Positions 1 to 39,279 of a DNA stretch of 39,279 nucleotides are shown here, in pieces (position 1 is the stretch's first letter; each line of letters opens with the position of its first letter). The notes under the pieces were generated by a model. It was not told the origin of the DNA. It saw only the letters and a program-made list of their open reading frames with translations, and made no database searches. The position numbers and the translations under genes were made by a program. Source of the stretch: Corynebacterium sp. HMSC078H07 (GTDB lineage Bacteria; Actinomycetota; Actinomycetes; Mycobacteriales; Mycobacteriaceae); contig NZ_KV810470.1 of the NCBI RefSeq assembly GCF_001812805.1, forward strand, positions 1 through 39,279, given 5' to 3'.

Positions 1-147
1 GCGGTAGTGGAAGTAGGTTTCTAATACCCCCATGGCCACGAAGCTTAAAACAGGCCCAAAGGCCCCGCAACCGGAGTAGCGAAAAGCTTCCCAAAGCTCC
101 TCGGGTGTGAATTGAGTAATGCTACATTCTAAAAAGTGTTGTAACAC
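1..147 (-). other. Possible partial ORF at left edge, unidentified
   Basis: The minus strand is open from a possible GTG at 147 to the left edge. The reading includes TPEELWEAFRYSGCGAFG followed by a hydrophobic stretch ending near YFHY. I do not recognise it. No clear ribosome binding site precedes the GTG, and the frame stays open further upstream against the start of the next gene, so it may be chance. The same interval must hold the promoter of the lipoprotein gene at 181. A short dyad, GTGTT-GT-AACAC, lies at 136-147. Confidence 0.2.
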
Positions 148-180
148 ACATCTCAGTGTTGCTCTGACAGAAGGAATCTC

Positions 181-1782
181 ATGCGCACATCTCGCACTCT
201 CCGAACCGCTACCGCACTGTTGGGAGCAGTGGCACTCACTGTGCCACTGGCCGCGTGTGGCGGAAGCTCTACCGAGGCTGCCGGTGGCGATGCCATCGTC
301 CGCGTCCCCGGTACCGAGCCCCAGCAGGGGCTTATCCCTGCTATGACGAATGAGAACGGCGGCGGGCGCGTCGTCGATATGCTTTACTCGGGCCTCATCT
401 ATTACGACGCTGACGGTGAAGTCCACAATGAGATGGCGGAGTCCATTGATAAGGAAGGCGAGAAGACCTACAAGGTCACCCTCAAGCCGGACATTACCTT
501 CTCTGACGGCACGCCGGTGACGGCCGCGACATTCGTCGATACGTGGAACTATGCGGTGGCGAACGAGCAGCTCAACGAGAGCTTCTTTTCCTCCATCAAG
601 GGCTACGGCGAAGGTGTGGAGGAGATGGAGGGTCTCAAGGTCCTCGATGACCGCACCTTCACCATCGAGCTGACACAGCCGGAGAGTGACTTCCCGTCGC
701 GTCTGGGCTATAACGCCTACTTCCCGCTGCCGCCGGAAGCGCTCGAGGATCCGCAGGGCTTTGGTGAGAACCCAGTGTCTAATGGCCCGTACCGGCTCAA
801 GGAATGGAACCACAACCAGAACATTGTTCTGGAGCCGAATCCGGAATACGGCGGGGAGCGCACGCCGAAGAACGATGGCCTCGAGTTCGTCTTCTACGCC
901 GACAGCGGTGCCTCCTACATGGACCTGCTCTCCAATAACCTCGATGTGTTGGAGGCAATCCCGTCTTCGGCATTCGGCAATTACGAGCAGGACTTGGGCG
1001 AGCGCCAGGAAACGAAGCCGGCTGCTACTTACCTAGAGATGTCCATCCACGTGGACACCCCGCACTTCAGTGGCGAGGAAGGCGCTTTGCGTCGCCGTGC
1101 GGTGTCGATGGCTATCAACCGCGAGGAAATCGCGAAGACCATCTTCCACGGCACCCGCACACCAGCCCGCGAGTTCACGTCGCCAGTGCTCACCGGCTAT
1201 AGCGACAGCCTGCCAGGCTCGGAGAATCTGGACTTTAACCCCGAGGAAGCCAAGAAGCTGTGGGCCGAGGCCGACAAGAAGTACGGCGCCTTCGAAGACA
1301 CCTTCCCCATCAACTACAACACCGATGGTGATAACAAGGATTGGGCCGATGCCGTGGCCAATAGCATCAGCAATACCTTGGGTATCCGAGCCGTGGGTAA
1401 CCCTTATCCGGACTTTAAGTCCTTCCGTGAGGCCTACCGTGCTGAACGCATGGACGGTGCCTACCGCACCGCGTGGTTCGCGGACTATCCGTCGATGGGC
1501 AACTTCCTCGGCCCGAACTTCACCACGGGCGTGGCCTCCAATGACTCGAAGTACTCCAACCCGGAGTTCGATGAGCTCATCGTCAAAGCCAATGGCGCTA
1601 ATTCCCCGGAGGAAGCCGCCAAGCTCTATAACCAGGCCCAGGAGTTGCTCCTGCGTGACCTTCCTGCCATTCCGCTCTTCTACCCGAACGTCGTCGGCGG
1701 ATGGTCGGAGAACGTCAGCAACGTGACCTTCAACTGGAAGTCCCTGCCGGTTTACTACGAGATCGAGAAAACAGCTCAGTAA
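181..1782 (+). CDS. Oligopeptide/dipeptide ABC transporter substrate-binding lipoprotein (SBP family 5)
   Basis: This is a 533-residue extracytoplasmic solute-binding protein of the OppA/DppA type (SBP_bac_5). The N-terminus is a lipoprotein signal: a basic start (RTSRTLR), a hydrophobic core and the lipobox LAAC with the acylated cysteine at residue 26. The mature protein therefore sits on the outer face of the membrane. The family pattern is visible in DITFSDGTPVTAATFVDTWNY (about residues 100-120) and in the later NPEYGG and RRRAVSMAINRE segments. Length is normal for the family. The ATG follows an AGAAGGA site with good spacing. No permease or ATPase gene is adjacent, so it is an orphan binding protein, or its partners lie outside the window. 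The ligand is most likely a peptide; a specific substrate cannot be read from sequence. Confidence 0.93.
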   Translation: MRTSRTLRTATALLGAVALTVPLAACGGSSTEAAGGDAIVRVPGTEPQQGLIPAMTNENGGGRVVDMLYSGLIYYDADGEVHNEMAESIDKEGEKTYKVTLKPDITFSDGTPVTAATFVDTWNYAVANEQLNESFFSSIKGYGEGVEEMEGLKVLDDRTFTIELTQPESDFPSRLGYNAYFPLPPEALEDPQGFGENPVSNGPYRLKEWNHNQNIVLEPNPEYGGERTPKNDGLEFVFYADSGASYMDLLSNNLDVLEAIPSSAFGNYEQDLGERQETKPAATYLEMSIHVDTPHFSGEEGALRRRAVSMAINREEIAKTIFHGTRTPAREFTSPVLTGYSDSLPGSENLDFNPEEAKKLWAEADKKYGAFEDTFPINYNTDGDNKDWADAVANSISNTLGIRAVGNPYPDFKSFREAYRAERMDGAYRTAWFADYPSMGNFLGPNFTTGVASNDSKYSNPEFDELIVKANGANSPEEAAKLYNQAQELLLRDLPAIPLFYPNVVGGWSENVSNVTFNWKSLPVYYEIEKTAQ

Positions 1783-1793
1783 TCATCGTCTAC

Positions 1794-1818
1794 AGTACGG
1801 AGGTATGACCTCCGTACT
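1794..1818 (+). promoter_or_regulatory. Perfect 25-bp palindrome centred on the arsC start codon
   Basis: AGTACGGAGGT (1794-1804) is followed by ATG (1805-1807, the arsC start) and then ACCTCCGTACT (1808-1818), an exact reverse complement of the left arm. A run of five T follows (1818-1822). As RNA it would be a GC-rich hairpin with the start codon in the loop and the GGAGG inside the stem, and the U run makes it terminator-like for the upstream gene. As DNA it is a good repressor operator. A -10-like TACAGT (1791-1796) ends 8 nt before the ATG, which fits a leaderless arsC message. The arms are certain; the role is inferred. Confidence 0.7.
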
Positions 1819-2197
1819 TTTTCTCTGCAACACCAACCGTGGCAAGTCTCAGATGGCTGCCGCTCTAGCCAAGAAGCACGCGCCGGATTGGGAGATTTAT
1901 TCTGCTGGCGTGCAAACCACCGAGCAGCACCGTGAGCAGGGCGTGAATGCCGAGGCGCGGGCCTCTCTGACAAAGGTCGGCGCGGACATGTCAGGAACGC
2001 CGACGCTGCTTGATGCCGAACTCGCGTCTTCGGTGGATCACGTCATCATCGTCGGTGATGCCGACTATGACGGAGTGGCTGAGCGTTGGGAGATTGAGGA
2101 CCCGTCCGTGCGTGGCCTAGAGGGAGATGAGCGTATGGATGCGCTGCGCGATGACATTGATGCTCGCGTAAGAGCTTTCCTTGATGCTCACGCGTAG
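1805..2197 (+). CDS. arsC: Arsenate reductase, low-molecular-weight tyrosine phosphatase fold (mycothiol-dependent type)
   Basis: This is a 130-residue cytoplasmic protein of the LMW-PTP/ArsC fold. It starts MTSVLFLCNTNRGKSQMAAA, with the phosphate/arsenate-binding loop C8-N-T-N-R-G-K14-S. The usual CX5R arginine is replaced by lysine, as I recall for the C. glutamicum ArsC1/ArsC2 arsenate reductases that form an arseno-mycothiol adduct and rely on mycothiol and mycoredoxin rather than thioredoxin. The general-acid loop is present as EDPSVRG, with Asp at about residue 98. The start agrees with relatives, which also place the cysteine at residue 8. GGAGG lies only 1 nt from the ATG and is buried in the palindrome described separately. 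No arsR or arsenite exporter is adjacent. A role on another phosphate ester cannot be excluded. Confidence 0.85.
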   Translation: MTSVLFLCNTNRGKSQMAAALAKKHAPDWEIYSAGVQTTEQHREQGVNAEARASLTKVGADMSGTPTLLDAELASSVDHVIIVGDADYDGVAERWEIEDPSVRGLEGDERMDALRDDIDARVRAFLDAHA

Positions 2198-2210
2198 GAC
2201 TGAAAACTGA

Positions 2211-2281
2211 AACTGCCTGATCTGCCAAAAGTAGGGGCTGGAATTCGATCCCAGCGGTGATCTTTGGCGGATCGGGCAGTT
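2211..2281. repeat. Long inverted repeat with internal hairpin between arsC and glgB
   Basis: AACTGCCTGATCTGCCAAA (2211-2229) pairs with TTTGGCGGATCGGGCAGTT (2263-2281) over 19 positions. The only two departures are T-G oppositions, which become G-U wobbles in plus-strand RNA. The 33-nt loop contains a second small stem, GCTGG (2237-2241) with CCAGC (2251-2255). No T run follows on either strand, so this is not a standard terminator. It lies in the gap between convergent arsC and glgB and could be a folded RNA element or a small mobile palindromic repeat. Confidence 0.7.
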
Positions 2282-2318
2282 GTGTCTCTCAGGCCTTGCT
2301 TGCGATGAGCGTGAGCAC

Positions 2319-2339
2319 GCGCCGAGCCAGGCTCGGCGC
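2319..2339. other. Perfect GC-rich hairpin between convergent genes
   Basis: GCGCCGAGCC (2319-2328), one A, then GGCTCGGCGC (2330-2339) form a perfect inverted repeat 14 nt beyond the glgB stop. It lacks a T run on both strands. It could still pause or end transcription arriving from either of the convergent genes. Confidence 0.55.
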
Positions 2340-2353
2340 CTAGGCCACTCAGC

Positions 2354-4474
2354 TTAGCCGCGGAAGGCATACCACTGCACCGAGTTGGCCGGCAGGTGCA
2401 GCTGTACGTGGTTGCCTTCGGAGCGCACGCGGTGGGCAAGGTCGTTGCCAGCGCCCTGGTAGACGGCGTCGTCGGTGTTGATGACTAGCTCCCACTCGCC
2501 ATCGCGCGGCACCCAGAGGTCATAGTTGGGTACCGAGCTGCCGGAGAGGTTGCACACCGCGAGAAGGGCGGAGCCGTCCTTGCCGTAGCGCACATAGCCC
2601 AACATGTTGTTGTTGGAGTCATCCGCCTTGACCCATTGGAATCCGTCCTGAGTGTAATCCTGCGACCACAGCGCTGGGTGTTGCTTGTACACCACGTTGA
2701 GATCACGCACGAGGCGCTTGATGCCGTGGTGCCACTCATTGCCCCAGCCTTCCAGGTTGGACCAGTCCACGGAGTTGCCCTCAGACCACTCGGTGGTTTG
2801 GCCGAACTCCTGTCCCATGAACATCAGCTGCTTGCCGGGGTGGGAGAACATGTAGCCGTAGAGGGCACGCAGGCCAGCGGCCTTATTCCAGTCATCGCCC
2901 GGCATACGCTCCCACAGGGAGCCCTTGCCGTGGACAACCTCATCGTGGCTAAACGGCAGCACGTAGCGCTCGGAGTAGGCGTAGACCATGGAGAAGGTCA
3001 GCTCACCGTGGTGGTAGCGGCGGTGGATGGGCTCGTGCTTGAAGTACTCCAAGGTGTCGTTCATCCAGCCCATGTTCCACTTCAGGTTAAAGCCAAGGCC
3101 ACCCTCATGAGTCGGTGCGGTAACACCTGGCCAGGAGGTGGATTCCTCCGCAATGGTGAGCACGCCCGGGTGGGTTCGGTTGAGGGTAGCGTTGGTTTCC
3201 TGGAGGAATTGGACCGCTTCAAGGTTCTCGCGGCCGCCGTAGATGTTGGGCAGCCATTCATCGCGGGAGTAGTCCAAATAGAGCATGGAAGCTACCGCGT
3301 CGACACGCAGGCCGTCGATGTGGAATTCCTCCGCCCAGTAAAGCGCATTGGCCACGAGGAAGTTGCGGACCTCGTTGCGGCCGAAGTCGAAGACGTAGGT
3401 GCCCCAGTCTGCCTGCTCGCCGCGGCGTGGGTCGGGGTGCTCGTAGAGCGCCTGGCCGTCGAAGCGGCCGAGTGCCCATTCATCCTTGGGGAAGTGGGCG
3501 GGGACCCAGTCGATGATGACGCCGATGCCGGCCGTGTGCAGGTCATTGATGAGCGCGCGCAGCTCGTCCGGGGAGCCCCAGCGGGCAGACGGAGCGTAGT
3601 AGCCCGACACCTGGTATCCCCAGGAACCGCCGAAGGGGTGCTCGGCCACGGGCAGCATTTCCACGTGGGTAAAGCCGTGCTCGAGAAGATAGGGGATGAG
3701 TTCCTCGCGCAGGGTGGTGTAGTTGGCGCCGATCTTCCAAGAGCCGACGTGCAGCTCGTAGACGCTCATGGGCACATCGAGGTCATCGTTGCGCTGGGCC
3801 ATCCACTCGTCATCGGACCATGCAAACTCGGACTTCGTTACGACGGAAGCCGTCTCCGGCGGGGCAATGGTGCGCTTGGCCAGGGGATCGGCCTTATCGA
3901 TGCGCGGCGAATTCTTGCCATGTACGGCGAACTTATAGCGCTCGCCTTCACCGACGCCCGGGATAAAGACCTCCCAGATACCGGTGGAGCCCAGGCTACG
4001 CATGGGGAATTGGGTAGGGTTCCAGCCGCAGAAGTCACCGACAACGGCAACACCTTCCGCATTCGGGGCCCACACGGCAAAAGCAGTACCGGTGACCGTA
4101 CCCATGTCGGTGGTGTAGGTCTTGAGGTTGGCGCCGAGGACGTCCCACAGACGCTCATGGCGGCCCTCACCAATGAGGTGCTGGTCCAAGGTTCCCAGGG
4201 TGGGCAGGAAGTGGTAGCCATCGGCCACCTCAACAGCGGGCTGACCAGGGTAGGTAATGCGCAGGCGGTAGTCGGATTCAACCGCCAGCGGGGCCTCCCA
4301 GATGTCATCGCCGACCTGGGTCATGGCGATGGTCTCCGTCGCGGTGACGAGCTCGACGGCTTCGGCACCGGGGCGGCGGGTGCGGACGGTTCCTTGATGC
4401 CACCCATAAAAATCATGGGGAGCATGGTGGCGGCAGGAATTGAGACGTTCACGATCGGTGGCCGGGATGTTCAT
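2354..4474 (-). CDS. glgB: 1,4-alpha-glucan branching enzyme
   Basis: This GH13 enzyme (about 706 residues from the ATG at 4474) moves alpha-1,4 chains to alpha-1,6 branch points in glycogen or capsular alpha-glucan. Reading from that start, an N-terminal CBM48-like part includes YKFAVHGKN. The catalytic barrel then shows [20 protein letters not shown] (nucleophile Asp about 392), [10 protein letters not shown] (acid/base Glu about 443) and FSHDEVVHG (transition-state Asp about 511). A C-terminal beta domain ends WYAFRG. Length and motifs are those of a full enzyme. The frame also opens at a TTG at 4483, preceded by AGGT; either start is possible. It lies 48 nt downstream of glgE on the same strand, and the two are probably co-transcribed, so GlgB would branch the chains that GlgE extends. 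Confidence 0.96.
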
Positions 4475-4522
4475 AATGACCAAATTACCTAACTCTCGTC
4501 ACCCGCGCGGGCCAAAAGACAA

Positions 4523-6529
4523 CTAGGGGCGGTAGTCCTCCACACGGCGCCAGGCCAGCTGCTCCTGCAGGTCATGGTCGGCAGGAGGCAGGATGAAGAC
4601 ATGGGCGACGTCGCGAAGCGGCTCGAGGCGCACAAAGTTGCGGTCGGACCACTCGTAGGCCGAGCCACTAATGGCATCCTGGACAGTGAAGTGGTCACCC
4701 GGGTGGCGGCCCACGGCCTTGAGATCCAGGTAGACCGTGGCCTCCTGAGCATTGCGCGGATCGAGATTCACCACGACCAAAACCACGTTACCGGTCGCGG
4801 CATCCGCCTTGGAGTAGGCGATGATGGCCTCGTTATCTGTGTTGTGGAAGCGCAGCGTACGCAGCTGCTGCAGTGCCGGATTCTCACGGCGGATGAGGTT
4901 GAGCAGGCGGATATAGGATTCCAGGGAGTCACCGGACTTGATGGCTGCCTGGAAGTCACGGGGTCGCAGCTCGTACTTCTCCGAGTCGAGATATTCCTCG
5001 CTGCCCGGCTTCACGGCTTGGTGCTCGTAGAGCTCGAAACCGGAATAGACACCCCACAGCGGGGAAAGCGTGGCTGCCAACGTAGCGCGGATGGCAAACA
5101 TGGCGCGCCCGCCGGTCTGGAGAGACTCGTGGAGAATGTCCGGGGTATTGACAAAGAGGTTGGGGCGGCAAATATCGGCCTGTTCCACGTGCATCTCCGC
5201 GAACTTCGTCAGGTCATACTTGGAGGTCTGCCACGTGAAGTAGGTGTAGGACTGCGTAAAGCCGGCCTTAGCCAAACCGAAGAGGCGTGGGGCGCGGGTA
5301 AAGGCCTCGGAAAGGAAGATGACCTCCGGGTGGGTCACATGCACCTTGGAAATAAGCCAGTTCCAGAAGTTGGTGGGCTTGGTATGTGGGTTGTCCACGC
5401 GGAAGGTGGTGACACCGGCTTCGACCCAAATCATGACGATGCGATAAATCTCCGCGTAGATGGCGTCCGGGTCGTTATCGAAGTTCAGCGGGTAGATGTC
5501 CTGGTATTTCTTGGGTGGGTTTTCGGCGTAGGCAATGGTGCCGTCGGCAAGCACGGTGAAAAACTCCGGATTGCTCTTCGCCCACGGGTGATCCGGGGAG
5601 GCCTGGAGCGCCAGGTCGAGGGCGACTTCGAGGCCCAATTCCTCGGCCTTCTTCACCAAGGCCTTGAAGTCCTCCATCGTGCCCAGTTCCGGGTGAGTGG
5701 TGGAATGATCCTGGATGGCCCACGGTGAGCCGACATCGCCGGGCTCAGCCACAACGGAGTTGTTCTTGCCCTTGCGGTGCACCTTGCCAATGGGGTGAAT
5801 CGGCGGGAAGTACACGGTGTCAAAACCCATGGCTGCCACGCGCTCGAGTGCCCGAGCGGTGGTCTCAAAGGTGCCGTGCACCGGGTTGCCCTCGGCGTCC
5901 CACCCACCCGTGGAGCGCGGGAAGAGCTCATACCAAGAGTTAAACAGCGCATCGCGGCGCTCCACGAGGACTTCGTGGATGTCACCTTCCACGAGGAGGT
6001 GGCGCAGTGGGTGGTGGTGCAGAATCTCAGCGACCTCATCAGAAAGCGCGGTACGCACGCGCTTATCGACGTCCCCCTGCTCGTCCCGCAGCGCCTTCGA
6101 TGCCTTAAACAGCAGCTCAGCCTTCTCGCTCGGGCTTTGAAGTGCGGCTTCTTCGAAGAGCTCCGCGCCATGGAGAAGATCGTTGTTGAGCTCGCGAGCC
6201 GATTGGCCGGCTTCCATCTTCTTGGTGACGGCATTGCGCCACGTGGCCATGGGATCAGACCAGGCATCGACGCGGAAGAACCAGCGGCCCGGGGTAGCAG
6301 GGGTAAAGACACCATGGACGCGATCCTGGTTATCCGGATCCACTGTCATTGTGACGGAGGAGGTGGAGGGGGATTCGGTGTTCCATACCGACAGGGTTGC
6401 GGCAACGGCGTCGTGGCCCTCGCGCCATACCAATGCGGTGACGGGGATAACCTCGCCGACTACGGCTTTCGAGGCTACGTTTCCAGAAAGAGAAGGGCGG
6501 ACATCGTCGATACCAAGGCGTTGAGTCAT
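4523..6529 (-). CDS. glgE: Alpha-1,4-glucan:maltose-1-phosphate maltosyltransferase
   Basis: GlgE (GH13_3) transfers maltosyl units from alpha-maltose-1-phosphate to the non-reducing end of alpha-1,4-glucan in the cytoplasm. From the ATG at 6529 the protein has 668 residues and begins MTQRLGIDDVRP, the family's usual opening. The N-terminal beta-sandwich is followed by the helical insert around LNNDLLHGAELFEEA, then the barrel with YFPPIHPIGK, TTFRVDNPHTKP (nucleophile Asp about 379) and VIFLSEAFTR (acid/base Glu about 408). The end is WRRVEDYRP. The frame extends upstream to 6562, but that stretch carries tandem dyad repeats that look like operators. A -10-like TATTCT (minus strand, 6541-6536) lies 6 nt before the ATG, with no Shine-Dalgarno site, so a leaderless message is likely. 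glgB follows directly. Confidence 0.95.
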   Translation of the reverse strand: MTQRLGIDDVRPSLSGNVASKAVVGEVIPVTALVWREGHDAVAATLSVWNTESPSTSSVTMTVDPDNQDRVHGVFTPATPGRWFFRVDAWSDPMATWRNAVTKKMEAGQSARELNNDLLHGAELFEEAALQSPSEKAELLFKASKALRDEQGDVDKRVRTALSDEVAEILHHHPLRHLLVEGDIHEVLVERRDALFNSWYELFPRSTGGWDAEGNPVHGTFETTARALERVAAMGFDTVYFPPIHPIGKVHRKGKNNSVVAEPGDVGSPWAIQDHSTTHPELGTMEDFKALVKKAEELGLEVALDLALQASPDHPWAKSNPEFFTVLADGTIAYAENPPKKYQDIYPLNFDNDPDAIYAEIYRIVMIWVEAGVTTFRVDNPHTKPTNFWNWLISKVHVTHPEVIFLSEAFTRAPRLFGLAKAGFTQSYTYFTWQTSKYDLTKFAEMHVEQADICRPNLFVNTPDILHESLQTGGRAMFAIRATLAATLSPLWGVYSGFELYEHQAVKPGSEEYLDSEKYELRPRDFQAAIKSGDSLESYIRLLNLIRRENPALQQLRTLRFHNTDNEAIIAYSKADAATGNVVLVVVNLDPRNAQEATVYLDLKAVGRHPGDHFTVQDAISGSAYEWSDRNFVRLEPLRDVAHVFILPPADHDLQEQLAWRRVEDYRP

Positions 6530-6549
6530 GCCCATAGAATAATGCAGCT

Positions 6550-6589
6550 GTGCCAGTTTCACCGGGGAAGACTGTGTCAGTTACACCGG
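6550..6589. promoter_or_regulatory. Tandem dyad repeats between glgE and the divergent ABC gene
   Basis: GTGCCAGTTTCACCGG (6550-6565) is repeated as GTGTCAGTTACACCGG (6574-6589), 14 of 16 bases identical and 24 bp apart start to start. Each copy is itself a dyad of the form GTG-N7-CAC. They lie just upstream of the proposed glgE -10 hexamer and also upstream of the divergent ABC gene, so they could be a shared two-site operator. The regulator is unknown. Confidence 0.5.
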
Positions 6590-6620
6590 CGACGGAAAAT
6601 ATCGGCCACAATGGGGGATT

Positions 6621-7460
6621 GTGAACACTCCTGAGCAAACTGGCGATATGAACCTAGAGAACCAGCCCACCGATGAGGACTGGCTCATCGATTTCCGCGG
6701 CGTCGAGCTGCGCCGAGGCGGCAATACCCTCGTCGGCCCCGTTGACTGGCAGGTTGAGCTCGATGAGCGGTGGGTCATCATCGGGCCCAATGGCGCGGGC
6801 AAGACCTCGCTCGTGCGCATGGCCGCTGCTGAGGAATTCCCGTCTGCGGGCGTGGCCTACCTCATGGGCGAGCGCATCGGCAAGACCGATATGCGCGATC
6901 TCCGCGCGGCTATCGGCATTTCCTCAGCCGCCGTGCAGCACCGCATTCCCGATGGCGAACGCGTCGATGACCTCGTGGTGTCCGCCGGCTATGCTGTCCT
7001 GGGCCGCTGGCGCGAGAACTACCAGGACATGGACTTCTCCCGGGCCGATGACATCTTGGCCCAGGTCGGAGCTTCCCACCTGTCCAAGCGGACGTGGGGA
7101 ACGCTGTCCGAAGGCGAGAAGAAGCGCGTCATCTTAGCCCGCGCGCTCATGTCTAACCCAGAGCTTCTCATTCTGGATGAACCTTCCGCCGGGATGGACT
7201 TGGGTGGCCGCGAGGACCTCGTGGGTTATCTGGGTGACTTGGCCCTAGACCCGGATGCCCCTGCCATCGTCATGATTACTCACCACGTCGAGGAAATCCC
7301 TTACGGGTTTACGCATGCGATGATCCTGGATGAGGGTAGAGTCGTGGCCAAAGGGCTCATCAATACGGTGCTCACATCGGAGAACCTCTCCACGGCCTTC
7401 CACCAGCCCATCCAGGTGGACCGAATCGGGGAGAGGTACTTCGCCCGCCGTATTCGATAA
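6621..7460 (+). CDS. ABC transporter ATP-binding protein
   Basis: This is a 279-residue single ABC ATPase domain. Walker A is GPNGAGKTS (residues 55-63), the signature is LSEGEKKR (162-169), Walker B is LLILDEPSAG (182-191), and the switch histidine lies in TIVMITHH-like ITHHVEE (His 221/222). There is no membrane segment, and no permease gene is adjacent. It resembles the mycobacterial ATPase at the head of the same gene series (Rv3041c as I recall), whose substrate is unknown. The start is GTG 6621 behind GGGGGA; an in-frame ATG at 6648 is an alternative. It opens a plus-strand series that runs through the cysteine desulfurase. It may be a cytosolic ABC protein rather than a transporter part. 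Confidence 0.9.
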   Translation: MNTPEQTGDMNLENQPTDEDWLIDFRGVELRRGGNTLVGPVDWQVELDERWVIIGPNGAGKTSLVRMAAAEEFPSAGVAYLMGERIGKTDMRDLRAAIGISSAAVQHRIPDGERVDDLVVSAGYAVLGRWRENYQDMDFSRADDILAQVGASHLSKRTWGTLSEGEKKRVILARALMSNPELLILDEPSAGMDLGGREDLVGYLGDLALDPDAPAIVMITHHVEEIPYGFTHAMILDEGRVVAKGLINTVLTSENLSTAFHQPIQVDRIGERYFARRIR

Positions 7461-7486
7461 GCCACCCAAGCCCTTGACAGCAGCCC

Positions 7487-7510
7487 TTGATAGCGCGTGC
7501 GCGATATCAA
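7487..7510. promoter_or_regulatory. Imperfect dyad upstream of the NUDIX gene
   Basis: TTGATA (7487-7492) and TATCAA (7505-7510) flank CGCG-TG-CGCG, giving a 24-bp dyad with four unmatched positions. It sits in the 66-bp gap before the NUDIX start at 7527. It could be an operator or a short RNA hairpin. A TTGACA-like hexamer lies at 7474-7479 with no well-placed -10. Confidence 0.35.
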
Positions 7511-7526
7511 TAACACGGAAAGTTGC

Positions 7527-8354
7527 ATGAGCCAGCCCGATCACGACGCCCTGGATGCCATCGATAGTGGCGACACCACCGGCTTCAACGGCGCGCGCTT
7601 GGCCGCAACCGTCCTCCTTCTTCGCGATAGCCCCGACGGCATCCAGGTGTGGATTCAAGAACGCGTCCACACCATGCGCAATTACCCCGGGCACGTCGTC
7701 TTTCCCGGCGGGGGAGTAGACCCCCGCGATTTCCCACCCCGCTCCTGGGATTCCGGCGAGCTATGGGCTGGGCGCTCGGTAGTCTCCATAGCGCGGCGCA
7801 TGGGCGTAACGAAGTACAAAGCCCATGCCCTCGTCTTCGCCGCCGCACGCGAGCTCTTCGAAGAATCCGGCACGCTGCTTGCCATCCGTGACGACGGCAT
7901 CGTCTCCGATGCTTCCCGCTATCACCGCGAACGCGAACTGCTGGAAACTCACGCCATCTCGTTTACAGAGTTCCTCTCCCACAACGGAATGCGCGTCGAT
8001 GCCGACATGCTCCTGCCGTGGTCGCGCTGGGCAGGGGAAGTTAAGAACCAGTGGTTCGACACGTTCTTCTTCATTGGCGTGTTGCCAGAAGGCCAAGAAC
8101 CCGATGGCGATACCGGTGAGGCCGACGATGCCGGATGGTTCGACCCACAGCTCGTCCTCGACGGCTGGCGCGCCGGGCTCGTTCGCCTCGCTATTCCCAC
8201 CTGGGCGCAGCTCAAGCGCCTAGCTTCTTACCGAAGCGTGCAGGAGGTCATGGATGACGCCTCTTTCTCCGACCTGCGCCCCATCATCGGTGACCCCGAA
8301 GACGATGAACGCTACCGCGAATTCTTCACCACCTTTCCCGTAAACCGCATCTAG
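7527..8354 (+). CDS. NUDIX hydrolase (NUDT19/CoA-pyrophosphatase-like)
   Basis: This is a 275-residue protein with an N-terminal TVLLLRDSPDGIQVWIQER strand pair, then VVFPGGGVDPRD and, after an insertion of about 35 residues, AARELFEESGTLLA. The latter carries the metal-binding REXXEEXG core at residues 108-115. The long insertion between GGG and RE is typical of the NUDT19/COG0494 subgroup, which hydrolyses nucleoside-diphosphate-linked compounds such as CoA or acyl-CoA. The substrate cannot be assigned from sequence. The frame is open from a GTG at 7497, but ATG 7527 has a well-placed GGAAAG and is preferred. The position between an ABC ATPase and a THUMP-like methyltransferase matches the mycobacterial order. 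Confidence 0.9.
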   Translation: MSQPDHDALDAIDSGDTTGFNGARLAATVLLLRDSPDGIQVWIQERVHTMRNYPGHVVFPGGGVDPRDFPPRSWDSGELWAGRSVVSIARRMGVTKYKAHALVFAAARELFEESGTLLAIRDDGIVSDASRYHRERELLETHAISFTEFLSHNGMRVDADMLLPWSRWAGEVKNQWFDTFFFIGVLPEGQEPDGDTGEADDAGWFDPQLVLDGWRAGLVRLAIPTWAQLKRLASYRSVQEVMDDASFSDLRPIIGDPEDDERYREFFTTFPVNRI

Positions 8355-8387
8355 ACCGGCTTTGAGAACAATCCTTAAGAACGCACC

Positions 8388-9539
8388 ATGAGCTACACCC
8401 TGGACGAAGTTTCCTTCCTTAGTGAGAACGCATCCGTCATCGACGCCGCTGAAGCAGACCTGGAGGGGACGAAGAAGGGGCAGTTGAGGGACGTCGCCAA
8501 GCTCCAGGCCCAGTTTGGGGACTATGGGCGCGCCGTGGCCGAGCTGCTCCAAGCTCGGCGCTCCGGCAAGCTGCCACAGGATTGGCTCATGGACCATGAT
8601 TCAGCACAACAGGCCACGGCGCCGGCAGTCGCTGAGTACCGCGCGCAGTTCCTTAAAGCACGCGGCGTCGACCTCGTCCACGACCTCACCTGCTCCATCG
8701 GCACAGAGGGGCAGGCCTATGCGCCCGGCACATATGTGGGCAGCGACCTCGACGCCTCCCGCGTGGCCATGGCGCAACACAACATTGAGCACCCGGTCTT
8801 CCGTGCCGACGCGCTCACCACCACAACCACCGCCCGAGTCTGCATCGCCGACCCCGCCCGGCGCCAAGGTGGCAATCGCATCACCCGCTTAGATCAACTG
8901 CTACCGCCGCCGGCTGACCTGCTGTCGACCCACGGCGAGATGGCTATCAAATGCGCACCCGGCATCGACCACTCCGAATGGGAAGGTCTAGCCTGCGTGG
9001 TCAGCCTCGACGGCGGGGTCAAAGAGACCTGCCTATATACGCAGGGACTTGGAACGGGGAAGAGAGCGGTCATCCTCAACGCAACGCCCGAAGGACTGCA
9101 CACCGACATCATCGACGATGACCTCGACGAAGACGAGCTTCCCGACGCCGGCCCCATCGGCCGCTTCCTCATCGACCCCGACGGTGCCATCGTGCGCGCC
9201 GGGCTGGTGCGCCACTACGCCGCGCGCGAAGACCTGCACCAGATCGATCCGCGCATTGCCTACCTCACCGGCGAGCGCCTGCCGGAGGGTACCTCGGGAT
9301 TTGAATTCATCGAGATGGTGCCCATGAGGAAGCTCAAGGCGGCCATGGCCGCACACGATGTGGGCTCCCTGGAGATCTTGGTACGCGGGCAAGATGTGGA
9401 CCCGGACCAGCTGCGCAAGAAGCTCAAGCTCAAGGGCTCGACGGCCAAGACGCTCGTGGTCACCCGCATTGGGGCCAAGGGAGTCGCGGTGCTGTGCGGA
9501 CCGCGAGTAGTATCGACCGAAGGTAATTACGCACCCTAA
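8388..9539 (+). CDS. Class I SAM-dependent methyltransferase with THUMP-like domain
   Basis: This is a 383-residue protein. The N-terminal helical part (DEVSFLSENASVIDAAEADLEG) leads into a Rossmann methyltransferase core. The core shows VHDLTCSIGTEG in place of motif I, VGSDLDASRVAMAQHN (acidic residue binding the SAM ribose) and IADPARRQGG, a DPAR variant of the DPPY/DPPR catalytic motif. The C-terminal part, around ALVRGQDVDPDQLRK-type sequence (LEILVRGQDVDPDQ), matches the THUMP-like domain often annotated in actinobacteria. This suggests an RNA substrate, possibly rRNA or tRNA, but that is inference. It starts 33 nt after the NUDIX gene and is followed 34 nt later by etfB. Confidence 0.85.
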   Translation: MSYTLDEVSFLSENASVIDAAEADLEGTKKGQLRDVAKLQAQFGDYGRAVAELLQARRSGKLPQDWLMDHDSAQQATAPAVAEYRAQFLKARGVDLVHDLTCSIGTEGQAYAPGTYVGSDLDASRVAMAQHNIEHPVFRADALTTTTTARVCIADPARRQGGNRITRLDQLLPPPADLLSTHGEMAIKCAPGIDHSEWEGLACVVSLDGGVKETCLYTQGLGTGKRAVILNATPEGLHTDIIDDDLDEDELPDAGPIGRFLIDPDGAIVRAGLVRHYAAREDLHQIDPRIAYLTGERLPEGTSGFEFIEMVPMRKLKAAMAAHDVGSLEILVRGQDVDPDQLRKKLKLKGSTAKTLVVTRIGAKGVAVLCGPRVVSTEGNYAP

Positions 9540-9573
9540 TAGTTTCAAAATTTACGGAAGGGGAAGTGCCCAC

Positions 9574-10374
9574 ATGCCAGTCATTGTGGCTCTGGTTAAG
9601 CACGTACCGGATACGTGGTCAACGAAGACCCTCGAGGCGGACCACACCTTGGACCGCACCTCGGTGGATAACGTCATCGACGAGGTCAACGAGTATTCCG
9701 TCGAACAGGCCCTGCGTCTGCGCGACGACAATGCCGATGCCGGCTATGAGGTCGTCGCACTCACCATGGGCCCGGCTGCTGCCGATGAGGCTCTGCGCAA
9801 GGCCCTGGCCATGGGCGCGGACCACGCCGTGCACGTGACGGACGACGCCCTCGCCGGCGCCGACGCCCTGGCTACCGCCTGGGTTCTCAACGCCGCCATC
9901 AACAAGGTGGGAGAGAAGTTCGGTGAGGTCCAGGTCATCACCTTGGGCAACAACTCCTCCGACGCCTCCACTGGCCTTGTTGCTGGCCTCCTGGCCGAGT
10001 ACCGCCAGCTGCCCGCGCTCACGGAGCTCAAGGCCGCCTCCCTGGCCGGCGCCACCGCCACCGGCACCCGCGAGGATGCCCACGGCCACTGGGAGCTTGA
10101 GGCCAACCTGCCGGCCATCCTGTCCTTTACCGATAAAGCCGATAAGCCGCGTTTCCCCAACTTCAAAGGCCTGATGGCCGCTAAGAAGGCTGAGGTCACC
10201 ACGCTCGCCGTAGCGGACCTGGGCATCGACGGCGTGCCGTCCACCACCACGGTTACCGCCTCCGCACAGCGCCCGGCCCGCACCGCCGGTGAAGTCATTA
10301 CAGACCCGGATCCGGCGGTGGTTGCTGCCAAGGTCGCGGACTTCCTGGCCGCCAAGAATCTCATCGAGGGTTAA
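9574..10374 (+). CDS. etfB: Electron transfer flavoprotein beta subunit
   Basis: This is a 266-residue EtfB/FixA. It begins with the family's LVKHVPDTW segment, then DRTSVDNVIDEVNEYSVEQALRL, AADEALRKALAMGADHAVHV and GLVAGLLAEY. It binds AMP structurally and forms a heterodimer with EtfA. The complex takes electrons from acyl-CoA and other dehydrogenases and passes them to an ETF-quinone oxidoreductase. The start ATG has a strong purine-rich GGAAGGGGAAG site. etfA follows after 12 nt, so the two are made together. Length and motifs are complete. Confidence 0.96.
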   Translation: MPVIVALVKHVPDTWSTKTLEADHTLDRTSVDNVIDEVNEYSVEQALRLRDDNADAGYEVVALTMGPAAADEALRKALAMGADHAVHVTDDALAGADALATAWVLNAAINKVGEKFGEVQVITLGNNSSDASTGLVAGLLAEYRQLPALTELKAASLAGATATGTREDAHGHWELEANLPAILSFTDKADKPRFPNFKGLMAAKKAEVTTLAVADLGIDGVPSTTTVTASAQRPARTAGEVITDPDPAVVAAKVADFLAAKNLIEG

Positions 10375-10386
10375 AGGAGAAAACAC

Positions 10387-11346
10387 ATGTCTCACGTTTA
10401 TGTCCTAGTTGAGCACGAAGCAGACCAGCTGAGCCCCGTTACCGGCGAGCTCATCACTGCCGCGCGCGCACTCGGTACCGTCTCCGCTGTCGTCGTGGCC
10501 AAGGATGCCGCTACTGCCGCTTCCTTCGACGCCGAATTGGGCAACTTGGGCGCCGCCCAGGTGGTCCAGGCCACCGCCGCGGATTATGAGCAGCGCATCG
10601 TCACTCCGGAGGTCGATGCCCTCCACGCCTTGGCCGCCAATAACCCGGCGCCCATCGTGCTGGCCGCCACCCCGACCAACAACGAGATCGCCGGCCGCCT
10701 CGCTGCGCGCCTGGGCTCGGGTGCTCTGGTCAACGTTGACGGCATCAATGCCGACGGCAGCGCACACCACACCATTTTCGGTGGCTCCTACGAGACCTCC
10801 TCCACGGCCACCGGCTCCGTGGTCTACACCCTGCGCCCAGGCTCCGTGGTTGCCGAGCCGCAGCCGGTCACCGCAGCACCCGCGCCCTTCGAGCTGCCTG
10901 CCGCCACCGCGAAGGATGTCACCGTCACCTCCTTCACCCCGGCGGAGAAGACCGCCCGTCCGGAGCTAACCTCGGCCAAGGTCGTCGTGGCCGGTGGCCG
11001 CGGCGTGGGCGATAAGTTCGCCGACGTGGTGGAGCCGCTTGCCGACGCCCTCGGTGCCGCCGTCGGCGCCACCCGCGACGCTGTGGACGAAGGTTTCTAC
11101 GACCCTGCTTTCCAGATTGGTCAGACCGGCGCGACCGTCTCCCCGAAGCTCTACATCGGCCTGGGCATTTCCGGTGCTATTCAGCACACCTCCGGCATGC
11201 AGACCTCGGAGACCATCGTGGTGGTCAACCAGGACCAGGACGAGCCCTTCTTCCAGATCGCTGACTTGGGCGTGGTGGGTGACCTCCACGAGATCGCCCC
11301 GGCTCTGGCCAAGGAGCTCGAGGCCCGCAAGGGGGCCGGCAACTAA
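10387..11346 (+). CDS. etfA: Electron transfer flavoprotein alpha subunit
   Basis: This is a 319-residue EtfA/FixB. The N-terminal Rossmann-like half is followed by the conserved C-terminal FAD-binding domain: VVVAGGRGVGDK, GATRDAVDEGFYDPAFQIGQTG, PKLYIGLGISGAIQHTSGMQ and IVVVNQDQDEPFFQIADLGVVGDL. These residues hold the redox-active FAD of the ETF heterodimer. The start follows AAAGGAGAAAACAC, an excellent ribosome binding site. The stop TAA overlaps the ATG of the next gene as TAATG, so translation of the cysteine desulfurase is coupled to it. Confidence 0.96.
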   Translation: MSHVYVLVEHEADQLSPVTGELITAARALGTVSAVVVAKDAATAASFDAELGNLGAAQVVQATAADYEQRIVTPEVDALHALAANNPAPIVLAATPTNNEIAGRLAARLGSGALVNVDGINADGSAHHTIFGGSYETSSTATGSVVYTLRPGSVVAEPQPVTAAPAPFELPAATAKDVTVTSFTPAEKTARPELTSAKVVVAGGRGVGDKFADVVEPLADALGAAVGATRDAVDEGFYDPAFQIGQTGATVSPKLYIGLGISGAIQHTSGMQTSETIVVVNQDQDEPFFQIADLGVVGDLHEIAPALAKELEARKGAGN

Positions 11347-12482
11347 TGCCGCTCTACCTCGATTACGCAGCCACCCAACCCATGCGCCAAAGCGCCATCG
11401 ACGCGTGGACTACAGCAGCTAGCTCCCTCAACCCGGGCGCGTCCTATGCCTCAGGCCGCAAAGCGCGCTCCGTGCTTGACGACGCCCGCGAAACCGTCGC
11501 CGAGCTGCTCGGCTGCGAACCCATCGAGGTCATTTTCACCTCCTCCGGCACGGAGGCGGACAACATCGCCATCCAAGGCCTTTTCCGCGCTGCGCAGTCG
11601 GCTTCGCCCGAAGCCGCGCAGCGCATCGTTTCGACCCCCATCGAGCACCCTGCCGTGCTCGAGACCGTGGAGAGGCTCCACGCTGAGCACGGCGCCACCG
11701 TTGACCTGCTCCCAGTCGATTCCACCGGTCACGTCAGCGATTTAAGCGCCCTGGATACACCGGCCGCGGTGGCCACCTGCATGTGGGCCAACAACGAGAC
11801 CGGCGCCATCCAGCCGGTCGCGGACATTACCCAGCGCGCCGCTGCGCAGAATACCCCAGTGCACATCGACGCCGTGCAGGTCGCCGGCAAACTGCCCATC
11901 AACTTCCACGAGCTGGGTGCTACCACACTCGCAGCCAGCGCCCACAAGTTCGGCGGGCCCCGCGGCATCGGCCTGCTGCTCGCACGCCGTACCCCCGCCC
12001 CTCAACCCATCGCGTTTGGTGGCGGCCAAGAGCGTGGCATCCGCCCCGGCACCGTCGACGTAGCTAGTGCGAGTGCGCTCGCCGCAGCTCTGCGTGAGTC
12101 CGTCGCGGAAATGGAGCAGGAGGACACCCGCCTGACTGCACTCCGCGACAAGCTTCAGGCTGGCATCGAATCCAGCATCGACAACGTCATCATCAACTCT
12201 GCCGAGCCCACCCTGGCCTCCCACCTGCACGTGTCCTTCCCCGGAACGGACGGCGATAGCCTCATCATGCTGCTTGATGCTGCCGGCATCGAAGCCTCCG
12301 CTGGCTCCGCCTGCCACGCCGGTGTCAACCGCATGTCCCACGTGTTGGAGGCCATGGGCATCGACGAGGAACATGGCCGCGGCAGCCTGCGCTTTAGCCT
12401 GGGACGAATGACCACTGAAGAGGACATCGACGTGGTTATCAACGAATTACCGGAGATTATCCGTCGCGCGCGGTCGGTATAG
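11346..12482 (+). CDS. Cysteine desulfurase (NifS/IscS family)
   Basis: This is a 378-residue PLP enzyme that releases sulfur from cysteine as an enzyme persulfide. It shows YLDYAATQPM at the start, the SSGTEADNIAIQG phosphate-binding loop, HIDAVQVAG, the PLP lysine in SAHKFGGPRG (Lys 201) and the active cysteine in SAGSACHAGV (Cys 323). In actinobacteria this gene usually stands directly before mnmA, to which it would supply sulfur for 2-thiouridine in tRNA. Here mnmA is about 10 kb further on, separated by the restriction block. The start overlaps the etfA stop. The symbol iscS or nifS would be reasonable, but it is not the suf-cluster enzyme. Confidence 0.95.
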   Translation: MPLYLDYAATQPMRQSAIDAWTTAASSLNPGASYASGRKARSVLDDARETVAELLGCEPIEVIFTSSGTEADNIAIQGLFRAAQSASPEAAQRIVSTPIEHPAVLETVERLHAEHGATVDLLPVDSTGHVSDLSALDTPAAVATCMWANNETGAIQPVADITQRAAAQNTPVHIDAVQVAGKLPINFHELGATTLAASAHKFGGPRGIGLLLARRTPAPQPIAFGGGQERGIRPGTVDVASASALAAALRESVAEMEQEDTRLTALRDKLQAGIESSIDNVIINSAEPTLASHLHVSFPGTDGDSLIMLLDAAGIEASAGSACHAGVNRMSHVLEAMGIDEEHGRGSLRFSLGRMTTEEDIDVVINELPEIIRRARSV

Positions 12483-12520
12483 GAGAAAACGACCAAAAAC
12501 GTGCCGCTGTTCAGACACGT

Positions 12521-12570
12521 GCCGTAATCTACGGCGTTGTGCCACAGAGCCACTAACCCATCAGGCACAA
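12521..12570 (+). promoter_or_regulatory. Hairpin and spaced dyad before the restriction gene
   Basis: GCCGTA-ATC-TACGGC (12521-12535) is a perfect small hairpin without a T run. Directly after it, TTGTGCC (12537-12543) and GGCACAA (12564-12570) form a perfect 7-bp-arm dyad with a 20-bp centre, ending 7 nt before the ATG at 12578. The dyad could be an operator of the restriction gene. The interval also opens with AGGAGAAAAC right after the desulfurase stop, a ribosome-binding-like string with no start codon behind it. Confidence 0.4.
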
Positions 12571-12577
12571 TGTTGTC

Positions 12578-14302
12578 ATGTCGAAGTTCTCTGAGGTCCT
12601 AGAACAGCTGCGTGAAAACCAACCAAAGGCTAAATATGGCATTGCCTTTGAGAAGCTGATGGTCAACTATTTCAAGACCGACCCGACCTTGAAGAACCAA
12701 TTCGATGAGGTCTGCCGCTGGACGGATTGGCGCTACAACGGCGGCAAGGCGGATACCGGCATTGACCTGGTAGCTCGCCGCGTGGATGACGGCACGTGGA
12801 CTGCCATCCAGTGCAAGTTCTATGACTCCAAGGCGCGCATCCAAAAGTCGCACCTAGATTCCTTCTTCGAGGCTTCCGGGCATTCTTTTGACACTGAAGA
12901 AGGCCGCCAGTACTTTGGCAGCCGCCTGATTATCTCCACCACGGATCACTGGTCCTCCCACGCGGAGGATGCCCTAGCCAACCAGATTATTCCGACCAGC
13001 CGTATTGGCATCTCCGCGATTGCGGAGTCACCCATCAACTGGGATGTGGCCTTCCCTGGCTCGGAGGTGCGCGATAAGACCATCCAGATCAACCTCTCCC
13101 AACGTGAAACTTTTGAGCCCCGCCCGCACCAGCAGGCCGCAATCGACAAAGCCATCGAAGGGTTCACAACCCATGACCGCGGCAAGCTCATCATGGCGTG
13201 TGGTACCGGCAAAACCTTTACCGCCCTGCGCCTCGCGGAGCGCGTCGCTGAGGACAACGGCGGCAAGGCCCGCATCCTCTTCCTCGTGCCGTCTATTTCC
13301 TTGCTCTCGCAAACCCTGAAGGAGTGGACCGCCCAGGGCCGCCTCGATATGCGCGCCTTCGCGGTGTGCTCCGACAGCAAGGTCTCCAAGAAGGCCGAGG
13401 ACATTGCCGTCTATGACCTTGAAGTTCCCGTTTCTACCGAGGGCAAGGACATCACCACACGCTTTGAATCCGGCAAGCGTGCCAAGGGCCTCAACATCGT
13501 CTTCTCCACCTACCAGTCCATCCAGGCGGTGCATGACGCCCAACAGGTGGGCCTCGATGATTTCGATCTCGTCATTTGCGATGAAGCCCACCGCACCACC
13601 GGCATCACCTTGGCCGGTGAGGACGCCAGCAACTTTGTCCGCGTCCACGATGCCGACTACATCAAGGCCGCCAAGCGCCTTTACATGACGGCCACCCCGC
13701 GCCTTTATGACGAAGCCGTCAAGGGCAAAGCCGAGGAACACTCCGCGGAGCTGGCCTCCATGGATGATGAAGCCATCTACGGCCCGGAGTTCTACCGCCT
13801 CGGCTTCGGTGAGGCCGTGGACAAGGGCCTACTCACGGACTACAAAGTGCTCGTTATGACCGTGGACGAATCCGTCGCCGCCCAAGCCATGGCACAGAGT
13901 GAGAACAACCAGGTCAACCTCTCCCTAGCTTCTGCCATGATTGGCGCCTGGAACGGCCTGGCCAAGCGCTCCGGCGAATTGCAGGGTAAGAAGGGCGGCT
14001 TCGACGAGGACGCCCAGCCCATGCAGCGCGCGGTGGCCTTTGCCAAGGACATCAAGACCTCCCAACTCATTGCGGAGACTTACCCCTCGCTCATCGGCAC
14101 CCACCAGGAACTGCTCAAAGAAAAAGCGGTGCTTAACGACGTCTCCCTGACCAACGTCGACCTTAACGTCGCCGCCCAGCATGTCGACGGCGGCATGAAC
14201 GCCATGGAGCGCGGCACAAGGCTGTCCTGGCTCGAAGCTCCTTCAGGGGGGGGCAGCAGTCGCGCATGCTCACCAACGCGCGCTGCCTTTCTGAGGGCGT
14301 AG
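12578..14302 (+). CDS. Type ISP-like restriction-modification enzyme, N-terminal nuclease-helicase part (frameshifted)
   Basis: This is the first 574-codon frame of a single-chain restriction-modification enzyme. Residues 1-150 are an Mrr-like nuclease with GID63LVA and AIQ78CK80, the D...QxK active site. A superfamily 2 helicase/translocase follows: PRPHQQAAI (Q motif), MACGTGKTF (Walker A, Lys about 212), LVICDEAHR (DEAH box, 335-338) and LYMTATPRLY (motif III). The true product stops matching at EAPS. A run of eight G at 14246-14253 then throws the frame into a spurious tail ending at 14302. Helicase motif VI and the methyltransferase continue in another frame from about 14254. With nine (or six) G the two parts would join into about 1,660 residues, close to the length of LlaGI/LlaBIII-type enzymes. 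Confidence 0.88.
   Translation: MSKFSEVLEQLRENQPKAKYGIAFEKLMVNYFKTDPTLKNQFDEVCRWTDWRYNGGKADTGIDLVARRVDDGTWTAIQCKFYDSKARIQKSHLDSFFEASGHSFDTEEGRQYFGSRLIISTTDHWSSHAEDALANQIIPTSRIGISAIAESPINWDVAFPGSEVRDKTIQINLSQRETFEPRPHQQAAIDKAIEGFTTHDRGKLIMACGTGKTFTALRLAERVAEDNGGKARILFLVPSISLLSQTLKEWTAQGRLDMRAFAVCSDSKVSKKAEDIAVYDLEVPVSTEGKDITTRFESGKRAKGLNIVFSTYQSIQAVHDAQQVGLDDFDLVICDEAHRTTGITLAGEDASNFVRVHDADYIKAAKRLYMTATPRLYDEAVKGKAEEHSAELASMDDEAIYGPEFYRLGFGEAVDKGLLTDYKVLVMTVDESVAAQAMAQSENNQVNLSLASAMIGAWNGLAKRSGELQGKKGGFDEDAQPMQRAVAFAKDIKTSQLIAETYPSLIGTHQELLKEKAVLNDVSLTNVDLNVAAQHVDGGMNAMERGTRLSWLEAPSGGGSSRACSPTRAAFLRA
14246..14253 (+). repeat. G8 homopolymer at the frameshift in the restriction enzyme gene
   Basis: Eight consecutive G follow TCA and precede CAGCAG. 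The upstream frame (codons ending at TCA) and the downstream frame (CAG at 14254) join only if the number of G is a multiple of three, so nine or six would restore the protein. Homopolymer tracts like this are known slipped-strand switches in restriction-modification genes, and they are also common sequencing-error sites. Confidence 0.85.
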
Positions 14303-17300
14303 ACGTCCCAGCCCTGGATGCCGTCATCTTCTTCAACCCCCGCAACTCCATGGTAGACGTGGTCCAGTCCGTCGGCCGCGTCATGCGCAAGTCTGAGGGC
14401 AAGGATTACGGCTACATCATCTTGCCCGTCGCCGTAGCCAGCAACGTCTCCCCAGCAGAAGCACTCAACGACAACCAGCGCTTCAAGGTTGTCTGGCAGA
14501 TCCTCAACGCGCTGCGTGCCCACGATGACCGCTTCAACGCGAAGATTAACTCCATCGCCCTTAACGGCGAGCCCGATGATCTCCCGATCATCCCAATCCC
14601 GGTCAATCCGATTCCCGATGATCCGAACGCCAGCAAAGATGCAGAAGAAGATCCGCGGGAGAAGCTCAATGCGAGCGATGTTGAGCGCTCTTCGGATAGC
14701 TCTTCCGCGTGGGAGGACCCATCTGCCGTTATTCGACAGATCGCGCTGTTCTCTCTGGAGGAGTGGCAAGAAGCCATCTACACCAAGCTGGTGGATAAGG
14801 TCGGCAGCCGTACCTACTGGGAAGACTGGGCAGATGACGTTGCCACGATTGCGGAGAACCAAATCACCCGCATTAAGGCGCTTCTCGATGACGCCGATGT
14901 AGACCTACGCACAGAATTCGACAGTTTCGTTGAAGGCCTACGCAACAACCTCAACGATGGCATCAGCGAAGAAGACGCTATCTCGATGCTCTCGCAGCAC
15001 CTCATTACGGCACCGGTCTTCAACGCGCTCTTTGAGAACCATGACTTCATCACCCACAACCCCGTGGCCCAGGTCATGGAGAAGATGGTCAAGGCTTTGT
15101 CCAAGGCAAACCTCGATACCGAAACCGAGTCCCTGGAGAAGTTCTACGAGTCCGTTCGCGTCCGTGCCTCTGAGGTGAACTCCGCTTCCGGCAAGCAGCA
15201 AGTTATTAAGGAGCTCTACGAGCGCTTCTTCCGCAAGGCCTTCAAGAAGCAATCGGAAGCCCTTGGCATCGTCTACACCCCAGTCGAAATCGTTGACTTC
15301 ATCCTGCGCGCTGCCGACGACGTATCCAAGAAGCACTTCGGTAGGGGACTTACCGACGAGGGCGTGTGCATCCTCGATCCCTTCGCCGGCACCTCCACCT
15401 TCACGGTTCGTCTCCTACAGTCCGGACTTATCAAGCCGGAAGACCTCGCCCGTAAGTACGCCACCGAACTCTTCGCCACCGAGATCATGCTGCTGGCCTA
15501 CTACGTCTCTGCCGTCAATATCGAGACCACATACAACGCCCTGCGAGAAGAAGCAGCCCTCCGAAACGGCGAACCAGCACCCGAGTACGTGCCCTTCACC
15601 AACATCGCCCTAGCCGATACTTTCCAAATCCACGAGGAAGGCGACATCCCAGACCTCAACATCTTCCGCGAGAACAACGAGACCATCGAACGCCAGAAGA
15701 ATGCACCCATCAACGTGGTGATTGGCAACCCGCCGTACTCAGCCGGCCAAAAGTCCGCCAACGACCTCAACGCGAACCTGAAATACCCGAGCCTGGACAA
15801 GCGCATTGCGGAGACCTACGCCGCAAAGTCCACAGCCACCAACAAGAACTCGCTTTACGACTCGTACCTAAGAGCTTTCCGCTGGGCCACTGACCGCATC
15901 GGCGATCAAGGTGTGGTCGCGTTCGTCTCAAACGGCGGCTGGATCGACGGAAACACCGGCGACGGCGTGCGTCTGTCGATGGCCGAGGATTTCACCGATC
16001 TCTATGTGTTTAACCTTCGCGGCAATATGCGTAACTCCAACTGGCGAGAGGAAGGAGGTCAGATTTTCGGTGCAGGATCGCAGACCACTATTGCCGTGTT
16101 TATCGGAGTAAAAGACCCGAACAAGACGAATTTCAGCTTGCACTATATACAGACCCCTGATGGTGCAACTCGTGATGAGAAGCTTGAGATAGTTGAAAAA
16201 TCAACAGTTAAGGACATGGAATGGCAGCAGCTCACGCCGAATAGGGAAGGCGACTGGCTGAATCAGCGTTCGGAAGAATTTAAAACTTGGCCTGTTATCG
16301 GCGAAAAGAAGGGAACAAATAGGAAAATTTTCAATGTGTTTTCTGCGGGGCTTCAAACTAACCGTGATTCCTGGGTCTATTCTTCTTCAACTGCAGCTCT
16401 TGAGAACCAAGTTGCTACGTTGCGGGATACATACTCTCAGGCGCTCGAAGCAATCAAGCCAGATCAAAAGGCGAAGGACTTCCTCAAACAAGAGCCGTGG
16501 TTTATAGATTCTACGCGTAGTAAATGGTCCTCCAGTTTAGAGAATCAGTTAGATAGACGGTTAGAGCTGGGGCAGACCGGTTTTACCGTTTCAAGTCTCT
16601 ATCGACCTTTTCACCGCCAGATTGTCTATTTTGACAGCCAATTGAATCATCGACGCTATCAACTCCCCTCAATGTTCCCAACCCCGGAACACCGCAATAT
16701 CGGGTTTTATCAGGTCGGGAATGGTTCTGCTGTTCCTTTTTCTGTCGTGGCCACAAATTTGCTGCCTGACCTACACGTCACTGGCGCAGGATCGGGTGGC
16801 CAGTACTTCCCCCGCTTCACCTGGGCCGCCGTCTCAGCCGACGATGGTGGGCTGTTTGGTGAGGGGAGCGTCGCCAAGCAAGGCGAGGCCAGCATCTACG
16901 GTTCGATTAGTGAGGTTGTCGACGGCTACGTGCGAGTGGACAACATCACTGATGAGTTTAAGGCTTTCTACCGCGATGCGCTGGGTGCTGACATCACGGG
17001 TGATGACATCTTCCACTTTGTCTACGGCAAGCTGCATGACCCTGGCTACCGCACTAAGTATGCGGCTGACTTGAAGAAGATGCTGCCGCACATTGAGACG
17101 CCGTCGTCGCGTGCGGAGTTCGACAAGTTTGCTGCTGCGGGTCAGGAGTTGATGGATCTTCACGTTAACTACGAGTCCGTGGAGCCGTGGCCGATAGATA
17201 TTCAGGTCAAAGGCGATGAATCCGACTGTGAGACGTGGCGCGTGCTCAAGATGAAGTGGGCCAAGCGCAGAGACCCGGAGACCGGTAAGAACGTCAATGA

Positions 17301-17565
17301 CGTGACCAGGCTGATCTACAACAAGCGCGTGACCATTTCTGGTATTCCGGCCGAGGCGGATGAGTACATGTTGGGCTCGCGCTCAGCTGTCGCGTGGCTG
17401 ATTGACCGCTACCAGGTCAAGAAGGACAAGGCCTCGGGCATCGTCAACGACCCCAATGATTGGGCCGACGAGGTAGGCAATCCGCGCTACATCGTGGACC
17501 TTATTGGGAAAGTGGTGCGCGTGGCCATGGAGACAGTGCGGATAGTGGATGAGTTGGCCAGTTGA
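14266..17565 (+). CDS. Type ISP-like restriction-modification enzyme, helicase end, methyltransferase and target-recognition part
   Basis: This is the 1,099-codon second frame of the same gene. It starts with the end of the helicase (ARCLSEGVDVPALDAVIF and motif VI QSVGRVMRK). A helical coupler follows, then an N6-adenine methyltransferase with ILDPFAGTSTF (motif I, residues 369-379) and VIGNPPYSAG (motif IV, 486-493). The remaining part, after about residue 600, is expected to be the target recognition domain. Such enzymes methylate one strand of an asymmetric site and cut after head-to-head translocation; that is family knowledge. The ATG at 14266 is only the first Met after the frameshift, not a natural start. 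The segment about 16120-16790 is clearly more AT-rich than the flanking parts, as expected of an exchanged recognition domain. The ending VRIVDELAS is in the normal base composition again. Confidence 0.88.
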   Translation: MLTNARCLSEGVDVPALDAVIFFNPRNSMVDVVQSVGRVMRKSEGKDYGYIILPVAVASNVSPAEALNDNQRFKVVWQILNALRAHDDRFNAKINSIALNGEPDDLPIIPIPVNPIPDDPNASKDAEEDPREKLNASDVERSSDSSSAWEDPSAVIRQIALFSLEEWQEAIYTKLVDKVGSRTYWEDWADDVATIAENQITRIKALLDDADVDLRTEFDSFVEGLRNNLNDGISEEDAISMLSQHLITAPVFNALFENHDFITHNPVAQVMEKMVKALSKANLDTETESLEKFYESVRVRASEVNSASGKQQVIKELYERFFRKAFKKQSEALGIVYTPVEIVDFILRAADDVSKKHFGRGLTDEGVCILDPFAGTSTFTVRLLQSGLIKPEDLARKYATELFATEIMLLAYYVSAVNIETTYNALREEAALRNGEPAPEYVPFTNIALADTFQIHEEGDIPDLNIFRENNETIERQKNAPINVVIGNPPYSAGQKSANDLNANLKYPSLDKRIAETYAAKSTATNKNSLYDSYLRAFRWATDRIGDQGVVAFVSNGGWIDGNTGDGVRLSMAEDFTDLYVFNLRGNMRNSNWREEGGQIFGAGSQTTIAVFIGVKDPNKTNFSLHYIQTPDGATRDEKLEIVEKSTVKDMEWQQLTPNREGDWLNQRSEEFKTWPVIGEKKGTNRKIFNVFSAGLQTNRDSWVYSSSTAALENQVATLRDTYSQALEAIKPDQKAKDFLKQEPWFIDSTRSKWSSSLENQLDRRLELGQTGFTVSSLYRPFHRQIVYFDSQLNHRRYQLPSMFPTPEHRNIGFYQVGNGSAVPFSVVATNLLPDLHVTGAGSGGQYFPRFTWAAVSADDGGLFGEGSVAKQGEASIYGSISEVVDGYVRVDNITDEFKAFYRDALGADITGDDIFHFVYGKLHDPGYRTKYAADLKKMLPHIETPSSRAEFDKFAAAGQELMDLHVNYESVEPWPIDIQVKGDESDCETWRVLKMKWAKRRDPETGKNVNDVTRLIYNKRVTISGIPAEADEYMLGSRSAVAWLIDRYQVKKDKASGIVNDPNDWADEVGNPRYIVDLIGKVVRVAMETVRIVDELAS

Positions 17566-17656
17566 CCTCGTGACTATCCGCTAGGGTTAAAGGAAGTAGC
17601 GGAATCTAGTTCTGCCGTTCGCATGTACTTATCGTTGAGGGAGTGGTGACGTACCG

Positions 17657-20089
17657 ATGAAGGGCAACGTTGTAGATATTTACAAGGCTTTTGACGGTAC
17701 GGATAAGAAGCTTGTTATTCCCGTTTATCAGCGGAATTATGACTGGACCTCAAAACAGTGTGAACGCCTCTTCGACGATATCGAGGACATGATCGACACT
17801 GGTCGTCCGAAGCACTTTTTTGGCGCCGTGGTAGGGAACCCCGAGGATTCCTTCACCTGGGTGGTCATTGACGGCCAGCAGCGTATGACTACGGTTAGTC
17901 TGCTGATGCTGGCGCTTGTCCATGCTATTGAAGCCGGTGAGATTGAGGCGGGTGACGAAGCCTTGGCTGGGCAGCTCATGCGCAACTACCTTGAATTCAG
18001 CGATGGTGGGGACCAAAAATTCAAGTTAAAGCCCGTGAAGGACGATAGGAATTCTTACGCTAAGCTCTTCGGCCCTGAGGACCAGTTCAACGAGAAGTCC
18101 AAAATTACAGCGAATTATCGCTATTTCCGTGAACGGTTGCGCAATGTCCATTTCGATGCCAAGACTTTTTGGGACGAGGGGATATCCAACCTTGAAGTGA
18201 TGCTGCTGGATTTGGAAAAGCAGGATAATCCCCAAAGAATTTTTGAATCCCTAAATTCTACAGGCTTGGCCCTTAAGGAATCGGACAAGATCCGAAACTT
18301 CATCTTGATGGATATGCCTCAAAAGGAGCAGGGGGAGGTGTATGAGAAGTACTGGAACGAGATGGAGAAAAACGTCTCCTTTAACACTGACGACTTCATC
18401 CGATGGTTCCTAGTGGCTCAAACAGCCAAGACTCCTAACAAGGCTGAACTGTTTGAATCATTCAAACTCTTCACAAAGAACAGTGGTAGGAGTACTCACC
18501 ACATCGCACAGGATCTTCATCAATTTTCTCTTTATGCCAGGGAAATTACGGAGGCGAACACTGGGGACAAGAAAATTGATAAACGTCTTCGTCGAGCAAA
18601 CATGGTTCTCGGTGGAGTGGTCAAGCCATTGCTGTGGCTAACCTACCGTGATTTCAAGAACGGCGTCATCGATGGCGCTGACTTTGAGAACATGCTTGGG
18701 GTTATTGAAAGTTATATGTTTAGGCGATTAGTAGCGAATATCGGTACAAATGCACTAAACAAGATTTTTAGTGGTGCCTACAGTGATATTCGGAAATTGC
18801 GTAAGAACAACGAGGCCTACAGTGAAATCCTTGCTTATGTGCTCATGAGCCGCCGCGGTGGTGGCCGATTCCCCGATAACAATGAGTTTAGGGAAGCTTT
18901 CCAGACTCGGGACTTCTATGCCATGAAAAACTACCGTGGCTATTTCTTCGATTTCCTCGAGCGTGGGTTCTCCAAGGACGTTGTCGATATTGCAGGGTAC
19001 ATCGGCGAAAATGAGCTGACCATTGAACACATCATGCCGCAGACCCTGAGCAAACAGTGGAAAGAGGACCTTGGGCCGAACTTCGAAGAGATTCACTCGG
19101 TATGGGTTAATCGCATTGCGAATCTGACGATCACTGGATATAACTCTGAATACTCGAACCGCCCGTTTGCTACTAAGAAAACTATGGAGGGTGGTTTTTC
19201 GGAGTCGCCTTACCTCCTGAACAGGTATGTCAAGGAACAGGAAGCATGGGGCCTGCAGCAGCTTGAAGAACGCAGCGAGTTACTAGCGAATCGAGCACTC
19301 GAGCTCTGGTCATATCCGACCAGTACCTTTGAGCCAGAGAAGGAAGTTATTCCTTTTGAGCCCATGGGCGTTGACCGCAGCTTTACTGGTCGTTATATCG
19401 TTGCGGTCGAGTTAGAGGGAACTAAGAGCTCGGTGACGACGTGGGGAAGCATGCTAGTCAAGACTCTACGTATGCTTCTGGAATATGACCGTGAGGCAGT
19501 CTTGGCTATGGCCGAAGAGACCCGTCAGCTCAGAACAACCAACGTCAAGCAACTTGTAGAGCAAGACAAACGCTGGAGCCAAGTTGATCCCGCACTTGCC
19601 GTTGCTAAGGATAATTCGACCTCCGCAAAGTTGACTTTGCTTCGAAAAGTCTGCGAATCGATCGGGTATGACCCAGACGATATTCTTATCTACCTGCGGC
19701 CTGACCAGGATGCTGTCAATGTTAAGGAAGCAGCGCAGGAAAGAGCAGAGGATGCGCCCTACGCGGAACTCGTTGCACTTAGGCCCCTCATTGATGAGCT
19801 TACTGACAGTGATTTAGGTGAAAGCGAGACTGCAGATGAACGCCGAGGACTCGTCGGCGCTGTCGAGATCTACAGAGTTGAGAACCCTAAACAAACCCTC
19901 GGAGGATTAACCCTTCAAGAATTCATGACCCGAAACGATGGTCACGACATCACCGCAGAACAAGCGATTTCCTGTCTGTCTCTGTACGCAGAGATGGCGG
20001 AGTTAATGGGGCCACAGGTCTGGCACGATGCGATCATTCGCGGAAATATCAGTACGCTTTTGGCCGCTATTGAAGGTTCCTCCTCGTAA
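17657..20089 (+). CDS. GmrSD-like restriction nuclease, DUF262 + DUF1524 fused
   Basis: This is an 810-residue protein. The N-terminal DUF262 (GmrS-like) domain has VYQRNYDW and VIDGQQRMTT (Asp 72 to Thr 79), the ParB/sulfiredoxin-like nucleotide-binding motif. The central DUF1524 domain is an HNH nuclease with LTIEHIMPQTL (His 458), then NRIANLTITGYNSEYSNRPF. Fused GmrSD proteins are modification-dependent (Type IV) restriction enzymes that act on modified phage DNA. About 230 residues after the HNH domain (from roughly 570) include TSAKLTLLRKVCESIGYDPDD, which I cannot assign to a known domain. The start ATG has GAGGGAG upstream. It lies 91 bp after the Type ISP gene, forming a two-gene defence block, and its base composition is more AT-rich than the backbone. 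Confidence 0.88.
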   Translation: MKGNVVDIYKAFDGTDKKLVIPVYQRNYDWTSKQCERLFDDIEDMIDTGRPKHFFGAVVGNPEDSFTWVVIDGQQRMTTVSLLMLALVHAIEAGEIEAGDEALAGQLMRNYLEFSDGGDQKFKLKPVKDDRNSYAKLFGPEDQFNEKSKITANYRYFRERLRNVHFDAKTFWDEGISNLEVMLLDLEKQDNPQRIFESLNSTGLALKESDKIRNFILMDMPQKEQGEVYEKYWNEMEKNVSFNTDDFIRWFLVAQTAKTPNKAELFESFKLFTKNSGRSTHHIAQDLHQFSLYAREITEANTGDKKIDKRLRRANMVLGGVVKPLLWLTYRDFKNGVIDGADFENMLGVIESYMFRRLVANIGTNALNKIFSGAYSDIRKLRKNNEAYSEILAYVLMSRRGGGRFPDNNEFREAFQTRDFYAMKNYRGYFFDFLERGFSKDVVDIAGYIGENELTIEHIMPQTLSKQWKEDLGPNFEEIHSVWVNRIANLTITGYNSEYSNRPFATKKTMEGGFSESPYLLNRYVKEQEAWGLQQLEERSELLANRALELWSYPTSTFEPEKEVIPFEPMGVDRSFTGRYIVAVELEGTKSSVTTWGSMLVKTLRMLLEYDREAVLAMAEETRQLRTTNVKQLVEQDKRWSQVDPALAVAKDNSTSAKLTLLRKVCESIGYDPDDILIYLRPDQDAVNVKEAAQERAEDAPYAELVALRPLIDELTDSDLGESETADERRGLVGAVEIYRVENPKQTLGGLTLQEFMTRNDGHDITAEQAISCLSLYAEMAELMGPQVWHDAIIRGNISTLLAAIEGSSS

Positions 20090-20177
20090 AGCCGGTGGTC
20101 CTTCAAGCGCCCACTCACCTGCCTCGTAGCATTAGCGAAAAAATCGTGACGAAGTGGCGTCGCCAAGCACTGCCGAA

Positions 20178-20552
20178 TCACTTGCTGTAGTACACGATGA
20201 TGGGGACCAGCGCCACAGCTAGGAGCACGAGTGTGATGGTGCCGGTTTTCTTGCGCGCTGGATCATCGGATAGCAGTGCAGCCAAGGCTAGGAAGGCAAA
20301 CAGCGGTGTTAGGACGAACATCGCCAAGAGCAGACCGATAAGGATGAAAAGGCCTAGGAAGCCGAAGAGGAATGACGCGTCGTCACCAACGAGATCCGCG
20401 ATGAAGAGTGAACCGTATCCAATTGCCCAGCCGCAAAGAACGACAATAGTGCCTTTGAGGGCAAGCGTCTCATTGAAGAATCGTGCCAAGCCACGTCGTC
20501 TTTCCGGTGATTGCTCTTCGGGGCGATTGGGCTCGGCGGTGTGCTGTTCCAT
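20178..20552 (-). CDS. Small integral membrane protein, function unknown
   Basis: This is a 124-residue protein starting MEQHTAEPNRPEEQSPERRRG. A polar, charged N-terminus is followed by strongly hydrophobic segments: GTIVVLCGWAIGYGSLFIADLV, then FLFGFLGLFILIGLLLAMFV running into LTPLFAFLALAALL, and a last one, TGTITLVLLAVALVPIIVYY. Three to four membrane spans are likely. The reading frame stays open far upstream, but that extension is antisense to the lysozyme gene. The ATG at 20552 is chosen because AAAGGA sits correctly before it. The gene is transcribed divergently from the lysozyme gene. I do not recognise a family. Confidence 0.72.
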   Translation of the reverse strand: MEQHTAEPNRPEEQSPERRRGLARFFNETLALKGTIVVLCGWAIGYGSLFIADLVGDDASFLFGFLGLFILIGLLLAMFVLTPLFAFLALAALLSDDPARKKTGTITLVLLAVALVPIIVYYSK

Positions 20553-20692
20553 GGCGCTGTCCTTTGTCGGCGTCAGTGTCTGATGTTGCCATTGCCAGAA
20601 TGTGTGGTGGCGAGGTTGAGCCGCAGTGTAGCAGCGGGCGGTGCTGCACGGCGGGGCTCTGGGGAGTGGCGCCGGTGATGTGACAAAAGCGT

Positions 20693-20727
20693 TTAGTGTT
20701 TCGCGTGTTGCTTCAGTGGTTAGTGTT
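20693..20727 (+). promoter_or_regulatory. Direct repeat upstream of the lysozyme gene
   Basis: TTAGTGTT occurs at 20693-20700 and again at 20720-20727, 27 bp apart, the second copy a few bases before the AGGAGG of the lysozyme gene. A related GTGTTGC lies between them. This could be a two-site regulator target for a cell-wall hydrolase gene. No clear -35/-10 pair was found. Confidence 0.3.
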
Positions 20728-20741
20728 AAAGAGGAGGTAGT

Positions 20742-21905
20742 GTGGCGCGCATGAGCCATGCACGTCGCCTTGTTACCGCCGCCGTTACCGCAGTAGCGGC
20801 CGTGGCACTGTCCGTATCCACCGCCGTTGCCATCCCGTCCTACGCACCTTCCGGTGTGGATGTCTCCGGCAATAACCACATGTCCCTGCGCGGAATCGAT
20901 TGGGATGCCGTGAAGTCCGATGGCCAGTCCTATGCCTTCGTCAAGGCTACAGAAGGTATCGGGTTTGTAAATTCCCACTTCGTGCGTGATGCCAATGCCG
21001 CAGCTGCTGCTGGGCTCAAGGTTGGCGCCTACCACTACGCACGCCCGGCAGGGGATGCCAAGCAGCAGGCGGCCAGCTTCGCCTCCCAGATTGCGCTGGT
21101 GCCGACGCAGACCCTTCCGCCGGTGCTCGACATTGAGGTTGATGAGGGCTTGAGCGCTAAGCAGCTGGAGGAGTGGATCGACACCTTCATGACTGAGGTG
21201 AAGTCCCTGACCGGTCGCACGCCGATGCTGTACACGTATAAGTACTTCTGGATGGGCCAAATGGGTAACACCACGCGCTTCTCCGAGTACCCGCTGTGGT
21301 TGGCGGCCTACCAGGACACCGCGCCGGACCCGGTCGGTGGCTGGGACAAGCTGGCTTTCTGGCAGCGTTCGGGTTCTGGGCGAGTGGCCGGCATTGAGAC
21401 GGACGTTGACTTGAACCTCTTTAACGGTACTGAGGCTCAGCTGCATTCCTTCTCCGGTGGCAATTACATTGACTTTGGTGGCATCTTGGATGACCTGGTC
21501 ATTCCGGGGGTGGACCTTGGTGATGACGCCGGCGTACTGATTGCTGGAATCCTGGCGCTGGCAGCAGGTGCGGCGGCCGTTCCTGCCGTGGCTGATGCTG
21601 CGAAGGATGCGGGTCTAGACGTGGATCCGACCGGGCTTGTGAAGCAGGCAGAAAAACTGCTCAACACTGGCGCTATTAGCACCGACGACCTCAAGGACCT
21701 GGCACACAACGACGCTACCGTCGGCGACCTGGCAATCTTCTTGGATAACGCGCAGCACCTGCAGGACTTTGATGCCAACAACGTCAGCGAGCAGGACGTA
21801 AAGTATGCCAGCCGTGCCGCCCGCAGTGTTGGTCACGCCGCGGGTGTGGACATCCCGGCATTTGATTCCAAGCAGGTGGCGGACCTGCTCAAGAGCCTGC
21901 GCTAA
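20742..21905 (+). CDS. Secreted GH25 lysozyme (N-acetylmuramidase)
   Basis: This is a 387-residue exported protein. A signal peptide (SHARRLVTAAVTAVAAVAL..., cleavage after AVA, about residue 30) leads into a GH25 domain with GVDVSG (Asp 40), SYAFVKATEG, GAYHYARP, PVLDIEVDE (Asp 130, Glu 132; the catalytic DxE) and DVDLNLFNG. It should hydrolyse the MurNAc-GlcNAc bond of peptidoglycan outside the cell. After about residue 250 comes a domain I do not recognise, with a hydrophobic Ala/Leu-rich stretch (GVLIAGILALAAGAAAVPAV) and a helical tail. The stretch might associate with the membrane or envelope. The start is GTG 20742, 4 nt after AGGAGG; ATG 20751 is the alternative. The gene lies in the region that separates the desulfurase from mnmA. 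Confidence 0.92.
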   Translation: MARMSHARRLVTAAVTAVAAVALSVSTAVAIPSYAPSGVDVSGNNHMSLRGIDWDAVKSDGQSYAFVKATEGIGFVNSHFVRDANAAAAAGLKVGAYHYARPAGDAKQQAASFASQIALVPTQTLPPVLDIEVDEGLSAKQLEEWIDTFMTEVKSLTGRTPMLYTYKYFWMGQMGNTTRFSEYPLWLAAYQDTAPDPVGGWDKLAFWQRSGSGRVAGIETDVDLNLFNGTEAQLHSFSGGNYIDFGGILDDLVIPGVDLGDDAGVLIAGILALAAGAAAVPAVADAAKDAGLDVDPTGLVKQAEKLLNTGAISTDDLKDLAHNDATVGDLAIFLDNAQHLQDFDANNVSEQDVKYASRAARSVGHAAGVDIPAFDSKQVADLLKSLR

Positions 21906-21928
21906 GTCTCTTTAGGGCTTGAGTGTCC

Positions 21929-22771
21929 TTAACTCTCCACGCCCTCCGGGGCGTCGTGGCGTGGGCTCGCACCGGTAAAGAAGCGGCGGGTCCAGGACTC
22001 GTCGCGGAAGTGTGCGGGCACCGCACCAGAAAGTAGCGGCTTGGCTAGGGCGGCGGCGTCGGGGGAGCCGTCCGCAGGTAGCTCGGTATCTGAGCCGATG
22101 AGAATGATGTTGCCGTAGCGCCGGCCTTTAAGCATGGGAGGGTCGGCGATAACCGCGAGGTGGGCAAAGACCTCCGCCATTCCGGCCAGCTCCGCCTTCG
22201 CGCCTTGGAGATCGGAATGGTCACCGCAGTTGGCCACGTAGAGGCCACCGGGGCTTAGCGTGGCATGGGCGTGCTGGAAGAACTCTTTGGTAGTGAGAGG
22301 TTCAGGCGTGACGGCGCCGGCGAAGACGTCGCGGATGATGACGTCGAAGCGGTTCGGCGGGAACCCTTCGGTGACTGCGCGTGCCTCGCCGGCGCGGATT
22401 TTGACGCGGGGCGCAGAGGGGATATCGGCCAGCTCGCGGATGAGCTCGGCCAGCTTGGCGTCGAGTTCGACCACCGTGTTGTGGGAATCCGGCCACAGGT
22501 CAGCGAAGTAGCGGGGGAGAGAACAGCCACCGCCGCCCAAATGGAGTAGGCGCTTGCCAGGAGCGAGGTTCTCCACCGCGGCAGCAATCCAGCGCATGTA
22601 CTCAAACTCGAGTGTGCGTGGCTCATCGGGGATGAGGTGGGAGGAGGGCACGCCATTGACGTTGAGGATGAAGGCGCCATCGCGGAAGGGATCCGGCTCG
22701 ACAACGAGCTCGCCGGTGGATATCTCATAGGTTCCTGCAATGGAGTTGGTGGTGTTGCGCTTTCTGCCCAT
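21929..22771 (-). CDS. Spermidine-synthase-like SAM-fold protein
   Basis: This is a 280-residue protein from ATG 22771 (AGAGG upstream), starting MGRKRNTTNSIAGTYEISTG. The core is a Rossmann SAM-binding fold: LLHLGGGGCSLPRYFAD (motif I), VVELDAKLAELIREL (acidic end of strand 2) and DVIIRDVFAGAVTPEPLTTKEFF, followed by LSPGGLYVANCGDH. This is the actinobacterial spermidine-synthase-like group. The aspartates expected for aminopropyl transfer are not clearly preserved, so a true polyamine role is doubtful and a methyltransferase function is possible. The frame continues upstream to 22930, but the extra arginine-rich part overlaps the mnmA start and is not believed. It is divergent from mnmA. 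Confidence 0.82.
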   Translation of the reverse strand: MGRKRNTTNSIAGTYEISTGELVVEPDPFRDGAFILNVNGVPSSHLIPDEPRTLEFEYMRWIAAAVENLAPGKRLLHLGGGGCSLPRYFADLWPDSHNTVVELDAKLAELIRELADIPSAPRVKIRAGEARAVTEGFPPNRFDVIIRDVFAGAVTPEPLTTKEFFQHAHATLSPGGLYVANCGDHSDLQGAKAELAGMAEVFAHLAVIADPPMLKGRRYGNIILIGSDTELPADGSPDAAALAKPLLSGAVPAHFRDESWTRRFFTGASPRHDAPEGVES

Positions 22772-22875
22772 AGTGCCTCTTAGCTTAGGGAATAGGCTGT
22801 GTGGTCCGCGTGTTGGGGTATGAGGTACACCGCGACTAGCCTTGGTGGACGACAAAGCAACGAGAAGGGGAGAGC

Positions 22876-23961
22876 ATGCGAGTACTGGTAGCCATGTCCG
22901 GCGGCGTCGATTCCTCCGTGGCGGCCGCACGCGCAGTGGAGGCGGGCCATGACGTCATTGGCGTGCACCTAGCGCTGCACAAGGATGCGCAGCAGACCCG
23001 TGAGAAGGCTCGTGGCTGCTGCTCCTTGGAGGATTCCGCCGATGCCCGTCGTGTGTGCGACAAGCTCGGCATTCCCTTCTATGTGTGGGACTTCTCCGAG
23101 GAGTTCAAGGAAGCCGTCATCGGGGATTTCGTGGATTCCTACGCCCGCGGTGAGACCCCGAACCCGTGCCTGCGCTGCAATGAGAAGATTAAGTTCGCAG
23201 CGCTGCTTCGCAAGGGCATGGCGCTGGGCTTTGATGCGGTGGCCACGGGCCACTATGCCACCATCGACTCCGATGGCTACATGCGCCGCTCCCTGGATGA
23301 GAACAAGGACCAGTCCTATGTGTTGGGTGTCATCACCAAGGAGGAGCTCGACCATTGCTTCTTCCCGATTGGCGATACCCCGAAGCCGCAAATCCGCGAG
23401 GAAGCCAAACACCATGGCTTCTCAACGGCGGCTAAGCCAGATTCCTATGACATTTGCTTCATCCCGGATGGCAATACGCAGGCCTTCCTGGGTCGTTCCA
23501 TCGGCCTGCGCCCGGGCATGATCGTGGATACTGAGGGCAACGAACTCAAGGAACACGACGGCGCGTGGAACTACACCATCGGCCAGCGCAAGGGCTTGGA
23601 TATCAAAACCCCGACGGCTGACGGTTCCCCGCGCTACGTCACCGACATCGACGCCGCCACCGGCACCGTGACCGTGGGATCGCGCGCCGACTTGGCCGTG
23701 ACCCGCATCGAGGCCGACCGCCTGAAGTACCTGCACCCCGCGATGGAGGGTGACTTCGACTGCGAGGTACAGGTGCGCGCCCACGGCTCCGTCGTGCCCT
23801 GCCGCGCTCACGTTGACCGCGAGGCTGACCGCATGACGCTGGAGCTTAACGAGCCACTCTCTGGCGTCGCCCGCGGCCAGGCCGCGGTGCTCTACTTGCC
23901 GAGCCCGGATGAGCTGGGCGATATTGTGCTGGGTTCTGGCACGATTTGTGGGACTGAGTAG
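22876..23961 (+). CDS. mnmA: tRNA-specific 2-thiouridylase
   Basis: MnmA (361 residues) makes the 2-thio group of uridine 34 in tRNA for Lys, Glu and Gln, using ATP and persulfide sulfur. The PP-loop is [11 protein letters not shown] at the N-terminus. The catalytic cysteines are in [12 protein letters not shown] (Cys 101) and DICFIPDG (Cys 194). GHYA, DQSYVL and the C-terminal tRNA-binding beta barrel are present. The start ATG follows AGAAGGGGAGAG, an ideal site. The sulfur donor, a cysteine desulfurase, lies about 10 kb upstream rather than directly before it. Confidence 0.97.
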
Positions 23962-23963
23962 TT

Positions 23964-24332
23964 CTAGCGAAGCACGCAGTCAGCGATAAGTCGGTCGAGT
24001 GCTCGAATATCAACCTTTGGTCCAACGTTGATTTTGATGTGGCCAGCACGAGTCCACAGCTCAAGCTCCGCGTTGACATCGAGAAGCTTTCCCGCGTTTT
24101 CGGTCGACCACATATTGATGGCGGAATATGGAAGCGAATAGACTTCGACCTTCTTTCCTGTAAGGCCTTGGGAATCCCGGACGATGAGGCGATGAGTGGT
24201 GAAGACCGCTGCATCTCGAATCGTTTTAAAAGCGCAAACTGGCTTCTCGTTGGCAGTCAGCATCGCTGGTATGTCATGGGGTATCTCGCAGGGAGAGTAG
24301 AAAGTCCACCCAGTAAATTGTTCTAGAGGCAT
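23964..24332 (-). CDS. Bacterial PH-domain protein (bPH_1/YvbH-like)
   Basis: This is a 122-residue protein starting MPLEQFTGWTF. A seven-strand pleckstrin-homology-like pattern is visible: FKTIRDAAVFTTHRLIVRDSQGLTGKKVEVYSLPYSAINMW, then the AELELWTRAGHIKINVG strand pair and a terminal helix (DIRALDRLIADCVL). This fits the bacterial bPH_1 family, whose roles are mostly unknown. ATG 24332 is preferred over the open extension to 24401 because AAAGGA lies 7 nt before it. The gene lies antiparallel in the 3' gap of mnmA, ending 2 nt from its stop, and is divergent from the MetE-like gene. Confidence 0.8.
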   Translation of the reverse strand: MPLEQFTGWTFYSPCEIPHDIPAMLTANEKPVCAFKTIRDAAVFTTHRLIVRDSQGLTGKKVEVYSLPYSAINMWSTENAGKLLDVNAELELWTRAGHIKINVGPKVDIRALDRLIADCVLR

Positions 24333-24404
24333 GACATTGTCCTTTCTGTGTGACTGTAGCTTTCTTGATGGTGGGATTATAGAGGATGTTGAGGAGGACA
24401 TGAG

Positions 24405-25313
24405 TTGACTGGATTTGCCCTTGGCCCCATGCCCGGCACGTCCATGGCGGAGGCCGCGGAAATCATCTTGGGGGAGACGGAGCTTCCCGCTATCCCGCAG
24501 CTGCCCGAGCGTGGGCTGGGCTCGGATGCGGTCGGCCGCACGGCCAGTATGGTGGAGGCTATCTCCATCGACCGCGGCCCGCGCTCATGGCGTATGACCG
24601 CGCGCCCGTAGCTTCTCACGCGCCGCGCCTGGGACCGGCTGGAGCGCGACCTCGACGAGGTCCAGGAGGTCTGGGGTGAGACTGTGCCGCGCGTCAAGGT
24701 CCAAGCGCTTGGTCCGTGGTCGCTCGCAGCGAGCATTGAGCTTTCCGACGGCCACCGCGTCCTCACCGATCGCGGCGCCTTCGCCGAGCTTGCCGACGCC
24801 CTCCGCCACGGCCTCCGCGCCCACGCCCAGGACGTCGCCAGCCGCTTCCACGGGGAGGTCGTCGTCCAACTCGACGAGCCCCTGCTTGCCGACGTCATCG
24901 CCGGACGCATACCCGGCACCACCGACTTCGATACCATCCCGGCGGTCCCGGATGAGGTCGCGCTCGACCTCCTGCACTCTTTCGAGGTGGACTACCTGCA
25001 CGCCCCGCCGCTGTGGTCAGTGGCGCCTGCAGCCACGACCTTCCTCACTGATTTCCGTGGCCTAGAGACTCCACGTCACCTTGACGGTTTGGGAGAGCAC
25101 TTAAGCGCTGGTCACCGCATCGGCCTAGGGCTCCCCGGTTCCGATGCCCGCGCCGAGGCCATCGCGCTGGCCCGGCACCTCGACCGCGTCGGCATGCCCC
25201 GTGAGCTCCTCGTCGATCATGTCGACGTCTATCCGGTAAAGGCCTCTGCTCGGAGCTTACGCTCGGCTACTGAGACCGCCGACATCCTTACCCGCGATGC
25301 TGGCGATCTCTAA
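24405..25313 (+). pseudogene. MetE/UROD-type TIM-barrel protein interrupted by an in-frame TAG
   Basis: The frame starts at TTG 24405 behind GAGGAGG and reads FALGPMPGTSMAEAAEII, PAIPQLPERGLGSDAVGRT and RGPRSWRMTARP. It meets TAG at 24609-24611 and continues in the same frame as LLTRRAWDRLERDLDEVQEVWG through PVLDID-less barrel segments to HVDVYPVKASARSL at 25313. The order and spacing match the actinobacterial vitamin-B12-independent methionine-synthase-like protein that stands between mnmA and ligA (Rv3015c as I recall). A single base change, such as CAG to TAG, explains the break. Both halves keep backbone codon use, so the loss looks recent, or it is a sequencing error. The downstream half could start only at weak internal codons. 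Confidence 0.8.
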
Positions 25314-25369
25314 TTGAGCTTTCACCTGACCTAGGCCTCGAATATGAACCAGAACAGGCTAGATATCTA

Positions 25370-25398
25370 TTGCAGCATGCTTTCTTTTGTAGGATAAT
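25370..25398 (+). promoter_or_regulatory. Promoter of the DUF1963 gene
   Basis: TTGCAG (25370-25375) and GATAAT (25393-25398) are separated by exactly 17 bp, a good housekeeping sigma promoter, giving a leader of roughly 35 nt before ATG 25442. Confidence 0.55.
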
Positions 25399-25441
25399 CC
25401 CTGATTAAACCCTCGTTGTCCTAGAGAAAGAACCACCTGCC

Positions 25442-26398
25442 ATGCCAGAGTTCACAGCACAGGCTAAAGCGCTACGTTCGATGATCGAGTCCGGAGAGCT
25501 CATCTCCGAAGATGCCGATGACCTAATCCAACTTGCCAAACCAGGCGTCGTCCTTCCCTACTCCAACGGCACTCCCACCGAACATGGCTCGTACTTTGGC
25601 GGCAGGCCGTATCTTCCGGAAGGTTCGGCATGGCCCATTTCAAAGAGCGGTCAGCCATTACTCCATATCATTCAGCTAAATTTTGCAGACATTCTCCGTC
25701 ATGTGCGTGCAGAGGGAGTATCGGAAAGCGAAGCAACTCTCGACGGATTGATTCCGGAGTCAGGTATTTTTCAACTCTTTGTCGGTGCTGATCCGTTCTT
25801 CGGCGGTTTCGATTCGGATTCGCCTGGCGATGGCATGGAAATTCGCTATATCCCTGAGCCTGCGGAAGGCTTTGGCAACCACAGCTTTCCTGGACCTCAT
25901 ACCGCGGCGCCTGCTGCCTTCGATGAAAAGGACGAGGAATTTTGCTCTCCGTTTGACAAGGATCTTGGGACGGTTATGAACTCTCCGATTCCTTTGTCTA
26001 GCGCAGCTGCAATGATCCCTCCCACTGACTATGCGGTGTACGAGGCTTTGAAGTCTAAAAAAGGCGATGACTTTCTTGAAAACTTTGATTACTTTGACGA
26101 GCTGGTTGAATTGCGGAGCGCAGCCAGCAACCAAAGTAACATCATGCTTGGCGGCTTCCCCGCTTTCGCGCAAGACCCTTCGGAGCCTGATGGGTACGTT
26201 CACTTCCTAGAAATCGATTCCACATATCTGGAAGAAGAAGAGCTTCCTTTCGAGGCCATGTGGGGTGACCTAGGTGTGGCCCACGTATTCCTACACCCAG
26301 ACGCATTGAAGAAAATGCACGCCGGCGAGGCTGTCGTGTACCGCTCCGAGAATACTGGCAGGTCCGATGGCGCTGTCTTTTACTGGGATTGTGGCTAG
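25442..26398 (+). CDS. DUF1963 domain protein
   Basis: This is a 318-residue protein with the DUF1963 signature: SYFGGRPYLPEGSAWPISKSG, PLLHIIQLNFAD, IPESGIFQLFVGADPFFGG, and later MLGGFPAFAQDP and FLEIDS...WGDLGVAHVFLHPDAL. Members are acidic cytoplasmic proteins of unknown biochemistry; some occur next to toxins and are suspected immunity proteins. No toxin gene is adjacent here. The start has only a weak AGAAAG site. Base composition is more AT-rich than the neighbouring backbone genes, as expected for an acquired gene. It converges on the AAA ATPase gene with 21 bp between the stops and no hairpin terminator there. Confidence 0.8.
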   Translation: MPEFTAQAKALRSMIESGELISEDADDLIQLAKPGVVLPYSNGTPTEHGSYFGGRPYLPEGSAWPISKSGQPLLHIIQLNFADILRHVRAEGVSESEATLDGLIPESGIFQLFVGADPFFGGFDSDSPGDGMEIRYIPEPAEGFGNHSFPGPHTAAPAAFDEKDEEFCSPFDKDLGTVMNSPIPLSSAAAMIPPTDYAVYEALKSKKGDDFLENFDYFDELVELRSAASNQSNIMLGGFPAFAQDPSEPDGYVHFLEIDSTYLEEEELPFEAMWGDLGVAHVFLHPDALKKMHAGEAVVYRSENTGRSDGAVFYWDCG

Positions 26399-26419
26399 TT
26401 TTGCTTCCTAATTTCCCAT

Positions 26420-27550
26420 TTAATCAACCCGGCCCAGGCTGTCCGTCGCGGTGAAGTAAGCCTCCATATATGGGATGACGAACTGGAGTTGGCCGTGGGC
26501 GGTGGGTTCGATGAGGTCGGCGTCGATAAGCCTTTGGCGCGTAGCCGAGAGTGAGCGCACCGTCCGGTCCTGGTGCGCCGCAATGCTCTTGATTTCCGCC
26601 GTGCCGTCCTTCATGACCGCGCTCATCGCTTCAAGGAAGAGGCGCTGTGCCGGCGGGAGCGCCAGCGTAGCGGGCTGGTGGACCTGGGCGCCCAGGACCG
26701 AGATGGCCTCAGCCGACACTTCCGCGACGTCGCGTTCCTCAATGCGACTGCCGCCCTCGCGTTGCGCTCGACCCCAGGCTAGTGAGCCCACCAGCTGCAC
26801 GAGGTAGGGGTAACCGCGGGACAATCGCACTGCGGCCGCCACGGCTTCATCGGTGAACTCCAGTCCGGACTGTGCTGCGGTTTCGGTAAACGCGACCTCA
26901 GCATTCGCAGGGGAGAGCGGTCCCAGTACGAACTTCTGCGCGCGGCGCAGGAAAGTTACACCAGGCAAATCCAGCAGGCGGTTTACTCCCTGCGGTAGGC
27001 CCGCGGCGACTATAGCGACGTCGAGCTCATCGCGTACCAAGTCCTGATAGGTCACAGCCAGGGAGGTGAGATCGTCTGCATCCGCATCCTGTACCTCGTC
27101 GATGGTGAGCAGTACACCTGTGCCTTTGAGTAGCGCTAAAAGCTCGCGCAGACGCGTGTTGAGCGTGGGTTTGAAGGCTTCTTCGGTGTTGTGCTGGATG
27201 CCAATGGTTGCCAAACCGCCAACACCGACGCGGTTGACCTTGTGTTTGTCTGCTGGGGCTAGCTTGTCCATGATGCGCGGGATGGTGGTGTCCACGAGTT
27301 CTTCCACCATGGAGCTGCGCCCCGAGGCCCGAAGCGTGATCCACCCGCGGCTAGAGGCGATATCCTCCAGCTCGTTGAGTAGAACCGTCTTACCGATGCC
27401 GCGGGCGCCGCTAATGATGAGCGAGCGGCCTGGGCTGCCTGGTTGCGAATCGAGCGCAGCCCGGAAGGTGTCGAGCACTGCCGTGCGGCCGACCCAAAAG
27501 AGTGGTGGAACGCCGAATGTCGGGCGGAAGGGATTCTCGTGCGGGGACAT
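26420..27550 (-). CDS. AAA ATPase with ORC/Cdc6-like architecture
   Basis: This is a 376-residue protein. The N-terminal PFRPTFGVPPLFWVGRTAVLDTF segment precedes Walker A (ISGARGIGKTVLL, Lys 54) and Walker B (VLLTIDEVQDAD). The arginine-containing RGYPYLVQLVGSLAW region of the lid follows. The C-terminus (LPPAQRLFLEAMSAV...ATRQRLIDADLIEP) looks like a winged helix. This architecture fits STAND/ORC-type ATPases of unknown cellular role that are often found alone in actinobacteria. Two starts are possible. ATG 27550 is preferred because a -10-like TACGAT (minus, 27563-27558) ends 7 nt before it and no Shine-Dalgarno site is present, suggesting a leaderless message; the ORF also opens at 27559. 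Confidence 0.85.
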   Translation of the reverse strand: MSPHENPFRPTFGVPPLFWVGRTAVLDTFRAALDSQPGSPGRSLIISGARGIGKTVLLNELEDIASSRGWITLRASGRSSMVEELVDTTIPRIMDKLAPADKHKVNRVGVGGLATIGIQHNTEEAFKPTLNTRLRELLALLKGTGVLLTIDEVQDADADDLTSLAVTYQDLVRDELDVAIVAAGLPQGVNRLLDLPGVTFLRRAQKFVLGPLSPANAEVAFTETAAQSGLEFTDEAVAAAVRLSRGYPYLVQLVGSLAWGRAQREGGSRIEERDVAEVSAEAISVLGAQVHQPATLALPPAQRLFLEAMSAVMKDGTAEIKSIAAHQDRTVRSLSATRQRLIDADLIEPTAHGQLQFVIPYMEAYFTATDSLGRVD

Positions 27551-27557
27551 GGTCACC

Positions 27558-27617
27558 ATCGTAGCGCAATGGGAGATTTAGGAGACTTTTCAAAGTGTGG
27601 AGATTTGGGAGAGTTTT
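27558..27617 (-). promoter_or_regulatory. Promoter region of the AAA ATPase with two direct repeats
   Basis: GGAGATTTAGGAGACTTTT (27572-27590, plus-strand reading) is repeated at 27599-27617 as GGAGATTTGGGAGAGTTTT, 17 of 19 identical, 27 bp apart. On the minus strand they stand just upstream of the -10-like TACGAT (27563-27558), covering the -35 zone. They are likely binding sites of a regulator. Confidence 0.45.
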
Positions 27618-27622
27618 GGCGG

Positions 27623-28018
27623 TTAAGGCAAGCTGTCCAAGTCAATCGAGTTGGGCCACGCGGCCATGAGGTGAGTGTCACGACTGAGGAGAGGGGCCTC
27701 GAAGATGTTGGACACTGCTACATAAGCTGAATCATAGATAGAGAAGGCGTGTCGACGGCTCCAAACGTGGTTGGCGATGTCGCCTACGCTTATCAGTTCA
27801 ACGTTGAATTCCATGACATCGTTAGCGAGAAAGCTTGCCGTAGCGCTGTCGATTGCTTCCGCTCGCTCCAACCTTTTTAGCACGTTGAGGCACTCCAATG
27901 GCATGTGGCTCGGGGCAATAAAATCAGCCTCGGGGTAAGCGGTGCTAAGCCGTTGAAGCGCATCGCGTTTCAAGAGGAACTCGATCGCTGCGGAGGCATC
28001 GATGACTAACAGTGTCAT
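27623..28018 (-). CDS. vapC: PIN-domain RNase toxin (VapC family)
   Basis: This is a 131-residue PIN-domain ribonuclease. The four acidic metal-binding residues are in place: Asp 7 in LVIDASAAIEF, Glu 42 in MPLECLNV, Asp 96 in SIYDSAYVAV and Asp 114 in LLSRDTHLM. VapC toxins cleave RNA, usually tRNA or rRNA, when the antitoxin is degraded. The start overlaps the antitoxin stop by 4 bp (ATGA), so the two are translationally coupled. Complete, with no disruption. The RNA target cannot be predicted. Confidence 0.9.
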   Translation of the reverse strand: MTLLVIDASAAIEFLLKRDALQRLSTAYPEADFIAPSHMPLECLNVLKRLERAEAIDSATASFLANDVMEFNVELISVGDIANHVWSRRHAFSIYDSAYVAVSNIFEAPLLSRDTHLMAAWPNSIDLDSLP

Positions 28019-28263
28019 GAAGCGTCCCGGGCTTCACGAATTGCGGCTACTACGTCAAACTCTTTCTTGAGCTGAACGGGTTCGCGCTGCGAGAGCTCTT
28101 CCAACTTTTCTTCCAAGGATGGGCGAGAAGCGACCTTTTCAAGGGTCTCTCGCAGGTAGCTAGAGAGGGAAATACCCTTACGGTCGGCGCGTATTTTGAG
28201 AATATTGACGACATCAGCATCGACATCACGGATCTGGACATTGGTAGTTTTCGGGTTTGTCAT
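28015..28263 (-). CDS. vapB: Ribbon-helix-helix antitoxin (VapB/FitA-like)
   Basis: This is an 82-residue protein starting MTNPKTTNVQIRD. The N-terminus TNVQIRDVDADVVNILKIRADRKGISLSSYLRETL is a ribbon-helix-helix DNA-binding fold of the FitA/Arc type. The C-terminal half (LEEKLEELSQREPVQLKKEFD) is the charged tail that wraps the toxin. The frame remains open to 28299, but that part is promoter: a -10 TATTAT ends 7 nt before ATG 28263, so the message is predicted to be leaderless. The complex should bind the palindrome at 28277-28297 to repress its own operon. Confidence 0.88.
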   Translation of the reverse strand: MTNPKTTNVQIRDVDADVVNILKIRADRKGISLSSYLRETLEKVASRPSLEEKLEELSQREPVQLKKEFDVVAAIREARDAS

Positions 28264-28270
28264 GCCTGCC

Positions 28271-28299
28271 ATAATAGTGCATGCATTCTGCATGCACAA
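28271..28299 (-). promoter_or_regulatory. vapBC promoter with embedded palindromic operator
   Basis: On the minus strand TTGTGC (28299-28294) and TATTAT (28276-28271) are 17 bp apart. Between and overlapping them lies a perfect palindrome with 9-bp arms, GTGCATGCA and TGCATGCAC, around three central bases (28277-28297). This is the classic layout of toxin-antitoxin autorepression. The start codon follows the -10 by 7 nt. Confidence 0.75.
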
Positions 28300-28302
28300 T
28301 GG

Positions 28303-28563
28303 CTAAGCTTCGGAATTATTCGGCGCGCTGGCCCTCCAAGCCACCGCGCCGGCGTACACAGCGCATGCGGCGACGAGGCCATACCACCAAGCGAAGTGGA
28401 GTCCCGAATTCCAAGGCAAGGTATAGCCGATGAATACGATGACGAAGGCAGTAATTGCCACGGAAATAGCGCGATAGACAGTGTTTCCGGGCGTGCTGAA
28501 GGCCTTCCATGCGGACCATAGAAGAGCGGCAATGATAACGATCATGCTGATGGTGAGGAACAT
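28303..28563 (-). CDS. Small membrane protein, unknown
   Basis: This is an 86-residue protein, MFLTISMIVIIAALLWSAWK at its start, with three hydrophobic segments (residues about 4-20, 31-48 and 57-76). AAGGAG stands well placed before the ATG. The gene begins 9 nt after the serine hydrolase stop and is probably the third gene of an operon with the regulator and that hydrolase. I do not recognise a family. Confidence 0.72.
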   Translation of the reverse strand: MFLTISMIVIIAALLWSAWKAFSTPGNTVYRAISVAITAFVIVFIGYTLPWNSGLHFAWWYGLVAACAVYAGAVAWRASAPNNSEA

Positions 28564-28572
28564 GGTGTCTCC

Positions 28573-29583
28573 TTAAGGCTCGAGCTCGTCGAACAGTGCT
28601 TGGGTTAGGTCTTCGGTACCGACGGGGGAATCGTTGTTAGCGAAGGCGGCGCGCTTGGTATCTGGCTCGATGATGAGCATCGTGGAATGGCCATAGGTGC
28701 CGCCGTTGTGCCAGTAGCCTGGGCCGTCTTCGTTGGGGACCCAGCCGTACTCTGTATCGCCGTTGTCCATGAACCACTCGGCGAACTTGGCCATGTCACT
28801 CGCTGTGGAGCGGATAGCGCCTGCGGGAGCGGAGCCTTCCATTTCCCAGGGTTCAGCGTGGCGGCCGGTGTTGGTGAGACCGCGTGGGGCGTCGTCAGGC
28901 ACAGAACCCGGCGTCATGAGGTAGGTCTCTGTCATGCCAGCTGGCTCGAAGATGCGTTCTTTGAGCATCTGTTCATAAGGCTGCCCGGCGGTAGTCTCGA
29001 GCATGTGGCCCAGGAGTCCATAGCCAAGGTTGGAATAGGACTCTTTTCCGCGGCCCTTCAACTCAGACTTCGTGGCGGCAGCCACGATGTCCTCTACGGT
29101 CTCGCCTTCATAGGGGTTCGAACCGGTGACACCCGAGGCGAGACTGCTGAGGAGGTCCGTGCTCGCCAGGCGTGGCAGGCCAGAGGTGTGGTCAAGCAGT
29201 TCCCGGACAGTGACGTCCTTTACCGGAGCATCTCCGACCTCGAGGACCTCGCCCACGGTGGTATCAGGGCTCAGATTCTTTTCCTGGACGAGCTGGTGAA
29301 CGAGCTCGCCGGTGAACATCTTGGTGACGGAGCCGATTTCGACTTCAGTGTGCTCGTCGCTGCCCAGTCCCGCGAAGGTGGCCTCGCCGTCCTGAAGGGT
29401 GAAGGCGGTGAGGTTGTGGAAACCGGATTCGGAGTGTTGTTCAAGCTGGGTGGCTAGGGCTTCGTCGCCTGTCTTGTCTTTTGCTCGCGCAATTCGTTGT
29501 GGGCCTGCGACAAGCAGGACGGCGGCAACGGCGATGACGGTGATGATAGCTAGGACAATCTTGGATGGGATAGTGTTGCGCAT
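28573..29583 (-). CDS. Serine hydrolase of the beta-lactamase class C/penicillin-binding family, membrane-anchored
   Basis: This is a 336-residue protein starting MRNTIPSKIVLAIITVIAVAA, an uncleaved or cleaved N-terminal membrane signal. The catalytic pattern of PF00144 is complete: SVTK (Ser 85, Lys 88), YSN (Tyr 183 to Asn 185) and HNGG (292-295). Such proteins include D-aminopeptidases, esterases and class C beta-lactamases acting outside the membrane; the substrate is not predictable, so resistance should not be assumed. The ATG overlaps the regulator's stop as TAATG, so translation is coupled. The longer open frame upstream, to 29877, is antisense-like noise inside the regulator gene. 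A small membrane protein follows after 9 nt. Confidence 0.88.
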   Translation of the reverse strand: MRNTIPSKIVLAIITVIAVAAVLLVAGPQRIARAKDKTGDEALATQLEQHSESGFHNLTAFTLQDGEATFAGLGSDEHTEVEIGSVTKMFTGELVHQLVQEKNLSPDTTVGEVLEVGDAPVKDVTVRELLDHTSGLPRLASTDLLSSLASGVTGSNPYEGETVEDIVAAATKSELKGRGKESYSNLGYGLLGHMLETTAGQPYEQMLKERIFEPAGMTETYLMTPGSVPDDAPRGLTNTGRHAEPWEMEGSAPAGAIRSTASDMAKFAEWFMDNGDTEYGWVPNEDGPGYWHNGGTYGHSTMLIIEPDTKRAAFANNDSPVGTEDLTQALFDELEP

Positions 29584-30098
29584 TAGTGGTCCTCGCTTGC
29601 AGTGATGATGGTGAGAAGGGGGATAACGCGGGCGGGACGGATAACAAATTCGCCGTTGTCTTTGATGGTCCAGCCGGCATGGGTCAGCGCGCTTAGGTGG
29701 TGGTAAGCGGTGCCGGTGGAGGAGACGATGTTTTCGTCGACAAGCTCGGCGGCGGTGGCAGGTGCGGCGATAAGACGGCGCAGGATTTCTCCGCGAACCG
29801 GATGGGCGAGTGCAGAGAGGCGTTCGAGGTTGTCTGACCAGCTTTCGTCGGTGACAAACGTGGTGGGACGTTGCCATTGATAGGCATACGATCGTTTGCC
29901 CAAGGCAATGTTGCCACCGAAAATGACGGAGCCGTCGGGGAGTTGCTGGTTGGGGGCGAGGGCCTCAACTAACCAGTAGGTTGATTCTTTCTCTCTGGGT
30001 GGTGATGTGGAAGTGGTGTCGGTGGTGCTGGTGTGGCTTTCGAGGGCGGCCACGCGCGCTTCAAGTTCGGCGAGGCGTGCTTCGACTGTCGTTTCCAT
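29583..30098 (-). CDS. ArsR-like winged-helix transcriptional regulator
   Basis: This is a 171-residue protein. An N-terminal coiled coil (EARLAELEARVAALESH) precedes a variable linker and a C-terminal winged helix: RLSALAHPVRGEILRRLIAAPATAAELVDENIVSSTGTAYHHLSALTHAGWT is the ArsR/HTH_20 pattern, with the recognition helix at SSTGTAYHHLSAL. No metal-binding cysteines are seen. It is the first gene of a three-gene operon with a serine hydrolase and a small membrane protein. A perfect palindrome 4 nt before the start (30103-30124) makes autoregulation very likely. The signal sensed is unknown; the coiled coil suggests a dimer. Confidence 0.85.
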   Translation of the reverse strand: METTVEARLAELEARVAALESHTSTTDTTSTSPPREKESTYWLVEALAPNQQLPDGSVIFGGNIALGKRSYAYQWQRPTTFVTDESWSDNLERLSALAHPVRGEILRRLIAAPATAAELVDENIVSSTGTAYHHLSALTHAGWTIKDNGEFVIRPARVIPLLTIITASEDH

Positions 30099-30102
30099 GA
30101 TT

Positions 30103-30124
30103 TCTAGAATTCCAGAATTCTAGA
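30103..30124 (-). promoter_or_regulatory. Perfect palindromic operator of the ArsR-like operon
   Basis: TCTAGAATTC (30103-30112), CA, GAATTCTAGA (30115-30124) has perfect 10-bp arms and ends 4 nt before the regulator's start codon. It overlaps any transcription start for the operon. A TAGAAT inside it could itself be the -10. Confidence 0.75.
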
Positions 30125-30161
30125 GATCTGGCAAGGGGAAATTAGGGAAAGGTCACGGGAT

Positions 30162-30833
30162 TTAGGAAATCATTGGCCACGCGGTGGAGACATCTGAAGC
30201 ATCGCGTCCTCGGCCCTCCAGGTATTTCTTGAAGGATTCGCGGTCCTTGTACCACTCCACGGCCTGGTACTCCATGAGCTCGTTGGTATCCATCTGGGCT
30301 AGCTCGGGGAAGTGCTGACGCACCTGCTTCCAAGCCACGCGGGCGGCCGCGAGGGCGTCGGCAGTAGCCTCGTGTGCGTTCGATAGCTCTACGCCGTAGT
30401 GTGCGGAAACCTCCCCCAAGGTGCGCTTGCCCTTGCGCCACTTGTCCTTGACGCGGTCAATGACGAACGGGTCAAAGACGGGGCCGTTCACCGTGAAGTC
30501 CCCGGTCAGCGCGCGCAGGACTGAAAGGTCATAGGCGGCGTTGTAGACAATGAGTGTGAGGCCATCCTCCCAGGCCTGATAGATGGCATCGACAGTTTCT
30601 TTGAGCACTTCCTCGTGCGGACGGCCCTCCGCACGGGCCTTCTCCGTGGTAATACCGTGGACCTTGGCGGCCTCTTCGGGGATCTCCACGCCTGGGTCAG
30701 CGAGCATCTCCTGACTATTGACGTCGCGCCCATCGATGCGCACCAGGGCAGAGGTGACAATGCGGGCTTCTTTAGGGTTCACGGAGGTGGTCTCGAGGTC
30801 GAAGGAGAGCATGCGGGTGGCGTCGAAGTTCAT
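30162..30833 (-). CDS. DnaQ-like 3'-5' exonuclease (DEDDh)
   Basis: This is a 223-residue exonuclease from ATG 30833. Motif ExoI is LSFDLETTSV (Asp 12, Glu 14), ExoII is VYNAAYDLSVL and ExoIII is NAHEATADALAA, the DEDDh set with its catalytic histidine. It is a stand-alone DNA polymerase III epsilon-like or oligoribonuclease-like enzyme without other domains, so proofreading in trans or RNA/DNA trimming are both possible. The frame extends to ATG 30863 (SEPGARVLS), equally without a ribosome binding site; 30833 is chosen since the conserved part starts there. It is divergent from the AAA_14 ATPase gene and shares its repeat-bearing upstream region. Confidence 0.88.
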   Translation of the reverse strand: MNFDATRMLSFDLETTSVNPKEARIVTSALVRIDGRDVNSQEMLADPGVEIPEEAAKVHGITTEKARAEGRPHEEVLKETVDAIYQAWEDGLTLIVYNAAYDLSVLRALTGDFTVNGPVFDPFVIDRVKDKWRKGKRTLGEVSAHYGVELSNAHEATADALAAARVAWKQVRQHFPELAQMDTNELMEYQAVEWYKDRESFKKYLEGRGRDASDVSTAWPMIS

Positions 30834-30878
30834 GGACAACACTCTAGCGCCCGGCTCGGACATGCACTGCGGAAGTGT

Positions 30879-30955
30879 TGCAGAATGACGAACAGACTCC
30901 TGCAGAATGACGGACGAACCACTGCAGAATGACGGATGAAGTCTTGCAGAATGAC
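30879..30955 (+). repeat. Four direct repeats of TGCAGAATGAC with exact 22-bp period
   Basis: TGCAGAATGAC stands at 30879-30889, 30901-30911, 30923-30933 and 30945-30955, identical in all four, separated by 11-bp spacers that differ except for a frequent GGA start. A period of 22 bp places all copies on one face of the helix, as for iterons or cooperative regulator sites. It is not a multiple of three, so the repeat is not coding. The last copy overlaps the -35 of the ATPase promoter. Confidence 0.9.
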
Positions 30956-30971
30956 CAACTGCAGGTAGAAT
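30944..30971 (+). promoter_or_regulatory. Promoter of the AAA_14/DUF4143 ATPase, leaderless
   Basis: TTGCAG (30944-30949) and TAGAAT (30966-30971) are 16 bp apart; the -10 ends 8 nt before ATG 30980. There is no Shine-Dalgarno site, so translation of a leaderless message is likely. The -35 lies inside the fourth direct repeat. Confidence 0.65.
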
Positions 30972-30979
30972 GCAGTTTT

Positions 30980-32239
30980 ATGGAACGATATATTAGGCGC
31001 GGTATGGAGGGGTTTGCCCGAGAAGCGTTGAGCTTTTCCCCGGTTGTGCACGTCACAGGTGCACGGCAGGTGGGTAAATCGACGCTGACACAGCATCTCG
31101 GTCTTGATCGTGCTGTATATGTAACTCTGGATGACCCCGCTGCTCTGTCATTGGCAGAAGAAGATCCGATGACCTTTGTCCAGCAAGGTGGCGACGGTAC
31201 GTTGATTATTGATGAGATTCAGCGACTTCCGGAGCTCACTCTGCCGTTGAAGGCTGAGGTCGATAGAGACCGCCGGCCTGGTCGCTTCGTCATTACTGGC
31301 TCATCTGACTTTGCTCGGGGCATAGGAAGGAAGGACTCGCTAGCGGGAAGAATTATTGATCTCCATCTGCATCCGCTGAGCCAACAGGAAATCTGCGAAA
31401 CAGTCAGCGACGGAGCCTTTGTAGATAGGATAGATGAACTTGTCGGTTTACCTGCGCGTGCTACTCCCTCGGAAGACGTAGATCGGGCTACCCTTGTGGA
31501 TAAGGTTCTCAAGGGTGGCTACCCGCTAGCGCTTGAGCTACACGATCGGATGCGCCGTGCATGGTTTGAGGCGTATGTTTCCCATGTGACCGTGGTTGAG
31601 GAAACGCTTTCCCGGGAAAGCGCACAGCCGGGAAGGCTGCAATCATTGTTGCGTTTACTTGCAGCGCATCAGGCGGGGGAGCTGGTCCCGGCGAAGCTTG
31701 CACGTGAAGCGGAAATCCCAGCATCCACTGTCCGCTCGTACCTTGATACTTTGTCAAGGTTATTTCTTTCCTCACAGGTGAAAGCGTGGAAATCGAATCT
31801 GACGTCGAGGGAAATTTGCAAGCCAAAAAGCTGGGTCACTGACTCTGGTTTGGCTTCATGGCTAGCGGGGCAAACCCGAGACATGCTTATGGACCCTCTG
31901 GCCCAGTCACACCTGGGGCATTTGGTGGAAGGGTTTGTGATTCAAGAGCTTTCTGCACAGCAAGGATGGGCAGAAAGCGAGCATCAGCTTTTTCATTGGC
32001 GTGATAGTACGGGGATGGAAGTGGATATTGTCATCGAATTTGCTGACAATTCTATCGCTGCGCTCGAGGTTAAATCCGGATCAACCGTGAAAGCAGGTCA
32101 GGTTCGGCATGTACGCACTTTGAGCGAAAAATTGGGTCCGCGTTTCCGTGGAGGCTTTGTTTTGGCTCCTATTCCTCACGTGCAGCCCCTAGGCGACAAA
32201 CTATGTGCGCTTCCGATGTCATATCTGTGGCGTACATAG
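30980..32239 (+). CDS. AAA_14/DUF4143 ATPase
   Basis: This is a 419-residue protein starting MERYIRRGMEGFAREAL. Walker A is TGARQVGKST (Lys 33), Walker B is TLIIDEIQRLP (Asp 78, Glu 79), followed by the sensor FVITGSSDFARG. The C-terminal DUF4143 domain includes VTDSGLASWLAG and HLVEGFVIQELS. It ends in a PD-(D/E)XK-like pattern, MEVDIVIE then ALEVKSGS, so a nuclease fold is possible. The family is widespread and mobile, with no settled function. The frame opens at 30929, but that part is the repeat and promoter region. Codon use is visibly different from ligA next to it, suggesting acquisition. It sits 54 bp before ligA. Confidence 0.88.
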   Translation: MERYIRRGMEGFAREALSFSPVVHVTGARQVGKSTLTQHLGLDRAVYVTLDDPAALSLAEEDPMTFVQQGGDGTLIIDEIQRLPELTLPLKAEVDRDRRPGRFVITGSSDFARGIGRKDSLAGRIIDLHLHPLSQQEICETVSDGAFVDRIDELVGLPARATPSEDVDRATLVDKVLKGGYPLALELHDRMRRAWFEAYVSHVTVVEETLSRESAQPGRLQSLLRLLAAHQAGELVPAKLAREAEIPASTVRSYLDTLSRLFLSSQVKAWKSNLTSREICKPKSWVTDSGLASWLAGQTRDMLMDPLAQSHLGHLVEGFVIQELSAQQGWAESEHQLFHWRDSTGMEVDIVIEFADNSIAALEVKSGSTVKAGQVRHVRTLSEKLGPRFRGGFVLAPIPHVQPLGDKLCALPMSYLWRT

Positions 32240-35081
<2,842 letters not shown>

Positions 35082-35085
<4 letters not shown>

Positions 35086-35843
35086 AGATTGCGGCTCTGG
35101 ATATGGACGGCACTGTTTACGTCGATGAGAACATCACGGAGGCGGTCAAGGAAGCAATTGCCGCGTGGCGCGCGTCCGGCAATCTCGCTGTATCCGCCAC
35201 AGGTAAGTCCATTGCTAACGCCCGCGGTACGCTCGAGCCCTTTGGTGTGGAGCTGGACTACCACGTGCTGTACAACGGCACGGTTCTCACTGAGGGGGAT
35301 TACGCGGTCCTTCAGGAAGAACACTTGGCTGCCGAAATTGTCACGGCCATCGCTGAACGCTTCACCGGCAATGCCCTCAATATCTATACCACCGGCTTGA
35401 CCGGGGCCGACCAGATTGTATGGGACGGACTCTCCGGCCAGGAGTCATCGATGGTGGCAGGTGCGCAGGTGGGGGATTTGGGGGACGTCGCCAAGCGTGA
35501 CACCGTGCTCATGTCCCTGTGGATTCCCGGCGATGCCGCGCTGCGCCAGGAGGTGGACGAGTGGGTTCGTGCGAATTTTGACGTCGAGTCATCTTTCAAC
35601 TGCGATTTCTACGACATCATGCCGCCAGGTCACAACAAGGGAGAAGGCTTGACGCGGCTTCTGAGCTGTCTCGGCCATGAGGAGGCCCAGCTCTATACCT
35701 TCGGCGATAGCTTCAACGACCTCTCCATGCATGCCATAGCCACGGAGTCCTTTAGCTTTCCGCACGGAGAAATTAGCGGCCACGTCGACCACATCGTGCC
35801 GGACGTCGCCGCGGGGCTAAATAGCCTACTGGCGCGAGCCTAG
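35082..35843 (+). CDS. HAD-superfamily hydrolase (Cof-type), second tandem copy
   Basis: This is a 253-residue paralogue of the preceding gene. It starts MKIAALDMDGTVYVDEN (Asp 7, Asp 9) and shares AIAAWRASGNLAV-ATGKS, the LEPF and LYNGTV segments, and motif IV FGDSFNDLSMHA. The ATG at 35082 overlaps the first copy's stop (ATGA); the open frame back to 35031 is only the end of that gene. Its stop TAG shares the four bases CTAG with the stop of the convergent ACT-domain gene. Substrate is unknown; the pair probably arose by local duplication and has since diverged. Confidence 0.87.
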
Positions 35844-36499
35844 CTCAGGAATGCGCCCAAAATAGCGCCCAAGTCACCGAGGTGCTCAACCTCTGAGGCC
35901 AGGTAGTCCGGACCGCCCACGCGGCCCATCACTACAACGTACTTGGTGCCGACGAGGGGAGCGGCGGCCAGCGTGGAATCGAGCAGTGCCCAGGACTCCG
36001 GAATCCACGTGTCCTTCTCCGGATGGAGGATGCGGGCAGATTCGATGTTGAGATCGGTGGGGATCGTGCCATCGTCGGCAGGCGCGGCGTCGGAAGACGC
36101 AATGCGCTTGATGGGGTCTTCATTAGTGATAACGATGGCCCACGTTGATGTCAGCGCCTTGGGGATTGCCGCGCAGACTTCCTCCATAGCGGCTGTCACA
36201 TTGCGGCGCGAGGCTACGGTAGCAAGCAATCGGATCTGGCCTCGGCGATCGACACGTCCGCTAAATGGGCGGATGGAATCAATCTCCACGCCGTCCACCG
36301 CTTGCGCAGCGGTGATAATCTCATCCGCCATGGTGGTCTTCGGCAAATCGAGGACGATGTCATCCATAACGGTGCCGTCGGGGAAGTTCTCCACGATGTC
36401 CACAGAACGAATATCGCCCTCGATCTCTCCGAGGGCGTTGGCTAAAAGGCCAAGGCTGCCAGGGGTATCGGGGAGAAGGACACGGACGAGGTACGACAT
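35840..36499 (-). CDS. ACT-domain amino-acid-binding protein
   Basis: This is a 219-residue protein. The N-terminal ACT domain reads YLVRVLLPDTPGSLGLLANALGEIEGDIRSVDIVE, with the ligand-binding PDTPGSLG turn. The rest is a second domain with GQIRLLATVASRR and YVVVMGRVGGPDYLASEVEHLGDLGAILGAFL. It matches the conserved protein lying against the direction of ligA and gatCA in mycobacteria (Rv3013 as I recall). It is likely a sensor or regulator of amino-acid level; no enzyme motif is present. It converges with the HAD pair, sharing the bases CTAG of the two stop codons, and is divergent from gatC. Confidence 0.88.
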   Translation of the reverse strand: MSYLVRVLLPDTPGSLGLLANALGEIEGDIRSVDIVENFPDGTVMDDIVLDLPKTTMADEIITAAQAVDGVEIDSIRPFSGRVDRRGQIRLLATVASRRNVTAAMEEVCAAIPKALTSTWAIVITNEDPIKRIASSDAAPADDGTIPTDLNIESARILHPEKDTWIPESWALLDSTLAAAPLVGTKYVVVMGRVGGPDYLASEVEHLGDLGAILGAFLS

Positions 36500-36700
36500 A
36501 TGTTTCTTTCTCTGGGCAGGTTTGTGAAGGAGAATTAATAGGATAACCTAACGTGATCTATGGTACACAAGCGTCCGAATACTATTCAATAACCTCGGTG
36601 GTTTACATGTGCCAGGAGTGGTGGTGGCGACGGCGAACGCGTGCAGTACCATGGGTGCTTAGCTATTAACCGTCTCGATGAATAAAAGGATGGAGTTCGC

Positions 36701-37003
36701 GTGTCTGATATTTCGCGTGACGAGGTTGCGCACCTGGCAAAGCTGTCGCGACTGGCCCTGAGCGAGGAAGAACTGGAGCGGTTCGCCACTCAGATCGATG
36801 AGATCGTGGACTCTGTGTCCGCGGTAAGCAAGGTCGATGCGGAAGGTGTGGAGCCAATGTCGCACCCGCACTCCGTGGTTGCCCCAATGCGTGAGGACGT
36901 CATTGTGCGCACGCTGACCGCTGAGCAGGCACTTGACCAGGCCCCGGCCTCGGAGGATGACCGTTTCATGGTTCCGCAGATTCTGGGTGGAGGAGACGAA
37001 TAA
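36701..37003 (+). CDS. gatC: Asp-tRNA(Asn)/Glu-tRNA(Gln) amidotransferase subunit C
   Basis: GatC (100 residues) is the small clamp subunit of the GatCAB amidotransferase, which turns Glu-tRNA(Gln) and Asp-tRNA(Asn) into the correctly charged forms. Family residues are clear: [25 protein letters not shown], then [18 protein letters not shown] and [15 protein letters not shown]. The start is GTG 36701 behind AAGGATGGAG. gatA starts 1 nt after its stop. gatB is not in the window, as is common in corynebacteria, where it lies further on. Confidence 0.96.
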
Positions 37004-37004
37004 G

Positions 37005-38489
37005 ATGGCACAATTTATTGCGCCCACTGAGGGCCTTACTTCCCTGACCGCTGCTGAGCTGGCGCAGAAGATCCACTCTCGCGAGCTGACCTCCCGTGAG
37101 GTTACCCAGGCTTTCCTGGATCGCATTGCAGAAACCAACGATGAGCTCAACGCCTTCCTGCACGTAGGTGCTGAGGAAGCACTGGCGGCTGCCGACGCCG
37201 TCGATAAGTCCCTCGACGCCGGCGAAGAACCCGCTTCCGCCTTGGCGGGCGTGCCGCTGGCGCTCAAGGATCTTCTCGTCACGACGGACGCTCCGACGAC
37301 CGCTGCCTCCAAGATGCTGGAAGGCTGGGTCTCGCCTTACGACGCCACCCTGGTCACCAAGCTGCGTGAGGCCGGCATTCCTATTTTGGGTAAGACGAAC
37401 CTCGACGAGTTCGCTATGGGCTCCTCGAATGAGAACTCCGCTTACGGCCCTGCCCACAACCCTTACGACACTGAGCGCACCCCGGGCGGCTCCGGTGGTG
37501 GTACTGCTGCAGCCCTTGCTTCCGGCCAGGCTCCCCTGGGTATCGGTACCGACACGGGCGGCTCCATTCGCCAGCCTGCTGCACTGACCAACACTGTCGG
37601 CGTGAAGCCGACCTACGGCACCGTGTCCCGCTACGGCCTTATTGCTGCTGCTAGCTCTCTGGACCAGGCTGGCCCGACGGCTCGTACGGTCCTAGACACC
37701 GCCTTGCTGCACGAAATCATCGCCGGCCACGATTCCTTCGACGCGACCTCTGTGGACAAGCCGGTCGCTCCGGTCGTTGAGGCCGCTAAGGAAGGCGCAA
37801 ACGGTGACCTCTCTGGTGTGAAGGTCGGACTCATCAAGCAGTTTGAGCGTGATGGCTGGCAGGACGGCGTCATGGAGGCCTACCATGCTGCCGTTGAGCA
37901 GTTGAAGTCCCAGGGCGCTGAAATGGTTGAGGTCGACTGCCCGCACTTCGACGATGCCCTGGCTGCTTACTACCTCATCATGCCGTGTGAGGTGTCTTCC
38001 AACCTGGCTCGCTTCGACGGCATGCGCTACGGCCAGCGCGTCGGCGACGACGGTACCCACTCTGCTGAAGAGGTCATGTCCCTGTCCCGTGCCGCCGGCT
38101 TCGGCCCTGAGGTTAAGCGCCGTATCATGCTGGGTACCTACGCCCTTTCCGTCGGTTATTACGACGCCTACTACTTGCAGGCTCAGCGCGTGCGTACGCT
38201 CATCGCCCAAGACTTCGCTCGTGCCTTCGAGCAGGCCGACGTTCTAGTATCCCCAACGACGCCGACCACAGCCTTCAAGCTGGGCGAGAAGGCTGAGGAT
38301 CCGATGGAGATGTACAACTTCGACCTCTGCACCTTGCCTCTGAACCTCGCGGGTGTATGTGGCATGTCCGTACCTTCTGGTTTGGCCTCCGATACCAACC
38401 TGCCGACAGGCCTGCAGATCATGGCCCCTGCCTTCCAGGACGATCGCCTCTACAAGGTGGGCGCTGCTTACGAAGCCGGCCGCAAGTAA
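37005..38489 (+). CDS. gatA: Asp-tRNA(Asn)/Glu-tRNA(Gln) amidotransferase subunit A
   Basis: GatA (494 residues) is the glutaminase subunit of GatCAB and supplies ammonia through a channel to GatB. The amidase signature is complete: [10 protein letters not shown] (Lys 88), [14 protein letters not shown] (cis-Ser 163) and [12 protein letters not shown] (nucleophile Ser 187). The C-terminal [19 protein letters not shown] segment is typical. ATG 37005 is chosen over the open frame to 36933 because GGAGGAG sits before it and relatives begin here. It is transcribed with gatC and followed by a strong hairpin terminator. Confidence 0.97.
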
Positions 38490-38519
38490 CGCACGCTGAA
38501 CTACTTCGAGCACCTCCCG

Positions 38520-38555
38520 ACAGCCGCCAGACTCACCTCTGGCGGCTGTTGCTTT
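38520..38555 (+). terminator. Rho-independent terminator after gatA
   Basis: ACAGCCGCCAGA (38520-38531) pairs perfectly with TCTGGCGGCTGT (38538-38549) over 12 bp around a 6-nt loop and is followed by TGCTTT. It closes the gatCA transcript. Confidence 0.85.
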
Positions 38556-38609
38556 ACCTACGGCCTCCTTCACTTCGGAACCGAGTGCATTTCACCCGAC
38601 CCATCGCTT

Positions 38610-38690
38610 CGTCGTTTCACACGACGGGCCCATTTTTGAGGTTTGGGCTTTTGAGCGAGTTTTGGTTTGTCTTCGTCGTTTTATTCGACG
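38610..38690. repeat. Two similar short hairpins before the HNH gene end
   Basis: CTTCGTCGTTT begins two copies of a hairpin: CGTCG-TTTCACA-CGACG (38610-38626) and CGTCG-TTTTATT-CGACG (38674-38690), 64 bp apart. They lie in the 210-bp gap between gatA and the minus-strand HNH gene and may stop transcription of the latter, although no long T run follows on the minus strand. Confidence 0.45.
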
Positions 38691-38699
38691 GCTGGGGGT

Positions 38700-39279
38700 T
38701 TAGAAGGGGATGTCGTCGGTGGTGTCGGTGTTTTCGCCGGTTTGGGCTGCGGCTTCTGTTGCTTCGGTTTCTTCTGCTTGGGTTTGTTGTTGGTGGTAGT
38801 CGTCGAGGGCTTGTTTGAGTCTTTGGGCTTCTTCTCTTATGCGTGTGCGGGTGGTGGTGATGTGTTGGCCAACGGTTTGGGCCCAGCGTTTTTGTTTAGG
38901 TGCTAGGGGTCCTTCTGGTTCGGTCATACACCAGGTGCCGTCTTGGAATAGCCAGATGATATCCCCGCTATTTGGGTCCAGAAGGTAGTGAAGAGTGCCA
39001 TCGGTTTTCATGTTGTGATGCTTCTGGCACAAACACGCCAAGTTACTGGGGTGAGTGGCACCACCGTCGGCATAGTTGTGCCGGTGGTCTAGTTGGGTGT
39101 GGTGGGCTGGTTCAGTGCATCCGTCGATGCGGCAGGTGCCGTCTCTGCCTTCGACTTCTTTGCGCATTCCCACACCCGGGCGATAGGAATCTGTTTCCTC
39201 ACTAGGTTTTGTCAGGTCGCGTTGTTTATCGTGCGGCATGGGGGTGGCTTTCCACCCAAAGCCCTCAACATAGGTTGGG
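38700..39279 (-). CDS. DUF222/HNH (13E12-type) endonuclease-like protein, 3' part
   Basis: This is the C-terminal part of a protein that runs off the right edge; the frame is open to the last base (TYVEGFGWKATPMPHDKQ at the edge side). The HNH fold is clear: CRIDGCTEPAHHTQLDHRHNYADGGATHPSNLACLCQKHHNMK, with the HxxLDHR-type first His, Asn 'SNLACLC' and the final HH. The segment DGTLHYLLDPNSGDIIWLFQDG and a low-complexity Thr/Gln/Glu-rich tail ending DDIPF follow. This is the 13E12-repeat family, abundant and often multi-copy in actinobacteria and suspected to be mobile. An internal ATG at 39239 is unlikely to be the true start, because the conserved frame continues upstream. Confidence 0.85.
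   Translation of the reverse strand, partial: PTYVEGFGWKATPMPHDKQRDLTKPSEETDSYRPGVGMRKEVEGRDGTCRIDGCTEPAHHTQLDHRHNYADGGATHPSNLACLCQKHHNMKTDGTLHYLLDPNSGDIIWLFQDGTWCMTEPEGPLAPKQKRWAQTVGQHITTTRTRIREEAQRLKQALDDYHQQQTQAEETEATEAAAQTGENTDTTDDIPF

Follow-up and report, generated by a model that had tools for sequence, protein, structure and literature searches.

A probable slipped-strand switch in a Type ISP restriction-modification gene of Corynebacterium, with homopolymer tracts at seven sites in the gene family

ON/OFF switching is known among restriction and defense enzymes, including phase-variable Type I, Type III and Type IIG restriction-modification enzymes and the methylase PglX; the first-pass annotation of the locus described here pointed to such switching in other restriction-modification types. 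Type IIG enzymes such as Cj0031 are without an ATP-driven helicase. In Campylobacter jejuni, the Type IIG enzyme Cj0031 consists of a single chain whose gene contains a poly-G tract; switching is reported to alter methylation, and phages are restricted when the enzyme is on (PMC4889913). The pglX gene of Streptomyces coelicolor has an 8-G tract in which G8 to G7 changes occur, and its high-frequency switching is put at 1e-2 to 1e-4 (PMC4365076). Type ISP enzymes with solved structures include LlaGI and LlaBIII, whose domain order is that of the gene described here (PMC4666363). Frameshifts in Type ISP genes have been encountered in reference strains of Helicobacter pylori; those in HP0667-HP0669 are stated not to arise from sequence repeats, and the JHP0612-JHP0613 frameshift is called authentic (PMC3936762).

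The window, i.e., the whole stretch of DNA that was analyzed, comprises 39,279 bases of Corynebacterium sp. HMSC078H07 (genome G000 of the survey described below) and contains a Type ISP gene that is split by a run of eight G's (Table 1). Like the gene of Cj0031, it specifies a single-chain restriction-methylation enzyme that is split by poly-G; unlike it, the gene does not belong to Type IIG; a single tract is described for Cj0031 (PMC4889913). The window gene resembles pglX in that both encode an actinobacterial defense methylase and have a G7/G8 tract, but PglX belongs to the multi-gene Pgl/BREX system and is not a Type ISP enzyme. The H. pylori genes share with it the combination of Type ISP and a frameshift. 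The best solved relatives of the downstream half are LlaGI (PDB 5ffj; E 4e-235) and LlaBIII (PDB 4xqk; E 5.8e-216), each of which is one uninterrupted polypeptide in its PDB entry, whereas the window allele is split by the homopolymer tract. The G8 run is likely a slipped-strand phase-variation tract that would turn the cutting and methylation of the single-chain enzyme on and off together.

Table 1. Features of the split gene in the window, and sites of homopolymer tracts in Type ISP genes of the genus (site positions in P0004 numbering; domains of sites by the Pfam limits of P0004)
Feature	Position	Strand	Details
Half A open frame, Mrr-family nuclease and helicase N-terminal part	12578..14302	+	574 aa; ATG 12578, through the tract, to TAG 14300-14302
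Mrr_cat_2 nuclease domain (PF13156)	12674..13066	+	residues 33-163 of half A
ResIII / SF2 helicase N-terminal domain (PF04851)	13112..13702	+	residues 179-375 of half A
G8 homopolymer tract at frame break, proposed slipped-strand switch	14246..14253	+	exact limits of the run
Half B open frame	14254..17565	+	1103 codons to TGA 17563-17565; first ATG 14266 gives 1099 aa
Rest of Helicase_C (PF00271)	14260..14391	+	residues 3-46 of half B
Type ISP coupler domain (PF22240)	14815..15189	+	residues 188-312 of half B
N6-adenine methyltransferase domain (PF02384; Eco57I profile overlaps)	15199..15786	+	residues 316-511 of half B
NPPY codons	15727..15738	+	sequence
Type ISP C-terminal specificity domain (PF18135)	16324..17502	+	residues 691-1083 of half B
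Site 1, helicase	~224		G133 G9, G134 G8, G207 G10
Site 2, helicase	320		G004 G10
Site 3, helicase	557		G000 G8, G015 G7, G075 G10
Site 4, linker before coupler	~700		G231 C11, G226 C11
Site 5, methylase	~983		G097 C9, G135 C14, G136 C11, G154 C11 twice around N gap, G160 C9, G146 C10, G161 C10
Site 6, methylase	~1100		G074 G11
Site 7, specificity domain	1546		G111 G11

The first-pass annotation had proposed that the tract splits a Type ISP-like gene, and the position of the tract, the frames and the complementary domains were all borne out. It was also right in describing two open frames (here half A and half B) that are in different phases at the tract, but the half A frame does not end at 14245 and runs 18 codons beyond it. 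The first ATG of half B lies 34 nt upstream of the half A stop codon. Half A matches Mrr_cat_2 (E 7.7e-44) and ResIII (E 1.5e-30), i.e., a nuclease followed by an SF2 helicase-like ATPase as in Type ISP enzymes, while half B matches ISP_coupler (E 2.4e-52), N6_Mtase (E 1e-4) and Type_ISP_C (E 2.8e-90). The PADLOC profile PDLC03597 is covered by half A at positions 2-552 and by half B at positions 552-1636. The two halves carry complementary domains of one gene, which by its domains is a Type ISP restriction-modification enzyme, predicted to translocate on DNA with ATP, to cleave it and to methylate N6-adenine. Its domain order is the same as that of LlaGI and LlaBIII, and the NPPY codons are those of methyltransferase motif IV.

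Apart from the tract, the window contains no stretch of six or more consecutive G's or C's, although a first-order Markov expectation gives 24.7 runs of at least six and 1.8 runs of at least eight. Because one run was seen and 24.7 were expected, long G/C runs are avoided in the window, and the single exception falls exactly on the frame break, which is more than chance. A run of eight is short for a contingency tract, and this counts against reading it as a switch. In the 2.77-Mb genome that holds the window, 12 overlapping G8 windows make up eight runs of at least eight. The Type ISP gene is directly followed by a GmrSD-like restriction gene (window 17657-20089) that is missing at the matching place in two other genomes, G015 and G075, and is probably a recent arrival there or has been lost from the others.

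Relatives of the gene were sought with protein searches, from which the best 120 of 7986 matches to half B and the best 120 of 1794 matches to half A were considered; the matches are 90%-identity clusters whose members may differ, and copies known from proteins alone come without DNA. One of them, P0001, has 1662 aa in one frame; it agrees with half A at 552 of 556 residues and with half B at 1102 of 1103. A single polypeptide with all domains, which the G8 allele of the window does not specify, is thus found in a near-identical protein. A G-tract-type junction is read through in 11 of the 240 listed proteins (as Gly-Gly-Gly in six, Gly-Gly in four and Gly-Val in one), ten of which have 1660-1674 aa; P0008 has 1543 aa and no Mrr match. 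The frame arithmetic by which nine or six G's would restore a protein of normal length fits these intact relatives. Eight of the 240 begin at the internal Met of half B, among them P0002, which is identical to half B of the window, and two half-A proteins of 574 aa, which represent 4 and 79 member sequences, finish with the out-of-frame tail that an eight-base tract produces.

At the DNA level, the pattern around the tract was matched in 2 of 242 genomes of the genus, the window's own (G8) and G015, another Corynebacterium species, where seven G's at this place leave the halves out of frame. In G075 (C. minutissimum 1941), half B starts after G10 at the start of one contig and half A ends in G8 at the end of another, and both tract ends are joined to ends of an insertion sequence (L158:3168-3393, L046:1-247). 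The site-3 copies in DNA (G000, G015 and G075) are all off or broken, and in-frame copies at this site are known from proteins alone, a point against the switch. Tract-free near relatives have other sequence at the site, which in G151 and G115 reads ggggagcac. The specificity region (window 16380-16656 compared with L045 and L046) is the part least alike among G000, G015 and G075, so the species that share the tract probably recognize different sites. A plasmid home for the near copies was considered and dropped, since among 72,556 plasmid records searched, 87 had matches at 60-80% identity and none of these covered 80% of the query.

The insertion sequence found at the site-3 tract of G075 is also present in G087, where it lies within a six-C run at site 5 (L053:3950-4078 and a contig-end part of L052). 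Its end occurs in 24 of the 242 genomes and adjoins two or more C's in 30 of the 32 flanks listed. The element seems to favor C runs, judging from these flanks.

Matches to half B are present in 128 of the 242 genomes of the genus. The survey of Type ISP genes comprised 99 loci, corresponding to 94 gene copies from 87 genomes; some copies are partial, and short fragments and weak matches elsewhere were left out. G or C runs of at least seven bases were found in 18 of the 94 copies, at seven sites, the first of which is in the helicase and the last in the specificity domain (Table 1). G087, with runs of only six C's beside its insertion, was left out of the tract counts. The reading frame changes at the tract in 11 of the 18 copies and does not change in five, and the remaining two are those with an assembly gap (G154) and with the insertion sequence (G075). 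The proportion of readable tracts that are out of frame (11 of 16) agrees with the two-thirds expected from free slippage over three equally likely frames (P 1.0). In G154, the N gap lies between two C11 runs at site 5 (L050:3445-3488), which suggests that the tract defeated the assembler. Frame changes without a run of at least seven, which speak against the switch, occur in G082, G129, G185 and G014. Tract-free copies are split, interrupted or incomplete in G087, G033, G014, G143, G158, G232 and G127, and those of G115 and G194 hold a stop. Outside the genus, a small sample of 12 loci of the same order, searched with their flanks and in part incomplete, contained one G7 inside the uninterrupted gene of G381 and nothing longer.

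The length of the repeat differs between near relatives and follows the reading frame at sites 1 and 5, and at site 3 the in-frame state is known from protein only. At site 1, a G9 tract is out of frame (G133) and a G8 tract in frame (G134) within nearly the same flanks. At site 5, C10 is in frame (G146 and G161) and both C9 (G160) and C11 (G136) are out; the G146 copy has a stop elsewhere in the region, and only its frame across the tract was used. The C14 tract of G135 is out of frame as well, but its flank also differs, so that length alone is no explanation there. A third protein search, for site 5, was limited to the best 120 of 7988 matches, all of at least 1569 aa, a limit below which any truncated forms would be missed. 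Of the 35 entries P0241-P0275, 9 have the in-frame tract type at site 5, with three or four prolines, and the rest have mostly tract-free sequence that lacks them.

Two control genes were examined for similar runs. Thirty ligA loci (46 genomes searched, 60.5 kb) had no run of at least seven, and 30 GmrSD loci (70 genomes with a match, 70.1 kb) had one C7; some control loci are cut by contig ends, and gene limits are approximate. Treating related genes as independent, runs of at least seven are present in 18 of 94 Type ISP copies versus 1 of 60 control loci (Fisher P 0.0008), and runs of at least eight in 17 of 94 versus 0 of 60 (Fisher P 0.00014). The 87 genomes hold 1154 G9 windows in 223.7 Mb, which predicts 2.35 in the 94 genes; 40 were seen, in 15 genes, with relatedness ignored. 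Counting the 7 sites, against an expectation of 2.35 windows, gives a Poisson P of 0.010, and counting nine events gives 0.0007. A phylogenetic tree built on a single segment of 93 copies requires at least two changes each at sites 1 and 5 on well-supported branches, and these may be gains or losses. The tree groups the three site-3 copies against the other tract copies, and the tract-free copies of G115, G151 and G048 fall among them, so that recombination or loss has occurred. Because the tracts sit at seven different positions, seven origins can be taken as a safe minimum.

A mutable repeat within the reading frame is present in the window gene, and the switch proposed in the first-pass annotation gains from the variation of tract length among relatives, the coexistence of intact and split forms in near-identical proteins, the purifying selection on both halves (see below) and the recurrence of analogous tracts in the gene family. 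Replication slippage would add or remove one or more G's, and this change would be frequent and reversible. The in-frame gene would yield one chain that can methylate the cell's own DNA and cleave DNA whose sites are unmethylated; the out-of-frame gene would yield a nuclease-helicase fragment without specificity, and both activities would be lost. Since recognition, methylation, translocation and cutting reside on one chain in Type ISP enzymes, one slippage would remove cutting and methylation together. The benefit may be that the population is mixed, with phage restricted by some of its cells and DNA let in by others.

The genus appears to have gained tracts in this enzyme family several times, and for this reason switching was probably selected and is not one genome's accident. 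It is likely that tracts were gained repeatedly and independently at seven or more places between helicase and specificity domain, that they mark the first recognized phase-variable Type ISP family and a convergent defense switch, and that they also act as insertion-sequence landing sites. Open-licence literature, searched mostly by title and the start of the abstract, yielded no description of a Type ISP enzyme that is phase-variable, nor of phase-variable restriction in Corynebacterium; the word "first" is provisional, as subscription journals were mostly outside the search. Should the tracts switch, individual cells of these bacteria would differ in phage resistance and DNA uptake, and the enzyme would often be recorded wrongly as broken in reference genomes. 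The first-pass annotation called such toggling safe, which is not supported in that form: when an off cell turns on, the new enzyme would meet an unmethylated chromosome, and this makes the survival of such a cell a direct question. Additionally, repeated gain at different sites would supply natural replicates with which to study why enzymes of this class are switched.

An off state that retains methylation has to be weighed against the loss of both activities. Ribosomes restarting at ATG 14266 would make half B, whose long frame has an ATG of its own and keeps the coupler, methylase and specificity domains, and HP0669, the methylase-plus-specificity part of an H. pylori Type ISP enzyme, is reported to methylate on its own (PMC3936762). 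Sites 5 and 6, however, lie inside the methylase and site 7 inside the specificity domain, where a methylation-only state cannot explain the tracts, and what the tract sites share is that the single chain would be lost. This reading is unlikely for the tracts as switches, although such an off state is possible at site 3 by analogy; it would not be expected at sites 5 and 6 because both fall within the methylase.

The joint switching of cutting and methylation must also be set against an error of sequencing or assembly, which the first-pass annotation regarded as the main alternative and in which the eight-G count would be wrong and the gene intact. G runs are error-prone, the window assembly is a draft of 89 contigs, and a near-identical one-frame protein exists. 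On the other hand, G015, with a main contig of 2.72 Mb, is independently split with G7; the listed matches include two half-A proteins that represent 83 member sequences and, in addition to the one from the window, seven half-B proteins; and the eleven out-of-frame tracts of the survey would also have to be errors. The independent G7 and G8-type split copies much weaken this explanation, which is rejected as a general account and very improbable overall, and which could apply to the window assembly alone.

Selection on the two halves bears on whether the gene is decaying. Values of dN/dS were obtained between G000 and G015, codon by codon and for the halves separately. Half A gave 0.016 over 556 codons; half B gave 0.128 over its first 680 codons, 0.081 over its last 255 codons and 0.178 over all 1087 aligned codons, a 160-codon stretch in the specificity region being too diverged to score dS. 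Five tract-free pairs without stops in half B gave 0.068-0.17 for the first stretch and 0.042-0.114 for the last. The pair G151-G115 gave 0.115, with a value of 0.862 for the last 255 codons, but G115 has a stop at half B residue 999, and the pair was set aside as a yardstick for that reason. Thus, by comparison with the five pairs, selection is maintained downstream of the repeat. No stop was found inside half B in G000, G015 or G075, and neither relaxed selection nor extra stops follow the break, so the decay of the downstream half raised in the first-pass annotation was looked for and not seen. A decaying pseudogene, its frame broken once and its halves still uneroded, would agree with the absence of a full frame from both split copies (G000 and G015) and the disruption of G075 by an insertion sequence, but it is rejected as highly unlikely on dN/dS values within the intact-pair range on either side of the break (0.016 and 0.08-0.13), the uninterrupted half B of the three genomes, the near-identical one-frame protein and the different tract lengths between species. 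The dS of half A (0.245) is much lower than that of the first 680 codons of half B (0.804), and the two halves therefore probably differ in recombination history.

Type ISP genes of the genus are also interrupted by large elements of about 27, 54 and 51 kb (G033:C1:318655-345363, G014:C1:226124-280497 and G143:C1:1055090-1106312; loci L054, L055, L057, L058, L115 and L116). In the stretches compared, the ends of these three insertions have no direct repeats longer than 8 bases, and no tyrosine recombinase matches were found inside them. The insertion point lies in the NPPY codons in G143 and in the codons of methylase motif I in G033 and G014. Two matches to large serine recombinases (PF07508) occur as a pair in each element, and this suggests that conserved methylase motifs may serve as attachment sites for large elements.
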